Notes under the pieces: generated by a model
What the model was told of the DNA's origin: nothing
Database searches by the model: none
Seen by the model: the letters and a program-made list of their open reading frames with translations, nothing else
Shown here: positions 1-64,000 of the stretch, in pieces
How positions within the stretch are numbered: the first letter of the stretch is position 1
Layout of the letters: each line of letters starts with the position of its first letter
Assembly (NCBI RefSeq): GCF_003258705.1
Contig: NZ_CP029480.1
Coordinates: 4,836,001-4,900,000 of the forward strand
From: Arcticibacterium luteifluviistationis
GTDB lineage: Bacteria > Bacteroidota > Bacteroidia > Cytophagales > Spirosomataceae
Reading direction: 5' to 3'
Length of the DNA stretch: 64,000 bases
Program-made: the position numbers and the translations under genes

Positions 1-332
1 ATGCGGAGAGAGGCGTGTCCATCATTGGCTATGGTACTAGCCCAGAATTTGAAAGTATGATGGAGCAGATTGACAGAGAAAAGCACGTTAAATTTTACAC
101 TGGCTACGAAGGACGTGGCGGCTCTGACCAAACTTCTTTTTACGAAAAAGACATTCCCGTTATGTTTTTCCATACCGGCGGACACCCAGACTACCATAAA
201 CCCACCGATGACCCAGAAAAGGTTGATTACGAATCATTGGCAGGCATAGTAGAATTAGAAAAAGCTATCATAGAAGCTAGTTTTAGTTTTGAGACTTTGA
301 ACTTTAGGAATACTGACCCTAAGGAGGAGTAG
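1..332 (+). CDS. M28-family metallopeptidase, C-terminal fragment (cut by window edge)
   Basis: The reading frame is open from the first bases and runs to a TAG at 330-332, so the gene starts outside the window. The residues GGSDQTSF and the segment GGHPDYHKPTDDPEKVDY match the end of Zn-dependent M28 aminopeptidases (Peptidase_M28), where the His in this segment is a late metal ligand and GGSDxxxF precedes it. Such enzymes trim peptides outside the cytoplasm or in the periplasm; the signal region is not visible here. Family assignment is by motif recognition, and exact specificity cannot be given from the last ~110 residues. Confidence 0.8.
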   Translation, partial: AERGVSIIGYGTSPEFESMMEQIDREKHVKFYTGYEGRGGSDQTSFYEKDIPVMFFHTGGHPDYHKPTDDPEKVDYESLAGIVELEKAIIEASFSFETLNFRNTDPKEE

Positions 333-774
333 ATTTTCAACGGAGTTCGGAATGGACTCGGTTTCATTAACCAATGGAGCATTTACAGAATTCAAGTTTT
401 AAATATTATGCGGGCCCATTCCTAAAAATCATAATCAGAGTATGCTATTCCTTCGATGACTTGCCAGTCGGGCCCTACTTTTTGTTTGGGCAAAAACTAG
501 GAAAAAACCATTACCAAAATAAACTTGCACAATTAAAATTCTAAATAACTCTAGTTCTATAAAAAAATAAATCCAATGAATTTCAACAGTGCTTCAAACA
601 ATATTTTGGAAATAATGAATCATTACTTTTAATTATTTTTTAGCATTCCTTATTTAACCTTTCCCACTTCTTTGTTTACTAAATGACTCACCCTGGACGA
701 TTAATATATTAAGTATAAGCAACTTGATACCGGTGCGATTTTGGTGTCTATTTACATCATAACGAATTAAAAAC
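333..774. other. Intergenic region upstream of parDE
   Basis: AT-rich spacer of 442 bases. It holds a short minus-strand gene remnant (422-496, listed separately) and a perfect 12-bp palindrome TTAATATATTAA at 701-712, about 60 bases before the parD start. ParD-type antitoxins usually bind palindromes upstream of their own gene, so this could be an operator, but an AT-only palindrome may be chance. No other gene was seen. Confidence 0.4.
422..496 (-). pseudogene. Short C-terminal gene remnant
   Basis: On the minus strand a frame between TAG (497-499) and TAG (422-424) encodes about 24 residues including VGPDWQVIEGIAYSDYDF. The composition reads like the true C-terminus of a protein (hydrophilic-aromatic, ending in YDF-stop), but no start or body remains. 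I cannot name the family. It is probably the scar of a deleted gene; it may also be chance coding-like sequence. Confidence 0.25.
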
Positions 775-1020
775 ATGGCAAGACAAAGTATTTCTTTAAC
801 ACAACCAAATGATGAATGGTTGAAAAATCAGGTTGACTGCAAAGAATATTCAAGTAAAAGCGAATTAATAAATGACTTGATAAGACAAGCAAGAAAACAA
901 CAGCGTCAAATAGATTGGATTGGAGCTAAACTGGAAAGAGCTGAGCATAGTGGCTTTTCAAATGATAGTCCAGAGCAAATATTAAAAGAATCAAAGTCTT
1001 TACTTAATGGCGAACTATAA
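775..1020 (+). CDS. ParD-like antitoxin (type II toxin-antitoxin)
   Basis: An 81-residue protein. The N-terminus (MARQSISLTQPNDEWLKNQV) forms the beta strand and helix of a ribbon-helix-helix fold, and SSKSELINDLIRQARK is the following helix. The C-terminal half is the charged, flexible toxin-neutralising arm. It should dimerise, bind its own promoter and block the ParE toxin. The stop overlaps the start of the downstream toxin gene by 14 bases, the usual tight antitoxin-toxin coupling. Family assignment is by pattern and gene order; it is a small, horizontally mobile module. Confidence 0.85.
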   Translation: MARQSISLTQPNDEWLKNQVDCKEYSSKSELINDLIRQARKQQRQIDWIGAKLERAEHSGFSNDSPEQILKESKSLLNGEL

Positions 1021-1294
1021 GTTAAGTATTACAGCCAAAGAGGATTTAATAAGCATTCATCATTACGGAGTTAGACAATTCCGAATGCAACAAGCTGACA
1101 AATATTTCCATGCATTTTTCGAATGTTTTGCAAACATTGCCAAACGACCATTTTCATTTGAATCAGTTGATTTTATCAAACCAAGATATAGACGCTGTGT
1201 ATGCGGCTCCGACTCTATTTACTATAAAGTAACTAATGATATTGTTGAAATCATGGCAATTGTAGGAAGACAAGACTTAAACCAAATTCTTTAG
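1007..1294 (+). CDS. ParE/RelE-superfamily toxin
   Basis: A 95-residue basic protein with the ParE fold pattern: YKLSITAKEDLISIHHYG at the N-terminus (beta strand plus helix), a central helix with FANIAKRP, then RRCVCGSDSIYYKV and EIMAIVGRQD in the C-terminal beta sheet. ParE toxins poison DNA gyrase; other members of the superfamily are mRNA interferases, so the target is inferred. The start ATG lies inside the antitoxin gene (14-base overlap), giving translational coupling. A strong hairpin follows at 1306-1337. Confidence 0.85.
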   Translation: MANYKLSITAKEDLISIHHYGVRQFRMQQADKYFHAFFECFANIAKRPFSFESVDFIKPRYRRCVCGSDSIYYKVTNDIVEIMAIVGRQDLNQIL

Positions 1295-1305
1295 AACATT
1301 TTCGT

Positions 1306-1337
1306 CAACTCAGAGTCTCCGCAGAGACTCTGAGTTG
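1306..1337. terminator. Perfect 14-bp hairpin between convergent genes
   Basis: The arm CAACTCAGAGTCTC (1306-1319) pairs perfectly with 1324-1337 around the loop CGCA. It sits between the end of parE (1294) and the end of the minus-strand gene (1357). There is no long T run on either side, so it is either a weak bidirectional terminator or a 3' RNA-stabilising structure. Confidence 0.55.
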
Positions 1338-1356
1338 CGTTTAGGACAAGCCCATA

Positions 1357-3333
1357 TTACCTATCAAACAAGTACAAAAAACCATCTTCCGCTCCAACGA
1401 GTAAGCTTGCTTTGTCCTTTTTGTTTAAATGAATCATGGTGGGTGAGGTGGTATGACCAGCCAACATTTGTTTTGAGATATCGCCTCTAAAAGCTAATTG
1501 CACTTTACCGCTTTCAGTGCCTATGTTTTCAAAAAGCACCACATTTAAGCCGTTTACTAATAAATCTAAATCTCCATCTTCATCCCAATCAACAAAACAC
1601 CATTTTCGCCTACCGCTTCCACCTGCTTCTCCTGAATTTAATCTTAAAGGTCCATTTTTAGTGCTTTCTACTTTGTTTCTATTGGTAAATACAGAGCCAT
1701 CCACTCCGTAAAAAATACGATTCCCTGGTTTTAATTTCAAGAGTCCATCCTCTTTAAAACGCTCGAAATAAGCCAAATACCCTTCATAATCTAACATCAC
1801 CAAATCCATAAGGCCGTCCTTGTTCCAGTCTATGGCATTGGGTGTAGTTCGCCACTGTGTAGCTAATTCTGTTGCTTTTGGATTCCACCAATTCCATTTC
1901 GGTTTTGGCACTTCCGTATCGCCCCAATCCATCACAACAGTTTCAGACGCCGCCAAACTTGGCTTCCCTTTTGTACCAATATTTTTATGCCAGGTTATAC
2001 TTCCCCAAATAGAATTCATCAGAATATCTTTTAAGCCATCGCCATCCCAATCTGCCACCGAAAGTGTGGTATAACCCCATTTTGCTTCGGCAGGCCCCTG
2101 AATAGAACCCTTTTCTCCAGCCAAATAGCGAATAGTTTCGCCCTTAGATTCTAAATAAACTGGCTCCGCCCATTTGCCCCCTAAATTCTCTACAAAACCA
2201 ATATAACCCGCAGAGTTTCCACAAATTATATCATCATCTCCGTCATCATCCCAATCCACTGCGAATGGTGTAACCAAAGCCCCAAATTTTATATTATCGG
2301 CTTTTTGCTGAAAGTATTTCGGACTTTTAAACTGTGGCATATTGTCCTTCACTGCTCCCGTATTTTCTACTAAAGCCACACGACCATCTTCATCACCAAT
2401 GACTAGATCAATATCTCCATCTTTATCCCAATCAATGCCTGTAGGAATAATCATCTCCAAATCCATTTTTATCAAGCCCGTGGCATTAGTAAGAAATCTG
2501 CCTGCGGAAAAAACAGGTTTATTTCGAGAACCCACATTTTCAAACCAAGTTAACCTGTCCAAAAACTCACCACATATCAAATCTAAATCGCCATCGCCAT
2601 CAAAATCATACATGTTTGGCGAAGGAGCCCCGTACACATCAATTGGCTTATTATCCGCTAATATTTTGCCTCTATTTTCATATTTACCATTGACATTTTC
2701 CAGATAATAAACAAAACCTCGCAACGGCCCGTTGGTCCAATTTCCTTCTGAGTCAAACGCATTATCCCAGCCGTAATCTGACCAATCATCTATTCCTGCC
2801 AGTAAATCTTGGTCGCCATCGCCATCATAATCCACATATTTCCACTGGCTAAATCTATTTTTTTTATGACTTTTCTCTAAAACATCATTGTTAAACACCT
2901 TTTTGGGGCTTCCGAAAAGCTCTGTTTTGAAATTCTGATATTCTACGCCTTCGGCCATAACCTTTGGCTGTCCATCTACATAAGAAACTTGTAGATTTTT
3001 AAATCCTTTACCTATTAATTTACCTTTCTCAAAAACGACTTCTTTATGAGTCTTCTCTGATTTATTCTCAAAAAAGTAGGTTCCGTTAGAAGGCTTATCG
3101 GGACAGGAAACTATTAAATCCATATCGCCATCATTATCAAAATCCATAGGAAGTGGCCAAGCCCAAAGACCCACGCCTAAATCCACAGTTAGGCTAGGGT
3201 TTTGATAAGCCATTTTTTGAAAGTCAGCTTTCTCTACTTTATCAATCGGCTTGGTGGTTTTACAGCCAAGAAATAGGAATAAGGTCAAGGCACACATCAC
3301 AGAATAGGCCGTCTGCTTTTCTTTAGTTTTCAT
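1357..3333 (-). CDS. VCBS/FG-GAP repeat lipoprotein (beta-propeller)
   Basis: 658 residues. A lipobox (FLFLGC, Cys about residue 24) marks an outer-membrane or surface lipoprotein. At least eight acidic calcium-binding motifs of the DxDxDGDxD type are visible, for example DFDNDGDMDL (about residue 64), DYDGDGDQDL, DFDGDGDLDL, DWDKDGDIDL, DWDDDGDDDI, DWDGDGLKDI, DWNKDGLMDL and DWDEDGDLDL. This repeat pattern is typical of FG-GAP/VCBS beta-propellers. Bacteroidota encode many such proteins near polysaccharide genes, where they are thought to bind glycans or other ligands. No catalytic motif was recognised. It is transcribed away from the neighbouring HExxH lipoprotein gene. Confidence 0.85.
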   Translation of the reverse strand: MKTKEKQTAYSVMCALTLFLFLGCKTTKPIDKVEKADFQKMAYQNPSLTVDLGVGLWAWPLPMDFDNDGDMDLIVSCPDKPSNGTYFFENKSEKTHKEVVFEKGKLIGKGFKNLQVSYVDGQPKVMAEGVEYQNFKTELFGSPKKVFNNDVLEKSHKKNRFSQWKYVDYDGDGDQDLLAGIDDWSDYGWDNAFDSEGNWTNGPLRGFVYYLENVNGKYENRGKILADNKPIDVYGAPSPNMYDFDGDGDLDLICGEFLDRLTWFENVGSRNKPVFSAGRFLTNATGLIKMDLEMIIPTGIDWDKDGDIDLVIGDEDGRVALVENTGAVKDNMPQFKSPKYFQQKADNIKFGALVTPFAVDWDDDGDDDIICGNSAGYIGFVENLGGKWAEPVYLESKGETIRYLAGEKGSIQGPAEAKWGYTTLSVADWDGDGLKDILMNSIWGSITWHKNIGTKGKPSLAASETVVMDWGDTEVPKPKWNWWNPKATELATQWRTTPNAIDWNKDGLMDLVMLDYEGYLAYFERFKEDGLLKLKPGNRIFYGVDGSVFTNRNKVESTKNGPLRLNSGEAGGSGRRKWCFVDWDEDGDLDLLVNGLNVVLFENIGTESGKVQLAFRGDISKQMLAGHTTSPTMIHLNKKDKASLLVGAEDGFLYLFDR

Positions 3334-3793
3334 TTAAATTTCTATTAGGGTTGAATATTTGCTTTGCCAAAAGGTTGAACTTCTAACAAGCCGTTTCTTA
3401 AATTTATCGCTTTTAAAATCAAATAGCCAAGCCTATATTACGAAATAGATAAAAAGAGGGTATGCGAAGTTTTAATCATACGTCATGGAATATAATAATC
3501 GGTAAACCTACCCTGCCATTAAGCCCTTAAAGCCGATAAAAACAATATCAAAAATCATCGCTCCAATACTTTGGCAACAGAGAAGGAATTAAAGTCTTTT
3601 TAATGCATATAAACCGAATTAGAGAAGCCTTTAGCTTCCTTTTTTAACTAAATAAACACACACCAAGAACCGTAGTCATGCTTGAATTTTATTGAGTTAA
3701 TTCACTATAAATAAATGTCTTCCTAAAATCAAAATTGATTGATTTATAGAGCTACTTTTGCCGGATTTTATTTTCAATAATTAATTAATAACA
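3334..3793. other. Divergent intergenic region
   Basis: 460 bases between the minus-strand VCBS gene and the plus-strand HExxH lipoprotein gene. No coding frame of note. It should carry both promoters. Only a -7 type element for the rightward gene was found (3753-3760, listed separately). Confidence 0.5.
3753..3760 (+). promoter_or_regulatory. Candidate -7 element (TACTTTTG)
   Basis: Matches the Bacteroidota housekeeping sigma -7 consensus TAnnTTTG, 33 bases before the ATG at 3794. TTG triplets occur upstream (3735-3737, 3739-3741), but the spacing of 11-15 is shorter than the usual 19-21. Only the -7 box is convincing. Confidence 0.4.
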
Positions 3794-4627
3794 ATGGAAA
3801 AACTCAAGAATACGAAAGTATTTTTAGCCCTTTTAATAGTGGCAACTTTTGTAATTCAATCTTGCTCAAATGCTGATGACGTAGAACCTAGAAATCCAGA
3901 TGATCCTGAAGGAGGAATAACCCTTTATAAGGTGGATGGAGAGTCTATTACAAAAGAAAAGGATTATCCCGTTACCGGCTCCGACCTGCAAGATCAGGCA
4001 AACACACAAAAACATCAAGAAATTTGGGATTTGACAAAGAAAATAATCACCCCAGAATACCTAGCCATAATCAAGGAATACGTACTTTATAATGGTGTTT
4101 CTCAAGAAAGTGACGCTTACGTGGCCAAAATAACGGATGATTTAACTCAATGGCAGTATGGCGTTGCCATTAACTATGCCTATGAAGAAGGTTTTAATAA
4201 CGAAGGAGCACTTCAAAAGAGCATTACACATGAATTTGGTCACCTTCTTAGTTTGAACGATTCCCAGTTAGACGCTTCGATATCGGAAGCAAATTGTCCA
4301 AATTATTATCCAGAAGACGGATGTGCAAAAACAGGTTCTTTTATCAATACATTTTATAGTACTTTCTGGACAGATAACCTGGTGAAAGAATTTGATAATA
4401 ACTCAGATAATACCACGTTTTTCGAAAACAATAAGGACAAATTCATCACTGAGTATGCTGCCTCCAGTCCAATTGAAGACTTTGCAGAGGTTTTTGCTTA
4501 TTTTGTACTTCATGATATGCCATCTTCAAATAGTACTGCCATTAAAGATTTGAAAATCTTATCATTCAATGAATATCCAGAATTAGTTAAAATAAAAACG
4601 ACTATAAGAGCTAGGTTAAACCTGTAG
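3794..4627 (+). CDS. Lipoprotein with HExxH zinc-metallopeptidase motif
   Basis: 277 residues. The signal peptide ends in a lipobox (VIQSC, Cys about 24), so it is a lipoprotein. HEFGHLLSLND at about residues 146-156 is a zinc-binding HExxH motif with the following Leu/Asn pattern of gluzincin/metzincin-like proteases. IEDFAEVFAYF about 75 residues later may supply the third ligand (Glu/Asp). It resembles the putative zinc-binding metallopeptidases common in Bacteroidota lipoproteins. Substrate unknown. A strong terminator follows at 4708-4751, so it is probably monocistronic. Confidence 0.75.
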   Translation: MEKLKNTKVFLALLIVATFVIQSCSNADDVEPRNPDDPEGGITLYKVDGESITKEKDYPVTGSDLQDQANTQKHQEIWDLTKKIITPEYLAIIKEYVLYNGVSQESDAYVAKITDDLTQWQYGVAINYAYEEGFNNEGALQKSITHEFGHLLSLNDSQLDASISEANCPNYYPEDGCAKTGSFINTFYSTFWTDNLVKEFDNNSDNTTFFENNKDKFITEYAASSPIEDFAEVFAYFVLHDMPSSNSTAIKDLKILSFNEYPELVKIKTTIRARLNL

Positions 4628-4707
4628 TCAGATAGTCTTTAATAGCCTATTCCGTAAGTTGAATTTGAGAGGAGTCAGGATAGTAAAATCTAATTTAATG
4701 TGCATTA

Positions 4708-4751
4708 GAAACCTTCATTAATCAACATCGTTTAATGAAGGTTTCTTTTTT
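4708..4751 (+). terminator. Rho-independent terminator
   Basis: Perfect 14-bp stem (GAAACCTTCATTAA at 4708-4721 with 4732-4745), a 10-base loop and a run of six T at 4746-4751. It ends the HExxH lipoprotein transcript and isolates it from the next gene. Confidence 0.9.
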
Positions 4752-4807
4752 CTCAATCGCTATTTATACTATCTTGGCTTCTAAAGTTATTCAACCAATT
4801 CAATATA

Positions 4808-7099
4808 ATGACCTCCTCTATCAAAAAACTTGGTAGCAATTTCCTCTTGCTATTCATGGCCATCTTACTTGTTAACTGTTCTTCCCTAACGAAAAACAGT
4901 TTTAGTACAGACTATTTTGAAATACAAATAGATAAGAAAGGCTTTATCACAAGCATGGCAAACACTTCAAAAGAGTTACATCGAGAATATAGCCCTTCCG
5001 ATAAACCATCGCCATTAATGCAGCTTTATGATGGCAAAAAGAAGGTTTATTTTGAGCCCATTGAAGCAAGAATTAATCAGGCAAGCCAAACCATTGAACT
5101 GACTTATGATAACGGTTCTGTCGCTCAAATTTCCTTAACACCTCAAGAAAAATATTTCAAATTAACATTAGAGTCTCTTAACCCTCGTAATGGAATTGAT
5201 GGTATTCAATGGGGACCCTATCATACCAATATCACGAACTTATTTGGCGAAATCATTGGCGTAGCTAGAGATACCAGCGAGGCGAATAATTATGCCATAG
5301 GTATGCTGGCTCTGGACGACAATACCCTAGGTGGTACTTCCGAAACTATAGCCGATGCGGCACCATTTCAGTACATCATTCATTCTCCTGATTCGAAGCT
5401 TTATCCGCTCCCAGATTCCTTACACGAAGGACAAATTTTCACTTTGGGTGGAGATGGAATTAGCGATGTGGCCTTTTATGCCCACAAAGAACCGTATTAC
5501 AGAATCATGTATGGTAATTCCGCCATGGTAGATACTGAAGGTAGAATTTCGATTAATTACCACTCCAGAGACCGGACATTTGAGCGAGAGGTTTATTATT
5601 CACTCATTCCTAATATGCCTGCCAATACGCCAAATCATTTGGAGATTGAACCATTGCCTGGTATTGACTTCATCGGCTCCTCCATTGCTTTGTGGGGTAG
5701 CCCAGACAGCACGGCATTAATGGATGTGATTCAAGACATTGTATTGAAAGAAAACTTGCCCTACCCTACTATTGATGGCAAATGGGTGAAAGACCCTGCC
5801 GCTTTTGTGCCTGACGCCATGACAAATGGAAATTTGAATGACAGTATCATTTCTTATACATCCAGATTGGGTTTTAAGACCATCAGTTTGTACGACCAAG
5901 GTTTTATAAAGCCAGACCGAGGAAATGAAGGATATATAGACGGGAAAAACTTTGAGAAGAAACCAATAAAACTAAGCTCAGGGAACAAATCTCATAAGGA
6001 GTTTTCTGCCATGGCGGCAAAGTATGGCATTACAATAGGAAGAACACCGATAACAAATGCCTTAGCTCCTGGCACAAAAGATGCCAGCCCTGTACCAAGT
6101 GACGATTTGTGTTATCAGCAAAAGCGATTATTGGTGAAAAATATTAGTGCTACCGATACCGTGATTATTGTAGATGACCCAACGCATCTGGAAGAGATAG
6201 CCAGCTGGGAAGGCCATGCCGAAAACCTCAACATGATAAAAATAGGTAAGGAGTTGATTTATTATCTTGGGGTCTCTCAAGAAAAACCATACAGACTACT
6301 AAATGTAAAACGTGGCTACTGGGAAACTTCAGCATCTAATCATCAGGTGAATGATACCATTTACAAATTGCAGGTTACGCTGAATTATGGCTATGATGGC
6401 TTGATACCCAATATGAAGCTTCAGGATAAGATTGCTGAATACTATGCAGACGTTTGTGCTATTAATGGGCTAGGTTATTACGATTTCGATGGACAGGAGT
6501 TTTTGTTTAACAACGGACATGGTTACTACTCGGCAAAACGCTTTTTCGGTAAAATGTTTGAAAGAGCCGAAGTTCTTAACCTCCCTCCTATTCGTTTCAC
6601 GGGTGCCACATTATCAGAAGGCTCATGGCATTATCAAAGCATTTGGAATGTCGGGGGCGGGAAAAACCTGTACGATGTTGACACAAGAGAATGGGGTAGC
6701 ACTACCAGCCAAGGGAAAGACCTCCGTGATGTAACATACGCCAATTTCTTTCCAGTAGGTATGGGAGGTAATTTCCCTATTAAAGCAGAATCGACGGTTG
6801 AACACTATGAACATATTCAAGCTATTTCCGTTGGTGTAGGCACCACATACAGTTTAATTCTAAATCAGAAAGATGTGGAAAGTTGCCCTCAAAAAGATGC
6901 TATTTTCAAAGTAATAAGAACATGGGAAGATGCAAGAGCGGCAAATGCTTTTCCACGCAGTGTCAAAAAACTGCTGACCGACCCTAAAAGGAATTGGAGA
7001 TTAGAAGAAGGCGAAAACAAGGATACTTGGATTCTTAAGGAATTGATGATGGGAGAGGTTAATAAGACATTCGCTTTGCGTAGAAGTGCTGGTTATTGA
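4808..7099 (+). CDS. Large lipoprotein, glycoside-hydrolase-like, family not recognised
   Basis: 763 residues. The N-terminal signal ends in LLVNCSS, a lipobox. The first ~280 residues are beta-rich and resemble the N-terminal beta-sandwich of barrel glycosidases. The middle has alternating strand-helix segments consistent with a TIM barrel (SLYDQGF near residue 360, YYDFDGQEF near residue 558), interrupted by a ~90-residue beta insert (RLLVKNISATD to about NDTIYKL). The acidic DFDG strand end is a plausible catalytic Asp, by analogy with GH27/GH36/GH101-like enzymes. It lies 110 bases before a sulfatase, so a role in sulfated-glycan breakdown is inferred. I do not recognise a named family. 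Confidence 0.55.
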   Translation: MTSSIKKLGSNFLLLFMAILLVNCSSLTKNSFSTDYFEIQIDKKGFITSMANTSKELHREYSPSDKPSPLMQLYDGKKKVYFEPIEARINQASQTIELTYDNGSVAQISLTPQEKYFKLTLESLNPRNGIDGIQWGPYHTNITNLFGEIIGVARDTSEANNYAIGMLALDDNTLGGTSETIADAAPFQYIIHSPDSKLYPLPDSLHEGQIFTLGGDGISDVAFYAHKEPYYRIMYGNSAMVDTEGRISINYHSRDRTFEREVYYSLIPNMPANTPNHLEIEPLPGIDFIGSSIALWGSPDSTALMDVIQDIVLKENLPYPTIDGKWVKDPAAFVPDAMTNGNLNDSIISYTSRLGFKTISLYDQGFIKPDRGNEGYIDGKNFEKKPIKLSSGNKSHKEFSAMAAKYGITIGRTPITNALAPGTKDASPVPSDDLCYQQKRLLVKNISATDTVIIVDDPTHLEEIASWEGHAENLNMIKIGKELIYYLGVSQEKPYRLLNVKRGYWETSASNHQVNDTIYKLQVTLNYGYDGLIPNMKLQDKIAEYYADVCAINGLGYYDFDGQEFLFNNGHGYYSAKRFFGKMFERAEVLNLPPIRFTGATLSEGSWHYQSIWNVGGGKNLYDVDTREWGSTTSQGKDLRDVTYANFFPVGMGGNFPIKAESTVEHYEHIQAISVGVGTTYSLILNQKDVESCPQKDAIFKVIRTWEDARAANAFPRSVKKLLTDPKRNWRLEEGENKDTWILKELMMGEVNKTFALRRSAGY

Positions 7100-7209
7100 G
7101 ATTACACTCTTTAATCGGATATCTATAATTTACATAAGCACCCCTCATATGAGACAGTTAAAAGATGATTTTTCCTTTTCTTTGATTTACTATTTAAGTT
7201 AAGCATGGA

Positions 7210-8616
7210 ATGAAAATGAAACACTCGCTTTTTTCAATTGTAGTATTATTCGGTACACTAAGTATAACTCTAAACTGCTTTGCTCAGGCTAAGAGCAAAC
7301 CAAACATCGTCCTAATAAACGTAGATGATATGGGTTGGAAAGATGTAGGTTTTATGGGAAGCCAATATTACGAAACACCCAACATTGATAGCCTTGCTGC
7401 CATGGGTATGGTTTTCAGTAATGGTTATGCGGCATCGGCAAATTGTGCTCCTAGTAGAGCTTCTTTAATGACAGGCAAATGGACAACTCGCCATGGTATT
7501 TATACGGTAGACAATTCTGAAAGAGGGCAATCAAAACACAGGAAACTTATACCTACCAAAAACACCGTAACCCTGAGTAAAGAGCATGAAATAATGCCAG
7601 AAATATTAAGTAAAAATGGCTACATAACTTGCCACGCCGGAAAATGGCATTTGAGCAATAATCCTTTAGCATATGGCTTTCAAGTAAATATTGGCGGAGC
7701 ACATAATGGTCATCCCAAAAGCTATTATCCACCTTACAAAAACGTCAATCTTACAGGAGAGCCAAACCAGTATCTTACAGACTTAGTCATGCAACACACC
7801 TTAGCGTTTGTAGATAGTACTCGGCTTCCCTTTTTTCTTTACTACGCCCCATACGCAGTTCACACACCTATTAATCCCGTAAAAAGCCTTCTGGCTAAAT
7901 ATGAAAACAAACCAAGTTCTGATGGTCAAGACAATCCAGAATACGCCACCATGGTGGAAAACCTTGATAGAAACATTGGACTCTTAATAGCCAAATTAAA
8001 GGCCAAAGGAATCTTTGACAATACGTTCATCATCTTCACATCTGACAATGGTGGTTTATACGGCATCACCAAACAGCGGCCGCTTAGAGCAGGAAAAGGA
8101 AGTTATTATGAAGGTGGTATTCGAGAACCTTATATTTTCGCGATCCACGACAAAATCACGGCTAATACTAAAAGTGACGTACCAATTACTAATTTGGATA
8201 TTTTGCCAACTATTTTGGCGTATGCGGGTATTGACGAGAAAACTCTTGAAACAGATGGTAATGACATTACAGCCATTTTAGAAGGAAAAGAAACGGAACT
8301 GGATAGACCACTCTTTTGGCACTTCCCTATTTACTTACAGGCTTATAATGTTCACGACAATGAAAATCGTGATTCATTGTTCAGAACTCGTCCGGGTTCT
8401 GTGGTAAGATATAAAGATTGGAAACTTCACTACTATTTTGAAAACAATGAAGTGGAGCTTTATAATTTGGCAGATGATATTGGAGAAAGAAAAGACCTTA
8501 CTTTAAAAGAGCCAGAAAAAACGGAAGAAATGCTAAACCTTCTTAAAGTATGGTGGAGCAAAACGAATGCTCCAATTCCTCAGGATTTGAATCCTGAATA
8601 TGAAGGAGATATTTAA
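7210..8616 (+). CDS. Sulfatase (S1 family, formylglycine type)
   Basis: 468 residues with a signal peptide (cleavage after about CFAQA). INVDDMGWKD supplies the N-terminal metal-binding Asp pair. CAPSRASLMTGKW (Cys about 79) is the C-x-P/A-x-R signature in which Cys is converted to formylglycine. KWHL and FTSDNGG (second metal site) follow, then the shorter C-terminal domain ending at residue 468. It hydrolyses sulfate esters on glycans in the periplasm. It follows the unknown glycosidase-like lipoprotein, probably as a two-gene unit. The substrate cannot be fixed by sequence reading. No maturation enzyme (FGE or anSME) is in the window. Confidence 0.93.
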   Translation: MKMKHSLFSIVVLFGTLSITLNCFAQAKSKPNIVLINVDDMGWKDVGFMGSQYYETPNIDSLAAMGMVFSNGYAASANCAPSRASLMTGKWTTRHGIYTVDNSERGQSKHRKLIPTKNTVTLSKEHEIMPEILSKNGYITCHAGKWHLSNNPLAYGFQVNIGGAHNGHPKSYYPPYKNVNLTGEPNQYLTDLVMQHTLAFVDSTRLPFFLYYAPYAVHTPINPVKSLLAKYENKPSSDGQDNPEYATMVENLDRNIGLLIAKLKAKGIFDNTFIIFTSDNGGLYGITKQRPLRAGKGSYYEGGIREPYIFAIHDKITANTKSDVPITNLDILPTILAYAGIDEKTLETDGNDITAILEGKETELDRPLFWHFPIYLQAYNVHDNENRDSLFRTRPGSVVRYKDWKLHYYFENNEVELYNLADDIGERKDLTLKEPEKTEEMLNLLKVWWSKTNAPIPQDLNPEYEGDI

Positions 8617-8642
8617 ATCTAGTTTCTTATTTTCACAAAAGG

Positions 8643-9353
8643 CTAAACAAAATGCTTCCGAATAAAAACTCTTGAAATACGCCACAGAAGTACAGAAAAG
8701 AACAGAAAGCCAATGGCGATTAATAAGTAGGCGGAATCTCCTTTACATACATTTTCTATACTTTGGAAAATCCAATGAGTGGGTAACACTCCAAAGAAAT
8801 GTTTGAAATTATCTGGTACAAAAAAGGCAGCAATTGGAATTAAAACTAGCATATTAAAGGCTTTGATATATATCATGCCTTGTATTCTATTCTGGACAAT
8901 AGACGCTATAGAAAGCACATAAACAGGAACCACCAAAGCAGCTAGCAAAGAAATTAAAAGAATATAACCAAGGTCTATCACAAAGAAAGGTTGTACCCAA
9001 AACAAAACCACATTCAAGAGCACCGTAAAAAGGCAAGGAATCAAAAACCTAGATACCAGAAATTCAAACTTTGATAAAGGGATAACGCCATAAACCTTAG
9101 ACACTTCAGTCTCTTTTTCATCTATCAAAACCATAGTACTTATAAAACTAAATACTTGGGTATTTTCAATAATTGCTATCACTAAAAAGAGCGATAAATA
9201 CGGACGAAGAAACTCATATTTATCCACCAAATAAGGCACTCCCCAGAGTATCAAAGCAAACAGAATAACAGGCAAAAACAAAAAAGGCTTCAAAGAAGAG
9301 TCTCTAAAGATAATTTTGAAGTCGGTGATTGCTAATTTGAATATCTTTTTCAT
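8643..9353 (-). CDS. ABC transporter permease (second of pair)
   Basis: 236 residues, mostly hydrophobic, with about six membrane segments. MVLIDEKETEVSKVYGVIPLSKFEFLVSRF is a cytoplasmic loop of the kind seen in ABC-2-type export permeases. It is the last gene of the tetR-ABC operon, 11 bases downstream of the other permease, and pairs with it to make a heterodimeric exporter core. Substrate unknown; drug or lipid export is usual for TetR-linked systems. Its end lies 26 bases from the end of the convergent sulfatase gene. Confidence 0.75.
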   Translation of the reverse strand: MKKIFKLAITDFKIIFRDSSLKPFLFLPVILFALILWGVPYLVDKYEFLRPYLSLFLVIAIIENTQVFSFISTMVLIDEKETEVSKVYGVIPLSKFEFLVSRFLIPCLFTVLLNVVLFWVQPFFVIDLGYILLISLLAALVVPVYVLSIASIVQNRIQGMIYIKAFNMLVLIPIAAFFVPDNFKHFFGVLPTHWIFQSIENVCKGDSAYLLIAIGFLFFSVLLWRISRVFIRKHFV

Positions 9354-9364
9354 AGCGAATAATC

Positions 9365-10063
9365 TTATCGTTGAACCACCTTCTTTTTAAACCGTGTGTA
9401 AGCAAAAACATAAAAAACCGGAAGCATAAGTATAATGGAAAAATATCCATACCAATAATTAATAGATGTGCCGCTTATGGCAGCATCTATCAGGTCTACA
9501 CTCCCTTGAATAGGGAAAAAGTATTTGGTAAAACCAATGTCTATACCCTCTAAATACTGCAACATAGGCACATTAATAAAAAGCAAAAATATAGGAACAG
9601 AAGTCAGAGTAAACTTTAAAAAGTCTGTGGCATAAGTGAGCATATAAAGTCCCAAAAGGGAGGACAAAACACAAATACCGAAAGACCCAGCTGTATAAGA
9701 AACTATATCAAAGCTGAAGCCTTTCACTGAAATGGCCAAACCCAAAGAGCATACCACGCCCACTATAGAAATAGATAGCACTTTTGACATAATTAAAGCA
9801 TGCAGATTAACTGGTGTTACAAAAATAGCGGGCAATATCTGATGCTTTATTTCTGTATAGATGCCCAAGGCTATAAAAAAGAACCCGATAATAGAAGGGT
9901 CATTTAACACCAATGTTACCAGCAGTTTATCTAAGACAGCCATATCTTTAAAAAAGAATAAGATCACACCATATATGAGTGTCACCGCAAAACTTATAGT
10001 GATAATACTATTTTTGTGTAAAAGCAGAAACTGCCACTTTAACAGTGTAAAAAAGTTACTCAT
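9365..10063 (-). CDS. ABC transporter permease (first of pair)
   Basis: 232 residues with about six transmembrane helices (for example VTLIYGVILFFF and IIGFFFIALGIYTEIKHQILPAIF). The cytoplasmic segment EIKHQILPAIFVTPVNLHALIMSKVL resembles the coupling region of ABC-2 export permeases. Its start overlaps the stop of the ATPase gene by four bases (10060-10063), so the two are translationally coupled. Works with the ATPase and the second permease. Confidence 0.75.
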   Translation of the reverse strand: MSNFFTLLKWQFLLLHKNSIITISFAVTLIYGVILFFFKDMAVLDKLLVTLVLNDPSIIGFFFIALGIYTEIKHQILPAIFVTPVNLHALIMSKVLSISIVGVVCSLGLAISVKGFSFDIVSYTAGSFGICVLSSLLGLYMLTYATDFLKFTLTSVPIFLLFINVPMLQYLEGIDIGFTKYFFPIQGSVDLIDAAISGTSINYWYGYFSIILMLPVFYVFAYTRFKKKVVQR

Positions 10064-10911
10064 ACTTTAAGGATTTTTCCTGTTACACGTATAAATACTT
10101 CTTCTAAAGTAGCCTCTTGGGTATGAATTCTTTTCACTTCATCACTCTTAATAAAATCCAAAAAATCTTGATTGCCTCCTAAACCTTTTAGTGAAAACTC
10201 CTGTAAACTTCCGTCAAAAAGCTCTACATCCACTGCCTCTCTTCCGTACTGTTTTTTTAAGTTTTTAGGCGTATCTGTTACCTGCAGGCTACCTTCCACT
10301 ATAAAAGAGACCCTATCACAAATTTCGTCAGCGGTTTCCATGCTATGCGTAGTCGCAAAAATGGTTTTCCCAGCAGCCTTTAAATCTAAAATGTGCTGCT
10401 TTATCTTATGAGCATTAACGGGGTCAAGCCCTGAAGTAGGTTCATCAAGAAACAAAATATCCGGGTCATGCTGAATAGCACGAATAAAGTTGAGTCGCAT
10501 TTTCATTCCCTTAGAATAAGCTTCTACAGGTTTGTTCATGTCGGCAGTTAAGTCTACCATTTCAAAGAGTTCCTCTACCTTCCTAATCTGCTTCTTGGGG
10601 TAAAAAGAAGCAAACAAGTTCATGTTTTCTTTCCCAGTTAACTTCAAATAATGGTTTGGCAACTCAAAGCCTACTCCTATTTTTTCAAAATATGTGCTGT
10701 CCCAATCCGATAAGCTTTTACCATCAATTTTAACCAAGCCCTGATACTCATTATAAATTTTGTAAAGTACTTTTTGAGCAGTGCTTTTACCGGCTCCAGA
10801 AGGGCCCAAGAAACCAAAAACCTCTCCTTTTTCTATTTGAAAGTTTAAGCCCTTCAATGTTGGACTATCATTTTGAGGATATTGAAATACCAAATTCTCT
10901 ACTTGAATCAT
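10060..10911 (-). CDS. ABC transporter ATP-binding protein
   Basis: 283 residues. Walker A GPSGAGKST (about 37-45), signature-like YSKGMKMRLNF, Walker B ILFLDEPTSGLDP and the switch His in FATTHSMETADE are all present, so the ATPase should be active. The C-terminal ~80 residues resemble the accessory region of CcmA/NatA-like exporters. It lies three bases after tetR and overlaps the first permease, forming tetR-ATPase-permease-permease. Likely powers export of a compound sensed by the TetR protein. Confidence 0.92.
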   Translation of the reverse strand: MIQVENLVFQYPQNDSPTLKGLNFQIEKGEVFGFLGPSGAGKSTAQKVLYKIYNEYQGLVKIDGKSLSDWDSTYFEKIGVGFELPNHYLKLTGKENMNLFASFYPKKQIRKVEELFEMVDLTADMNKPVEAYSKGMKMRLNFIRAIQHDPDILFLDEPTSGLDPVNAHKIKQHILDLKAAGKTIFATTHSMETADEICDRVSFIVEGSLQVTDTPKNLKKQYGREAVDVELFDGSLQEFSLKGLGGNQDFLDFIKSDEVKRIHTQEATLEEVFIRVTGKILKV

Positions 10912-10914
10912 AAT

Positions 10915-11574
10915 CTAGTTTTTATCAAATGCCGGTTTTACCAATAAGATATAATCATCCACCATATTCATCAGCTGCTCATTCTTGTCTTTATACACAG
11001 GCTCACTATTCAGGATACTTTCTTTTGGATTTATTATGCTCTTAAATTCCATTTGTTCCTGAATACTTACCCCAACTCTATATAACATAAAGCCCATTGT
11101 GTCAGGCGAAATATCATTCCTAAAAAGTCCTTTTTCAATTTCCGTTTTGACCATTTCTTCGAAAGCCAAAACCGTACTTTGCAGCATTTCTTTATAAAGA
11201 TGTTCCATAGTAGGCGACTGTAAATTCTTTATAAGATTAAAAAGAAAATGGCTATGTAAAGGGCTCTCTTTATCAAACTGTAAACCTGCCTCGTATAAGG
11301 CTTTGAAGAAAGCCCAAAAATTTGGATAGCTTTCTCTTTCTATACTTCCCACATAGTTTTTCTTTATATCACCGCTCTCTTTTAGAAGATACAAAAACAA
11401 GTCAAGCTTATCTTCAAAGTATTGATAAATACTGCCCTTCGCTATTCCCAGCCGTTTTACCACTTCAGATATGGACGCCTCATCAAAAGGTTTAAGAGCA
11501 AACTCTCGGAGAAAAGCAGTAGTTATCAGCTTCCGCTTCTCCGTATTAATATTAAAAAATGTCTCCTTCGGCAT
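10915..11574 (-). CDS. TetR/AcrR-family transcriptional regulator
   Basis: 219 residues. The N-terminal HTH (about residues 10-55) includes SEVVKRLGIAKGSIYQYFEDKLDLF, the standard TetR recognition-helix pattern. The rest is a helical ligand-binding and dimerisation domain with no recognised ligand signature. It is the first gene of the operon with the ABC exporter and most likely represses it. Two copies of TGACTNNNNAGTCA lie directly upstream of its start (11580-11593 and 11613-11626), bracketing a promoter element, which supports autoregulation. Confidence 0.9.
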   Translation of the reverse strand: MPKETFFNINTEKRKLITTAFLREFALKPFDEASISEVVKRLGIAKGSIYQYFEDKLDLFLYLLKESGDIKKNYVGSIERESYPNFWAFFKALYEAGLQFDKESPLHSHFLFNLIKNLQSPTMEHLYKEMLQSTVLAFEEMVKTEIEKGLFRNDISPDTMGFMLYRVGVSIQEQMEFKSIINPKESILNSEPVYKDKNEQLMNMVDDYILLVKPAFDKN

Positions 11575-11579
11575 ACATA

Positions 11580-11593
11580 TGACTTATCAGTCA
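11580..11593. promoter_or_regulatory. TetR operator, proximal copy
   Basis: Inverted repeat TGACT-TATC-AGTCA ending five bases before the tetR start codon. It would cover the transcription start. It matches the second copy exactly in its half-sites and spacer length. Confidence 0.7.
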
Positions 11594-11601
11594 CAAACAT
11601 A
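11594..11601 (-). promoter_or_regulatory. Promoter -7 element of the tetR-ABC operon
   Basis: The minus-strand sequence TATGTTTG matches TAnnTTTG. It sits directly between the two operator copies, 20 bases before the tetR start. The expected -33 position falls in the distal operator (ACTG, 19 bases upstream). Repressor bound to either site would occlude RNA polymerase. Confidence 0.55.
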
Positions 11602-11612
11602 AATAGTTAAGA

Positions 11613-11626
11613 TGACTATTCAGTCA
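11613..11626. promoter_or_regulatory. TetR operator, distal copy
   Basis: Inverted repeat TGACT-ATTC-AGTCA. Its start is 33 bp from that of the proximal copy, about three helical turns, so two dimers could bind on the same DNA face. Confidence 0.7.
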
Positions 11627-11781
11627 CTTTAGACTAATAGTTTGTTACCTAATAAATAGATAAGCCAATATTTACCTTCAAAAAATCCGTATCGCTACTA
11701 CCACGTAACTTGTAATATTTGACACCCTGCTATACTTAAGGCGAGCAAAAACAGTTAAAGTATTTAATAAACCAGACAAAT

Positions 11782-12483
11782 ATGATTTTAAGAAACACAC
11801 TCTTCATAGCATCATTGGCAATTTTCAGTTCTTGTGCCACATCTTCATCTACTTCTAGTTCATCAAGAGCCGCTAGCACCTCTACCGAAGCGGTGTATTG
11901 GGTAAATGGCAAAAAATCAGACTGCGTAGGCGTAGGCAAAAAAAACTGCCTCGAAGTCCAAAAAGGTGACCTAAAAAACTCCAATAATTGGAAACTCTTC
12001 TACGAATCAATTGACGGCTTTAACTACGAAGAGGGTTATGTATATAAACTCCTTATTAAAGAAGAGAATGCATTAAAGCCTGTGCCGGCAGATGCTTCCT
12101 TAAAAAACTATAAGCTGGTTAGGGTAATACAAAAAGAGTACGAGCCAAAACTCTTTCTTGATAACAATTGGACCTTAATTGAACTTAATAATGCTCCAGT
12201 AATTGGCGAGAACGCACCTACCATCCAGTTTAATTTGGACTTAAGAAAAATGACGGCAAATGATGGATGCAATAATTTAGTAAGCGAAATCAAGTCTGTA
12301 ATGGACGACAAGATTAATCTAGGAAATGTAGTTGGTACAAAAAAGATGTGCGAAGAAATGGAATTAGCAAACCAATATGGTCCCCTATTAAGTAAGATTA
12401 ACTCATACAAAATAGAGGACCAAAAGCTAGTCATTTACGACAGCAATAATATTGAAATATTAGCCTTCAAAAGAAGCAATTAA
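11782..12483 (+). CDS. DUF4377-META domain lipoprotein
   Basis: 233 residues. Lipobox IFSSC near residue 18, then a Ser/Thr-rich linker. Residues ~37-115 (YWVNGKKSDCVGVGKKNCLEVQKG...GFNYEEGYVYKLLIKEE) fit DUF4377. Residues ~125-230 (NNWTLIELN, MTANDGCNNL, GTKKMCEEMELANQYGPLL) fit the META/HslJ domain. The two-domain fusion is a known arrangement of envelope lipoproteins; function is unclear, and META proteins have been linked to stress tolerance. The gene ends three bases from the convergent dehydrogenase gene. Confidence 0.82.
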   Translation: MILRNTLFIASLAIFSSCATSSSTSSSSRAASTSTEAVYWVNGKKSDCVGVGKKNCLEVQKGDLKNSNNWKLFYESIDGFNYEEGYVYKLLIKEENALKPVPADASLKNYKLVRVIQKEYEPKLFLDNNWTLIELNNAPVIGENAPTIQFNLDLRKMTANDGCNNLVSEIKSVMDDKINLGNVVGTKKMCEEMELANQYGPLLSKINSYKIEDQKLVIYDSNNIEILAFKRSN

Positions 12484-12486
12484 GCC

Positions 12487-13716
12487 TTACTTTTTATATT
12501 CTATTTTAAAGATAGTTCCGTTAAGGTCATCAGAAACGTAAAGTTCTCCATTGAGACCAATCGCTAAACCGCAAGGTCTATGCTGGATTGGTCCTGATGG
12601 GTTTGCTAAGTCTACCCCAGCAAAATTATCAGCGAAGATTTCCCACTTTCCTTTAGGCTTACCATTCTTAAAAGGTACAAAAGCCACAAAGTAACCTTTC
12701 TTAAGTTCAGGAGATTGACCGTGAAAAGCTATAAAAGCTCCGTTTTGGTATTTCTTAGGAAATAAGTCACCTGTATAGAAGAGTAAGTCATTTGGGCCCA
12801 AATGAGCTGGAAAAGCCATTACTGGGTCAATAGCATCATCGCCGCCTGTTTTTTTGCCATCACCTCCATACTCAGGTGCTACCATTTTCTTTTTCTTAAA
12901 TTGGTCATAATAAATATATGGCCAGCCTGCATTATCACCTTTTTTCAGTTCATACATGGCTTCAGCAGGTAGTTCGGCACTTTGTTTTGCTGTATAGTAC
13001 TGCGGATAAAAATCATGAAACTGACCACGACCATGCACTACTGTAAAAAGGCTATTGGTCTCTGTGTTCCAATCTATAGCCACAGCGTTTTTAAGACCAG
13101 TGGCATATCTAGTACCAGTAGAAAGACTTTGATTTAAAATGCGTCCATTAAATTTCCAAATACCTCCTGCTTCTTTCAATATTGGACATGGCATCATACC
13201 TTTCCCAGAGTTTTCTGCTCTGCATGGGTCATTCCATGAGCCTATAGTTACATAAAGGTTTTCACTATCATCCATCACAAATGGCTTTGCATTATCTCTG
13301 CCATTGTCAATCAATCCTCCTACTATTTTATCTGGTTCCTGACCTTCTGGTAAATTATAATTTTCATCTAACTCATACCTATAAATGGAAGTATTAGAAG
13401 AGAAATACAAATACCTGTCATTTGCTAAAACACCTGTTCCTACTTCTTCGCCTATAATCTTCCTTTCATCTATAATACCATCTCCGCTGTTATCTTTTAA
13501 TAGTACCAAGCCCTTATCTGCTTTTCTATTGACATAAATATCACCATTTTTAGCAACCGTCAAGTGCCTAGGAGAGCCTAAATCTTCTGCAAGCACACTT
13601 ACTGAAAAACCTTTCGGCACTATGATTTGAGACGGGTTTGATTGAGCGTGCGATAAAAGGGTAATGCTTATTAAAAAGCTAAGACTTAGTAATGATTTTT
13701 TGTTTATAATCTTCAT
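12487..13716 (-). CDS. Sorbosone dehydrogenase-like PQQ beta-propeller protein
   Basis: 409 residues with an N-terminal signal peptide (ending near SHAQS). IIVPKGFSVSVLAEDLGSPRHLTV is the typical first blade of L-sorbosone/glucose dehydrogenase-like beta-propellers. AGWPYIYYD and HRPCGLAIGLNGELYVSDD mark later blades. Relatives oxidise sugars or aldehydes with PQQ in the periplasm; PQQ biosynthesis is not in the window, so activity is inferred only. A TACCTTTG element on the minus strand (13750-13757) lies 34 bases upstream of the start. Confidence 0.8.
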   Translation of the reverse strand: MKIINKKSLLSLSFLISITLLSHAQSNPSQIIVPKGFSVSVLAEDLGSPRHLTVAKNGDIYVNRKADKGLVLLKDNSGDGIIDERKIIGEEVGTGVLANDRYLYFSSNTSIYRYELDENYNLPEGQEPDKIVGGLIDNGRDNAKPFVMDDSENLYVTIGSWNDPCRAENSGKGMMPCPILKEAGGIWKFNGRILNQSLSTGTRYATGLKNAVAIDWNTETNSLFTVVHGRGQFHDFYPQYYTAKQSAELPAEAMYELKKGDNAGWPYIYYDQFKKKKMVAPEYGGDGKKTGGDDAIDPVMAFPAHLGPNDLLFYTGDLFPKKYQNGAFIAFHGQSPELKKGYFVAFVPFKNGKPKGKWEIFADNFAGVDLANPSGPIQHRPCGLAIGLNGELYVSDDLNGTIFKIEYKK

Positions 13717-13749
13717 GTAGGCGTTTTGATTTGTATTTTAAAACGGACG

Positions 13750-13757
13750 CAAAGGTA
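13750..13757 (-). promoter_or_regulatory. Candidate -7 element (TACCTTTG)
   Basis: Exact TAnnTTTG match on the minus strand, 34 bases before the ATG of the sorbosone dehydrogenase-like gene. No clear TTG at the -33 spacing. Confidence 0.4.
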
Positions 13758-13963
13758 CACCAAGTTACCGTTTAATAAAAAAGTTTTAAACTATCGATTT
13801 TCTCTTTTTAGCGTCTAAATAAGTCATTAATCCCATATTCCTTTGATTTCGCATCATTTTCAAACTCTTTTTAACTCATCTTATCTACGTCTATTAATTC
13901 TTATGGCTATTAGGATGTTTTATTACCTAAATTCATACTAACAATTCAACCCTAAAAACTTCT

Positions 13964-15826
13964 ATGAAAGCAAATTCTTTACTAAAACTCTCTCTTTTTG
14001 CCCTATTCACATTCGTTAGTCTCTTAAGTTTTGGTCAACAGCTGCCTGAAAAAATAATGGCACATCCAAGAATTCTATTTTTAGAAGGACAAGAAGATGT
14101 TATCAAAAAATCTATCCAGAACAGCCCTATTAAACAAAAGGTAAACTTAGCTCTGATTAAAGAAGCTAATGACATAATTGGACTACCACCGCTAGAGAGA
14201 ATTCAGACGGGTCGCAGGCTTCTAAGCGTTTCAAGAGAATACCTCCGTCGTGTTCTTTTTCTTGGTTATGCCTACCGCTTAAATCAAGACGAGAAATACC
14301 TAAAACGAATGGAGCAAGAAATGCTAAACGTTGCAAACTTCTCCAACTGGAACCCTAGTCACTTTTTAGATGTAGCCGAAATGACCACCGCAATGGCTAT
14401 AGCCTATGACTGGTTTTATCAAGGTTTAAGTCAAAACACTAAAGCAAAGATTAAAACCGCTATTATAGAGCTTGGCATTAATCCTTCCTATGATACTAAA
14501 AATACAATGTTCTTAACAGCACATCATAACTGGAATCAAGTTTGTAATGCGGGAATGGCTTTCGGAGCACTTGCTATTTATGATGAAGAACCGGAGTTAG
14601 CAAAAAAGACCATCGAGAGAGCTATAGAATCTATTAAACTACCCATGACACAATATGCCCCAGACGGAGCCTATCCAGAGGGCTACGCCTATTGGGGTTA
14701 TGGAACAACTTTTAATGTGCTTTTTATTGATGCCATGATGAAGGCCTTTCAGTCTGATTTCGGTTTGAACCAGCTCCCTGGTTTTGATAAAACTGCCGCA
14801 TATTTAATGCACATGATTGGGCCATCAAAAAATTCCTTCAACTATTCTGACTGTAGCGATAACATCCGAGTAAACCCAGCCATGTTTTGGTTTGCAGAAC
14901 TTAATCAAGACCCCTCTTTACTTTTCTGGGAGAAAGAGCTATTAAAAACAGATTTAAATGGAAATATGCATAGACGATTCACTCCACTTATGATGATTTG
15001 GGGTGCAAGTTTGGTTCTTGATAAAGAGTTAATTCCAAAAGAAAAAATTTGGGCTGGAAGCGGCGATACTCCAGTAGCCTTGATGCGTAGTTCATGGGAT
15101 GGTAATGGCATTTTTATTGGCTTAAAAGCTGGTTCTCCTCATGTTAATCATGCTCATATGGATATTGGCTCTTTTGTAATGGATGCCATGGGTGAGCGGT
15201 GGGCTATAGATTTTGGTGCATCCAGTTATAACCTTCTTGAAAGTCAGGGCATCCAAATCTGGGGAAGAGAACAAGACTCACAGCGATGGGATGTCTTCAG
15301 ATACAATAACCTAGCTCATAGTACACTATCGTTCAATAATCAATTCCAAAAAGTTTATGGCTTCGCCGACATTGATAAAATCATTGACACCGAAACGGTC
15401 AAAGGTGCTATGACAGACATTAGTGCTATATATAAAACACAGGTCAAAAGCAGTAAAAGAGCTGTCGCAATAATTGACAATAGCTATGTAGTGGTAACAG
15501 ACCAATTAGTAAACAACCAAGAAGCCAAAACCCTTCAATGGAGAATGCCGACAAATGCGAAGGTCAAGTCCATAAACGACAGTGAAATTGTATTGAGTCA
15601 AAATGGTAAAACATTACGTCTAAAATTACTAAGCCAGCAAAAAGTTAAAATGAGAACATGGAGCACCAAATCACCGAATAGCTATGATGAGGCCAATCCA
15701 AACTCTATTATCGTTGGTTTTGAAATGGAACTTGAGGCAAAAGCCGAAGAGGCCATTCAAGTTGCTCTAATTCCTGAAAACAATAAGGCTGAAGTAAAAC
15801 CAACAGACTGGAAGGTGTTTGAATAA
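13964..15826 (+). CDS. Heparinase II/III-like polysaccharide lyase family protein
   Basis: 620 residues with a signal peptide (cleavage near LSFGQ). The N-terminal ~330 residues form an alpha/alpha toroid pattern (HPRILF start, HHNWNQVCNAG). The C-terminal beta domain has HVNHAHMDIGSFVMDAMGERWAIDFG (about residues 390-415), the heparinase II/III signature with conserved His/Asp. Family members cleave uronic-acid-containing glycans such as heparin, heparan sulfate or alginate by beta-elimination in the periplasm. Substrate is not deducible. It stands alone here between a dehydrogenase and a peptidase, without SusCD next to it. Confidence 0.85.
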   Translation: MKANSLLKLSLFALFTFVSLLSFGQQLPEKIMAHPRILFLEGQEDVIKKSIQNSPIKQKVNLALIKEANDIIGLPPLERIQTGRRLLSVSREYLRRVLFLGYAYRLNQDEKYLKRMEQEMLNVANFSNWNPSHFLDVAEMTTAMAIAYDWFYQGLSQNTKAKIKTAIIELGINPSYDTKNTMFLTAHHNWNQVCNAGMAFGALAIYDEEPELAKKTIERAIESIKLPMTQYAPDGAYPEGYAYWGYGTTFNVLFIDAMMKAFQSDFGLNQLPGFDKTAAYLMHMIGPSKNSFNYSDCSDNIRVNPAMFWFAELNQDPSLLFWEKELLKTDLNGNMHRRFTPLMMIWGASLVLDKELIPKEKIWAGSGDTPVALMRSSWDGNGIFIGLKAGSPHVNHAHMDIGSFVMDAMGERWAIDFGASSYNLLESQGIQIWGREQDSQRWDVFRYNNLAHSTLSFNNQFQKVYGFADIDKIIDTETVKGAMTDISAIYKTQVKSSKRAVAIIDNSYVVVTDQLVNNQEAKTLQWRMPTNAKVKSINDSEIVLSQNGKTLRLKLLSQQKVKMRTWSTKSPNSYDEANPNSIIVGFEMELEAKAEEAIQVALIPENNKAEVKPTDWKVFE

Positions 15827-15869
15827 GCAATCAAAGTTCTTTCATGAAGATTAAAACCTGCAAATGGCT

Positions 15870-15877
15870 TAATTTTG
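15870..15877 (+). promoter_or_regulatory. Candidate -7 element (TAATTTTG)
   Basis: TAnnTTTG match 40 bases before the M3 peptidase start at 15918. No matching -33 box was found. Confidence 0.35.
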
Positions 15878-15917
15878 ACTAATACAAAAAACGATCATCA
15901 AACAAAAAAAACAGATA

Positions 15918-18035
15918 ATGTCTAAAAATACCTTCCTTTATGCATTCCTATTGCTAGGCATAGTAATGATAAATACCTCCTGCGAAAAAACATCAGAAAA
16001 TGTCCTTTTAGAAAAATGGACTGGGCCTTACGGCGGCGTACCAGCTTTTGACAAAATGGACGTCAATCTTTTAAAGTCTGCCATGGAAACGGGCATTGCG
16101 AATCATCTAAAGGAGTTAGATGAAATAGCAAATAATCCAGAACCAGCCACTTTTGACAACACCATTTTAGCAAAGGAAAAAAGTGGTACAGACCTAAATA
16201 ATGTTTATCCGTACTACGGCATTTACAGTTCCAATACTTCTACAGACGAATTCAGAGAAATAGAAGGAGATTTGGCAGGTCAACTTTCAGAATACAATTC
16301 AAAAATCACGCAAAACGAAAAACTATTTCAAAGAGTAAAAACGGTTTATGAGGCGAGTTTAGAAAACCCATTGCCTGAAGACCAACAACGCGTAGTCTTA
16401 CTAACCTACCAAAGTCTTGCCCTTAATGGTGCAGAACTCGATGCCGAAAAAAAGAAAAGATATGCTGAAATAAACAAAGAGCTATCTGCTTTATCTACCA
16501 CTTTTGGTAATAATGTACTGCATGACGAAGAAGGTTATATCACCTATTTAGACGAAAGCCAATTAGGTGGACTTTCAGAAGCTTTCATTAAAAGTGCTGC
16601 CAGTGCTGCTGAGACCAATGGTCAAGAAGGTAAATATGCTATTACGAATACTCGCTCTTCTATGGACCCGTTTTTAACGTACGCCACAGAAAGAGAGCTA
16701 AGAGAAAAAGTTTGGAAAAACTATTATGCCAGAGGCGATAATGGAGACGAGTATGACAACAATGATGTCATTGTTAAGATTCTTCAATTAAGAAACGAAC
16801 GTGTTCATCTTCTTGGTTTTGATAATTACGCACAGTGGCGACTACAAAACCGTATGGCCAAAACGCCAGAAAACGCATTGGCATTACTGGATGCAGTTTG
16901 GCCTAGTGCCATAGCCCGTGTAAAAGAAGAGGTAAAAGATATGCAAGCCGTGGCTGACTCTGAGGGTCCGAAAATCACAATAGAACCGTGGGACTATAGA
17001 TTTTATGCCGAAAAGGTTAGGAAGAAAAAATACGATTTAGACAGTGATGAAGTAAAGCAATACCTCCAGTTAGATAAGCTTAGAGAGGCCATGTTTTATG
17101 TGGCAGGAGAGTTATTTGATTTCAAATTTTCAGAGATTACAGATGGCAGCGTACCCGTATTTCACGAAGATGTACAAGTGTGGGAAGTAAAAGACAAAAA
17201 CTCCGACAAACACATTGGTTTATGGTATTTAGACCCTTACGCCAGAAAAGGGAAACGCTCTGGTGCATGGGCTACCACTTACAGAGGGCATACAGATATG
17301 GGCGAAAAAGAAACAGTTTTGTGCTCTAACAACTCCAACTTTGTAAAAGGTGAGCCAGGCGAACCTGTTTTAATCTCGTGGGACGACGCCACCACATTTT
17401 TCCACGAAATGGGTCATGCTTTGCATTATTTATCTGCTAATGTTAAATACCCTAGCCTAGATGGTAGCTTAAGAGATTATGGCGAATTTCAGTCACAGTT
17501 ATTAGAGCGTTGGTTAAGTACAGATGCGGTCATTGAAAATTACCTGGTTCACTATAAAACGGGTGAATCTATGCCGAAAGGTTTGGTAGCCAAAATAAAA
17601 GAAGCGTCTAATTTTAATCAGGGTTTTGGTACTACGGAATACATGGCGTCTGCTATTATGGATATGAAATATCACATGATGGACCCAACAGACTTAGATG
17701 TAGATAGTTTTGAAAGAGAAACGCTAGAAAGCATCAACATGCCTAAGGAGTTAGTCATGAGACATCGCTCACCACATTTTAATCACGTATTCAGAGGTGA
17801 AGGTTACGCCACAGCGTATTACGGCTATATGTGGGCTGATGTTTTAACTGCTGATGCAGCGGAAGCTTTTGCAGAAGCTCCTGGAGGTTTCTATGACAAG
17901 GATTTGGCAAAGAAAATGAAAGACATACTCTTTGCCCCAAGAAACACCGAAGACCCTGCAGAAGCTTACAGAAGATTTAGAGGAAGAGATGCCACCATTG
18001 ACGCCTTGATGCGTGATAGAGGTTTTGCAAAATAG
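15918..18035 (+). CDS. M3-family metallopeptidase (oligopeptidase A / Dcp type)
   Basis: 705 residues with an N-terminal lipobox-like signal (INTSCEK). FFHEMGHALHYLSANV (about residues 493-508) is the HExxH zinc motif of M3 peptidases, followed by the Glu in YGEFQSQLLERW. The length of ~700 residues is normal for peptidyl-dipeptidase Dcp/oligopeptidase A. It cleaves short peptides; the lipoprotein signal places it in the periplasm or outer membrane. A terminator hairpin (18058-18087) follows. Confidence 0.93.
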   Translation: MSKNTFLYAFLLLGIVMINTSCEKTSENVLLEKWTGPYGGVPAFDKMDVNLLKSAMETGIANHLKELDEIANNPEPATFDNTILAKEKSGTDLNNVYPYYGIYSSNTSTDEFREIEGDLAGQLSEYNSKITQNEKLFQRVKTVYEASLENPLPEDQQRVVLLTYQSLALNGAELDAEKKKRYAEINKELSALSTTFGNNVLHDEEGYITYLDESQLGGLSEAFIKSAASAAETNGQEGKYAITNTRSSMDPFLTYATERELREKVWKNYYARGDNGDEYDNNDVIVKILQLRNERVHLLGFDNYAQWRLQNRMAKTPENALALLDAVWPSAIARVKEEVKDMQAVADSEGPKITIEPWDYRFYAEKVRKKKYDLDSDEVKQYLQLDKLREAMFYVAGELFDFKFSEITDGSVPVFHEDVQVWEVKDKNSDKHIGLWYLDPYARKGKRSGAWATTYRGHTDMGEKETVLCSNNSNFVKGEPGEPVLISWDDATTFFHEMGHALHYLSANVKYPSLDGSLRDYGEFQSQLLERWLSTDAVIENYLVHYKTGESMPKGLVAKIKEASNFNQGFGTTEYMASAIMDMKYHMMDPTDLDVDSFERETLESINMPKELVMRHRSPHFNHVFRGEGYATAYYGYMWADVLTADAAEAFAEAPGGFYDKDLAKKMKDILFAPRNTEDPAEAYRRFRGRDATIDALMRDRGFAK

Positions 18036-18057
18036 ATAGTGAACAAAAAAACATTTT

Positions 18058-18087
18058 AAAGAGAGGCTTCTTAGCTCCTCTTTTTTT
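18058..18087 (+). terminator. Rho-independent terminator after M3 peptidase
   Basis: AGAGG (18062-18066) pairs with CCTCT (18077-18081), extended by flanking A/T pairs, followed by a run of T at 18081-18087. Confidence 0.7.
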
Positions 18088-18103
18088 GTATAACAATGAA
18101 ACG

Positions 18104-18340
18104 TTTGTCATGATTTTGGCATTCGGCCAAAATCTCGCCAAACGGATTAGCCTTATGCCATTTTACTGGCTACCGATATATCGCTCCGCTGGAGCTATTT
18201 AAAGTAGGATAAAGCTAAAAAAAATAAACACCCCGTAGGGGTATAATATCGGTAGCGACGGGCAAAATCCGTCGTAAACAAATTCCATTAATATTTCATT
18301 TGGCGGAATTTTGGTCTTTAAAAGCCAAAATTGTGACAAA
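18104..18340. repeat. 237-bp palindromic (MITE/REP-like) element
   Basis: The outer arms are imperfect inverted repeats: TTTGTCATGATTTTGGC at 18104 matches the complement of the right end, finishing GCCAAAATTGTGACAAA at 18340. Each arm forms its own hairpin (for example TTTTGGC-attcg-GCCAAAA). Inside is a perfect 11-bp pair GCTACCGATAT (18169-18179) / ATATCGGTAGC (18246-18256), the hairpin GCTCCGCTGGAGC (18183-18195), the hairpin CCCCGTAGGGG and a CGACGG...CCGTCG hairpin. The two inner tips resemble the hairpins in the array at 42.6-43.5 kb. It lies between convergent genes and carries no transposase, as in a non-autonomous element. Confidence 0.7.
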
Positions 18341-18347
18341 TAATTAA

Positions 18348-19502
18348 TTAAACCCCAGTCAAATCAAAGTCTTCCGTAGCTACTTTCTCCACACGCTTAC
18401 CCATCTTTTTTTGGATAATATAAAAGTGTTGTTCCTCTTCATCTGTCACTAAAGAAATGGCTTCACCCATAGCTCCTGCCCTACCTGTACGGCCTATTCG
18501 GTGCACATAGTCTTTTGGTGAACGTGGGAGTTCGTAATTAATAACACAAGGTAAAAAATGAATATCAATACCTCTGGCGGCTATATCAGTTGCCACTAAA
18601 ACGGTAATTTTACCTAGTTTAAAATCCAGCATAGCCTTGTTTCTCGCACTTTGTGTTTTCTTGCTATGAATGGCACTTGCATTTATACCATTCCTATTCA
18701 GTTTATTGCAGACGTTATCCGCCGTTCTGATAGAAGATGTAAAAACCAAGACCTTCGTAATTCCCTGATTCTTTATAATATATCGCAATAATGGACCTTT
18801 CCTATCCATGCTGACCATATAGGCCACTTGTTTAATTAGCTCCAAGGTGTCTTCTTCCTCTGTAATTTCTATAGTAACAGGGTCATTCAGAATTTCTTTT
18901 TTGAGGTCAATTATTTTAGTATCAAGCGTAGCAGAGAACAGTAAGTTTTGACGCTTTTTAGGAAGCAGTTTTAGTATTTGGCCAAACTCCTCTTTAAAAC
19001 CCAAATCCAACATCTTATCTGCCTCATCTAGTACTAGAGTTTCCACTTTCCCTAAACTTACAGATTGACTAGAAATCAAATCAAGCAACCTTCCTGGCGT
19101 TGCCACCAATATCTCGGTGTCTTTTAGCTGCACCATTTGTTGGTTTACTTTAATTCCACCATATACCGCTAAGTTCTTTACCTCATCCTCTAGATTTTCG
19201 GTAAAAGCTGATATTACTTCCGAAATTTGCATGGCTAGCTCACGTGTTGGCACTAAAATCAACACCTTCAAATTCCTCCTTCTAGACGCCTTCTTATTTA
19301 AGAAACCTTCTAAAATTGGCAACACAAAACTCGCTGTTTTACCAGAACCTGTTTTGGCAATTCCCTGAATATCTTTCCCAGATAAAATGGCAGGTATGGC
19401 TTCCTGCTGAATTGGATATGGCTTACCATATTTCTGTGCGGCTATTGCCGTCAATAGTGGTTTTGATAATCCTAAATCCTCAAATGTTTTACCTGTATCC
19501 AT
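18348..19502 (-). CDS. DEAD-box RNA helicase (RhlE-like)
   Basis: 384 residues from the ATG at 19502. A frame continues to TTG at 19538, but MDTGKTFEDLGLSKPLL is the usual helicase start, carrying the Q-motif region (FEDLGL...PIQQEAIP). Motifs GSGKT (I), PTRELA (Ia), DEAD (II), SAT (III), ARGID (V) and HRIGRTGRAG (VI) are all present. It unwinds RNA during ribosome assembly or mRNA turnover, in the cytoplasm. The C-terminal tail is short, as in RhlE-type proteins. A second DEAD-box gene is at 45.1 kb. Confidence 0.92.
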   Translation of the reverse strand: MDTGKTFEDLGLSKPLLTAIAAQKYGKPYPIQQEAIPAILSGKDIQGIAKTGSGKTASFVLPILEGFLNKKASRRRNLKVLILVPTRELAMQISEVISAFTENLEDEVKNLAVYGGIKVNQQMVQLKDTEILVATPGRLLDLISSQSVSLGKVETLVLDEADKMLDLGFKEEFGQILKLLPKKRQNLLFSATLDTKIIDLKKEILNDPVTIEITEEEDTLELIKQVAYMVSMDRKGPLLRYIIKNQGITKVLVFTSSIRTADNVCNKLNRNGINASAIHSKKTQSARNKAMLDFKLGKITVLVATDIAARGIDIHFLPCVINYELPRSPKDYVHRIGRTGRAGAMGEAISLVTDEEEQHFYIIQKKMGKRVEKVATEDFDLTGV

Positions 19503-19830
19503 AAAATTTGCCTTGTCTACTTTCAATAATTCTAACAAAGTTGAGCTAAATTTCTTTTAAGAACCATTCTTAAGTACGAAATCTACAATTTCAAAAAAAA
19601 ATAAATCTCCACATCTTAAAGTTTCATCTACCCAAAACGGAGGCTAAAAATAGTCAAGAATAAAAATAAAAATATTGATATAGTCATTCTACTTTTTCAA
19701 CCCTCCTAGCCCGCTCTTACGTCTACCAATCTCCAAATTCATCTCTTTACAAAAAAACACAAACGTACCTTTGAATAAAGGAAAAAACCTCAATGAGAGG
19801 CCCTGAAACACACTTTACAATTTCAAACCC
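19503..19830. other. Divergent intergenic region
   Basis: 328 bases between the helicase (minus) and the deiodinase-like gene (plus). No coding frame of note. One promoter-like element TACCTTTG (19766-19773) faces the deiodinase-like gene. No obvious element was found for the helicase. Confidence 0.5.
19766..19773 (+). promoter_or_regulatory. Candidate -7 element (TACCTTTG)
   Basis: Exact TAnnTTTG match 57 bases before the ATG at 19831. -33 box not clear. Confidence 0.4.
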
Positions 19831-20523
19831 ATGAAAAGATTCAACCCAATCTTAATTATTTCCACTATATATTTGATGTGGAGCTGCACAGGAAATTCTA
19901 ATACGCTCTCTCAAGATTCTGACAAAATTGAATTCAGAAAGTCAGAAGCTATGGTAGATGAAAGCTTCATGAGACGCTGGGAATTTCTACTTCCGCAGGA
20001 AGGTAGCAAAGCCAAAGATTTCACACTAGAAACCGACAAAGCGGAGACCTTTAACCTTTACAAAGAATTAAAAAAGGGCAAGCCAGTACTTTTAATCAAC
20101 GGCAGTTATACTTGCGACATAAGTCGACAAAACCTTCCTCAGGTTAATCAAATTTCGAAGCAATTTGAAAGTAAAATCAAAACAGTGCTTATTCATACTG
20201 TGGAGGCACACCCTAAAGACGCCGTAAGTCCTTATTCACTTGAAGAAAAAATTTGGCCCTCTAAGTCTAACATAAGAGACAATGCCGAAGCCAATCAACC
20301 TCTGACGTATTCAGACAGAAAAGAGCTCACCATGAAATGGAAACATGAGTTTGATATAGACCCTGAGATATTAATAGATGCTGCCAAAAATGACTATTGG
20401 GCTGATTATGGGCAAGCTCCAAATATGGCTTTTCTTATCGATGCTGACGGCACTATACTTTCCCGACAAATTTTTTTTGAGATTAACCATCTGATAGCCA
20501 AGATAAATGAGATTGTTTTATAA
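19831..20523 (+). CDS. Deiodinase-like thioredoxin-fold lipoprotein (Cys form)
   Basis: 230 residues. A signal with LMWSC suggests a lipoprotein. The thioredoxin-fold core contains LLINGSYTCDISRQNLPQ, HTVEAHPKDAVSPYS and GQAPNMAFLIDADG. These match the iodothyronine deiodinase-like (T4_deiodinase) family, in which vertebrate enzymes have selenocysteine; here the corresponding residue is Cys in SYTCD. In bacteria these proteins are probably peroxiredoxin-like reductases; no iodinated substrate is implied. It lies 101 bases upstream of mqo in the same direction. Confidence 0.75.
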   Translation: MKRFNPILIISTIYLMWSCTGNSNTLSQDSDKIEFRKSEAMVDESFMRRWEFLLPQEGSKAKDFTLETDKAETFNLYKELKKGKPVLLINGSYTCDISRQNLPQVNQISKQFESKIKTVLIHTVEAHPKDAVSPYSLEEKIWPSKSNIRDNAEANQPLTYSDRKELTMKWKHEFDIDPEILIDAAKNDYWADYGQAPNMAFLIDADGTILSRQIFFEINHLIAKINEIVL

Positions 20524-20624
20524 AAAGCAAATCTAAATTTGAGTAAGGGGAAATTAAAACTATTTCCTAATTCTGTCTGTTTAATTGGTATAAATGATTA
20601 ATCCATCAGATTTATATCAATTGA

Positions 20625-22109
20625 ATGTCACGTAAAAAAGAAATTATCAAAACCGACTACGCATTAATTGGTGGAGGCATCATGAGTGCTACATTGGCTA
20701 CGCTTCTTAACCAACTAGAACCTGATAAAACCATTACCATTTTAGAGCGAATGCCGCACGTAGCCTTAGAAAGCTCCTCAGCATGGAATAATGCAGGTAC
20801 TGGGCATGCGGCTCTTTGTGAGCTCAACTATACACCACAAAAAGAAGATGGTTCTGTGGATATCACGAAGGCTTTAAAAATCAATTCGCAGTTTGAAGAG
20901 TCAAAACAATTTTGGTCCTATCTGATCAAGAACAAATGTATTGAAAAGCCAAAAAGCTTCCTTAATGCTATTCCACACATGAGTTTTGTGTATGGAACGG
21001 ATGATGTCAGCTTCTTACGCAAAAGGTATGAAGCCATGCATGTTCACCCATTTTTTAACAGCATGAAATTCTCTGCGGATGAAAGTCAAATAGCAGAATG
21101 GATTCCTCTTTTCTTAGAAAACAGAACTTCAAAGGAACCTATCGCGGCCACTAGAATAGAGAATGGCTGTGATGTCAACTTTGGTTCCCTGACTTCTAAT
21201 CTCATCAACTTTGTTAAAGAGAAGAAAAATGTAAGCCTAAAACTAGCTGCTCATGTAGAGGATATTGAAAGAGAGGATAATGGAAAATGGCAGCTAGAAG
21301 TAGAAAACCTTGAGACCAAAGATGAGTATATAATAGAAGCAGACTTTGTCTTTATTGGAGCTGGGGGCGGAACATTAGAACTTCTGGAAGACTCTGACAT
21401 AGACGAAGCTGATGGCTATGGTGGCTTTCCTGTTAGCGGCCAGTGGTTGGTTTGTAAAAATGAAGAGTTAATTCATAAGCATTATGCGAAAGTATATGGC
21501 AAAGCCAAAGTAGGTGCTCCGCCAATGAGTGTACCGCATCTTGACACTAGAAGAATCAATGGAGAACGTTCACTCTTCTTTGGGCCTTTTGCAGGTTTCT
21601 CTACCAAGTTTTTAAAGAATGGCTCTTACCTAGACCTTATCAAAACCATTGAAATAGACAATGTATTCCCCATGTTAGCCGCAGGCTGGCATAACAGGAA
21701 ACTTACCAAGTACTTAATAGACCAAGTAAGGCTTTCATTTAACGACCGCATGGACGCTTTAAGAGAATATTACCCAGAGGCAAAAAACGAAGATTGGGAG
21801 TTAAAAATAGCTGGTCAACGTGTTCAGGTTATCAAAAAAGACGACGAACAAGTAGGTATTTTAGGTTTCGGTACAGAAGTAGTCTGTAGTGCTGATGGCA
21901 CACTCTCTGGACTGCTAGGAGCATCACCAGGAGCATCTACTGCCACCAGTATTATGTTAGACATTTTAGAAAGGTGCTTCCCACAATACCATAGCCCTGA
22001 ATGGCAAGCCAAACTCAACGAGATGGTGCCTTATAGAGCAAAAGACTTGAGAGAGAATCCTGAGAAGGTATTGGATGCGAGAAAGCTTAGTGCTGTTTTG
22101 TTTGAGTGA
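20625..22109 (+). CDS. mqo: Malate:quinone oxidoreductase
   Basis: 494 residues, normal length. The N-terminal FAD-binding motif ALIGGGIMSATLATLL (about 13-28), LERMPHVALESSSAWNNAGTGHAALCELNYTP and the C-terminal GLLGASPGASTATSIML are characteristic of Mqo. It oxidises malate to oxaloacetate and passes electrons to the quinone pool, as a peripheral membrane flavoprotein of the TCA cycle. No signal peptide, as expected. Confidence 0.96.
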   Translation: MSRKKEIIKTDYALIGGGIMSATLATLLNQLEPDKTITILERMPHVALESSSAWNNAGTGHAALCELNYTPQKEDGSVDITKALKINSQFEESKQFWSYLIKNKCIEKPKSFLNAIPHMSFVYGTDDVSFLRKRYEAMHVHPFFNSMKFSADESQIAEWIPLFLENRTSKEPIAATRIENGCDVNFGSLTSNLINFVKEKKNVSLKLAAHVEDIEREDNGKWQLEVENLETKDEYIIEADFVFIGAGGGTLELLEDSDIDEADGYGGFPVSGQWLVCKNEELIHKHYAKVYGKAKVGAPPMSVPHLDTRRINGERSLFFGPFAGFSTKFLKNGSYLDLIKTIEIDNVFPMLAAGWHNRKLTKYLIDQVRLSFNDRMDALREYYPEAKNEDWELKIAGQRVQVIKKDDEQVGILGFGTEVVCSADGTLSGLLGASPGASTATSIMLDILERCFPQYHSPEWQAKLNEMVPYRAKDLRENPEKVLDARKLSAVLFE

Positions 22110-22179
22110 AAAACTGTTAAGAATTTCAGTAGAAAACCAATAATAAATATCCCAGTAATCCCTAATATCAGATATTCCT

Positions 22180-22187
22180 TAAATTTG
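22180..22187 (+). promoter_or_regulatory. Candidate -7 element (TAAATTTG)
   Basis: TAnnTTTG match 58 bases before the ATG at 22246. No clear -33 TTG at the usual spacing. Confidence 0.35.
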
Positions 22188-22245
22188 TAGAGTCAACAAA
22201 ACCAAATCACTTCCACAACTTTCGAGAAAAGAAAATCAACAAAAT

Positions 22246-24957
22246 ATGGTAAGACTTAATAGAATACTGTACTTCACCCTATTTCTTTCTATTATCAAAA
22301 CACTCAGTGCTTTTTCTCAAAGTAACCCAAAAGCATTTCTAGATATAAATACAAGCTTACACGCTAATGACTTCGGAGATTTTTTCATTTATCAAGATAG
22401 TATTGCCTATGTAGTAGTTAGAGATGCAAAAAAAACGAACTCAAATAATATAGAGATCCATAGATTAATTAAAGATTCCATAGATTTAGTTTGTACATTG
22501 AATTCAGGGAAGATTTCTTTCTATGAAGCCGGAAATAAATTATTTTTCTTACATCAAATAGGCAATAATTACAACAAAGATCTTTACTCTATAAAAGACG
22601 ACCATGTTAATTTTATTACAAATCTTGAAAGTGGAATCATCTCTGGACCAAAACTTACTTTAAATGGCTACTTTGTATATCCTGAATATTATCAGGACTC
22701 TTTTAGATTAATAAAAATTGAAGAGAATCACACTGACACTATTCCCATTAACTTCTCGCTAAATCCAATTCCAAATATTAATTTTTTAGAAAACATTGAT
22801 GATAAACTATACTTTACAATTGGATCCTATGAGAGCGATTCACTTAACTTATTCAGCTTTAATACTTCCGATAATTCTATTATTGAATTAGGCAAAATAA
22901 CCAACGAATTATACGAAAGTAACAGCGTAGACGATTTCCTCCTACTTCATAATTTCAAAAGACTTTTAAAAATAGATTATAATTTTGGAATTACTTACGA
23001 CTCTTTATTTCTATCTAATACTGACCAAAACAAATTCGTTCTAAATAAGCACCTATACTTCACTTATGGAAGTCTAGATCCTGAAGAATTTGATGGCATC
23101 TATAGATTTAACACAAATTCATTGGAGGTTCAAAAAATAAATGACAACCCTATTTCTACAAGCTTGTATCAGAGAGTTGGTGAGAATATGATTTATTTTC
23201 AAGGTTACGATAGAGTTGCTAGAAAAACTAACTACTATACAAGTGATAGCCTTTTCCAAGAATATACAGTTGTTCCACCTTTGCCTTTACCATTTATATT
23301 TCATCAGGTAACCTCATCCTTTATCTTCAAAGGAGAATTATTTGAAGTTCAGAAATATGCCAGAGAAAGAAGCTATGATGACTACTACTCCCGAATAATA
23401 AAATATAATTTCCAGACACAAGAAGTTACAATTGTAATAGATAGTTTCGAAGACAGTCTTCATTTATCAGATGCAGAAAGCGTTATATTTTCAGAACCCA
23501 TTCTATTCGAAAATCACTTCTATATAACACAATCAGTTGATAGGCAATTTTGGCGAGTTTGGGGTTTAAAAAAAACGCTTTGGAAAAGCGATGGTTCAAG
23601 GAGCCAAACCAAACCTATTAAAACTTTTAGTTCTAGGACAGAAAGTGCGGGCATTTACGGGTTAAACTCTAATAAGAACGATTTGTTTTTCTTCGCTCAG
23701 AAAGAAGACGGATTTCACCTGCAAATAACGGATGCATCAAGAAAAAACACCAAAGATTTTGTTGATTCCACCTTTACTAAATTTGGTTCACCAGAGACAG
23801 AAAGCAAACTCTATAAATTGGATAATAGAATTTTTTACATTTGCCATAATACTAGTTCATTTTCAACCCATAATCCCGTTTTAGCCTGTACTGATGGTAG
23901 CAAAAAAGGAACACAGTTTGTCACAGGTAATGTCGGGAATATTTCAGAACCCGAGAAATTCCAAATTCACGAAGACTACCTTTATTTTATTGATAAGTAC
24001 AAACGACTTTTTAGAACAAAAAACAGCCAAGCGGAACAACTCAACCAAAATGGACTAGTTTATGAGTATTTCATCTCAGAAAACCATATATACTTTAATC
24101 AAAACACTACTTTCTATAGTATTAATCTTACCACCAATGTAAAAGAGGAAAGAAGAATTAGCCTAAATGACTCCGCCATTTTTATTAAAACAATAGGCCT
24201 TGTCAATAACAAATTACTTTTCACAGTTAGCGAGGATAGAAAAATAAAACTTTTCACTTTAAGTCATGGCGAGAACAATCCGCGGTTTATAAAAGAAATT
24301 CCACAACACCCCTATGTTTATACAAATTTCAAAGAGCACTTTTACTTTACAACAAGCGATGGAAATGCAGGTCTATGGAAAACAGATGGGACTACACTTG
24401 GCACAAATAAGATTTACTCCAACTTTTTAAGTTCTAGCATAGTAGCTTGTGATGATTTCTTAATTTTCCCTAGTGTCAACTTTCAATATTTTATTAGCTA
24501 TGATGGTACAGAATTCAATCATTTAGATATTATGCATGAACCATACTATCATATTGGCAATGTTCAGTGGGAATCATTTCCTCTGGGTGACCATATTATT
24601 TACAATCGTAATAAACATTCTTATATAACTTATGGCAAGAAGGAGAACACTTCTCTCTATAATAAAGAGCCCGTATATAATGTTACAAGTGTTGGGAATA
24701 AGTCCTTTTTCAGTTCGTATTCGGAAGACTATGGCAATGAATTGTGGGTAGATCAAAGCTGTAAACAAAACTTAAACCTAACTTCTGTAGAAGAAAATAC
24801 TAATCTGTACTCGGCTCAGGGATTAATTAATTCAAGTCAAAATATCCTAACATCCGATGTGATTTATCGAGCGGGTAAAAGTATAAGCCTCCAGCCAGGC
24901 TTCAAAACTGAAGATAATATATACTTTAAAGCTGAAATCGAAGATTGCGATAATTAA
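22246..24957 (+). CDS. Secreted ELWxxDGT-like repeat protein with 3-coathanger-type C-terminus
   Basis: 903 residues with a signal peptide (ending near AFSQS). Degenerate ELWxxDGTxxGT-type repeats are visible, for example LWKTDGTTLGTNKI, CTDGSKKGTQFV and LWKSDGS, suggesting a large beta-propeller. The extreme C-terminus (VIYRAGKSISLQPGFKTEDNIYFKAEIEDC) matches the short 3-coathanger stack domain often found at the end of secreted Cytophagales proteins. No catalytic motif seen. Likely surface or secreted; function unknown. The reading frame is AT-rich and Asn-rich compared with neighbours such as mqo, which may indicate relaxed or recent evolution. Confidence 0.7.
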   Translation: MVRLNRILYFTLFLSIIKTLSAFSQSNPKAFLDINTSLHANDFGDFFIYQDSIAYVVVRDAKKTNSNNIEIHRLIKDSIDLVCTLNSGKISFYEAGNKLFFLHQIGNNYNKDLYSIKDDHVNFITNLESGIISGPKLTLNGYFVYPEYYQDSFRLIKIEENHTDTIPINFSLNPIPNINFLENIDDKLYFTIGSYESDSLNLFSFNTSDNSIIELGKITNELYESNSVDDFLLLHNFKRLLKIDYNFGITYDSLFLSNTDQNKFVLNKHLYFTYGSLDPEEFDGIYRFNTNSLEVQKINDNPISTSLYQRVGENMIYFQGYDRVARKTNYYTSDSLFQEYTVVPPLPLPFIFHQVTSSFIFKGELFEVQKYARERSYDDYYSRIIKYNFQTQEVTIVIDSFEDSLHLSDAESVIFSEPILFENHFYITQSVDRQFWRVWGLKKTLWKSDGSRSQTKPIKTFSSRTESAGIYGLNSNKNDLFFFAQKEDGFHLQITDASRKNTKDFVDSTFTKFGSPETESKLYKLDNRIFYICHNTSSFSTHNPVLACTDGSKKGTQFVTGNVGNISEPEKFQIHEDYLYFIDKYKRLFRTKNSQAEQLNQNGLVYEYFISENHIYFNQNTTFYSINLTTNVKEERRISLNDSAIFIKTIGLVNNKLLFTVSEDRKIKLFTLSHGENNPRFIKEIPQHPYVYTNFKEHFYFTTSDGNAGLWKTDGTTLGTNKIYSNFLSSSIVACDDFLIFPSVNFQYFISYDGTEFNHLDIMHEPYYHIGNVQWESFPLGDHIIYNRNKHSYITYGKKENTSLYNKEPVYNVTSVGNKSFFSSYSEDYGNELWVDQSCKQNLNLTSVEENTNLYSAQGLINSSQNILTSDVIYRAGKSISLQPGFKTEDNIYFKAEIEDCDN

Positions 24958-25126
24958 GCATGCACATTTCATTGCACCTTATATTTCCTTAAACATTCTT
25001 ACAAGTTTGATCGGTCACACAAAAAAGTGTGCGTGTAGAGCTTCTTTCCTCTGTTCTTATAAAAAACGTTTGCTATTGCATCTTGAACAATATTTTCAGC
25101 AGAGTTTTGATTTAGCTCTATAAACT

Positions 25127-26038
25127 CTACTTAGCACTTTCCACCACCTCTTCAGATATAAAAAACTGTTCTCCTGCTACTACCTTATTCATAAAGTTTA
25201 AGAGCACATCTTGCTTGCGATAAAAGTACCATCCCGCGAACTCGTGCTTTCCGCCAACAAAAGCTTGCAACTGAGCACTTACGTCCAGAGACTTCAAATG
25301 ATTATAGATTGGCTCCGAACCAAAAAGCATCATCCAACCTACTCTTTCTGGTCCGCAGTAATGATGAGAAGCAGTAACAAATGGCACTACATTGTCTTTG
25401 TTTCCATGAAAAAACAAAGTCGGCATGGCAGTTTCTTTGGTAATAAGGTTAAGGTCAATAATAGCTCCTGCACCCGAAATCATGCCTTTATACTTAAAAT
25501 CACTTGGTAAAGAGTTACCATGAAGGCTCATTTTGGCTCTGTCAAGGTAGGCGGCATGAAGCACTGCTTCTCCTCCTGCACTACTTCCAGAAATGAAGAC
25601 TTTGTTTTTATCAAAACCAATTTCGTCTGCCTTCCCTAATAAAAAAGCCGTAGCCTCCCAAAGTTCACTTGCCGCAAGCCTCATGGCCATAATCTTGTCT
25701 TCTTGTGGTGTATCGCAGCCAAAGCCTATGCCTTTTCTAGAAAGCGTATAACTGATGGTGGCATAAGCCACATTGTTCTTTGCTAAATATTTACCAAATG
25801 AATGTCCAGCTGTTCTATTCCCGACAGCGAAACCACCACCATGAACAAATATCATCAAAGGAACATCTTTGACAGATTTATCTTGGGGTAAAAAAAGGTC
25901 TAATTGAAGGCTTGCAGTATCGTTTTCTAGATAAGTTAAGGTTTTGAAATTTTGCGATTTTGACGAAAATGCAAGAAAAAAGAAGCTTAGAAAAAATAAC
26001 GATTTTAGACTTATTAGTCTTTTAGAAATTATGTTCAT
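25127..26038 (-). CDS. Alpha/beta hydrolase (carboxylesterase-like)
   Basis: 303 residues with a signal peptide (FLAFSSKSQ). FVHGGGFAVGN is the oxyanion-hole HGGGF motif. FISGSSAGGEAVLHAAY carries the nucleophilic Ser in GxSxG. FFHGNKDNVVPF supplies the Asp, and GGKHEFAGW the His. Secreted esterase of the acetyl-xylan-esterase/BD-FAE-like group; the true substrate is unknown. A minus-strand element CAAACTTA (26080-26087, read TAAGTTTG) lies 42 bases upstream as a likely -7 box. Confidence 0.88.
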   Translation of the reverse strand: MNIISKRLISLKSLFFLSFFFLAFSSKSQNFKTLTYLENDTASLQLDLFLPQDKSVKDVPLMIFVHGGGFAVGNRTAGHSFGKYLAKNNVAYATISYTLSRKGIGFGCDTPQEDKIMAMRLAASELWEATAFLLGKADEIGFDKNKVFISGSSAGGEAVLHAAYLDRAKMSLHGNSLPSDFKYKGMISGAGAIIDLNLITKETAMPTLFFHGNKDNVVPFVTASHHYCGPERVGWMMLFGSEPIYNHLKSLDVSAQLQAFVGGKHEFAGWYFYRKQDVLLNFMNKVVAGEQFFISEEVVESAK

Positions 26039-26079
26039 TCGAAAGAGGGTTGTTTAAACTACAATTTAACAATTACTCT

Positions 26080-26087
26080 CAAACTTA
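26080..26087 (-). promoter_or_regulatory. Candidate -7 element (TAAGTTTG) for esterase
   Basis: Exact TAnnTTTG match on the minus strand, 42 bases before the esterase start. -33 box not evident. Confidence 0.4.
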
Positions 26088-26306
26088 AATTGCTCTGTCT
26101 TGATTTCTGTCATGCTCTGTCGTTTAATGGGCTATTTTCACCTTCCAAATTAGCGTTTGACATAAAACTTACCCCTTTAAACTAATGACACACTACCTAA
26201 CTACTAAGGTTGCGATATTCAAGTATCCATCAATTAGCAAAAGATTGAACTATACCATACTAAGCGTTTGTTTGAACTATATTGCAAAGCAAGCAAAAAA
26301 CAAGAA

Positions 26307-28334
26307 ATGAACTTCAAACTTACGTCAGATTTCAAACCTACTGGAGACCAGCCACAAGCCATTGATAAACTGGTAGATGGTCTAAATAAAGGGGAGCAAA
26401 ATCAAGTGCTTTTAGGAGTAACTGGTTCTGGTAAAACATTTACGGTGGCCAATGTCATCAAAGAGATTAACAGACCTACCCTAATTCTCAGTCATAATAA
26501 GACTTTAGCTGCTCAGCTTTACGGCGAATTCTTGCACTTTTTTCCCGAAAATAAGGTAGAGTACTTTGTCTCCTACTACGATTATTACCAACCGGAGGCG
26601 TTTATTGCCACCACAGGAACATACATAGAGAAAGACCTTCAGATAAATCAAGAGATTGAAAAACTCCGACTAAAAACCGTTTCGTCACTTATGTCTGGCA
26701 GGCGTGATATAGTAGTAGTAGCTTCTGTTTCTTGCATTTATGGTGCTGGAAACCCGACTGAATACAAAAAGAGTGTGGTTCAGGTTAAAAAAGGTGACCA
26801 AATAAGTAGAAATCACTTCTTACACAGCCTGGTAGATATTCTTTATTCTAGAACCGAAGTAGAATTTGGCAGAGGAACGTTTAGAGTCAAAGGAGATACC
26901 GTTGATATTTTCCCGGGGTATGCCGACTACGCCTATAGAATACTTTACTGGGGAGACGAAATTGAAGAAATTCAAATGATTGACCCAGAAAATGGGAAGA
27001 AAATGGAAGACCTAGCTGAGCTTATCATTTACCCTGCTAATCTTTTTGTTACAGGCAAAGACGTCATGCAGGATTCTATCATTCAGATTCAGGATGACAT
27101 GATGAAGCAGGTGAAGTATTTTGAAGAAGAAGGCAGACCTCATGAAGCGGAAAGAATTCAAGAAAGAACGGAGTTTGACCTAGAAATGATGCGTGAGCTA
27201 GGTTACTGTAGTGGAATTGAAAACTACTCCAGGTATTTTGATAAACGTGAACCAGGTCAAAGACCATTCTGCCTTTTCGATTACTTCCCAGAAGACTTCC
27301 TTTTGGTAGTAGATGAAAGTCACGCCACCTTACCGCAAATTAGAGCCATGTATGGTGGTGACCGCTCTAGAAAAGTCTCTTTAGTGGAGAATGGATTCAG
27401 ACTGCCATCAGCTATGGATAACAGACCTTTAAAGTTTCCTGAGTTTGAAGAATTAATAGGGCAATCTATATATGTATCTGCCACACCAGCCGACTATGAA
27501 ATAAACAGGTCCGAAGGGGTTATTATTGAACAAATTATTAGACCTACAGGACTTTTAGACCCTGAAATAGATGTTAGACCTAGCTTAAATCAAATTGACA
27601 ATCTGCTTGACGAGATTGACCTTAGAATTAAGCGAGAAGAAAGGGTATTGGTAACCACCCTTACTAAAAGGATGGCAGAAGAACTGAGCAAGTACTTTGA
27701 CAAAGTAGGTATTAAATGCCGCTACATTCACTCTGAAGTCAAAACACTAGACCGTGTAGAAATATTAAGAGAGTTAAGACTAGGCGTTTTTGATGTTTTA
27801 GTAGGTGTCAACCTTTTAAGAGAAGGGCTTGATTTGCCAGAAGTCTCTTTGGTGGCCATTATGGATGCTGACAAAGAAGGCTTCTTGAGAGATATTCGTT
27901 CTTTAATTCAGACAATTGGACGTGCCGCCAGAAACTCAAATGGTAAAGTAATTATGTATGCTGATAAAGTCACAAAATCTATGGCCCAAGCTATAGACGA
28001 AACTAGCAGACGTAGAGCTATTCAAATGGAATACAATGAAGCTCATGGCATTACTCCTACCACCATTCTGAAGAGTAAGGAGGCTATTATGGGGCAAACA
28101 TCCATAGCCGATACTAAGCCAATTAACAGAGGTTATTATGTGGGACCAGAAACCTATAACATAGCGGCCGACCCATTAACACAATTCTTAAACAAACCAC
28201 AGCTTCAAAAGCTGATTCAAGAAACTAAAAGGAAAATGGAGCAAGCCTCTATGGAACTTGATTTCTTACAGGCTGCCAAGTTTAGAGACGAGATGAAACA
28301 GCTGGAAGTTAAAATGAAAGAAGTAGAAGGCTAA
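26307..28334 (+). CDS. uvrB: Excinuclease ABC subunit B
   Basis: 675 residues from ATG 26307. An upstream in-frame ATG at 26268 exists, but MNFKLTSDFKPTGDQPQAI is the conserved UvrB N-terminus. Walker A GVTGSGKTF, the beta-hairpin region YYDYYQPEAF, DESH motif (VVDESHATLPQ), the helicase C-terminal motifs (LREGLDLPEVSLVAI, QTIGRAARN) and the C-terminal UVR motif (about the last 40 residues) are all present. UvrB verifies damage and recruits UvrC in nucleotide excision repair. A strong terminator follows. Confidence 0.97.
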   Translation: MNFKLTSDFKPTGDQPQAIDKLVDGLNKGEQNQVLLGVTGSGKTFTVANVIKEINRPTLILSHNKTLAAQLYGEFLHFFPENKVEYFVSYYDYYQPEAFIATTGTYIEKDLQINQEIEKLRLKTVSSLMSGRRDIVVVASVSCIYGAGNPTEYKKSVVQVKKGDQISRNHFLHSLVDILYSRTEVEFGRGTFRVKGDTVDIFPGYADYAYRILYWGDEIEEIQMIDPENGKKMEDLAELIIYPANLFVTGKDVMQDSIIQIQDDMMKQVKYFEEEGRPHEAERIQERTEFDLEMMRELGYCSGIENYSRYFDKREPGQRPFCLFDYFPEDFLLVVDESHATLPQIRAMYGGDRSRKVSLVENGFRLPSAMDNRPLKFPEFEELIGQSIYVSATPADYEINRSEGVIIEQIIRPTGLLDPEIDVRPSLNQIDNLLDEIDLRIKREERVLVTTLTKRMAEELSKYFDKVGIKCRYIHSEVKTLDRVEILRELRLGVFDVLVGVNLLREGLDLPEVSLVAIMDADKEGFLRDIRSLIQTIGRAARNSNGKVIMYADKVTKSMAQAIDETSRRRAIQMEYNEAHGITPTTILKSKEAIMGQTSIADTKPINRGYYVGPETYNIAADPLTQFLNKPQLQKLIQETKRKMEQASMELDFLQAAKFRDEMKQLEVKMKEVEG

Positions 28335-28356
28335 CTGAAAATCATTTATTGAGCAT

Positions 28357-28392
28357 AAAAAAAAGAGATGTCGTTTGACATCTCTTTTTTTT
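28357..28392. terminator. Bidirectional terminator between uvrB and OmpA lipoprotein
   Basis: Perfect 16-bp stem: eight A plus GAGATGTC (28357-28372) pairs with GACATCTC plus eight T (28377-28392), loop GTTT. A and T runs on both sides allow termination on both strands. The two genes converge here. Confidence 0.93.
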
Positions 28393-28412
28393 ATAAGTCT
28401 CTTATTGACGAA

Positions 28413-29327
28413 TTACTTTCCAGCTAAATCTGGGTTTAATAAGTCGTAGAATTGCTCAACTTTAGGCATCAAGATAATTCTTGTTCTTCTGTTAGTTGAT
28501 CTTCCTTCTCTTGTTTCGTTTGTCGCGATAGCGTTATACTCACCTCTACCGGCAGCAATTAACTTATCAGGGTCAACACCGAAATTCTTTTGAAGAACTC
28601 TTACTACTGAAGTTGCTCTTTTAACACTTAAGTCCCAGTTATCTTGGATACAGTCAGTGTTGATAGATTGGTCATCAGTATAACCTTCAACCATTACGTC
28701 AAGCTCAGGTCTTGATTTGATGATTTTAGCAATTTTACCTAAAACGTCATTTGCTTTGGCAGTAATTCTTGAACTACCACTTCTGTAAAGCATTTTGTCA
28801 GAAAGGTTAATCATAACTACAGTTCTGTCAACTTTAATTTCAACGTCTTCGTCTTCGATATCAATATCAAGAGATTTCGTCAAGTTTACAGCTAAGGCTA
28901 AATTCATTGAATCAGCTTTGCTTTTTGCATTTCTAAGAAGGTTGATATACTCATCTCTTTGGGCTAATTGAACCAAAGTTTTATCAATATTATCCGCTGC
29001 TGCTTTAGATAATACAGTCAAACCTTCTACTTGTTGCATTTGCTGGTTACGAGCAGACTGAAGGTCAGATACTTGACCTCTTAAGTCAGCAATTTGCTCT
29101 TCGCGAAGCTTTGATGTGTTAGAAGCACTTGCTCTTTCGTTGGCTAAATCGTTTTCCGCTTTAGTTAAATCTTGTTTGTATTTCAAAAGGTCGTCACTAC
29201 AGCTTTCAAGAGAGCTCTGAGATTGAGCTAATTGAGATTGAAGTCCAGTGAATTTTTTCTTACTCACACAAGAGGTGAATGCAGCAGATGCCATTAGAAT
29301 CACCGCAATACGTGTTGTTAATTTCAT
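28413..29327 (-). CDS. OmpA-family lipoprotein
   Basis: 304 residues. Lipobox AFTSC near residue 20, then a long coiled coil (about residues 28-130, rich in Q/L/E/S with CSDDLLKYKQDLTKAENDLANERAS-type heptads). The C-terminal OmpA domain (about 165-290) contains VEGYTDDQSI, NWDLSVKRATSVVRVLQ and RGEYNAIATNETREGRSTNRRTRI, the peptidoglycan-binding pattern. It tethers the outer membrane to peptidoglycan. A good promoter (TTG-N21-TAAGTTTG) is upstream, and codon use looks like that of a highly expressed gene. Confidence 0.93.
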   Translation of the reverse strand: MKLTTRIAVILMASAAFTSCVSKKKFTGLQSQLAQSQSSLESCSDDLLKYKQDLTKAENDLANERASASNTSKLREEQIADLRGQVSDLQSARNQQMQQVEGLTVLSKAAADNIDKTLVQLAQRDEYINLLRNAKSKADSMNLALAVNLTKSLDIDIEDEDVEIKVDRTVVMINLSDKMLYRSGSSRITAKANDVLGKIAKIIKSRPELDVMVEGYTDDQSINTDCIQDNWDLSVKRATSVVRVLQKNFGVDPDKLIAAGRGEYNAIATNETREGRSTNRRTRIILMPKVEQFYDLLNPDLAGK

Positions 29328-29370
29328 GTTTTATCAGAGTTTTTTGGTTAAATTTTTCAGAATCTTGCTA

Positions 29371-29402
29371 CAAACTTAAGCAAAAGACGATTGCATTACC
29401 AA
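29371..29402 (-). promoter_or_regulatory. Promoter of OmpA lipoprotein gene
   Basis: On the minus strand: TTG (29402-29400), 21-base spacer, TAAGTTTG (29378-29371). Both boxes fit the Bacteroidota consensus TTTG-N19-21-TAnnTTTG. The -7 box is 44 bases before the start codon. Confidence 0.7.
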
Positions 29403-29490
29403 GTTATTGTATAGAACAGTTCATCTTTTTCGTTAATTAATAGACGTATGGTACAATTCTGTTTCAAAAACCGCTCATTTTGTCCTAGAA

Positions 29491-30180
29491 TTACCTTTTA
29501 GCCTCATAATTAATTTCAATTCCGTTCAAATCTGTAGTCAAAAAATCAGACATTAAATCAAAGTATGGTCTCATTTTTTGAAAGACATCAGATGCTTTTT
29601 CAGGAAAACTAGAAGCAAAAACTTCCTCATCGGTCAATGGATGAATTAACAAAAACTGTTTATACCTTAAAAGTTCAATTTCAGGATGCTCTATATCATA
29701 ACCTTTAGGCGATTTTTTAAGCTGCTCTCCTCTTACTTCGCCAAAGTACTTCTTGAAGTCTTTAGTCATAGTCACAGCACGATACTCATCACCTTCTTCG
29801 CTAAAGTGCTCCCTTAACAGCTTGATATCGTCTTTATTAGGTTGCCAAAAACCTCCCGCTAAATAAGAACGACCATTAGGCTCTAAATGAAAGTAATAAC
29901 CTCCTCTTCTTTTAACAGTGGCTCTTTTGAAGCCTCCGCTCCAATTAGACTTATATGGTGTTTTATTTTTTGAAAAACGTACGTCTCTATAAATTCGCTG
30001 TAAACTTTTTTTACCTGTAGGAGTTTCTATCAAATCATGCTGATTCATAAGAAACAATATCTTATCAGCCACAGGTATAACCTCAGCTAGAGCAGCTTCA
30101 TAGCGTGCCTTATGGGCAGAAAACCACTCCCTATTATTGTTTTCTCTCAAAGCAGTCAGAAATGCAAAAACTTCTCTCAT
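29491..30180 (-). CDS. DUF2461 domain-containing protein
   Basis: 229 residues. The N-terminal FLTALRENNNREWFSAHKARYEAAL, DVRFSKNKTPYKSNWSGGF and RGGYYFHLEPNGRSYLAGGFWQPN are the diagnostic motifs of the DUF2461/TIGR02453 family, widespread in bacteria and some fungi. No established biochemical function. No signal peptide, so cytoplasmic. It is eight bases downstream of the marC-like gene on the same strand, probably cotranscribed. Confidence 0.9.
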   Translation of the reverse strand: MREVFAFLTALRENNNREWFSAHKARYEAALAEVIPVADKILFLMNQHDLIETPTGKKSLQRIYRDVRFSKNKTPYKSNWSGGFKRATVKRRGGYYFHLEPNGRSYLAGGFWQPNKDDIKLLREHFSEEGDEYRAVTMTKDFKKYFGEVRGEQLKKSPKGYDIEHPEIELLRYKQFLLIHPLTDEEVFASSFPEKASDVFQKMRPYFDLMSDFLTTDLNGIEINYEAKR

Positions 30181-30187
30181 TGAATTA

Positions 30188-30796
30188 TTAGATTTTAAAG
30201 AAGTCTCTCAAGCCACTCAAAATGCTTTGAACTGCATACGAGGCTAAAATAAGTCCCATTATTTTACTAATAACCGTAATTCCATACTCCCCAACTTTCT
30301 CCTGCACAATATTGGCTGCCAAAAGTAGAAGACAAGTCAAACCTATCACCACAGCTACCAACAGCGTAAATATTGACTGCTGCTGAAGGTCATATAAGTG
30401 ATTATCTGTCATTAATACCACCGCCATAATAGCTCCCGGAGAAGCTATAGATGGAATAGCCACTGGAAATATTGTTACATGTTTATAGTCTTTTATCAAA
30501 TGCTTCTCCATTTGGGGCTTTCCATCACCAAAAATCATAGTTAAAGCAAACAAGAACAATATCACTCCACCTGAAATCTGGAAAGCATCTAAAGACACAG
30601 CCATGCCCTCTAAAATAAGCTGACCTATAACTATAAAGAATACCAATATGAAAAAAGCAATGACCGAAGCACGTAAAGCCACCTTCTTTTTATACTTAAT
30701 ATCAAACTGCTTGGTGGCTTCTAGATAAACCGGAACGGAACCCAAAGGGTCTATTACAGCTATTAGAAAAAAAATCGTTGCAAGAATGTCGGACAT
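30188..30796 (-). CDS. MarC-family integral membrane protein
   Basis: 202 residues with about six transmembrane helices. FFLIAVIDPLGSVPVYL near the N-terminus, RASVIAFFILVFFIVIG, and the second-half repeat AIPSIASPGAIMAVV are characteristic of the MarC/UPF0056 family. Function is not established (it is not a multidrug transporter despite the name). It starts 388 bases downstream of the peroxiredoxin operator region and is followed by DUF2461. Confidence 0.9.
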   Translation of the reverse strand: MSDILATIFFLIAVIDPLGSVPVYLEATKQFDIKYKKKVALRASVIAFFILVFFIVIGQLILEGMAVSLDAFQISGGVILFLFALTMIFGDGKPQMEKHLIKDYKHVTIFPVAIPSIASPGAIMAVVLMTDNHLYDLQQQSIFTLLVAVVIGLTCLLLLAANIVQEKVGEYGITVISKIMGLILASYAVQSILSGLRDFFKI

Positions 30797-30960
30797 AAAA
30801 AAGATTTTAGTTGATTTTTACTTAGTATTTCAAGGCATACATTATAAGAATAAAAATAGTAATTAAAAGCCCATAAACTCATTTTCTTAAAATTCAGATC
30901 TTTCTAAATTCCATAAGTCCGTCAAATACCTTAATACCAGAAAAATAAAACTTCGTAGCC

Positions 30961-30999
30961 AAAAAAGAAAAGCCGCTTAGTGAGAATCACTAAGCGGCT
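30961..30999 (-). terminator. Terminator of peroxiredoxin gene
   Basis: Perfect 13-bp stem AGCCGCTTAGTGA (30971-30983) with 30987-30999 around GAA. The A-rich tract at 30961-30970 becomes a U-rich tail on the minus-strand transcript. Confidence 0.88.
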
Positions 31000-31018
31000 C
31001 AAAACACCTTACCTTTAA

Positions 31019-31651
31019 TTAGGCGTTGGCAGAAAGATACTCAGATACACTTTCATGACTTTCTTTTAGCGTATCGTCGCCAGACTGCCAGTTTGCTGGA
31101 CAAACCTCGCCATATTTCTGGCTAAACTGCCAAGCGTCAATAGTTCTAAGTTCTTCGTCTACACTTCTTCCGATTGGAAAATAGTTTACCACCTCATGAC
31201 GTACTATACCTTCTTTGTCAATTAAGAAAGTACCTCTGAAAGCTACAGGCTCTCCTACAAACTCCAATTGACCATTCTCAGCCATTTGATAAGAACCACC
31301 TAAAACTCCAAAGTTGTTTGCAATAGTTTTGTCAGTATCTGCAATGATAGGATAATTAACACCTTGAATACCTCCTTGTTTTCTTGGAGTACGTAACCAT
31401 GCCAAATGAGTTTGCTCTGTGTCTGTAGAACAACCTACTACTACCACACCTCTTTTCTCAAACTCTTCCATTTTATTTTGGAAAGCGATCAATTCAGTTG
31501 GACAAACAAAAGTAAAATCCTTTGGGTAAAAGAATAATAAAACTTCGTTCTTCCCTATGTATTTTTCTAATGAAAAATTTTCATCTAAAGTATATCCTTC
31601 AACGGCTGCAATAGCCTTAAAAATTGGTGCTTTTTTACCTACTAATGACAT
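31019..31651 (-). CDS. 2-Cys peroxiredoxin (AhpC/Prx1 type)
   Basis: 210 residues. Peroxidatic Cys about residue 50 in KDFTFVCPTELIAFQ, and resolving Cys about 184 in GEVCPANWQSGDD, with GGIQGVNYPIIADTDK and VAFRGTFLIDKEGIVRH. Typical 2-Cys Prx that reduces peroxides in the cytoplasm using thioredoxin or AhpF. A TTG-N21-TAACTTTG promoter lies upstream and a strong terminator downstream, so it is monocistronic. Confidence 0.95.
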   Translation of the reverse strand: MSLVGKKAPIFKAIAAVEGYTLDENFSLEKYIGKNEVLLFFYPKDFTFVCPTELIAFQNKMEEFEKRGVVVVGCSTDTEQTHLAWLRTPRKQGGIQGVNYPIIADTDKTIANNFGVLGGSYQMAENGQLEFVGEPVAFRGTFLIDKEGIVRHEVVNYFPIGRSVDEELRTIDAWQFSQKYGEVCPANWQSGDDTLKESHESVSEYLSANA

Positions 31652-32099
31652 ATATAATTTCTGTTTAATTCGTATTCACAAAGTTACTACCAAGCAGACT
31701 TCAAGTCCAATATTCAAGACACTTTTGACTGAATATTTTGAAACAATATTTGTACTATTTCAAGTTAATATTTGGCCCAGAAAAGCTAACTGGACTTAAC
31801 TAATTCAAAATATAAATTATCTTATACTTTAAATCAAGTGGCTCTTCGTTCCTAAATTAGATAACTGTAGGAGATGTAAGTAAAGGTGAATCATTAGTTC
31901 GCATTCTTTTTGAGGTACTTAAGAGCCGTTCCGAAATTTGTACATTTCAAAGCCATTCTTAAGCCCCTTACGAGACTTACTATATAGCTCTAAACCATCT
32001 ATATTTCATCTAAATAGTGCTTGTTCATATTTGAAATAGAATAATTGGAATGTTTTTTGCGTTTTGCTGTTATACAAGATGCATATTAAAACACTTTCC
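31652..32099. other. Divergent intergenic region
   Basis: 448 bases between the peroxiredoxin (minus) and thioredoxin (plus) genes. Holds the peroxiredoxin promoter (31679-31710). No convincing element for the thioredoxin gene and no other gene seen. Confidence 0.5.
31679..31710 (-). promoter_or_regulatory. Promoter of peroxiredoxin gene
   Basis: Minus strand: TTG (31710-31708), 21-base spacer, TAACTTTG (31686-31679), 28 bases before the start codon. Both boxes fit the Bacteroidota consensus. Confidence 0.7.
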
Positions 32100-32654
32100 A
32101 TGTTAAAAAGAACTTCACTTTTACTGATTACTGCTTTATTATTTTTAGGAACTACTTCTTTCAAAAAAGAAAAAGAAGCCGGGATAAATTGGATGAGCAT
32201 TGAAGAAGCTTATGCTGCCGCTCAAAAAAATCCAAAGAAAGTAATTATTGATGTTTATACCGATTGGTGCGGATGGTGTAAGGTGATGGACAAGAAAACT
32301 TTCACTAATCCGGAAGTGGTTAAATATGTGAATGAAAACTTTTACGCCGTCAAGCTAGACGCGGAAAGTAAACAAGACATTACTTTAGGCACTACAACTT
32401 ATAAGTATAATGCTCAAAACAGAGCCAACGACATTGCTGTGGCCCTATTGCAAGGTAAAATGAGTTTCCCTAGTATGGTTTATTTAGATGAAGAGTTTAA
32501 TATGATTCAGCCTATACCAGGTTATATGGAAGCAAGAGCATTTCACGAAGTCATAACATTTATAGGTGGAGATTACCACAAAAGCGAAGCCTTTGACACT
32601 TATAAGGCTACAACCTATAAAGACATTTTTAAAACCGCTTTAGTGAGCTTGTAA
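32100..32654 (+). CDS. Thioredoxin-family protein, exported
   Basis: 184 residues from ATG 32100. An in-frame ATG 12 codons upstream exists, but MLKRTSLLLITALLFLGTTSF is a proper signal peptide. The active site CGWC (about residues 57-60, in DVYTDWCGWCKVMDKKTF) and FPSMVYLDEE with cis-Pro give a DUF255/thioredoxin_7-like fold. Periplasmic thiol-disulfide reductase or isomerase. Its stop is one base from the end of the convergent porin gene. Confidence 0.88.
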   Translation: MLKRTSLLLITALLFLGTTSFKKEKEAGINWMSIEEAYAAAQKNPKKVIIDVYTDWCGWCKVMDKKTFTNPEVVKYVNENFYAVKLDAESKQDITLGTTTYKYNAQNRANDIAVALLQGKMSFPSMVYLDEEFNMIQPIPGYMEARAFHEVITFIGGDYHKSEAFDTYKATTYKDIFKTALVSL

Positions 32655-32655
32655 T

Positions 32656-33852
32656 TTAATAGTTTAATTGCAGCTGTAACCTGAGGGTATTTCCTTGAAC
32701 ATGATGAATAGGTCTTATGCCATCTTCAAAAGTTCGGTCAGAAATCATATAAAGAGCTACTAATTCCAAGTACTTATTATATTGCCACTCTACGCCAATC
32801 TCGGTATCTTTTACTAAATAAGAGCGAGCGTCTATCTCAAACTTCTTTCCGCCATCATAGTATTGATACTTTATAAATGGTATAAAGGTGTGATCTCCTT
32901 TTTCTATTCTATACATTACTTGAGCATAGCCCCCTTTAAGTTTTTTTAGCTCTGTTGTCATTAGTCCTGGGTTAAACTCAGGGCCTTTTCCGATGTTATA
33001 TTCTGTTTGAAAACCAAAAGGTTGAGGATAAACTACCAGTGTTCCGCCAATTCTTTCATCATCAAATAAGTCTTGATTAGAAAGATTCCCCTCACTTAAC
33101 GGTATGGTGTATTTACCTTTATAGGCCTGAATACTAGTTTCTACTAACTGACCGTTAGTAAATTCAAAAGGATAGGTCATTCTAATAACAGCATGAATAT
33201 TATCATTTTTCTCAACCCTCCCAGCTCCTTGTCCATTATAAAGTCCAAAACCAAACATTCCATAGTCGCCAGAACCCTTTAGACCACTTTTAGTCAAAAA
33301 AGCAAGTCGTTTTCTGATTTCAACCGGCGTATAATAGAAGAACACGCCCAAATCACGCTCATCTTTTGCTGCCGAATTCAGGGCGTCATTTCTATCCAAA
33401 GCAAGCCTATTACTGGACGACTGCATGTTTTCAAAACTATAAGGTACCTTACTTTGACCAATTCTGAAGCGATACTCTCTCTCGTCATCTAGTGCTACAT
33501 CGAAATAGGCGTCTTTAAGACTTAAAAGGTGAGAAAGTGAATTCCCCCCCGAAGTAGCCATATCAAATTGCAGATAAGCATACATTTTAGGGGCCACATT
33601 ACCAGCAAATTTAACACGTGATCTTCTTAGAAAAAATCCTCCATCTGCTCCTAATGATTTATCACATTGGTCGCACTCTAGCTGGTCAGTAGTTTCGAAA
33701 AGTCTATTATATCTTAACTGAGTATAACCTCCAAAACCCAATCTTTCATACCAATTAGAACTGACTGATTCAACCTTCTGAGCTATCAGTTCTGTTGTGA
33801 AATTTAGGCATAACAAGACCATTAAGGTCATAGCCTTTCTAAAAAAATCCAT
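32656..33852 (-). CDS. Phosphate-selective porin (Porin_O_P family)
   Basis: 398 residues with a signal peptide (ends near ELIAQ). GFGGYTQLRYNRLFE, GFFLRRSRVKFAGNVAPKMYAYLQFD and the C-terminal FRIG/LQLQLNY beta strands are typical of OprO/OprP-like porins (Porin_O_P). The protein ends in an aromatic residue (Tyr), as outer-membrane barrels do. It lies 62 bases downstream of a PiT-like gene in the same direction, so it probably carries phosphate across the outer membrane to the PiT-like permease, as one operon. Confidence 0.85.
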   Translation of the reverse strand: MDFFRKAMTLMVLLCLNFTTELIAQKVESVSSNWYERLGFGGYTQLRYNRLFETTDQLECDQCDKSLGADGGFFLRRSRVKFAGNVAPKMYAYLQFDMATSGGNSLSHLLSLKDAYFDVALDDEREYRFRIGQSKVPYSFENMQSSSNRLALDRNDALNSAAKDERDLGVFFYYTPVEIRKRLAFLTKSGLKGSGDYGMFGFGLYNGQGAGRVEKNDNIHAVIRMTYPFEFTNGQLVETSIQAYKGKYTIPLSEGNLSNQDLFDDERIGGTLVVYPQPFGFQTEYNIGKGPEFNPGLMTTELKKLKGGYAQVMYRIEKGDHTFIPFIKYQYYDGGKKFEIDARSYLVKDTEIGVEWQYNKYLELVALYMISDRTFEDGIRPIHHVQGNTLRLQLQLNY

Positions 33853-33914
33853 TCTATTCTTGATTCAAATATTGGTATAAAAAAGAAGACTAAACTATAG
33901 CCTTCTGAAAGTCC

Positions 33915-34859
33915 TTACTTATGGGAGGCTAGATAGTTTACACAAAGTGCTATTACTACTGAAATAGTCATCCCAATTACTAATTTACCGAAATCACTTG
34001 AGATTATCGGAAACAATTTCTTCATTTTTCTATGCTTAGACAAAGTTGTTATTGCCATTTCTCTTCCGCTCAACAGTCCAATAAATACCCATGTTGTTGA
34101 CATTGGAATAGAGTTAACCTCTTTGAAAAAGAATAAAATAATGGCGTACACAAAGTCAATTATAGTAGCCGATCGTACGTATTTCGTATTAGTTTTTGTT
34201 CTTACTATGTTTTGAATTTTGCCACCACCTTCTCTAAAGATGAAGAAAATAACTGCCGTAAAGAATACCAAGATTAAAATCAATTGAAGGCCTGAAATTT
34301 GTCTAGGTAAAAACACCGAAATATTAGCCACATCATGCGTTAACCAGCTCCACCACAAAAAACCAGTAGAAACCCACTGTAGTTTTAACCATAGCTCTTT
34401 ATTCCTCCCTCTTATGCTGGCTTTTTCATCTAATACCTTAGAAATTAGTATCCAAAATATATACGCACTAACAGCTGATAATGCATAACCTACAATAGAC
34501 TTAAGCAGCATACTCTCTAAAACAACTGTAGAAGCAAAAGTTGCTAGAATTAAAAAAGAAGTAGATACGGGAACTCCCTTCCTAGTCAAAAATATCAGAA
34601 CTACAGGAGCTATTCCATGGTACCATTCTACTTGAACGAAGGGAATCTTTTCTAATCTTCCATAAGATATATCTCCATTATTGACAAACCAGCTATAACT
34701 CACTGTAAGTATCAATCCTCCTGCGGCAAACACCGCTAAGTAATACCAAGGAGTCTTTTTATTAGATGACATCCATGTCCCCAACGTCTGGATGGAATCG
34801 TTCGCTATTACAGAATAGGACGCTAACAAAAAGAAAAAGATAGAAAGGAAATCTTCCAT
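33915..34859 (-). CDS. Short PiT-like phosphate permease paralogue (form A)
   Basis: 314 residues with about eight or nine membrane segments. ANDSIQTLGTW at the N-terminus, GVPVSTSFLILAT, WLTHDVANISVFL and PMSTTWVFIGLLSGRE are duplicated PiT-like signatures (compare NDxxNT/A and PVSTTH in canonical PiT). It is about 180 residues shorter than usual PiT proteins and clearly paralogous to the next gene upstream (35300-36325), lacking about 27 residues in the central loop. Followed by the porin gene. Phosphate as substrate is inferred from family and neighbours; divalent cation or sulfate transport is possible. Confidence 0.6.
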   Translation of the reverse strand: MEDFLSIFFFLLASYSVIANDSIQTLGTWMSSNKKTPWYYLAVFAAGGLILTVSYSWFVNNGDISYGRLEKIPFVQVEWYHGIAPVVLIFLTRKGVPVSTSFLILATFASTVVLESMLLKSIVGYALSAVSAYIFWILISKVLDEKASIRGRNKELWLKLQWVSTGFLWWSWLTHDVANISVFLPRQISGLQLILILVFFTAVIFFIFREGGGKIQNIVRTKTNTKYVRSATIIDFVYAIILFFFKEVNSIPMSTTWVFIGLLSGREMAITTLSKHRKMKKLFPIISSDFGKLVIGMTISVVIALCVNYLASHK

Positions 34860-34922
34860 TTTAGAAATATTCTTGTATTGATAAATAATTAATCACAGAA
34901 TTATACAAGTATCATTTACCCA

Positions 34923-34930
34923 CAAATCTA
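34923..34930 (-). promoter_or_regulatory. Candidate -7 element (TAGATTTG)
   Basis: TAnnTTTG match on the minus strand, 63 bases before the start at 34859. -33 box weak. Confidence 0.35.
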
Positions 34931-35094
34931 CTTTAAAGACTATTCAATCTTCTTAATGTAAAAGAAATCGCTAAAATCATTTCAACACACCCCTTAAAGA
35001 GCATATTAAGTGCCTTAAAATAAGCAACTTACCCATACCACCTTATACTTGAAGCCACAAAAGTCCCTATTTAGGAACGGTATAAAAATAATCC

Positions 35095-35123
35095 AATATT
35101 AAGAAATTGTTAAGTTTTAAAAC
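35095..35123 (-). promoter_or_regulatory. Shared 29-bp PiT motif, copy 1 (candidate Pho box)
   Basis: On the minus strand this reads GTTTTAAAACTTAACA followed by ATTTCTTAATATT. It is 25/29 identical to the copy upstream of the 36325 gene and 24/29 to the copy upstream of the 38142 gene. It contains hexamers TTAACA and TTAATA 11 bp apart. It lies about 236 bp upstream of the short PiT-like gene start. Confidence 0.6.
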
Positions 35124-35200
35124 TAATCGACGTAAGTGCCTTGTTTGGAGATATTTATCCAAGTGCCATTTTCATAAAAAACTAATGATTAAGGAGTAAC

Positions 35201-35235
35201 AAAAAAAATAGAGCCATCGGAATGATGGCTCTATT
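35201..35235 (-). terminator. Terminator of PiT-like form B gene
   Basis: Perfect 12-bp stem AATAGAGCCATC (35207-35218) with 35224-35235, loop GGAAT. The poly-A at 35201-35208 gives a U tail on the minus-strand transcript. Confidence 0.88.
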
Positions 35236-35299
35236 AAAACTCTTCGCTTTCTTTTTAAGAAAAAAAGTAAATTCTTGCTAATAACTACAAGACTTATAA

Positions 35300-36325
35300 T
35301 TAATATTTTGACGCAATATAATTAACTGCCAAAGCTACTAACACAGAAACCGTCATCCCTAGCACAAGTTTCCCAAAATCATTACGAATGATAGGGAATA
35401 GATTTTTAATCTTTCTGTGTTTTGATAACGTGGTGATTGCCATTTCCCTACCCGTCAAAAGCCCAATAAAAACCCAGGTGGTAGACATTGGAATTGAATT
35501 AACTTCTTTAAAGAAAAACAGTATAGCGGCGTAAACAAAGTCAATAATCGTAGCTGACCTTACATATTTGGTATTGGTTTTTGTCAAAACAATACCCTGA
35601 ATTTTTCCACCACCTTCTCTGAAAATAAAGAAAATCACACTAGTGAAAAATACCAATATTAGAATCAGCTGTAAACCAGAAATCTGACGAGGAAGGAAAA
35701 CCGAAATATTAGCTACATCATGTGTTAACCAGCTCCACCAAAGAAAGCCTGTTGATACCCATTGTAGAGAGCTCCAGTATGATTTTTGAAATTCCTTATA
35801 ATTGAGCTTTTTAACAATACCCTTCCGTTTTAGAGTTTTGTATAGGGAACCTATAAAGCCCGTTTGACTATTGTCTCTAATACTCTTTTTTTCATCCAAA
35901 ACCTTCGATATTGCTATCCAAAATAAATAAGCAGTTACGGCAGAAACACCATAACCAATAATTGATTTAAGAAGCATAGACTCTAAAACTACCGAAGAAG
36001 CAAAAGTAGCCAATATCAAAAATGAAGTAGATACAGGAATTCCCATCCTAGTCATCAATATCAAAACCACAGGGGCAATACCATGATACCAATGAACCTC
36101 TATGTAAGGAATCTTCTCTAATCTTCCGTAAGAGATATCACCATTATTGGCAAACCAACTGTATGAAACAGTTAAGATTAAACCCAATGCCGCAAAGGAA
36201 GCTAAATAATACCAAGGCGTCTTTCTGTTAGAAGACATCCAAGTACCGAGCGTTTGAATAGAATCATTAGCGATTACAGAGTACGACGCTAATAGAAAGA
36301 AAAAAATCGATAGAAATTGATCCAT
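35300..36325 (-). CDS. Short PiT-like phosphate permease paralogue (form B)
   Basis: 341 residues, highly similar over its whole length to the neighbouring 314-residue protein. Same ANDSIQTLGTW, PVSTSFLILAT, WLTHDVANISVFLPRQISG and PMSTTWVFIGLLTGRE motifs, about nine membrane helices. It keeps a charged central loop (GSLYKTLKRKGIVKKLNYKE) that the other copy has lost. It has its own terminator and its own copy of the 29-bp upstream motif, so the two copies are separately transcribed duplicates rather than an operon. Likely phosphate permease; substrate inferred. Confidence 0.6.
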   Translation of the reverse strand: MDQFLSIFFFLLASYSVIANDSIQTLGTWMSSNRKTPWYYLASFAALGLILTVSYSWFANNGDISYGRLEKIPYIEVHWYHGIAPVVLILMTRMGIPVSTSFLILATFASSVVLESMLLKSIIGYGVSAVTAYLFWIAISKVLDEKKSIRDNSQTGFIGSLYKTLKRKGIVKKLNYKEFQKSYWSSLQWVSTGFLWWSWLTHDVANISVFLPRQISGLQLILILVFFTSVIFFIFREGGGKIQGIVLTKTNTKYVRSATIIDFVYAAILFFFKEVNSIPMSTTWVFIGLLTGREMAITTLSKHRKIKNLFPIIRNDFGKLVLGMTVSVLVALAVNYIASKY

Positions 36326-36732
36326 TTATTTAAAATTCTAATTGGAGTTGCCTACTAAATAGGTGATATACCAAGTCTTTAAAAGAATAACTGCAGACTT
36401 GGACACCCAAGTCGCTTAAATTTAAATACATATCAAATCCCTGAATCACAGCCAATTAGATTATATTTCTCTTACCACTTACCTTTACAGCAAATGCATT
36501 TATTCATATTGTTCAGCAAAAGTCACGATTTAATCAAAAGAGCCGTCCGTTTTTAATATTACTAAATTGTTAAGTTTGACAACATTGCCACTAACACTTA
36601 ATCTAAAAAGAGCACACTAGGCTTATCCCTTATGCTTAATTAACAATTTCAATTAGGCTAACAACTATCACTTTAACTCTTAATTCATTACAAGAAAGTA
36701 AAGACTAATTCAAGGAAGCCTCTAAACCGGAC
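36326..36732. other. Intergenic region upstream of PiT-like form B
   Basis: 407 bases. The 29-bp shared motif is at 36555-36583. No TAnnTTTG element was found near the start, and no gene or hairpin of note. Confidence 0.5.
36555..36583 (-). promoter_or_regulatory. Shared 29-bp PiT motif, copy 2 (candidate Pho box)
   Basis: Minus strand GTTGTCAAACTTAACA then ATTTAGTAATATT. It includes a TTGTCA in addition to TTAACA, and an 11-bp hexamer period. It lies about 230 bp upstream of the start at 36325, almost the same distance as copy 1 from its gene. Confidence 0.6.
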
Positions 36733-38142
36733 TCAACCAATTAACCATCGAAATAGAAGGAACAAAGAAGCTGATAAAAAAATAGATACAGGCAATGTTA
36801 GCACCCAAGCTAATGCAATAGATTTCACCGTTCCAGATTGTAAATTCTTTATCCCTTTATTTGCCACCATAGACCCTGCAATACCTGAAGAAAGCGTATG
36901 CGTAGTACTTACGGGCATCCCAAAGCCTGTGGCCAAACCAATGGTTATGGCTGCCACTAACTCCGCAGAAGCTCCTTGGGCATAGGTCAAATGAGTTTTA
37001 CCTATTTTTTCGCCCACTGTCACTACTATCCTTTTCCAGCCAATCATAGTTCCTAGTCCTAAAGAAATTGATATTAACAGAATCACCCATAAAGGTGCAT
37101 AATCTGTTGCTTTACGAATTCCCTTTTCTTCTTTAGTGGCCAGCAGTCCTAATTCTTTTTTATCCCTACTGCTTAAGTTAATATTTTCAGATTGCAGAAG
37201 TTTTTTGCTATTACTAGAAATACTTAGAATAGCCCCTCTGATTTCAAGTTTATTCGCATTCTCATCTTTAAATGCATTTTGCAATACCAGAATATTCGAT
37301 TTAATGCTATTGATTTGAGATTCTTCTGAACTCCCTAAACCAATCGTATCTATTTTCGAAACAATGGCATCAATCGATGTCACTTCAGGTTCCAATTTCC
37401 GAAAATCTTTTATGGATGTTATACCATAAATAGTAGGCAAAATTCCAATTAGAATGAGCATGACAAGGCCAATGCCTTTTTGTCCATCATTTTTACCGTG
37501 AAAAAAACTAACTAGTGTACAGGTTCCAATAAGGATCAATCTTATCCAGGTGGGTGGCACCGTTCCTTTTTTGGGCTCAGAGAACACGATTCTTTGTAGC
37601 TTCTTATTTATAGAGTTTTTCAATAAGAACATTAAGGCAATGGCCATGGAGAAACCCAATAATGGGGCTAGCAAGAGTCCAGTAAAAACACTCTGAGCCT
37701 TTTCCCAGTTTACTGCGGCCAGTCCAATAGTATTTTCTGGCAATAAGGCATATCCTAAACCTACTCCTAAAATAGCTCCTATTAATGTATGAGAACTAGA
37801 AGAAGGCAAGCCTAAATACCATGTTCCAAAATTCCAAATTATTGCCGAAATCAGCATGGCCATAACCATGGCTATGCTGTGGTATATATTTTGGTCAATT
37901 AATAATTCTACGGGAAGTAAATAAATAATGCTAATACCCACTCCTACCCCACCGGTAACAACTCCCAAGAAATTCATTAAACCAGACCAAATTACAGCAT
38001 GGTTTGGCTTAAGCGAGTTGGTATAAATTACTGTAGCTACGGCATTAGCAGTATCATGAAATCCATTGATAAATTCAAAAAGGCATGCAAAAAGCAATGC
38101 AACAACCAAAATCGCTAGCAATCCGGCTTCAATTCCAAACAT
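36733..38142 (-). CDS. pit: PiT-family inorganic phosphate transporter
   Basis: 469 residues from ATG 38142; the frame continues to TTG 38205, but MFGIEAGLLAILVVALLFACLFEFINGFHDTANA is the usual PiT start. The N-terminal signature FINGFHDTANAVATVIYT and the C-terminal repeat GFGMPVSTTHTLSSGIAGSMVANKG with SFFHGKNDGQKGIGL are diagnostic of PiT. About ten membrane helices with a large cytoplasmic loop (about residues 250-350) rich in charged residues. It imports phosphate with protons or as metal-phosphate. A copy of the shared motif lies about 100 bp upstream. Confidence 0.92.
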   Translation of the reverse strand: MFGIEAGLLAILVVALLFACLFEFINGFHDTANAVATVIYTNSLKPNHAVIWSGLMNFLGVVTGGVGVGISIIYLLPVELLIDQNIYHSIAMVMAMLISAIIWNFGTWYLGLPSSSSHTLIGAILGVGLGYALLPENTIGLAAVNWEKAQSVFTGLLLAPLLGFSMAIALMFLLKNSINKKLQRIVFSEPKKGTVPPTWIRLILIGTCTLVSFFHGKNDGQKGIGLVMLILIGILPTIYGITSIKDFRKLEPEVTSIDAIVSKIDTIGLGSSEESQINSIKSNILVLQNAFKDENANKLEIRGAILSISSNSKKLLQSENINLSSRDKKELGLLATKEEKGIRKATDYAPLWVILLISISLGLGTMIGWKRIVVTVGEKIGKTHLTYAQGASAELVAAITIGLATGFGMPVSTTHTLSSGIAGSMVANKGIKNLQSGTVKSIALAWVLTLPVSIFLSASLFLLFRWLIG

Positions 38143-38239
38143 GTATCTACACTTTGACCATTTCAGAAAATCATTAACACAATAATCTTCGAATTGATCT
38201 CTCAAAAGTCATTATAAATCAGGAATATAACCTCAATCC

Positions 38240-38268
38240 AATATTATAAAATTGTAAAGCTTTATAAC
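38240..38268 (-). promoter_or_regulatory. Shared 29-bp PiT motif, copy 3 (candidate Pho box)
   Basis: Minus strand GTTATAAAGCTTTACA then ATTTTATAATATT. It matches the other two copies without gaps; 23 of 29 positions are invariant in all three. It is about 98 bp upstream of the pit ATG, and overlaps a plus-strand TAACTTTG (38265-38272) facing ispF. Confidence 0.6.
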
Positions 38269-38315
38269 TTTGACTACTTCTGTCAGGAAATTGATAATTG
38301 AAAATATTGTTTTCT

Positions 38316-38323
38316 TAATTTTG
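38316..38323 (+). promoter_or_regulatory. Candidate ispF -7 element very close to start codon
   Basis: TAATTTTG fits TAnnTTTG and ends four bases before the first ATG at 38328. A TTG lies 22 bases upstream (38291-38293). If used, transcription would begin at or within the start codon region, giving a leaderless mRNA. A second -7 match (TAACTTTG at 38265-38272) is further upstream and would give a leader of about 55 bases. Confidence 0.4.
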
Positions 38324-38327
38324 ACAC

Positions 38328-38810
38328 ATGATGAATATTAAAATTGGACATGGTTATGATGTCCACGAGTTAGCGGCTGGCTATGAACTAACCTTGGGTG
38401 GAATAAAAATACCTCATACTGTAGGTTCTATGGGGCACTCTGATGCCGATGTACTTTTACATGCCATTTGTGATGCACTTCTAGGAGCCCTTTCTTTGGG
38501 AGACATTGGACTTCACTTCAAGAATACCGACCCACAATGGAAAGGTGCTGATAGTAAGATTTTTCTAAAAGAGGTCAATAGAATGATAAACGAAAAAGGC
38601 TGGAAAGTTGGAAACATTGACTCCACCTTAATTCTTCAAGAACCCAAAATTGGAAAATATGTACCTGCCATGAAGAAGGCCATTGCAGAATGTATAGGTG
38701 TACCGGAAGACTGTGTTAGCATAAAAGCTACTACTGCCGAGAATATGGGTTTTGTGGGAAGAAAAGAAGGTTTAGAAGCACATGCTGTTTGTTTACTTTT
38801 TAAGGATTAA
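38328..38810 (+). CDS. ispF: 2-C-methyl-D-erythritol 2,4-cyclodiphosphate synthase
   Basis: 160 residues, standard length. IGHGYDVHEL gives the Asp-His metal site; MGHSDADVLLHAICDALLGALSLGDIGLHF carries the third ligand (His) and substrate contacts; ATTAENMGFVGRKEGLEAHAVCLL is the conserved C-terminus. IspF cyclises CDP-ME-2-phosphate in the MEP isoprenoid pathway, as a homotrimer. Two consecutive ATGs (38328, 38331) could both start translation. Confidence 0.97.
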   Translation: MMNIKIGHGYDVHELAAGYELTLGGIKIPHTVGSMGHSDADVLLHAICDALLGALSLGDIGLHFKNTDPQWKGADSKIFLKEVNRMINEKGWKVGNIDSTLILQEPKIGKYVPAMKKAIAECIGVPEDCVSIKATTAENMGFVGRKEGLEAHAVCLLFKD

Positions 38811-38912
38811 CCTGATTAAATCAATTATTTCTTTTAAATAATTGTCGGCTAAAAGCAATGATTGATTCCTCTAGGTTACTTTTAGCTAATTACATTTTGA
38901 TAAAACTCAGAT

Positions 38913-40061
38913 ATGCCAAACAAATATACCCTCCTAATACTTACACTCTTTGTCTCTTCAATAGCAATAGCTCAGCAAATAGCTATTGGCGAAAGTACTG
39001 ATGGTGAAATTTCTTTTGAAGAATACACCCCAAAGTCAACACTTATAGTAGAGTCTAATATACCTACCACCGCAAAGTTTCCTTTTATAGATATCCATAA
39101 TCATCAGTTTGGTATGGATACCAAAGCGAAACTGGACGACATAGTGCATGACATGGATAGTCTTAACATGAAAGTCATGATTAACCTAAGTGGACGTGGT
39201 TGGGCAAGAGACGTTGATAAGTCTACTAAAACACTAGAAGGCTATGTAAAGGCGGTCAACGATAATTATCCTGATAGATTCATCATATTTACCAACATTG
39301 ATTTTAATGGTATAAGCGAAGAAGGCTGGACAGAAAGAGCGGTCAAAATGCTAGAAGACGATGTCAAACTTCGTGGGGCTGGAGGACTTAAAATTTATAA
39401 AAGCCTTGGCTTCAATGTTACCAACGCTGATGGAAGTGTGGTAGCCGTTAATGACAAAAGGATTGACCCAGTATGGGATATGGCGGGTAAATTAGGCATC
39501 CCAGTTTTGATTCATACGGCCGAGCCTGCTTCATTCTGGAATCCCTTAAATAGATATAACGAAAGGTGGCTTGAGCTAAAAACGCACCCAAGAAGAGCTA
39601 GAGATACATCGAACGGCGACTACTCTTTTGAGGATTTGATAGAACAACAGCATGATGTTTTTGCCAAGCATCCCAACACTACATTCATAAACGCTCACAT
39701 GGGATGGTATGCGAACGACCTTCAAAAACTAGACAGCTTGATGATTGCTCTGCCGAACACATATGTAGAAATAGGAGCCGTAATAGCCGAACTTGGTCGT
39801 CAGCCTAGAGCCGCCAATAAGTTTTTCACTAAATGGCAAGACCGTGTTCTTTTTGGAAAAGATTCTTGGAAACCTGAAGAGTATCAAACCTATTTTCATG
39901 TTTTAGAAACGGAAGACGAGTATTTCCAATACCACAAAAAGTACCACGCATTCTGGCCAATGTACGGCTTAGGTCTTTCCGATGAGGTTTTAAAGAAACT
40001 ATACTATAAAAACGCTTTGAAAATACTTCCAAGCATTGACAAGAGTATGTTCCCCAATTAG
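38913..40061 (+). CDS. Amidohydrolase (Amidohydro_2 family), exported
   Basis: 382 residues with a signal peptide (SIAIAQQ). FPFIDIHNHQFG has the paired His of the first metal site, VLIHTAEPASFW and FINAHMGWYANDLQKLD provide further His, and LFGKDSWKP the Asp, as in Amidohydro_2 (PF04909) metal-dependent hydrolases. The substrate is unknown; relatives include decarboxylases and lactonases. A strong terminator follows, isolating it from the RAYT region. Confidence 0.82.
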   Translation: MPNKYTLLILTLFVSSIAIAQQIAIGESTDGEISFEEYTPKSTLIVESNIPTTAKFPFIDIHNHQFGMDTKAKLDDIVHDMDSLNMKVMINLSGRGWARDVDKSTKTLEGYVKAVNDNYPDRFIIFTNIDFNGISEEGWTERAVKMLEDDVKLRGAGGLKIYKSLGFNVTNADGSVVAVNDKRIDPVWDMAGKLGIPVLIHTAEPASFWNPLNRYNERWLELKTHPRRARDTSNGDYSFEDLIEQQHDVFAKHPNTTFINAHMGWYANDLQKLDSLMIALPNTYVEIGAVIAELGRQPRAANKFFTKWQDRVLFGKDSWKPEEYQTYFHVLETEDEYFQYHKKYHAFWPMYGLGLSDEVLKKLYYKNALKILPSIDKSMFPN

Positions 40062-40085
40062 GAATAACTCTTAATCTCATTATCA

Positions 40086-40122
40086 AAATACCTTTGAGCT
40101 TCGTGTTCAAAGGTATTTTTTT
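40086..40122 (+). terminator. Rho-independent terminator after amidohydrolase
   Basis: Perfect 12-bp stem AAATACCTTTGA (40086-40097) with 40107-40118, followed by a T run to 40122. The A-rich left side may also let it terminate the convergent RAYT transcript. Confidence 0.9.
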
Positions 40123-40187
40123 GTTAAAAAGCAGATGCTTATAATTAAAGCTGAATCTTCTATACATACCTACATCAAGCAAACTCA

Positions 40188-40468
40188 TTACATTTCATCA
40201 AATAAATAAGCTTCTTTATAGTCAACTTCATAAGCATTTAAAAACTGAAGATATTCTTCTTTAAACGATTTCTTGCTGTGGTGTTCCTCTTGTTTTTTGA
40301 TATAATTAATGATAGTTGGTAGTTGAGAATGCCCCAAAGTAAAGGCTCCAAATCCTTCTTGCCATTCAAACTTTCCTTTCACCAACTGTTTTTCATTTAT
40401 CCATTTAGATGAATTTGCCTTGATATCCCTGATGCTCGCAGACAAATTAATATCTGGTTTTGTCCCTA
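40188..40468 (-). CDS. RAYT (REP-associated Y1 transposase), exon 2
   Basis: Encodes residues 61-152 of the spliced protein (the first two bases, TA, complete codon 60). SIRDIKANSSKWINEKQLVKGKFEWQEGFGAF and the helix TIINYIKKQEEHH (catalytic Tyr about 115) are the C-terminal half of IS200-like/RAYT Y1 nucleases. DYKEAYLFDEM is the usual C-terminal ending. The open frame runs upstream into intron sequence to 40508, but homology begins at GTKPD directly after the predicted splice site. Without splicing this half has no start codon. Confidence 0.88.
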
Positions 40469-40507
40469 ATCGAGTAGATGGCCGTAGGCCATGAAGCCTA
40501 CGGTACA

Positions 40508-40550
40508 CCTCTCACACCACCGTACGTACGGGTCTCGTATACGGCGGTTC
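40508..40550 (-). ncRNA. Group II intron domain V
   Basis: Minus strand GAACCGCCGTATACGAG, then CCCGTACGTACGG and TGGTGTGAGAGG. ACCGCCGTA pairs with TACGGTGGT (one G-U), closed by a short loop, the classic catalytic helix. The maturase stop codon TGA (40549-40551) overlaps its first bases. Confidence 0.88.
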
Positions 40551-41829
40551 ATTGAATCTCTGGTTGTAAGCGTTGATAATAATCCAACATACTTTCGTAA
40601 CCTCGTAACCTTAACTTCTCAAGCGTGATGGTAGTCTTTAAAATAGGGCTTTGAGCAGTTGCCCATCCTCCCATTCTAGTTCTGCTCCATCGGTACGCTT
40701 GAATATGGTTTACGCCAAGCCTAATCAGGTTCTTTCGCTTGCGTTCCGGCTTTTTCCAGTCAGTCCAAATACAGTATCTCAACCTATTCCTTAACCATTC
40801 GTCAAGAGCTTTGAGTTTGCCGTGAATACTAGCTAAGCGGTAGTTGTTCACCCATCCTCTATAAACTTCTTTGATTTTGGCTAGTCGCAGGTCAAAACTG
40901 TATGGTTTGGTCTTTTTGGTGGCTGCCTTTAGCTTGCGTTTTAACGATTGCCAGCTACTTTCTTTTACTACAAGTTGGTATTTGCCTTTCTCACCTTTTT
41001 TGTAAGTAGGCACAAAGCCATGACCCAAAAGCTCAAAATTAGAAGGTCTGCGTATGCCGCTTTTTGCCTTGTTGATGGGTAGTTCTAGCTTGTCTCTTAG
41101 AAAGAGATAAACATAGTTACCTATCCGTTTGGCTTCTGCTTTTGACTTGCAATAGATGCTAAAATCATCGGCGTAGCGGATAAACTTTAAGCCTTTACTT
41201 TTGAGTTCTTTATCCAGTTGGTCAAGCATAATGTTTGACAATAATGGACTCAATGGACTGCCTTGTGGTACTCCTTTGCGGCGTTTGTGAAGTTTACCAT
41301 TTTTCATGATTGGTGCACGAAGCCACTTGCGTATTAAACGCAGAGTGATGGGGCATTTTACCTTGTTGTAGATGAGTTGCAGAAGTTTGTAATGCTCTAC
41401 TTCGTCGAAAAACTTACTCAAATCAATATCTACAATATCCTGAAAGCCATCATTGATGAACTTTTGGGCTTGTAAAACTGCTTGGTGCAAATTCCTCTTT
41501 GGGCGAAAACCGTAGCTTTCGTCCTCAAAGTCGAGCTCAAACTTCATAGCCAGTTGCTGACTTACAGCTTGTTGTAACCATCGGTCGGTTACGGTGGGTA
41601 TACCCAGTATTCGGGTTCCACCACTCGCTTTTGGTATTTCTACCGCCAAGATAGGGCTTGGTAAATACTTGCAATTGACAATCGAGGTCAGTATGCATTC
41701 TCCGTGCTGTTCGATGTACGATTTCAGTTCGGTTGTTTGCATCCCGTCGACGCCTGCCGAACCTCCGTTCAACTCAACCTTTCGGCGAGCCTTAGTGAGG
41801 TTTTTAGCTTGTAAAATTTGCTCTATCAT
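40549..41829 (-). CDS. ltrA: Group II intron reverse transcriptase/maturase (LtrA type)
   Basis: 426 residues. RT domain: GGSAGVDGMQTTEL (RT0/1), YLPSPILAVEIPKASGGTRILGIPTVTDRW (RT2), FEDESYGFRPKRNLHQAV, DIDLSKFFDEVEHYKL (RT3/A), RRKGVPQGSPLSPLLSNI (RT4/B), FIRYADDFSIYC with the catalytic YADD (RT5/C) and LELPINKAKSG. The maturase X domain (GIIM) follows, with GWVNNYRLASIHGKLKALDEWLRNRLRYCIWTDWKKPE. No HNH endonuclease domain is present after it, as in class C/D-type introns. It is needed for splicing and retrohoming of the surrounding intron. Confidence 0.95.
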   Translation of the reverse strand: MIEQILQAKNLTKARRKVELNGGSAGVDGMQTTELKSYIEQHGECILTSIVNCKYLPSPILAVEIPKASGGTRILGIPTVTDRWLQQAVSQQLAMKFELDFEDESYGFRPKRNLHQAVLQAQKFINDGFQDIVDIDLSKFFDEVEHYKLLQLIYNKVKCPITLRLIRKWLRAPIMKNGKLHKRRKGVPQGSPLSPLLSNIMLDQLDKELKSKGLKFIRYADDFSIYCKSKAEAKRIGNYVYLFLRDKLELPINKAKSGIRRPSNFELLGHGFVPTYKKGEKGKYQLVVKESSWQSLKRKLKAATKKTKPYSFDLRLAKIKEVYRGWVNNYRLASIHGKLKALDEWLRNRLRYCIWTDWKKPERKRKNLIRLGVNHIQAYRWSRTRMGGWATAQSPILKTTITLEKLRLRGYESMLDYYQRLQPEIQ

Positions 41830-42040
41830 AGTTTACTTTCTGTCTTTTCTAAAGCTAAGCTATGCTTGATTCTTAGCTAAATCCAGACACGACTCAATGT
41901 TTAGTCCTTCAGTAATTTGTGAGTCCTCGAGGGTATGGTCTTAGCAATCCTCGCTCATTTCTTTTACCTAATATGACCTCTGCTGACTTCTCAATCCATA
42001 CGCGTATGGTTCGAGAGCTCCCTTGGTAAGGCGAATATCC

Positions 42041-42046
42041 TTTTGT
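42041..42046 (-). other. Candidate EBS1 of the group II intron
   Basis: The intron RNA reads ACAAAA here, in the terminal loop of a hairpin closed by GCGA(TA)/TATTCGC. It pairs perfectly with the last six bases of exon 1 (TTTTGT, 42319-42314), the expected IBS1 position. The distance from the intron start is about 270 nt, suitable for the EBS1 loop in domain I. Confidence 0.55.
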
Positions 42047-42313
42047 CTATCGCTGCTACATCTACTATTTCGGTACTGTCTCTTTTCAGAGCTTTGGACT
42101 TCGGCAGCATGTGTTACCTCATCCGACCTAATAGCCTCAGTATGTAGTTCCTGTTCGTCAGTACAGACAACGTGGTTTGGCTTACTTCAGATGGCCAGTC
42201 ACCTGACCCACCCTTGCCACCTACTTAGCTTAGGGTAACGACTCCCTTGCCTACGGGACTTTCACCCTTTGGATTGTTCTTTTAAAGAACTAAATTCGTC
42301 ATTCAAGGCACAC

Positions 42314-42491
42314 ACAAAATATGAATGTGGTCTGGCATTCCATTAATAATCATCAACTTCTGATTGTTACTAGAAATAATACCAGAAATGTATTTATAAA
42401 GCTCATCTCTCCAAGAAGTTTGAATTAAGTTTTTTCTTCCCTTCACAGCAAATATGATATGGAAGTATAATTGTGTGTATGTGTTAGCCAT
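42314..42491 (-). CDS. RAYT (REP-associated Y1 transposase), exon 1
   Basis: Encodes residues 1-59 plus the first base of codon 60. MANTYTQLYFHIIFAVKGRKNLI is the typical start of IS200-like/RAYT Y1 transposases, and GMPDHIHIL at residues 51-59 carries the HUH metal-binding pair (His55, His57). The frame would read into a stop four bases after the intron boundary region (CVP-stop) if unspliced. With exon 2 the product is 152 residues, normal for a RAYT. These single-domain nucleases act on REP hairpins; the REP-like array lies just upstream. Confidence 0.9.
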
Positions 42492-42755
42492 GAAATAAAA
42501 ATAGCATTAATATTTGAAAATTATAAGTTGAACAGTTGACAATTAGAACAATACAGACAATTAAGATATTCTTAAATGAAGGATATAAACAGCAACATTA
42601 AAGGTCAAAAGATCGAAATGTTATTCTCTCTAAACAAATCGCCAACAATAACATGCCACCCCGATGGGGTTTAATATTTCTATTCAATCAAATTACTATT
42701 AACATGCCGCCCCGCTGGGGCTGAGTTGGACACTACTAAACAAGAAGTCAAAAAA

Positions 42756-42872
42756 GCTCCAGAGGAGCGATATATTAATAGAATACAACAAACCAAGAAC
42801 CGCCAAAGCTCCAGAGGAGCGAAATATTAATAGAAAACGTCAAGCGAAGAACCGCCAAAGCTCCAGAGGAGC
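42756..42872. repeat. 52-bp ladder of A-type REP hairpins
   Basis: A-type hairpins GCTCCAGAGGAGC start at 42756, 42808 and 42860, exactly 52 bp apart, with spacers sharing AAACAACAAACCAAGAACCGCC-like sequence. The same 52-bp step recurs at 43094/43146 (second one degenerate) and a 53-bp step at 43303/43356. Confidence 0.75.
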
Positions 42873-42980
42873 GACATGTTATTCTCGATAAACCAATTGC
42901 CAACAATAACATATCACCCCGCTGGGGTTTGATAATTACGTTAATTCTAATTTCTATTAATATGCCGCCCCGATGGGGCT
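42863..42980. repeat. 118-bp direct repeat, copy 1
   Basis: Identical to 43149-43266. Runs from CCAGAGGAGCGACATG through a B hairpin to a C hairpin ending GATGGGGCT. Identity over 118 bases indicates recent duplication. Confidence 0.85.
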
Positions 42981-43148
42981 GGGTTTATGGCCTTCTGAAT
43001 TTATAACAAACTACATATTTGACAAAAACACAGGAAAACATAGCTCAGCAGAAGCAAAATGTCAATAAAACACAATCCCATTTAATGCAAAAAGCTCCAG
43101 AGGAGCGATATATTAATAGAAAACAACAAACCAAAACACACCTAAGAA

Positions 43149-43266
43149 CCAGAGGAGCGACATGTTATTCTCGATAAACCAATTGCCAACAATAACATAT
43201 CACCCCGCTGGGGTTTGATAATTACGTTAATTCTAATTTCTATTAATATGCCGCCCCGATGGGGCT
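43149..43266. repeat. 118-bp direct repeat, copy 2
   Basis: Identical to 42863-42980; offset 286 bp. The A hairpin at its left edge is damaged (GAACCAGAGG instead of GCTCCAGAGG), so the duplication boundary cuts inside this hairpin. Confidence 0.85.
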
Positions 43267-43538
43267 TGAACAGAAGTTAACAGAAAACAAGAAGCTGCAA
43301 AAGCTCCAGAGGAGCGATATATTAATAGAAAACAATAAATCAAAGAAACACATTAGCTCCAGCGGAGCGACATATTATTCTCACTAAATAAATCGCAAAA
43401 AACTTTCACCCGCTGGTGGGATTTAATTAATGTGTTAAATCAAATTCTATTGACATTTCGCCCCGCTAGAGCGTTCTGCTTATTTAGCAATAGAAAAATA
43501 AGTGTCTATCAGACAATTAAAATATTCAGCTTTATTCT

Positions 43539-43546
43539 TAGCTTTG
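43539..43546 (+). promoter_or_regulatory. Candidate -7 element (TAGCTTTG) for kinase
   Basis: TAnnTTTG match 27 bases before the ATG at 43573. -33 box not clear. Confidence 0.4.
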
Positions 43547-43572
43547 ACACTCAAACCCGTTAACGCAAAAAC

Positions 43573-45057
43573 ATGTACTTACTAGGACTCGACATCGGAA
43601 CATCTTCTATCAAAGCATCTGTGGTAGACGCTAAAACCAAAAAAGTTGTAGCATCTGCTCAATACCCAGATACGGAAACAGCTATTTCTTCCCCAAAAGC
43701 GGGTTGGGCAGAGCAATCTCCTGAAATGTGGTGGGAAAACTCTCAAAAAGCTATTGAAAGAGTTATAGCCAAAGGTGGTTTTGACACCAAAGACCTAGTT
43801 TCGATAGGAATCTCTTATCAGATGCATGGTTTGGTGATGATTGACAAAGAAAAGAATGTGCTTCGTCCATCAATCATCTGGTGCGATAGCCGTGCAGTGG
43901 AAGTGGGCGAAAAAGCTTTTAAGCAAATAGGAGAAGAAAAAGCCTTATCTCATTTATTAAACTCACCAGGTAATTTCACAGCCTCAAAACTGGCGTGGGT
44001 AAAAGAAAACGAACCAGCGGTTTTTGAAAAGTGCCATAAAATAATGCTTCCGGGTGATTATATAGGCATGATGCTTACTAATGAAATCACCACATCTAAC
44101 TCTGGTCTGTCAGAGGGTATCTTTTGGGATTTCTGTGACAATCAAGTTTCGGAAGATGTAATGAAAACTTACGGGTTTGACATGGATTTAATTCCAAAAA
44201 TTCAGCCCGTTTTCTCAAACCACGGTGAAGTATCAAAAGAAATAGCAGATAAAACTGGTATCCCAGCAGGAATTCCAGTCGCTTATAAAGCAGGCGACCA
44301 ACCAAACAACGCTCTATCATTAAACGTGGTAAACCCTGGTGAAATAGCCGCTACTGCGGGAACATCAGGTGTAGTTTACGCAGTAAGCGACAAAGTTTCT
44401 TACGACCCAAAATCGAGAATAAACTCTTTTGCCCATGTCAATCACCAATTAGACGAGCAAACCAGAATAGGTATTTTACTTTGTATAAACGGTACAGGGA
44501 TTTTGAACTCTTGGGTAAAACACAACATTGCCAAAGGCTTAGATTATCCTGAAATGAATCAGGCAGCTGCCAAAGTTAATATTGGCTCTAACGGACTTTC
44601 CGTTTTACCTTTCGGAAACGGTGCAGAGCGTATGCTAGAAAACAAACTGGTAGGTGCTCAGTTTATGAATATTGATTTTAATCAGCACAGCGATGCTCAT
44701 ATATACAGAGCTTCCCAAGAAGGAATTGCATTCTCCTTGAAGTATGGTTTTGATATGATGCAGGCCAATGGAGTAATTCCTAAAGTAATTAGAGCAGGAC
44801 AAGCCAATATGTTTTTAAGTGATGTTTTCTCTGAAACATTGGTCAATGCTACACAAACTCCCGTAGAGCTTTATGACACCGACGGTGCAAAGGGAGCCGC
44901 CTTAGGAGGCGGTTTTGGTGCAGGAATATTTGATTCTTTGGAACAAACTATGGAAGGTTTAACTTTGTTAAAAGTGATAGAACCAAAGGAAAACAATAAA
45001 GATGCTTACCAAGAAGCTTATCAAAGCTGGTTAAATGCACTAGCTTTGTGCGTCTGA
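43573..45057 (+). CDS. xylB: FGGY-family carbohydrate kinase, xylulokinase-like
   Basis: 494 residues. LGLDIGTSSIKASVVD is the N-terminal phosphate motif of FGGY kinases; GISYQMHGLVMIDKEKNVLRPSIIWCDSRA is typical of xylulokinase; AGDQPNNALSLNVVNPGEIAATAGTSGVVYA and GGGFGAGIF are C-terminal ATP-binding motifs. It phosphorylates a keto sugar (D-xylulose expected; other ketoses possible) in the cytoplasm. It precedes the PUL at 47-64 kb but has its own promoter; no xylose isomerase gene (xylA) was recognised next to it. It is 15 bases from the following helicase. Confidence 0.88.
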   Translation: MYLLGLDIGTSSIKASVVDAKTKKVVASAQYPDTETAISSPKAGWAEQSPEMWWENSQKAIERVIAKGGFDTKDLVSIGISYQMHGLVMIDKEKNVLRPSIIWCDSRAVEVGEKAFKQIGEEKALSHLLNSPGNFTASKLAWVKENEPAVFEKCHKIMLPGDYIGMMLTNEITTSNSGLSEGIFWDFCDNQVSEDVMKTYGFDMDLIPKIQPVFSNHGEVSKEIADKTGIPAGIPVAYKAGDQPNNALSLNVVNPGEIAATAGTSGVVYAVSDKVSYDPKSRINSFAHVNHQLDEQTRIGILLCINGTGILNSWVKHNIAKGLDYPEMNQAAAKVNIGSNGLSVLPFGNGAERMLENKLVGAQFMNIDFNQHSDAHIYRASQEGIAFSLKYGFDMMQANGVIPKVIRAGQANMFLSDVFSETLVNATQTPVELYDTDGAKGAALGGGFGAGIFDSLEQTMEGLTLLKVIEPKENNKDAYQEAYQSWLNALALCV

Positions 45058-45072
45058 AGCATATAGAAAGCA

Positions 45073-46350
45073 ATGAAGTTTGTCCAATACCGTATTTCCG
45101 AAGAGATTAAAAAAAGTCTTGAACAGCAAGATTTCAAGAAACCTACTGATATTCAATACAAGGCTATTCCGCCTATATTGAAAGGAGAGGATGTTTTAGC
45201 TATTGCCCAAACGGGTACTGGAAAAACAGCCGCCTTTGCTATTCCAATCATTCATCTTATCAATGAGAAGAAGAAAAAGTTTAAACACAAAGGCATAAAA
45301 TGTTTGGTGATGGCTCCTACCCATGAGCTAGCCATTCAAATAAATCAAGTTTTTCAAACTTTAGGTAAATACACCAGAATAAAGACATTTGCTCTTTTTG
45401 GAGGAACAGACCAAGCTCCACAAATAGACAAACTATCTTCTGGCATTGACGTTTTAGTTACTACGCCAGGTAGAATGTTTGACCTGAGAAGTCAGGGTCA
45501 TTTAGACTTGAGTACGGTAGAAATTCTAGTTTTAGATGAGGCTGACCACATGTTAGACCTCGGTTTTATAGATGACATAAGAGACGTGATAAGATATTTG
45601 CCAGCAAACAGGCAAACACTCTTTTTCTCTGCCACCATTAATGAAACTATTAAAAAACTGGCTTACTCTTTAGTTAGAAACGCCATTAGAATTCAAATTT
45701 CACCTAAAGACCCTGTCTCTAAAAACATTGTCCACTCGCTGGTTTATGTAGAAATGGATGACAAGCGATTCTTTTTAGAGCGTATTATCAAAGAGAATCC
45801 TGATAAAAAGATGATAGTTTTTGTGAGAACTAAGGTTCGAGCAGAAAGAGTTATGGCTGCCATGAAACGTGTGGAGATTGACTCTGAAACTATTCATAGT
45901 GGTAAAGAACACTCTGACAGAAAAGATGTAATGCATCACTTCCGTACAGATGAAAATAAGATTTTGATAGCTACAGATGTAAGTGCACGAGGCATTGACA
46001 TTCCTAATGTAGATTTGGTTATAAATTATGATTTACCAGATGTGCCTGAAAACTACGTTCACCGTGTGGGCCGAACAGGCCGTGGCATGAATAAAGGGCA
46101 AGCTCTAGCCTTCTGTGCTACAGAAGAAAAGGGCTATTTGGTGGAGATAGAAGAATACTTGGGTGGTTCTATTGAGGTTTTAAACCTTGGTAAAGAAGAA
46201 TACAAGGAAACTTTGGATTTTACTAAAAACGAGTCAAACACCACTTGGAAAGACATTCAAAAGGAAATAGAAATGGCCGAACAGGCTAACATCAAGCATC
46301 GTAAGAAAAAAGTTAAGGATAAAGCAAAGAAGAAGAAAAAGAAGAAGTAA
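45073..46350 (+). CDS. DEAD-box RNA helicase with Lys-rich tail
   Basis: 425 residues. Q motif (FKKPTDIQYKAIPP), TGTGKT, PTHELA, DEAD (VLDEADHMLDLGF), SAT, ARGID and HRVGRTGRG are all present. The C-terminal tail ends in a run of lysines (KKVKDKAKKKKKKK), probably an RNA-binding extension. It starts 15 bases after the kinase gene, so they may be cotranscribed, although functions are unrelated. Related to the helicase at 18.3-19.5 kb but only by family. Confidence 0.92.
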   Translation: MKFVQYRISEEIKKSLEQQDFKKPTDIQYKAIPPILKGEDVLAIAQTGTGKTAAFAIPIIHLINEKKKKFKHKGIKCLVMAPTHELAIQINQVFQTLGKYTRIKTFALFGGTDQAPQIDKLSSGIDVLVTTPGRMFDLRSQGHLDLSTVEILVLDEADHMLDLGFIDDIRDVIRYLPANRQTLFFSATINETIKKLAYSLVRNAIRIQISPKDPVSKNIVHSLVYVEMDDKRFFLERIIKENPDKKMIVFVRTKVRAERVMAAMKRVEIDSETIHSGKEHSDRKDVMHHFRTDENKILIATDVSARGIDIPNVDLVINYDLPDVPENYVHRVGRTGRGMNKGQALAFCATEEKGYLVEIEEYLGGSIEVLNLGKEEYKETLDFTKNESNTTWKDIQKEIEMAEQANIKHRKKKVKDKAKKKKKKK

Positions 46351-46436
46351 CGTTTAACTTATAGAACTTTCAGGAACTCTGAACTTCTAATAGGCGTATC
46401 TCTGTTTTACTTTCAAAATATAAACCCAACAGAAAA

Positions 46437-46937
46437 ATGGCACAAATAACATTAAAAGGAACTCCAATCAACACTAATGGCAACTTACCTCAAATAGGTG
46501 AGCAAGCTAAAGACTTTGAATTAATAGCTCAAGACATGTCAAGAGCTAATCTTGATAAATATAAGGGCTCAAGAGTGGTATTGAATGTATTCCCAAGTTT
46601 AGATACTGGAATATGTGCTACCTCTGTTAGAGAGTTTAACAAAGTAGCAGGTGACCTTAAAAACACTAAAATACTTTGTATCTCAAGAGATACGCCAATG
46701 GCTCAAGGTCGTTTTTGCGGTGCAGAAGGCATTGAAAATGTAGAAACACTTTCTGACCTTGCTAACGGAAGTTTCGGGAAAGATTATGGTCTTGAAATTG
46801 TAGATGGTCCATTGAAAGACTTCTCAAGTAGAGCCGTAATAGTACTAGATGAAAACCATAAAGTGGTTTATACCGAGCAAGTTCCTGAAATTGTTCAAGA
46901 GCCTAATTACGAAGCAGCATTAAAAGTTTTGGCATAG
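46437..46937 (+). CDS. tpx: Thiol peroxidase
   Basis: 166 residues. VFPSLDTGICATSVREFN has the peroxidatic Cys (about 60), and AQGRFCGAEGIENV the resolving Cys (about 94), the atypical 2-Cys arrangement of Tpx. Reduces hydroperoxides with thioredoxin in the cytoplasm or periplasm; no signal peptide here. A terminator follows at once. Confidence 0.96.
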   Translation: MAQITLKGTPINTNGNLPQIGEQAKDFELIAQDMSRANLDKYKGSRVVLNVFPSLDTGICATSVREFNKVAGDLKNTKILCISRDTPMAQGRFCGAEGIENVETLSDLANGSFGKDYGLEIVDGPLKDFSSRAVIVLDENHKVVYTEQVPEIVQEPNYEAALKVLA

Positions 46938-46962
46938 TATCTAACTGTCATATACTAACATC

Positions 46963-46999
46963 ATAAAGCACGCTAGTTTAACTGGCGTGCTTTATTTTT
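46963..46999 (+). terminator. Rho-independent terminator after tpx
   Basis: TAAAGCACGC pairs with GCGTGCTTTA, extended through TAGT/ACTG with one G-U, loop TTA, then T-rich tail ending near 46999. Confidence 0.88.
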
Positions 47000-47081
47000 G
47001 ACTAAACTTAAAGAAAATTGAGCCTTGTTTCTTTAATAAAACCTGTTATAATGCCAATACTATAACCTATCCGAAACAAAA

Positions 47082-48101
47082 ATGAGTGTCAAACTAATTA
47101 GCATCAACGAATTTTCAGCTACGCCAAAGTATCAGCAGCTGGTTAATAGCATATTAGAGAGCATACGTTTTGGTAGACTAAAAAAAGGCGACACCCTACC
47201 TTCCATTAATGAAGTAAGCTATGGTTTTGAAATTTCCAGAATCACGGTAGAAAAAGGATATAATGAACTACGTAAACGTAACTTCATAGCGGCACACCCC
47301 GGGAAAGGCTTTTTTGTGATTAATGACCAAGTAGAACAAGACTTAAAAATCTTACTACTCTTCAATAAGCTAAGTGCTCACAAAAAACAAATCTATGATT
47401 CCTTAGTGGCCAAACTTGGCAATCGTGCTGCCATTGAGTTTTACATTTATAATAATGATGCTACGCAGTTTTGTCAATTGCTAGAAAACCACAAGAAAGG
47501 GTACTCGCATTATGTCATCATCCCTAATTTCATTGAAGGAGACGAGCAAGCTCTAAAACTAATCAATAAGCTCCCTAAAGACCAGCTGATTGTTATTGAC
47601 AAAATGCTAGATGGCATTACAGGAAAGTTTGCTGCTGTATATCAACCTTTTGAAGATGACATTTTTGGAGCTTTGGGCGAAGCCTGGGAAACATTAAAAA
47701 AGTACAATAGAATGGTGCTTATTTTTCCTGAGAACTCATACTACCCAAAAGACATCATGCAGGGCTTTATCAATTTCTGCAACAGCTATGAGTTCAATTA
47801 TAAAATAATAAACGACATACGTAAAAGTAAAATAAGACCGGGTGAGTTATACCTAAATGTCATGGAAGATGACTTGGTAAAGTTACTTGACATGATTCCT
47901 GCTTCTGGTCTTAAAGTAGGTCAAGACATAGGCATCATTTCATATAATGAAACCCCTTTGAAAAAATTCATCCTTAATGGTATCACTACCATTTCTACAG
48001 ACTTCTCATTAATGGGTGAGAAAGCAGGAGAGCTTATTCTTAATAATAAGAAAGAACACACCAAAAACCCTTTTACTATAAGGCTTAGAGCTTCTAGCTA
48101 G
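47082..48101 (+). CDS. GntR-family regulator with sugar-binding effector domain
   Basis: 339 residues. N-terminal winged HTH (about 10-78): KYQQLVNSILESIRFGRLKKGDTLPSINEVSYGFEISRITVEKGYNELRKRNFIAAHPGKGFFV. The C-terminal ~250 residues resemble a LacI/periplasmic-binding-protein-like sensor (GLKVGQDIGIISYNETPLKKFI, TTISTDFSLMGEKAGELIL). Such GntR proteins in Bacteroidota control neighbouring sugar operons. It lies 255 bases upstream of susC in the same direction, so it most likely regulates the PUL in response to a monosaccharide. Confidence 0.9.
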   Translation: MSVKLISINEFSATPKYQQLVNSILESIRFGRLKKGDTLPSINEVSYGFEISRITVEKGYNELRKRNFIAAHPGKGFFVINDQVEQDLKILLLFNKLSAHKKQIYDSLVAKLGNRAAIEFYIYNNDATQFCQLLENHKKGYSHYVIIPNFIEGDEQALKLINKLPKDQLIVIDKMLDGITGKFAAVYQPFEDDIFGALGEAWETLKKYNRMVLIFPENSYYPKDIMQGFINFCNSYEFNYKIINDIRKSKIRPGELYLNVMEDDLVKLLDMIPASGLKVGQDIGIISYNETPLKKFILNGITTISTDFSLMGEKAGELILNNKKEHTKNPFTIRLRASS

Positions 48102-48218
48102 ACTAAACTTTCCTAGGTTCATACAGTTAAAACCCAAATGGTTCCAGTTTATCATTGAATCACACTTTTTTGTCTCCATCCTCTTCAAATTCAGCTCCAA
48201 CTTATTGGACAAAACAAA

Positions 48219-48256
48219 GACAGTATAGGACAGCTTCGTGTGACAGTGTATGACGG
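48219..48256. promoter_or_regulatory. Imperfect direct repeats upstream of susC (candidate operator)
   Basis: GACAGTATAGGACAG (48219-48233) and GACAGTGTATGACGG (48242-48256) agree at 12 of 15 positions and are 23 bp apart. They lie just upstream of the -7 box at 48276. They might bind the adjacent GntR regulator; not a classic palindrome, so uncertain. Confidence 0.35.
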
Positions 48257-48275
48257 TACAAAATGGATCAAGAGA

Positions 48276-48283
48276 TATATTTG
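48276..48283 (+). promoter_or_regulatory. Candidate susC -7 element (TATATTTG)
   Basis: TAnnTTTG match 73 bases upstream of the susC ATG at 48357. No TTG at -33; an activator or the direct repeats may compensate. Confidence 0.45.
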
Positions 48284-48356
48284 GTACATAAAAGGGAAAT
48301 AATATTCCTTTTTATAGACAACCTATTGTTTTTTCAACCATTAACTATTGAAACTT

Positions 48357-51300
48357 ATGAAGTTAAATTCTACTGCAATTAAGCATAGAATTAGATTCTC
48401 AGGTATTTCCCTGCTTCTAATGCTATGCTCTTCTTTTGCATTCTCCCAAATTCAAGGAACAGTACTCGACGAAACGGGCAGTCCCATGATTGCCGTTAGT
48501 GTTTCCGTAAAAGGAACCACAAAAGGGACCTCCACAGACCTAGATGGTAAATACAAAATTGATGCTCAAGCTAACCAGACATTGGTTTACAGTTTTGTAG
48601 GTTACCTTAACAAAGAAATCTCTGTTGGGGCTCAAAAAACTATTGATGTAACCTTAGACCTTGACGACCAACTTCTTAGTGAAGTGGTAGTAGTAGGTTA
48701 TGGTAGTCAGTTAAAAAGAGAAGTAACGGGTTCGGTACAAACTCTTGGCTATAAGGAGTTAAAAGATTTGCCAGTTTCTCAGGTAGGTCAAAAACTGCAA
48801 GGACAGCTAGCAGGTGTTCAGATTAACCAAACTACAGGTAAACCTGGTCAAGGAATGAACATCCGAATTAGAGGGCAAGTATCTGTTTCAGCAGGTAGTA
48901 ACCCTTTATATGTGATTGATGGCTTTCCTATTACTGGCGATATAGGCTCTTTAAATCCTGATGAAATAGAAGAAATCACCATCCTTAAAGATGCTGCTTC
49001 TACGTCACTATATGGTTCGAGAGCTGCAAATGGTGTAGTACTTATTACCACAAAAAAGGGTAAGCCAGGCACCAATGTGAGCTTTAACGCCTATACGGGT
49101 ATTCAAACAGTTCCTCAAAGAGGCCGTATAGAGATGATGGATGCTGTGGAGTTTGCTCAGTTTAAGAAAGAGTATTATACAGATGCTGGTCAAGAAGTTC
49201 CTGTAGAATTCCAAAACCCATCAGACTACGAAGGGAAGAACAATGACTGGTATGATGCCTTACTTAGAAATGCACCTATGCAGAGCTATACTTTAAACGT
49301 AACATCTAACAAAGCCGATTCTAGAACAGCCGTAGTAGCTGGTGTATTTGACCAAGAAGGTGTAGTTATAAACAACAAATATCAGCGTTACTCTTTAAGA
49401 ATAAATTCTGAATTTGACGTATCAGACAAAGTTAAGGTAGGTTTTAACATTGCTCCCCAATATGTTTATGATAACACACCAAGAACTGACGGTGACAGAG
49501 GTACTGGTATCTTATTCAATGCCTTACACACTTGGCCAGTAATGCCTATCCGTGACGAAACCGGTGAATTAACGCTTTCAAACAAGTTTCCAGGAAGTAC
49601 AGGTAACATCTTTGACTATGCCAACTGGGTAAGAGCTGCTGATGAATTAGTAAACGAAACCACTACTACTAATTTGCTTTCAAATGCTTATTTGCAATAC
49701 GAACCTATTAAAAACTTAGTTTTGAAGTCTACGTTCAATGTAGAGATGTTGAGGTCTAAATTCTTCTACTTTAACCCATCTACAGCCACTAGCAGAATTA
49801 ACGTACCTATTCCTACTACGGCACAGTCTATTCGTCAAAACGTAGAAAGCTTAAGTTGGTTGAATGAAAACTTAGCTACTTATACCAAAAGCGTAAAAGA
49901 CCATAACTTTGAGTTACTTGCTGGTTTCACTAATCAGAAATTTACAGAAGAAAGCACTAGGATTACGGCAGACACATATGCAGATGATAGAATTCCTACT
50001 ATCCAAGGAGCTATTAATATCAATAGGGGCGGAACCTATAATGGCGTTGGAGAATGGAGTTTAACTTCATTGCTTTCAAGACTTACGTATAACTACAAGG
50101 GTAAGTACTTGTTTACAGCCGCTGTTCGTCGTGATGGTTCTTCTCGTTTCGGTTCAGAAAACCGTTGGGGAACATTCCCTTCCGTTTCTGCTGGTTGGGT
50201 AATGTCTGACGAAACTTTCCTAGCAGATGTGGAGCAATTATCTTTTGCTAAACTAAGAGCAAGTTTCGGTGTGATTGGAAATAACAACATTGGTAACTAT
50301 ACTTCTTACGCCTTAATTAACAACACCGTTAATGGAGTATTTGGAAGTACAGTAGCACCGGGTGCCGTAGTCACTTCCCTAGCTAACAACAATTTAGGCT
50401 GGGAAACTACCAAGCAGTTTGACATTGGACTTGACCTTGGTCTTTTCAATGACAGAATCCAGTTTATCTATGATTTCTATACAAAGCGTACCACCAACCT
50501 ACTTTATAGTGTACAAATTCCACAAGAATCTGGTTTCGGTAACTTCAATGATAACATTGGTGAAATTAAGTTCTGGGGACATGAGTTTTCTGTAAACACT
50601 AAAAACTTAAATGCATCTAAAAAGTTAAGCTGGAATACTAATTTCAACTTGTCTTTAAACAGAAATAAAGTGATGTCTTTAGCTGATGGTATTGACCGTG
50701 TTTACGGACTTTTCCATATCACTCAAGTAGGTCAGCCTTTCGGTCAATTTTATGGTCATGTAGCACAAGGGGTTTACCAAAACCAAGCTGATTTAGATAG
50801 CAATCCACAGGTTCCTGGAAGGTCAACCATAGGAAGTATTAAACTTACTGACCAAAATGGTGATGGTATTATCACAAACGGTGGAGACTTTGACGACCGC
50901 GTAATCATGGGTAACCCATTCCCTACCTTCACTTATGGTATCACTAACAACTTCCGCTATAAAAATTGGGATTTAAGTATTGTAGGTTCAGGTTCTCACG
51001 GAAACCAATTACTAGTACGTCATCTTTATAGTACTGCTAACCTTGATGGTGTATTTAACATGGTAAAAGAAGTCCAGTATAGATTCCGTTCTGAAGAAAA
51101 CCCTGGAAAAGGATTTTATGGTACTACTGTAGGTGGTGGTAATGTTACAGGTATTGAAAGAGACTGGATGAACAGCCGTTTTATTGCAGACGCATCATAT
51201 TTCACTATCAAAAACATAACATTAGGTCATACCTTCAATAAAGCTAACAAAATATTTAGCTCAGCTAGATTATATACTTCTGTACAGCAGGCCTTCGTAT

Positions 51301-51446
51301 TTACGAAATACTGGGGAGGTCCTAATCCAGAAACAAGTGCACAGAGAGATGGTCAAGGTGATGGTGGAAACTTGAGCCCAGGTGTAGACTTATCAAACTA
51401 TCCTGTCCCAAGAACTTTCACTTTGGGTCTTAATCTGAATTTCTAA
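48357..51446 (+). CDS. SusC/RagA-family TonB-linked outer membrane transporter
   Basis: 1029 residues from ATG 48357 (an upstream TTG at 48348 is in frame but not needed). Signal peptide ends at AFSQ. Then a carboxypeptidase-regulatory-like domain (GTVLDETGSPMIAVSVSVKGTTKG), the TonB-box-like segment LSEVVVVGYGSQLKREVTGSV, the plug (LQGQLAGVQINQTTGKPGQGMNIRIRGQ...NPLYVIDGFPI, EEITILKDAASTSLYGSRAANGVVLITTKKG) and a long beta barrel ending in LGLNLNF. It imports oligosaccharides through the outer membrane with the SusD partner just downstream (21 bases). Confidence 0.95.
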   Translation: MKLNSTAIKHRIRFSGISLLLMLCSSFAFSQIQGTVLDETGSPMIAVSVSVKGTTKGTSTDLDGKYKIDAQANQTLVYSFVGYLNKEISVGAQKTIDVTLDLDDQLLSEVVVVGYGSQLKREVTGSVQTLGYKELKDLPVSQVGQKLQGQLAGVQINQTTGKPGQGMNIRIRGQVSVSAGSNPLYVIDGFPITGDIGSLNPDEIEEITILKDAASTSLYGSRAANGVVLITTKKGKPGTNVSFNAYTGIQTVPQRGRIEMMDAVEFAQFKKEYYTDAGQEVPVEFQNPSDYEGKNNDWYDALLRNAPMQSYTLNVTSNKADSRTAVVAGVFDQEGVVINNKYQRYSLRINSEFDVSDKVKVGFNIAPQYVYDNTPRTDGDRGTGILFNALHTWPVMPIRDETGELTLSNKFPGSTGNIFDYANWVRAADELVNETTTTNLLSNAYLQYEPIKNLVLKSTFNVEMLRSKFFYFNPSTATSRINVPIPTTAQSIRQNVESLSWLNENLATYTKSVKDHNFELLAGFTNQKFTEESTRITADTYADDRIPTIQGAININRGGTYNGVGEWSLTSLLSRLTYNYKGKYLFTAAVRRDGSSRFGSENRWGTFPSVSAGWVMSDETFLADVEQLSFAKLRASFGVIGNNNIGNYTSYALINNTVNGVFGSTVAPGAVVTSLANNNLGWETTKQFDIGLDLGLFNDRIQFIYDFYTKRTTNLLYSVQIPQESGFGNFNDNIGEIKFWGHEFSVNTKNLNASKKLSWNTNFNLSLNRNKVMSLADGIDRVYGLFHITQVGQPFGQFYGHVAQGVYQNQADLDSNPQVPGRSTIGSIKLTDQNGDGIITNGGDFDDRVIMGNPFPTFTYGITNNFRYKNWDLSIVGSGSHGNQLLVRHLYSTANLDGVFNMVKEVQYRFRSEENPGKGFYGTTVGGGNVTGIERDWMNSRFIADASYFTIKNITLGHTFNKANKIFSSARLYTSVQQAFVFTKYWGGPNPETSAQRDGQGDGGNLSPGVDLSNYPVPRTFTLGLNLNF

Positions 51447-51467
51447 AAACATTAATCCATTGTAATA

Positions 51468-52967
51468 ATGAAAAAATCAATAATTCTAATATTACTAGTA
51501 GCATTTACACAAACGGGTTGTAAAGAAGACTTCCTAAGTTTGGTACCCGCTACTGCATTGAGTTCTGCTACTTTCTTTACTAAGCAGGCTGACTTTGAAC
51601 AAGCTGTAAATGCAGCTTACGTACCACTTCGTAGTATTGTTAATGACAGAGCATGGCTTTTAGGTGAAATGCATTCTGACAACACATACTATGCTAGAAA
51701 TATCCTTTTTGGAGCTACTGAGCAACAAGAAGATTTAGCTGACTTCGCAGTTCCTACCGCAAATGGCGTAACATCAAACGGGCATGTTTTAGCTCAATAC
51801 AGACTTGATTACCAAATCATTTCAAGAAGTAATCAAATACTATCTCAAATTGACGATGTAGACTTTGATGCAACAATAAAGGCTAACTTAAAGGGGCAAG
51901 CTCAGTTTCTAAGAGCCTATGCCTATTTTGAGCTTGTAAGGTATTTTGGGAAAGTACCATTGCATTTAGAACCTGTTACTGACAGACAAGGTGCTGCACT
52001 TCCATTATCTGACGAAAGTGCTATTTATGCTCAAATCATTTCTGATGCTACAGCAGCCGCAAGTGGTTTATTGTCTAAGTCGGCACAAGAGCCTGGCAGG
52101 GTTACATCTGGAGCAGCCAAAACACTTCTTGCCAATGTTCACATTGTACAAAAAAACTGGGCTGAAGCGGCAAGTTTGTTACAACAAGTAGTAAACAGCG
52201 GAGAATATTCTTTAATGCCTAACTATGCTGATGCCTTTTCTGACAACAGTAGCAATAAGAATAATTCAGAGTCAGTTTTTGAAGTTCAATTTTTAGAAGG
52301 TTCTGCAGGTCTTAATGGTAACTTTATTTACAATTTCATGCCAAGACCTATCAGCCCTGCTGAGTTAGCTCCTATTACAGGTACTTCAAACCCACAACCT
52401 ATCAGTGGAGAAGGAAACAATATTCCTACACCAGACATTATTGCGGCTTATGAAGATGGCGATTTGAGAAAAGATGCGTCAATAGATTATGTAACTTTGG
52501 GTGGAAGCTTAAGAAGTAACCAAGTATATCCATACATTAAGAAGTATGCTAAACACCATAGCTTACATAATAATACTGGAACAAACTGGCCAATTTACCG
52601 TTACTCTGAAGTATTATTATTCTTAGCAGAAGCTCTGGCAGAACAAGGTCAAACTAGTGAAGCTGCAAATTACTTAAATCAGGTTCGCTCTAGAGCTGGC
52701 TTAGCTAACAGTACTGCATCCGACTTAAAAACAGCTATTTATAAGGAAAGAAGAGTGGAGTTAGCATTTGAAAACAAGCGTTGGTTTGACTTAGTAAGAA
52801 CAGACCGTGCTATTGATGTAATTACAGCTTACGGAAACCGCATAAAAGCTAATCCTTTAGATTATTATTATCCAGATGGTGCAGAGGCCAGAAGCAATGC
52901 GTTTTCTAACATCTCATTACTATACGGCTTACCTGCAGACGAAGCGGCTCTTTCTCCCCATTTTTAA
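51468..52967 (+). CDS. SusD/RagB-family glycan-binding lipoprotein
   Basis: 499 residues. Lipobox TQTGCKEDFL near residue 18. N-terminal ATALSSATFFTKQADFEQAVNAAYVPLR, TPR-like helices (KGQAQFLRAYAYFELVRYFGKVPL) and the C-terminal SusD signature (YRYSEVLLFLAEALAEQGQ, YLNQVRSRAGL, KERRVELAFENKRWFDLVRT) are complete. It forms the lid on the SusC barrel and binds the imported sugar. Followed by a hairpin (52985-53026), then the cytochrome gene. Confidence 0.95.
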   Translation: MKKSIILILLVAFTQTGCKEDFLSLVPATALSSATFFTKQADFEQAVNAAYVPLRSIVNDRAWLLGEMHSDNTYYARNILFGATEQQEDLADFAVPTANGVTSNGHVLAQYRLDYQIISRSNQILSQIDDVDFDATIKANLKGQAQFLRAYAYFELVRYFGKVPLHLEPVTDRQGAALPLSDESAIYAQIISDATAAASGLLSKSAQEPGRVTSGAAKTLLANVHIVQKNWAEAASLLQQVVNSGEYSLMPNYADAFSDNSSNKNNSESVFEVQFLEGSAGLNGNFIYNFMPRPISPAELAPITGTSNPQPISGEGNNIPTPDIIAAYEDGDLRKDASIDYVTLGGSLRSNQVYPYIKKYAKHHSLHNNTGTNWPIYRYSEVLLFLAEALAEQGQTSEAANYLNQVRSRAGLANSTASDLKTAIYKERRVELAFENKRWFDLVRTDRAIDVITAYGNRIKANPLDYYYPDGAEARSNAFSNISLLYGLPADEAALSPHF

Positions 52968-52984
52968 TCTTTTAATACAAGAAA

Positions 52985-53026
52985 ATACTGCACAAGAGAA
53001 AATTAATTATTTATCTTGTGCAGTAT
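52985..53026 (+). terminator. Hairpin between susD and downstream genes (attenuator candidate)
   Basis: 12-bp perfect stem ATACTGCACAAG (52985-52996) with 53015-53026, loop of 18 bases, without a following T run. Probably an RNA 3'-end stabiliser or partial terminator that lowers expression of downstream genes relative to susCD. Confidence 0.5.
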
Positions 53027-53052
53027 AAACTAAAATTCAACCTAGGGAAACT

Positions 53053-55734
53053 ATGTCATTAAAAAAACGAACACTTATCCTGCTATTTGCAGCAGCCGCA
53101 TTCACTGTTGCAAACTCCTTTACCTACTTGAAAAAGCAGGTTCTGGCATCAATGGATGAGGAAAATCCAAAAATTAAAAAATTAAGATTATCAGAAGGTT
53201 TTAGGGCGGAACACCTCTACAGTCCTTCTGAAGAAGATGAAGGTTCTTGGGTAGCCATGACCTTTGATGATAAAGGCAGAATGATAACTTCTGACCAATA
53301 TGGCTCACTTTACAGATTGAAAATTCCAGCTATTGGAAGTGCAAGCTCTAAACCGAAAGTGGAGAAAATCAAAATTGGAACAGGTGCTAATATTGACAAA
53401 GTAGGTATGGGTTATGCCAATGGATTGCTCTATGCATTCAATAGCCTTTACGTGATGATTAACAACGGGAAAAACAATAAAGACTTCCCTCGTTCTAGTG
53501 GCTTATACAGACTTCAAGATACGAACAACGATGACCATTTTGATAAAATCACTTTACTAAAAGAACTAGTAGGACAAGGGGAACATGGCCCGCACAGCAT
53601 CGTGCTTTCTCCTGACGGAAAATCTCTTTATGTAATTGCTGGAAATCATACAGACGTTCCAGAAATGGACGGATATCGCCTACCATCAAACTGGCAAGAA
53701 GACAACCTTTTCCCATTAATTAAAGACCCAAGAGGACACGCCAACGACCGCATGGCACCTGGTGGGTGGATAGCAAACCTAGACCCAGAAGGGAAAAAAT
53801 GGGAACTAGTAAGTGCTGGATATAGAAATGCATTTGACTTAGCTTTTAATGAAGTAGGTGATTTATTTGCTTATGATGCAGATATGGAGTGGGATTTTGG
53901 ACAACCTTGGTACCGCCCTACACGAATCAACCATTCTACAAGTGGTTCAGAACATGGCTGGAGAACAGGAAACAGCAAGTGGTCTCCTTCTTATCCAGAT
54001 AACCTTCCTCCAGTAATAAACATTGGACAGGGTTCTCCTACCAACCTATTGCACTTAAAAGATGCCAAATTCCCAGCTAAATACAGAAGTTCATTATTAG
54101 CTTTTGACTGGAGTTTCGGAATTATGCATGCTATCCATTTGAAGCCAGAAGGGGCATCGTATACTGCAGAAAGAGAAGAGTTTTTATCCGGTATTCCATT
54201 ACCACTTACTGACGGAACTATTGGCCCTGATGGAGCTCTCTACTTCTTAACAGGTGGTCGTAGACTAGAGTCTGACCTATACCGTGTAAGTTATGTGGGT
54301 TCTGAAAGCACTGCTCCAGTGGCTATCAAGCCTATCAATGCTGAAAATCAATTAAGAAGAGACTTAGAAAAGTATCACGTAGCGGGGGCTGATAAAAGTG
54401 CTATTAAAAAAGCGTGGCCTGAGTTAAGTAACTCTGATAGGTTTATTAGATATGCTGCTAGATTAGTATTAGAGCATCAGCCAGTTTCAGAATGGCAGTC
54501 AAAAGCTCTTTCTGAGAAAAACGCTGTAGCTAAAACCCAAGCTCTAATTTCTTTAATTAGAATGGGAGATGGCTCTAAGAAAAACGAAATCTTAAATGCC
54601 CTTTCAAGCATTAATTACAAAAGCCTGAATGAAGGTGAGCAATTAGATATCCTAAGAGCTTTTGAGTTGGCTTTCTTAAGAATGGGAGAGCCAGAAGGTG
54701 ATACCAAAGCGAAAGTGATAGCATTATTAAGTTCTGAATACCCTGCTAGAACAGCTCAGTTAAACAGGTCTTTAAGCAAAGTTCTATTGTATTTAGACGC
54801 TCCCGGAGCTGTTGACAAAACGTTGGCTCTTATGGAAATAGAAACAGAGCCTGGTACCGAAAGCTTAATGGAAGAAACAGCGACTGCTTCTAGTGACCTT
54901 ATATTGAGAAACCCTCAGTATGGTTCTGACATTGCCAAAATGCTGGCCAATATGCCTCCAATGCAGCACACTTATTATGCTACTGTATTAAGCATGGCTA
55001 AAAAGGGTTGGACAGAGAAAACAAGAGCAACTTACTTTTCTTGGTTCAAAAAAGCCTTGGGTTATAAAGGTGGACTTAGTTATGTTGGTTTTGTTGACAG
55101 AGCTCGTAAACTAGCCTTAAAAAATGTACCAGAAGATAAAATCGAATACTACAATCAGCTTTCTGGAGCCGAATTACTTACTTCTAACGGTAACGACATC
55201 ATAGATATGACTTACCCGAAAGGGCCAGGAAAAAGATGGAAAGTAGAGTCCGCCGAAAAAGCAATAAAAGGAGGTTTGAGCGGTAGAGATTTCAAAAATG
55301 GAAAAGCCATGTTTGCCGCTACTACTTGTAAAAACTGTCATACTATGAGAGGAGAAGGTGGAGCCATTGGACCAGACCTTACCCAGTTAGGTACACGTTT
55401 TTCATCAAAAGATATGCTAGAAGCTATTATTGACCCTAATGCGGTAGTCTCTGACCAATACGCAGCATCTCAAATCAGCTTAAAAGACGGTAATTCGTTA
55501 GTAGGTAGACTTGTCAATGAAGACAATAAAGCCTACTACATTTCTTCGAATCCGTTTGCACCAGAAATGTTAGAAAAAGTACTTAAATCAGAAGTAGTAT
55601 CTGTAAAAAGTTCACAAGTTTCTATGATGTTCCCTGGTCTTATAAATAGCCTTAATGAGGATGAACTTAAAGATTTGATGGCTTACCTGATGTCAGGAGG
55701 CAATGAAAACAATAAGATGTTCTCATCAAAATAA
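53053..55734 (+). CDS. PVC-type dehydrogenase / heme-binding cytochrome c protein
   Basis: 893 residues with a signal peptide. An N-terminal beta-propeller (RLSEGFRAEHLYSPSEEDEGSWVAMTFDDKGRMITSDQYGSLYRL, GEHGPHSIVLSPDGKSLYVIAGNH) resembles the membrane-bound dehydrogenase domain of Planctomycetes/Verrucomicrobia (TIGR02604-like). A HEAT-repeat-like helical region (about 430-700) follows, then a C-terminal cytochrome c domain with FAATTCKNCHTMRGEGGAIGPDLTQ (CxxCH, about residue 760) of the TIGR02603 type. It likely oxidises sugars or alcohols in the periplasm and passes electrons on. Substrate unknown; it is placed between SusCD and the sulfatase. Confidence 0.85.
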   Translation: MSLKKRTLILLFAAAAFTVANSFTYLKKQVLASMDEENPKIKKLRLSEGFRAEHLYSPSEEDEGSWVAMTFDDKGRMITSDQYGSLYRLKIPAIGSASSKPKVEKIKIGTGANIDKVGMGYANGLLYAFNSLYVMINNGKNNKDFPRSSGLYRLQDTNNDDHFDKITLLKELVGQGEHGPHSIVLSPDGKSLYVIAGNHTDVPEMDGYRLPSNWQEDNLFPLIKDPRGHANDRMAPGGWIANLDPEGKKWELVSAGYRNAFDLAFNEVGDLFAYDADMEWDFGQPWYRPTRINHSTSGSEHGWRTGNSKWSPSYPDNLPPVINIGQGSPTNLLHLKDAKFPAKYRSSLLAFDWSFGIMHAIHLKPEGASYTAEREEFLSGIPLPLTDGTIGPDGALYFLTGGRRLESDLYRVSYVGSESTAPVAIKPINAENQLRRDLEKYHVAGADKSAIKKAWPELSNSDRFIRYAARLVLEHQPVSEWQSKALSEKNAVAKTQALISLIRMGDGSKKNEILNALSSINYKSLNEGEQLDILRAFELAFLRMGEPEGDTKAKVIALLSSEYPARTAQLNRSLSKVLLYLDAPGAVDKTLALMEIETEPGTESLMEETATASSDLILRNPQYGSDIAKMLANMPPMQHTYYATVLSMAKKGWTEKTRATYFSWFKKALGYKGGLSYVGFVDRARKLALKNVPEDKIEYYNQLSGAELLTSNGNDIIDMTYPKGPGKRWKVESAEKAIKGGLSGRDFKNGKAMFAATTCKNCHTMRGEGGAIGPDLTQLGTRFSSKDMLEAIIDPNAVVSDQYAASQISLKDGNSLVGRLVNEDNKAYYISSNPFAPEMLEKVLKSEVVSVKSSQVSMMFPGLINSLNEDELKDLMAYLMSGGNENNKMFSSK

Positions 55735-55778
55735 AATAAAGGTCTATTGTGCCCTACAAGCATAATAGACCTTTATTT
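55734..55778 (+). terminator. Rho-independent terminator after PVC cytochrome gene
   Basis: 15-bp perfect stem AAATAAAGGTCTATT (55734-55748) with AATAGACCTTTATTT (55764-55778), T-rich tail. It overlaps the last base of the stop codon. It suggests the sulfatase has its own promoter or depends on readthrough. Confidence 0.85.
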
Positions 55779-55866
55779 TATAGAAAAATTCGAGTTTAGT
55801 TTGAAATAAGATTTGGTTCAGGTAGTAATTACCTGGGCCAATCTTTTTCACTTTAGCCCATCCTAT

Positions 55867-57321
55867 ATGAGAAGAATATCAATCCCTATTTGCCTTTTTA
55901 TTCTATGTTCTTGTTTTAAAAGTGTCACTGCCCAAGAAACATCAGAAAAACCAAACATCTTATACATTCTAGTAGACCAATGGAGAGCTCAAGCCACAGG
56001 TTACTCGGGAAACCAAGATGTTATTACACCAAACTTAGACCAACTAGCGTCTGAAAGTATCAACCTACAAAATGCCGTTTCTGGTACACCAGTCTGTACG
56101 CCACATAGGGCGTCGCTTATGACTGGACAGTACCCACTTACCAATGGCGTTTTCATGAATGATGTACTTTTAGACACCAATGCCATAACACTCCCGAAAG
56201 TGTTTAAGAAAGACGGATACGATACTGGCTATATTGGCAAATGGCATCTAGACGGTCACGGCAGAAACACCTACATCCCTCCTACGCGTCAACAAGGTTT
56301 TGCCTACTGGAAAGTACTCGAATGCACCCATAATTATAACAACTCTGCTTACTACACAGGCAAGTCAGATGAAAAGAAATTTTGGAATGGGTATGACGCT
56401 GCCGCTCAAACGGAAGACGTTTTAAACTACCTAGACGAACAGTCAAAAAGTAAAAAACCTTTTTTATTAATGCTATCAATAGGTAGCCCACATGCTCCTT
56501 ATGATACCGCACCGGAAGAGTTTAAAAAGCTCTATAAAAACAAAGAGATTTTCATTCATAAGAATGTACCAGAAGAACTAAGGGAAAAAGTCGAAAACGA
56601 TACCCGAGGATATTACGCTCACATGACCGCTATTGACTCTTATATCGGTCAAATTAGGCAAAAGCTAAAAGACTTAAACATGGATAAAAACACCATAATA
56701 GTCTTCACCTCTGACCATGGCGACCTTTTAGGCTCTCATGGCTTTTATAAAAAACAACAGCCTTACCAAGAGAGTATCAAAGTTCCTTTCCTTATTCATT
56801 ATCCTAAAGCTTTTGGCAAAAAAGGTAGCATTTCTCCAGCTCTTTTAAACTCACCAGACATTATGCCTACGCTCTTAGGTTTATCAAACATTGATATTCC
56901 TGAAACAGTAGAAGGTTTAGACTTCTCTTCTGTTTTAAAAGGCGAAAAGAAAGACAAAGTAAAACAAACACTTATCTCCTGTCCACAGCCTTTCGGTCAG
57001 TGGGCCAGAAAAAGAGGGGGAAAAGAATATAGAGGTGTATTTACAGGAAGGTATACCTACACCAGAGATTTAGAAGGTCCTTGGCTACTTTTTGATAATG
57101 TGGCGGACCCTTTTCAAATGAATAATTTGATAGGCAAAGTAGAGCATAAAAAACTTCAAAAGACTTTGAACAAAAAGCTAAATAAAGAACTTCAAAAGAG
57201 AAATGATGAATTTCTCCCTGGTATGGAATACGTCAAAAAATGGAACTACTTGGTAGACGAAACCGAGACCGTTCCATACAGAAATGTCAATTACGAAGGA
57301 AAACCAATAAACGAATTATAA
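55867..57321 (+). CDS. Sulfatase (S1 family, formylglycine type) in the PUL
   Basis: 484 residues from ATG 55867 (an in-frame TTG at 55813 lies further upstream). Signal peptide MRRISIPICLFILCSCFKSVTAQ. ILVDQWR is the first metal site (VDQ rather than VDD, as in several S1 subfamilies). CTPHRASLMTGQYP (Cys about 77) is the C-x-P-x-R formylglycine motif; KWHLDGHG and FTSDHGDLLGSHG complete the active site. It removes sulfate from a sugar or oligosaccharide in the periplasm. Distinct from the 7.2-kb sulfatase in both metal-site residues. Confidence 0.93.
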   Translation: MRRISIPICLFILCSCFKSVTAQETSEKPNILYILVDQWRAQATGYSGNQDVITPNLDQLASESINLQNAVSGTPVCTPHRASLMTGQYPLTNGVFMNDVLLDTNAITLPKVFKKDGYDTGYIGKWHLDGHGRNTYIPPTRQQGFAYWKVLECTHNYNNSAYYTGKSDEKKFWNGYDAAAQTEDVLNYLDEQSKSKKPFLLMLSIGSPHAPYDTAPEEFKKLYKNKEIFIHKNVPEELREKVENDTRGYYAHMTAIDSYIGQIRQKLKDLNMDKNTIIVFTSDHGDLLGSHGFYKKQQPYQESIKVPFLIHYPKAFGKKGSISPALLNSPDIMPTLLGLSNIDIPETVEGLDFSSVLKGEKKDKVKQTLISCPQPFGQWARKRGGKEYRGVFTGRYTYTRDLEGPWLLFDNVADPFQMNNLIGKVEHKKLQKTLNKKLNKELQKRNDEFLPGMEYVKKWNYLVDETETVPYRNVNYEGKPINEL

Positions 57322-57344
57322 ACAATCATTTATAACAACCCAGC

Positions 57345-58130
57345 ATGATAAATAAAAATTTAAGCTACTTAATGGCAGCCGCTGCCATCTCATTTACCTC
57401 CATTTCTTGCACCGAATCACACAGTGCCTCGCAGGAAGCTGCAGTGGAAGAAACCGATGCCTTTGTAGATATATTCAACGGCGAAAATCTAGACGGTTGG
57501 GAGGGCGATACTACGTACTGGAGCGTACAAGACGGAAATTTAGTAGGAGAAATCACCCCTGCTACTTTGCTAAAAACAAATTCATTCATAATTTGGGAGG
57601 GCGGAGAGCCTGGCGATTTTGAACTGAAGGGAGAATTTAAAATTTCAGAGAAAGGAAACTCAGGAATTAACTACCGAAGCGTAAGATTTACGGAAGTTCC
57701 GAATGCTTTAAAAGGCTATCAGGCAGACATTGACGGTGCAAACCGTTATACAGGCCAAAACTATGAAGAGCGAGGAAGAGCCACGCTTGCATACAGAGGT
57801 CAAGTCACAAGCATCAATCCTCAAAGCGGAGATTGGACACATGAGCAAGTAAGAGAGAAAGTAAAAAAGAATGCTTGGACAGAATTAGAGGTAACAGGAA
57901 GTTTGGGTGACTCAGACTCCTTAAAAACCAAAATAAATGCCGAAGATTGGAATGAATTCCACTTGGTGGTAAAAGGAAACAGATTACAGCATTACATTAA
58001 TGGTATTTTAATGAGTGACGTAACTGATAATGATGAAGTAAACGGAAAGTCAAAAGGACTGCTTGGTGTTCAGGTTCACGTAGGACCACCAATGACCGTA
58101 ATGTATAGAAATTTAAAACTGAAGGAATAA
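57345..58130 (+). CDS. DUF1080 lipoprotein (3-keto-glycoside hydrolase-like)
   Basis: 261 residues. Lipobox SISCTES near residue 22. FVDIFNGENLDGWEGDTTYWSVQDGNLVGEIT is the DUF1080 signature; GDFELKGEFKISEKGNSGINYRSV and NEFHLVVKGNRLQHYINGILMSDVTD follow, the normal concanavalin-like jelly roll. Pfam names PF06439 3-keto-disaccharide hydrolase; characterised members cleave 3-keto-glycosides. It starts 23 bases after the sulfatase and is followed eight bases later by an epimerase, so it sits in the core catabolic operon. Confidence 0.88.
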   Translation: MINKNLSYLMAAAAISFTSISCTESHSASQEAAVEETDAFVDIFNGENLDGWEGDTTYWSVQDGNLVGEITPATLLKTNSFIIWEGGEPGDFELKGEFKISEKGNSGINYRSVRFTEVPNALKGYQADIDGANRYTGQNYEERGRATLAYRGQVTSINPQSGDWTHEQVREKVKKNAWTELEVTGSLGDSDSLKTKINAEDWNEFHLVVKGNRLQHYINGILMSDVTDNDEVNGKSKGLLGVQVHVGPPMTVMYRNLKLKE

Positions 58131-58137
58131 TAACAGA

Positions 58138-58992
58138 ATGACAAAAATCGGATTTAACGTATTAGCCTGGTCGGCCAATGTTTCGGAAGACCTCTACCCT
58201 ATCATAGAACGACTAAAAAAAACAGGTTATGATGGCGTAGAATATTTTGTAGGATCTGAAGATATAAAAAACTACAAACTGGTAGGTGACCGCTCTAGAG
58301 AGTTAGGTCTTGAAGTAACGTGTGTTACCGTAGTAAGCCCAGATGCTAACCCCGTTAGTGACGATTCTAAGATAAGAGAAAAAGGTTTAGACAGAGTGAA
58401 ATGGGCTATTGACAGAACGCACGAAATAGGAGGTTCTATTCTTTGTGGCCCCTTTCACTCTGCTCATGCTCACTTTTATGGTCGCCCAGCCACGGCCGAC
58501 GAACTCAAATGGAGTGCCGAAAACATGCACAGTGCAGGACAGCATGCCCAACAAGCTGGTGTAACTTTAGCCCTGGAAGCACTGAATAGGTTTGAGTGCT
58601 ACTTGGTAAATACTATGGCAGATTTAGCAAAACTGGTAAAAGAAGTGAATCATCCTCATGTGAGAGCCATGTTTGATACCCACCATAGCAATATTGAAGA
58701 AAAAAAATATGCTGCGGCCGTTAATGACATTGCCCCATATTTAGAGCATGTTCATATTTCTGAAAATGACAGAGGAACGCCAGGAAGTGGGCACATTCCT
58801 TTTGATGATGCTTTTGCCGCTTTAAAATCTATCAATTATGATGGATGGTTAACCATTGAAGCTTTTTCACGTAGTGACCCCGATTTCGCGAACGCCATCA
58901 ATGTTTGGAGAGAATATGACGACGCTTGGGACATTGCAGAAAAAGGTTTGAAGTTTATTCAAGAAATGTCTGCCAAACATGGTTTGAAGTAA
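58138..58992 (+). CDS. Sugar isomerase/epimerase (tagatose 3-epimerase-like)
   Basis: 284 residues, TIM barrel. GFNVLAWSANVSEDLYPIIERLKKTGYDGVEYF at the N-terminus; LALEALNRFECYLVNT (metal Glu), AMFDTHHSNIEE (metal Asp/His), HVHISENDRGTPGSGHIPF (His) and WLTIEAFS (Glu) make the Mn/Co site of the D-tagatose/D-psicose 3-epimerase group. Cytoplasmic. It should interconvert ketoses released by the upstream hydrolases. Confidence 0.85.
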   Translation: MTKIGFNVLAWSANVSEDLYPIIERLKKTGYDGVEYFVGSEDIKNYKLVGDRSRELGLEVTCVTVVSPDANPVSDDSKIREKGLDRVKWAIDRTHEIGGSILCGPFHSAHAHFYGRPATADELKWSAENMHSAGQHAQQAGVTLALEALNRFECYLVNTMADLAKLVKEVNHPHVRAMFDTHHSNIEEKKYAAAVNDIAPYLEHVHISENDRGTPGSGHIPFDDAFAALKSINYDGWLTIEAFSRSDPDFANAINVWREYDDAWDIAEKGLKFIQEMSAKHGLK

Positions 58993-59031
58993 AACCCAAA
59001 ACATTTAAACAACCTATTGAAAAATAACCCT

Positions 59032-59859
59032 ATGAATAACAAATTACCCTTCCGTTTTGGCTCCGAAGTCTACACGTGGTTTATGAGTGGAGACGGCGAA
59101 ACCCATAAAGGCCAGCTTGGTCACATGATTGAAATAATCGCTAAAGCTGGCTTTACAGGTATTCAGCCAATTTTCACTTGGATGGGCGACTTGGTAAATC
59201 CAGAATTATTAGCCGACAAGCTTAAAGAGCAAGGCATAGAACTAGCTGCTCTTGCTTTAGCTCAAGACTGGAATGGAGCAAAAGAAACGGACGAGGAAAA
59301 AATAGTAGCAGACAATGCCATAGCTCTTCTAGAGCATTTCCCTGGAGCCATGCTAAATACGGTTCAAATTCCAACTGGACGTCATGATATAGAAACCAGA
59401 AGAAAAAGCTTGGTTAACATTGTCAATACAGTTTCTAAAAGAGCTGCTGACAAAGGAATTCCATGTAGCTATCATCCTAATTCGCCGCATACATCTATCA
59501 TCAGAACTGAGGAGGATTATAAAATAGTTTTAGAAAGCCTTGACACCACCGTAACTGGTTGGACTCCAGACGTAGGTCATATCATAAATGGCGGCATGGA
59601 CCCACTTTCTAAAATGAAAGAATACCAATCGCTCATAAACCATGTACATTATAAAGATTGGGATGGAAATCCTGAATTTGTATTGATGGGTAAAGGGAAA
59701 GTTGAGCTTTTAGAAATAACTCAATGGTTAAAAGACATCAACTATGGCGGCTGGATAATTTGCGAAGACGAAGGCTCTTTAGCCTTAGAAGACCCTGATG
59801 CAGTAACCATTCATGATGGTCAATGGATTGTAAACGATTTAATTCCAAAACTGAAGTAA
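59032..59859 (+). CDS. Sugar phosphate isomerase/epimerase (AP endonuclease-2 fold)
   Basis: 275 residues from ATG 59032 (an in-frame TTG 15 bases upstream is less likely). PFRFGSEVYTWFMSGDGETHKGQLGHMIEIIAKAGFTGIQPI opens an AP_endonuc_2 TIM barrel. Metal ligands probably in CSYHPNSPH, WTPDVGHIINGG, HYKDWDGNPEFVLMGKGKVEL and IICEDEG. No characterised close relative recognised. It overlaps the same transcription unit; the following hydrolase starts one base after its stop. Confidence 0.8.
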   Translation: MNNKLPFRFGSEVYTWFMSGDGETHKGQLGHMIEIIAKAGFTGIQPIFTWMGDLVNPELLADKLKEQGIELAALALAQDWNGAKETDEEKIVADNAIALLEHFPGAMLNTVQIPTGRHDIETRRKSLVNIVNTVSKRAADKGIPCSYHPNSPHTSIIRTEEDYKIVLESLDTTVTGWTPDVGHIINGGMDPLSKMKEYQSLINHVHYKDWDGNPEFVLMGKGKVELLEITQWLKDINYGGWIICEDEGSLALEDPDAVTIHDGQWIVNDLIPKLK

Positions 59860-59860
59860 G

Positions 59861-60670
59861 ATGCCCATCATAGATTCAAACGGTATTAAACTTTATTATG
59901 AAGAGCTAGGCGAAGCTTCTAAGCCGCCTTTGCTTTTGATAATGGGCATCACAGCACCTGGCTCTGTTTGGTATGACCATGCTAAAGAATGGTCAAAAGA
60001 ATTCCGATGTATTTTAGTAGATAACAGAGGTGTAGGAAAATCAGACAAGCCAAAAGGACCATACACCACGGCTCAAATGGCCGATGACTGTGCAGGATTA
60101 TTAGAAACTTTAAACCTAGAAAACGTCAGCGTGGCTGGTGTTTCTATGGGCAGTACCATTGCTTTAGAATTAGCCATTAGGCATCCAAAGCTGGTCAAAT
60201 CTTTACTTCTCATGTGTCCATGGGCAAGATGCGATAATAAAGCAAAAGCCATTTTTGAACACATGATGGTTTGCAAAGCAAGGTTCAGACCAGAGGAGTT
60301 TAGTCATTATATCCAACTCTTAATTTATGCGAAAGCTTCTTGGGATAATGAAGAAACCGTCAAAGAACTAGCAGAAGGAAGAGAACAAGACGCCATTGGT
60401 GAAAACCAACAACCGCTTCATGGTTTAGAGGGGCAAGCTTATGCCTGCATAAACCATAATGTATACGATAAACTAGCCAGTATTTCGCAGTCAACATTTA
60501 TAGTAGGCGGCGAAGAAGATGAGTTTACGCCAAAATGGATGTCGGAAGAAATAAATGCTGCCATGCCAAATTCGGAGATGTACTTATACCCTAAAAGTGG
60601 ACATATTTTTCATTTTGAAAACTTAGAAGATTTTAACAAAAGAGCCTTAAATTGGCTTTTAGCACATTAA
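59861..60670 (+). CDS. Alpha/beta hydrolase
   Basis: 269 residues, no signal peptide. LLLIMGITAPGSVWYDHAKEW (oxyanion-hole strand), VSVAGVSMGSTIALELAIRHPKLVKSLLLMCP with the nucleophile elbow GVSMGS, FIVGGEEDEFTP (Asp) and PKSGHIFHFENLEDF (His) form a complete catalytic triad. Cytoplasmic hydrolase, perhaps a lactonase or esterase acting on oxidised sugar intermediates. Substrate inferred only from its position between two sugar isomerases and the DUF4432 gene. Confidence 0.82.
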   Translation: MPIIDSNGIKLYYEELGEASKPPLLLIMGITAPGSVWYDHAKEWSKEFRCILVDNRGVGKSDKPKGPYTTAQMADDCAGLLETLNLENVSVAGVSMGSTIALELAIRHPKLVKSLLLMCPWARCDNKAKAIFEHMMVCKARFRPEEFSHYIQLLIYAKASWDNEETVKELAEGREQDAIGENQQPLHGLEGQAYACINHNVYDKLASISQSTFIVGGEEDEFTPKWMSEEINAAMPNSEMYLYPKSGHIFHFENLEDFNKRALNWLLAH

Positions 60671-60672
60671 TA

Positions 60673-61710
60673 ATGAGTTTCCTGAACGACAATAACTGGA
60701 AAGATAAAATCTCTCATACCACCCAAATAGGTGGTATAGAAACTTCTATTTTAGACAATGGACTAGGCAAAGGCACCAGAATAGCTTGGATAAATACAGG
60801 AACTGGCCTACGTTTTAAAGTGGTTTTGGATAGAGGAATGGACATTGTAGATGCCTTTTTTAATGAGCATTCTTTGGCATGGATAAGCCATAACGGCGTT
60901 ACCGCTCCTCAGCCATTTTCAGACGAAGGCATTGACTGGCTAAAGACTTTCTCGGGAGGTTTATTAACCACCTGCGGACTATCAAATGTAGGAGGGCCTA
61001 ATGAAGATGAGTTTGGCAAAAGAGGCTTACATGGCAGAGTAAGTAATATTTCTGCCGAAATAGAATCCATCATTCAGCCTGACCCTTTGGTAGGTAAAAT
61101 GGATATGAGCATCACAGGAATCATTAAAGAATCTACTGTTTTTGGAAGTAACCTAGAATTAAGAAGAACCATTTCCTGCACTTTAGGTACTTCAGAAATT
61201 AGAATAAGTGACGAAGTAATCAATAGAGGAAACACCACGGTTCCTGTCATGGTGCTTTATCATGTAAACTTTGGTTATCCGCTGGTAGACGAAGATTCCA
61301 AAATCAATTGGGATGGTGACTGGAAGGCTCGTGACACTAAATCAGAAGATATCTTCAAAGATGGCAATGACTTCAAAACCTGCCCTCCTCCCCTAGCGGA
61401 TCATGACGGACCTGGCGAAGCGGCAGCTTATATAGAAATGAACACCGACAGCGAAGGTTTTTCTAACTGCGGTATAAGCAATGAAAAAATAAACCTAGCC
61501 GTTAATCTTAAATATAAAAAAGACCAACTACCAGCATTCTGCAATTGGCAGCACTGGGGCAAAGGCGAATATGTGACAGGTTTAGAACCTGGAACAAATT
61601 TACCTATCGGTCAAAAACAGGCAAGAGAAGATGGTACACTCCAATTTCTCAAACCATTTGAATCAAAAAAAATAGACTTAGCATTTAATATTTCAACCGT
61701 AAAAGAATAA
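60673..61710 (+). CDS. DUF4432 (aldose 1-epimerase-like) protein
   Basis: 345 residues from ATG 60673; a TTG in frame 21 bases upstream would overlap the hydrolase and is not favoured. RFKVVLDRGMDIVDAFFNEHSLAWISHNGVTAPQPF and LLTTCGLSNVGGPNEDEFGKRGLHGRVSNI are DUF4432 motifs; these are galactose-mutarotase-like beta-sandwich proteins. VMVLYHVNFGYPLVDEDS and QHWGKGEYVTGLEPGTNLPIG follow. Probably converts alpha/beta anomers of a sugar intermediate. It starts two bases after the hydrolase stop. Confidence 0.85.
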   Translation: MSFLNDNNWKDKISHTTQIGGIETSILDNGLGKGTRIAWINTGTGLRFKVVLDRGMDIVDAFFNEHSLAWISHNGVTAPQPFSDEGIDWLKTFSGGLLTTCGLSNVGGPNEDEFGKRGLHGRVSNISAEIESIIQPDPLVGKMDMSITGIIKESTVFGSNLELRRTISCTLGTSEIRISDEVINRGNTTVPVMVLYHVNFGYPLVDEDSKINWDGDWKARDTKSEDIFKDGNDFKTCPPPLADHDGPGEAAAYIEMNTDSEGFSNCGISNEKINLAVNLKYKKDQLPAFCNWQHWGKGEYVTGLEPGTNLPIGQKQAREDGTLQFLKPFESKKIDLAFNISTVKE

Positions 61711-61721
61711 CAAATAAGAAA

Positions 61722-62930
61722 ATGAGTAATATAGCAAAGGCACTAGAGCAAGGAAAAGGAATTTTAAGATTGACCCCAACGTGGGTTCCTCGTTCTTTTT
61801 GTGTCCCTGGAAGAAGAATAAAACTACACCCAGACGATTATTACGTGCTAGGTGGTGAGCGTGGCGGAATTGATGAGCGATGGTTATCTTCTACTTGTGC
61901 TGCCGAAAATGGCCCATTAACTAGCGAAAACGAAGGTTTGAGTCATGTAGTTTATAATGATGGCGAAAAAGACATTCTAGTAACCCTTAAAGACGCCATT
62001 GACGAATTAAAAGGAGAAATCATAGGAGATAGACTTTGGGACGAATACAAAAGCTGGCCTATGTACTCTAAGTTTTTTGATAACATGGGGCCACTTCCTC
62101 ATCATATCCATCATAATGACGAAAAAGCAGCATTAGTTGGTCAAAATGGTAAGCCAGAAGCTTATTATTTCCCTCCTCAGCTTAATAATCACGGTGGAGA
62201 TTTCCCTTATACATTCTTTGGAATAACACCGGGTACTACAAAAGAGCAAATCAAGGAATGCTTGATGAACTTCTCAAAAGGCGATAATAAAATTACTAAT
62301 TACTCGGCTGCACAAAGATTAGAGCCAGGTACAGGATGGTATGTTCCACCAGGAGTATTGCACGCACCGGGCAGCCTTTGTACGTATGAACCACAGAAAG
62401 CTTCCGACATTTTTGCGATGTATCAAAGCTTGGTGAACGAAGCCATTGTTCCTGAAGAATTACTTTGGAAAGGAACACCAAAAGACAAAATTGGCGATTA
62501 TGATGAACTAGTAAGTGTGATAGACTGGGAGCTTAACACAGACCCAAATATTGTAGAAAAGTTCTTCATGCTGCCTAAGCCAGTAAAACCAGTAGCTGAA
62601 ATGGAAGCTGAAGGCTATATTGATAACTGGATATGCTATAAAGCCACAGATTTCAGTGCGAAAGAATTAACCATTCTTCCGGGTGCTACAGTTACGGTGA
62701 AAGATTCTGCCGCTTATGGAATGATAGTAATGCAAGGTCACGGAAAAATGGGCGAATGGAACATAGAAACACCAGCTTTGATAAGATTCGGGCAGCTGAC
62801 TAATGACGAGTTTTTTGTTACAGAAAAAGCAGCCAAAGAAGGGGTAACTATTACCAACTATTCGGCAAATGACCCTATAGTAATCTTAAAGCACTTTGGA
62901 CCTAACAATCCAGACTTAGTGATAGAATAA
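61722..62930 (+). CDS. Cupin sugar isomerase (mannose-6-phosphate isomerase-like)
   Basis: 402 residues. [27 protein letters not shown] contains paired His on a cupin metal strand; [29 protein letters not shown] is the second metal/PMI-like motif (compare PPGTVHA in type I/II PMI proteins). A second, degenerate cupin half follows ([30 protein letters not shown]). Related to ManA-like isomerases but not a canonical one (sequence order differs). Probably isomerises a pathway sugar in the cytoplasm. 11 bases after DUF4432. Confidence 0.68.
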
Positions 62931-62959
62931 AACAAATTTTCAACCCAAATTATAGAATA

Positions 62960-63994
62960 ATGAGTAATAATAATTATCCAAAGCTCCATAATGCTACATG
63001 GCCAGGAATAGTAGGAAAAGGACCAGATTCTGAGCCTACCATTGCCCTAGATAACATGTTAAAAATGACTGCCGCTGCCGAGGTTGACGGTGTCAAATTT
63101 GACGGTGTAGACATTGGTCTTTTTGACCCACATTATGATTTAGATACTTCTGATGATGGTGTTAAAAGATTGGCTGACAAAGTAGCAGCTTATGACCTAG
63201 AAATAGGAACCTTAGTAGCTCCTATCTGGGGAGGTCCTGCAATGGGAACCAAAGAGCAGCGTACAGAATTTGTAGAAATGGTACGTAAATCATGTGAGGT
63301 AGGTCAAAAACTTAGAGCACTTGGTATCAGACCAAATGGCGTAGTAAGAATAGATTCTGCCAGCAGTGTAGCCGACTGGGCAAAAGACCCAAAAGCTAAT
63401 TCAAAACTGATAGCAGAAACTTTCCGCGAAGCTTGTGATGTAGCTGCAGATTTTGGAGAAAGATTAGCCGCCGAAGGTGAAATTTGCTGGGGAGGCATGC
63501 AAAGCATGGATTATATGCTTGAAACCTTCGAAATGGTAGATAGAAAAAACATTGGTTTCCAAGCCGACATGTCGCATACTACACTCTATCTGTTAGGCTA
63601 CAACGCTCCTGAGCATAGAGTTTTACCAAAAGACTTTAACTGGGACGACCGTGAAACTTTCTTAGCAGGACTTAAGAAAATAACGGATAAACTAAGACCA
63701 TGGACTATAGATTTCCATGTGGCTCAAAATGACGGTACTGTTCACGGAACTGGCTCTCATGACAAAACTGGCCGCCACTGTCAAGCTACTGACCCTAATG
63801 GTAAGTTAGACATTGCTAATGACGCTGGTTACTGGTTAAGAGATGGCTCAGGAGAATTGACTAAAGCATTCAAGCATATTTGCTGGGATGGCTGCATGTT
63901 CTCAAACGACATCATGACACAGCCTAAAACGTGGAATGATATCTTGGCAGCAATGATTAAAGTAAGAGAGCAGCACGGCTGGAACGAAGCCTAG
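62960..63994 (+). CDS. Sugar isomerase/epimerase, TIM barrel (xylose isomerase-like)
   Basis: 344 residues. [60 protein letters not shown] (metal Glu region), [15 protein letters not shown] (Asp/His) and [25 protein letters not shown] (His-rich) fit the AP_endonuc_2/xylose isomerase-like fold. It is complete and ends at 63994, six bases before the window end; the operon probably continues beyond. Substrate unknown. Confidence 0.8.
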
Positions 63995-64000
63995 AAGCTC

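Follow-up and report, generated by a model that had tools for sequence, protein, structure and literature searches.

The PHO boxes of E. coli, Bacillus and Streptomyces consist of two 11-nt units placed head-to-tail upstream of phosphate genes. The E. coli unit is CTGTCAT, and the PhoP-type box of Bacillus is made of TTAACA repeats; the unit described here, (C)TTAACAT, is closer to the Bacillus form. In excerpts of one published account, the box is defined by two head-to-tail 11-nt units with seven well conserved letters each (PMC4415409). The primary-sigma -7 consensus of the Bacteroidota is given as TAnnTTTG in excerpts of another (PMC7366714).

The putative switch considered here is of a familiar kind, and its DNA code in the Bacteroidota seems little described. 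In a limited look at openly licensed PMC literature, consisting partly of excerpts, no Bacteroidota Pho box was found spelled out, the nearest being TTTAACA of Riemerella. According to excerpts of the reports on Riemerella anatipestifer, an OmpR-family regulator, PhoP, binds a motif in which TTTAACA are the most conserved letters, and also binds its own promoter (PMC9603813), and pstS goes up 8-fold when the system is deleted (PMC5399024, PMC9603813). That site, mapped by DAP-seq, resembles ours in coming from a member of the Bacteroidota, in the regulator family, in the letters TTTAACA and in standing before the regulator's own operon. It differs in being reported as ArcA-like, and the term 'phosphate transporter' is absent from the main text (PMC9603813). 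The rise of pstS together with an ArcA-like motif, both taken from these excerpts, implies that TTAACA repeats do not necessarily belong to PhoB. In Flavobacterium johnsoniae, excerpts of an expression study describe the induction of TonB receptors, lipoproteins, PlcP, a glycosyltransferase and PhoB upon phosphate depletion, and OprP as not induced (PMC8115612). The gene kinds of that PHO regulon, namely PhoBR, OprP, TonB receptor with lipoprotein, glycosyltransferase and PlcP, resemble those found here; the words 'Pho box', 'motif' and 'promoter' are absent from the study's main text (PMC8115612).

The window analysed here is a 64,000-nt stretch of the genome of Arcticibacterium luteifluviistationis (GCF_003258705.1, NZ_CP029480.1, forward-strand positions 4,836,001-4,900,000). 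It contains three neighbouring PiT-type transporter genes, each preceded by a copy of a 29-bp motif (Table 1). From comparisons of sequence, we consider it probable (roughly 0.84) that each copy is a Pho box of a PhoB-family regulator, located upstream of a Bacteroidota -7 box.

Table 1. Features of the transporter region (positions within the 64,000-nt window; ranks are among 127,962 positions scored by a matrix built on PiT sites of related genomes)
Feature	Positions	Strand	Sequence	Remarks
29-mer motif, copy 1	35095-35123	-	GTTTTAAAACTTAACAATTTCTTAATATT	
29-mer motif, copy 2	36555-36583	-	GTTGTCAAACTTAACAATTTAGTAATATT	
29-mer motif, copy 3	38240-38268	-	GTTATAAAGCTTTACAATTTTATAATATT	
Putative Pho-box core, copy 1	35095-35114	-	CTTAACAATTTCTTAATATT	rank 1
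Putative Pho-box core, copy 2	36555-36574	-	CTTAACAATTTAGTAATATT	rank 2
Putative Pho-box core, copy 3	38240-38259	-	CTTTACAATTTTATAATATT	rank 3
Predicted -7 box, promoter 1	35058-35065	-	GACTTTTG	49 nt after site start (CTT); 198 nt before ATG
Predicted -7 box, promoter 2	36517-36524	-	GACTTTTG	50 nt after site start (CTT); 191 nt before ATG
Predicted -7 box, promoter 3	38203-38210	-	GACTTTTG	49 nt after site start (CTT); 60 nt before ATG at 38142
Porin_O_P (phosphate-selective porin family) gene	32656-33852	-		PF07396, 93.6 bits
Short PiT-type transporter gene, copy 1	33915-34859	-		85% protein identity to copy 2
Short PiT-type transporter gene, copy 2	35300-36325	-		
Full-length PiT phosphate transporter gene	36733-38142	-		Pfam match: PF01384, 293.7 bits (cut-off 33.7)

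An earlier note on this DNA had described three ungapped 29-mers identical in 23 of 29 columns, with hexamers TTnACA and nTAATA spaced 11 bp apart. Recomputation gave the same values, and a repeat search returned the same 29-nt block. A score of 23 is the highest in the three upstream regions, and 60 first-order Markov resamples, which differ from exact dinucleotide shuffles, reached at most 16. Across the 5.38-Mb genome, the three window copies (0 mismatches) and one further place (3 mismatches) were found when up to 3 mismatches were allowed, no place besides the window copies was found at up to 2, and the backwards 29-mer had zero matches at up to 3. The conserved core, CTTAACAnTTnnTTAAYAT, amounts to two TTAACA units 11 bp apart. 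Many relatives carry a perfect TTAACA-N5-TTAACA, relative to which the second unit of the window copies (nTAATA) is degenerate. We also considered the GTTnTnAAn part of the 29-mer as a third TTAACA unit and rejected it; it is out of the 11-bp register and, by eye, absent in neighbouring genera. A known riboswitch is likewise unsupported, as zero Rfam families reached the gathering threshold in 32000-40500.

Each copy is followed by an identical predicted promoter box of the -7 type, GACTTTTG, which the earlier note had overlooked. The 29-mer thus looks like the upstream half of an apparent promoter, with GACTTTTG as its downstream part. Because the gap between the two is 30, 31 and 30 nt, a combined pattern of fixed gap matched copy 2 alone. 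The first base of these boxes is not T, in deviation from TAnnTTTG. In relatives, the repeats keep a distance of 38-40 nt to a separate -7 box downstream, across a spacer of variable sequence. Boxes were counted at 68 of the relatives' PiT sites (up to 2 mismatches): a TAnnTT(T/C)G box lies 20-70 nt after the site start in 51, and a strict -7 box within 70 nt is missing at 17. The TAnnTTTG boxes cluster at 27, 38 or 49 nt from the site start, that is, in 11-bp steps. Of 55 boxes at PiT sites, 44 have an offset of 5 modulo 11, as do 16 of the 27 boxes near other sites. The sites of the 27-nt class (n=10) have a third unit at -11.

Unlike the full-length PiT gene, the two short genes had zero Pfam matches at E 0.001 and are not placed in PF01384; the first scored 22.4 bits against that model in the genome search. 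A profile of 23 members of the short family matches the solved PiT structure 6L85 (E 9.7e-8), and its direct alignment to the full-length PiT family by hhalign is weak (probability 2%). The Porin_O_P gene starts 62 nt past short PiT gene 1, and we infer that the two are on one transcript.

The core is present within 2 mismatches upstream of 69 of the 90 full-length PiT genes examined in relatives, among them a truncated locus (L078, in G024) whose site has 1 mismatch. Tests on the first 30 of these loci are partly circular, since the pattern was drawn from them; in regions fetched once the pattern was fixed, it precedes 42 of 60 PiT genes at the same tolerance. It occurs in none of 960 control windows (400 nt, gene plus downstream DNA; L078, L106, L109 and L117 excluded), and upstream of the PiT genes the expectation from Markov resamples is 0.4 per 90, with 0/90 on the reverse strand and 2/90 for the backwards pattern. 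The 90 genes come from a list of 100 PiT places outside our genome, drawn up without the weakest rows; of the other ten, 1 lay at a contig edge and 9 were left out. Many genomes being close kin, the counts are not independent events. The matrix of Table 1 was built from 20 distinct sites at 29 loci of other genomes, with L078 left out and two sites of more than 3 mismatches dropped. A contig scan returned two distant relatives, at whose loci no match to the 20-nt core was better than 4 mismatches. The relatives' sites, CTTAACAnTTn followed by nTTAAYAT, have the two 11-nt direct repeats of about seven conserved letters each that characterise a PHO box, and their placement before PiT genes is that expected upstream of phosphate-acquisition genes, with the pst loci weak in this respect.

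A further feature in common with the PHO boxes of PhoB and PhoP is that this genome has the site at its own PhoB-like regulator gene. Upstream of that gene stands a 0-mismatch site with a box of the 27-nt class, TTAACAATTAGTTAATATT-N7-TATCTTTG. The two best of the 93 models matched by this regulator (L045/L379) are TIGR02154 (PhoB; 208.2 bits, cut-off 296.2) and NF053854 (192.7 bits, cut-off 270), and scores below these curated cut-offs leave it outside the PhoB equivalogue. Among 30 PhoB-like genes examined, a site within 2 mismatches is present at 8 (at one of them, L106, with 2 mismatches) and absent at 22. The pst loci gave no help as independent support for the Pho-box reading: at the nine found above the PstC cut-off in relatives, two have an upstream site, each at 3 mismatches. 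By eye, a PstS-like gene lies upstream at seven of these nine loci. In the A. luteifluviistationis genome itself we found no PstC above the cut-off and no PhoU.

The Pho-box reading comes through the genome scan proposed in the earlier note, if untidily: PiT, PhoB-like and other phosphate-type genes turned up; the pst loci were weak and most of the listed matches lay elsewhere. Allowing up to 1 mismatch, 99 genomes gave 182 matches against 32 for the backwards control. For 32 of the 150 matches listed, a PiT gene follows within 450 nt; for 7 it is a PhoB-like gene and for 2 a short PiT gene, with zero wrong-strand matches at these places. The other 109 adjoin other genes, some unrelated-looking, such as ribonucleotide reductase. 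Outside our genome these other matches number 106, of which 100 were taken (two overlapping duplicates and four others excluded). A suitable ORF lay downstream of 74 of these, and a scan of the encoded proteins gave 3 ribonucleotide reductases and 12 outer-membrane receptors with Plug. Our genome has six matches at up to 1 mismatch, three of them without a sure phosphate link. A 2-mismatch site precedes its operon of a lipoprotein and a TonB receptor, beside plcP-like and glycosyltransferase genes; one relative (G019) has a site in the same gene company, and in another (G035) the order is PhoB-like gene, site, plcP-like gene, glycosyltransferase gene. Single cases near a site include a calcineurin-like phosphoesterase, a Porin_O_P and a Na/Pi cotransporter. 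With 3 mismatches, the 20-nt core is no commoner in our genome than its control (92 vs 139), and the site-plus-box pattern is hardly commoner (56 vs 44 in 19 genomes; 2 vs 2 in our own). Counts were therefore restricted to tight matches, and the sites followed up from the site-plus-box scan were chosen by eye.

How might these copies be explained otherwise? That chance similarity in AT-rich intergenic DNA produced them is hardly credible: the motif is indeed AT-rich and its core at 3 mismatches falls below the control count, but 23 identical columns against at most 16 in the resamples, and the level of conservation in relatives, speak otherwise. The earlier note had dismissed duplication, and this does not hold throughout, as the two short genes are paralogous and a 70-nt stretch aligns at 74% between copies 1 and 3; the core promoter of one gene may derive from another by copying. 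Between copies, identity is only 27-37% over the 60 nt that precede the motif and 27-57% over the 60 nt that follow it. It is nevertheless very unlikely that the copies are merely a duplicated constitutive promoter with no dedicated regulator, since a -7 box alone would need no repeats, the same repeats stand before unrelated genes, and relatives keep them at their distance from the -7 box across a variable spacer.

The site could also belong to a different OmpR-family response regulator, of a global or redox kind similar to the ArcA-like PhoP of Riemerella, with the phosphate genes forming part of a wider regulon. The 109 of 150 listed matches beside other genes, including ribonucleotide reductase and outer-membrane receptors, would fit such a regulon, as would the ArcA-like motif and 583 peaks described in excerpts of the Riemerella report (PMC9603813). 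We regard this as improbable, though less so than the two preceding explanations, because PiT genes are the commonest single target among the matches listed, several further targets are phosphate-type genes, and the genome's own PhoB-like gene is preceded by a site with a 27-nt box. The Pho-box candidate of the earlier note is instead supported by the core before both the PiT genes and this regulator gene.

With the Pho-box reading in mind, one may propose a mechanism. The sites, their repeats, their conservation before PiT genes, the -7 register and the site at the regulator gene can be read off the sequences, from which we infer the binding protein, its role as an activator and not a repressor, and phosphate as the signal. 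According to this model, the PhoB-like response regulator (gene at G000:C1:3038867-3039544) would be phosphorylated at low phosphate by a PhoR-like kinase, whose gene follows directly (at about 3039.6 kb). Once phosphorylated, the regulator would bind the head-to-tail 11-bp TTAACA-type units in tandem on one face of the DNA and recruit RNA polymerase, and expression of the PiT-type transporters and of the Porin_O_P gene would thus be turned on. Placement of the -7 box at 27, 38 or 49 bp, in contrast to the classical PHO box, would preserve the rotational setting of regulator and polymerase in 11-bp steps. Under such a 27+11k rule, regulator and receptor genes would have k = 0 and most PiT genes k = 1, with k = 2 reserved for PiT genes in the window and its neighbours. 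The targets would also differ from the classical ones, being mainly PiT and outer-membrane receptor genes in a genome with no PstC above the cut-off and no PhoU. Whether this extends to an order-wide TTAACA-type Pho box with its -7 box at 27+11k nt, driving a PiT and outer-membrane-receptor regulon with no recognisable Pst or PhoU, seems to us evenly balanced.

Our analysis yields a specific candidate operator sequence, together with an initial set of predicted targets, for phosphate control in a group of the Bacteroidota, and the predicted Pho boxes would account for co-regulation of the three neighbouring transporter genes. If a regulon of this kind does operate with neither Pst nor PhoU recognisable, PhoR must sense phosphate outside the classical Pst-PhoU route. 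The candidate operator and its targets also make phosphate sensing testable in a genome of this composition.

The three 29-nt blocks that stand, on the minus strand, upstream of the PiT-type genes are, as the earlier note had claimed, identical at 23 of 29 positions, against at most 16 for the best three-way agreement in 60 resamplings of the upstream regions. With up to 3 mismatches allowed, a search of the complete genome, a single contig of 5,379,839 bases, finds the 29-mer at the three window places and at one further place with 3 mismatches, and the backwards 29-mer has no match in the same genome at this tolerance. A weight matrix built from other genomes' sites places the window copies at ranks 1, 2 and 3 among 127,962 window positions. 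The upstream part of the block, GTTnTnAAn, is common to all three copies and was not seen in neighbouring genera.

The two short genes share 85% identity, and neither has a match in Pfam. Since a profile of 23 sequences from their family finds the solved transporter 6L85 (E 9.7e-8), they may fairly be called "PiT-type" by sequence, yet they lie outside the Pfam definition. In relatives a short gene can closely follow the full PiT gene (83793-84728 behind 84790-86076 in genome G019), so it may be a trait of the window's lineage that the short genes have separate promoters; in G105, from a different family, a short gene has its own site (locus L019, position 829).

Features at the window locus and two further sites in the same genome
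Feature	Position	Strand	Remark
29-nt copy 1	35095-35123	-	GTTnTnAAn part at 35115-35123
29-nt copy 2	36555-36583	-	GTTnTnAAn part at 36575-36583
29-nt copy 3	38240-38268	-	GTTnTnAAn part at 38260-38268
Porin_O_P family gene	32656-33852	-	directly after first short gene
Short PiT-type gene	33915-34859	-	behind copy 1
Short PiT-type gene	35300-36325	-	behind copy 2
Full-length PiT transporter gene	36733-38142	-	PF01384, 294 bits
ORF	40549-41829	-	looks by eye like a group II intron reverse transcriptase
Site, own genome	1244.4 kb		2 mismatches; precedes lipoprotein + TonB receptor pair
Site, own genome	535.8 kb (position 5758 of locus L390, G000:C1:530000-540000)		between ECF sigma gene and FecR-SusC-SusD genes

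Repeats of the CTTAACAATTTCTTAACAT type were found upstream of most of the first 30 PiT loci from relatives. The pattern CTTAACANTTNNTTAAYAT was fixed after these loci, and 60 further upstream regions were fetched afterwards; within 2 mismatches it is present in 27/30 of the former and 42/60 of the latter, 69/90 overall. In the same 90 regions the reverse strand gave 0/90, the backwards pattern 2/90 and Markov resamples 0.4 per 90, and none of 960 windows of 400 nt from gene and downstream DNA (86 loci) contained a site. The genome's own PhoB-like regulator gene is also preceded, 63 nt upstream, by a 0-mismatch site with a -7 box. The Pho-box reading is upheld on this sequence evidence: the element holds up as a predicted Pho box of the ordinary kind, with an unusual spacing rule.

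An identical GACTTTTG, which apart from its first base is like the Bacteroidota -7 promoter consensus TAnnTTTG as given in PMC7366714, follows each window block. The organism's genes and the promoters of its relatives point to a bacteroidote. Defining the box as TAnnTT(T/C)G and counting from site start (the CTT of the core) to box start, 42 of 68 PiT sites have it at 38 nt, others at 39, 40, 49, 60, 68 and 70 nt, and 17 have none; at 100 other sites it peaks at 27 nt (10 cases) and 49 nt (4), with no box in 74. Offsets with remainder 5 modulo 11 account for 44/55 boxes at PiT sites and 16/27 at other sites, and this register is matched by the window copies (49, 50 and 49 nt) and by the own PhoB-like and lipoprotein/TonB promoters (27). 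In neighbouring genera without the strict box, TTTG-ending boxes were seen by eye at about 49-53 nt. At the ten 27-nt sites a third repeat unit is present, another 11 bp upstream (mean 4.9 of 7 letters, versus 0.9-3.0 at other offsets). Judged by the PHO-box definition in PMC4415409, a PhoB-type activator binding in tandem on one face of the DNA would need such an arrangement.

Independently of the target gene, CTTAACANTTNNTTAAYATT at one mismatch gave 182 matches in 99 genomes versus 32 for the backwards pattern. Among the 150 matches listed, 32 have a PiT gene, 7 a PhoB-like gene and 2 a short PiT gene no more than 450 nt downstream; none of those listed occupies such a place on the wrong strand, and 109 adjoin other genes. 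Outside the own genome, 100 of 106 other-gene matches were inspected and 74 downstream proteins scanned for domains; they include outer-membrane receptors with CarboxypepD_reg (18) and Plug (12), two response regulators with a Trans_reg_C domain, one case each of Na/Pi cotransporter, metallophosphoesterase and Porin_O_P, and others with no obvious link, among them three ribonucleotide reductases. The latter (ATP-cone genes in three relatives, L194, L231 and L284) may point to nucleotide synthesis being under phosphate control, or to a different regulator. Small proteins behind the site fall by eye into two look-alike groups (L228/L237/L238/L268 and L210/L224/L281), the first of about 115-120 aa and signal-like at the N-terminus, the second of about 130-150 aa, of which the one member scanned alone has no Pfam match.

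In the own genome, a histidine kinase gene lies directly downstream of the PhoB-like gene and a glycerophosphodiesterase gene about 3.6 kb upstream. The 1244.4-kb site is weak on its own, because its source pattern has as many own-genome matches (2) as control matches (2). The pair it precedes is convergent with plcP-like metallophosphoesterase and glycosyltransferase genes; in G019 a 1-mismatch site stands in the same setting, and G035 has the order PhoB-like gene, site, plcP-like, glycosyltransferase. PMC4796936 describes plcP with glycosyltransferase genes as phosphate-starvation genes. The FecR-SusC-SusD genes at 535.8 kb recall, without proving anything, the low-phosphate FecR/Pus clusters of Flavobacterium johnsoniae, whose phosphate-depletion regulon is described in PMC8115612. 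For the matches at 696.6 and 724.1 kb no connection with phosphate is apparent. PhoU was not found in this genome, nor was PstC above cut-off (best 70.8 bits versus 196.45, among genes resembling by eye a molybdate-type ABC system), which agrees with the plant-associated Bacteroidetes without PstSABC reported in PMC8115612.

The two best NCBIfam models for the own regulator are PhoB TIGR02154 (208 bits) and Bacteroides PhoB NF053854 (193 bits), both scores being below cut-off; it would act like a PhoB, though outside formal PhoB membership. As the site occurs within 2 mismatches at just 8 of 30 PhoB-like genes examined, that of the own genome included, autoregulation is not general. Five PhoB-like genes without it (L108, L110, L118, L119, L127) have a different 11-bp TTAA repeat upstream (roughly TTAAG-N6-TTAA), perhaps a variant operator. 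Riemerella PhoP has a DAP-seq motif with TTTAACA most conserved and binds its own promoter (PMC9603813); pstS is up 8-fold in a Riemerella double mutant (PMC5399024), so the phosphate link is not simple there, as far as that source goes. Deletion of a phoB candidate in Bacteroides fragilis left pstC expressed at no more than trace level when phosphate was low (PMC3547664, whose phoB passage gives no box sequence). Our literature search found no description of a Pho box for this group. What the analysis establishes are the facts of sequence; the binder, activation and the signal are inferred, and the site-to-box spacing rule is testable.
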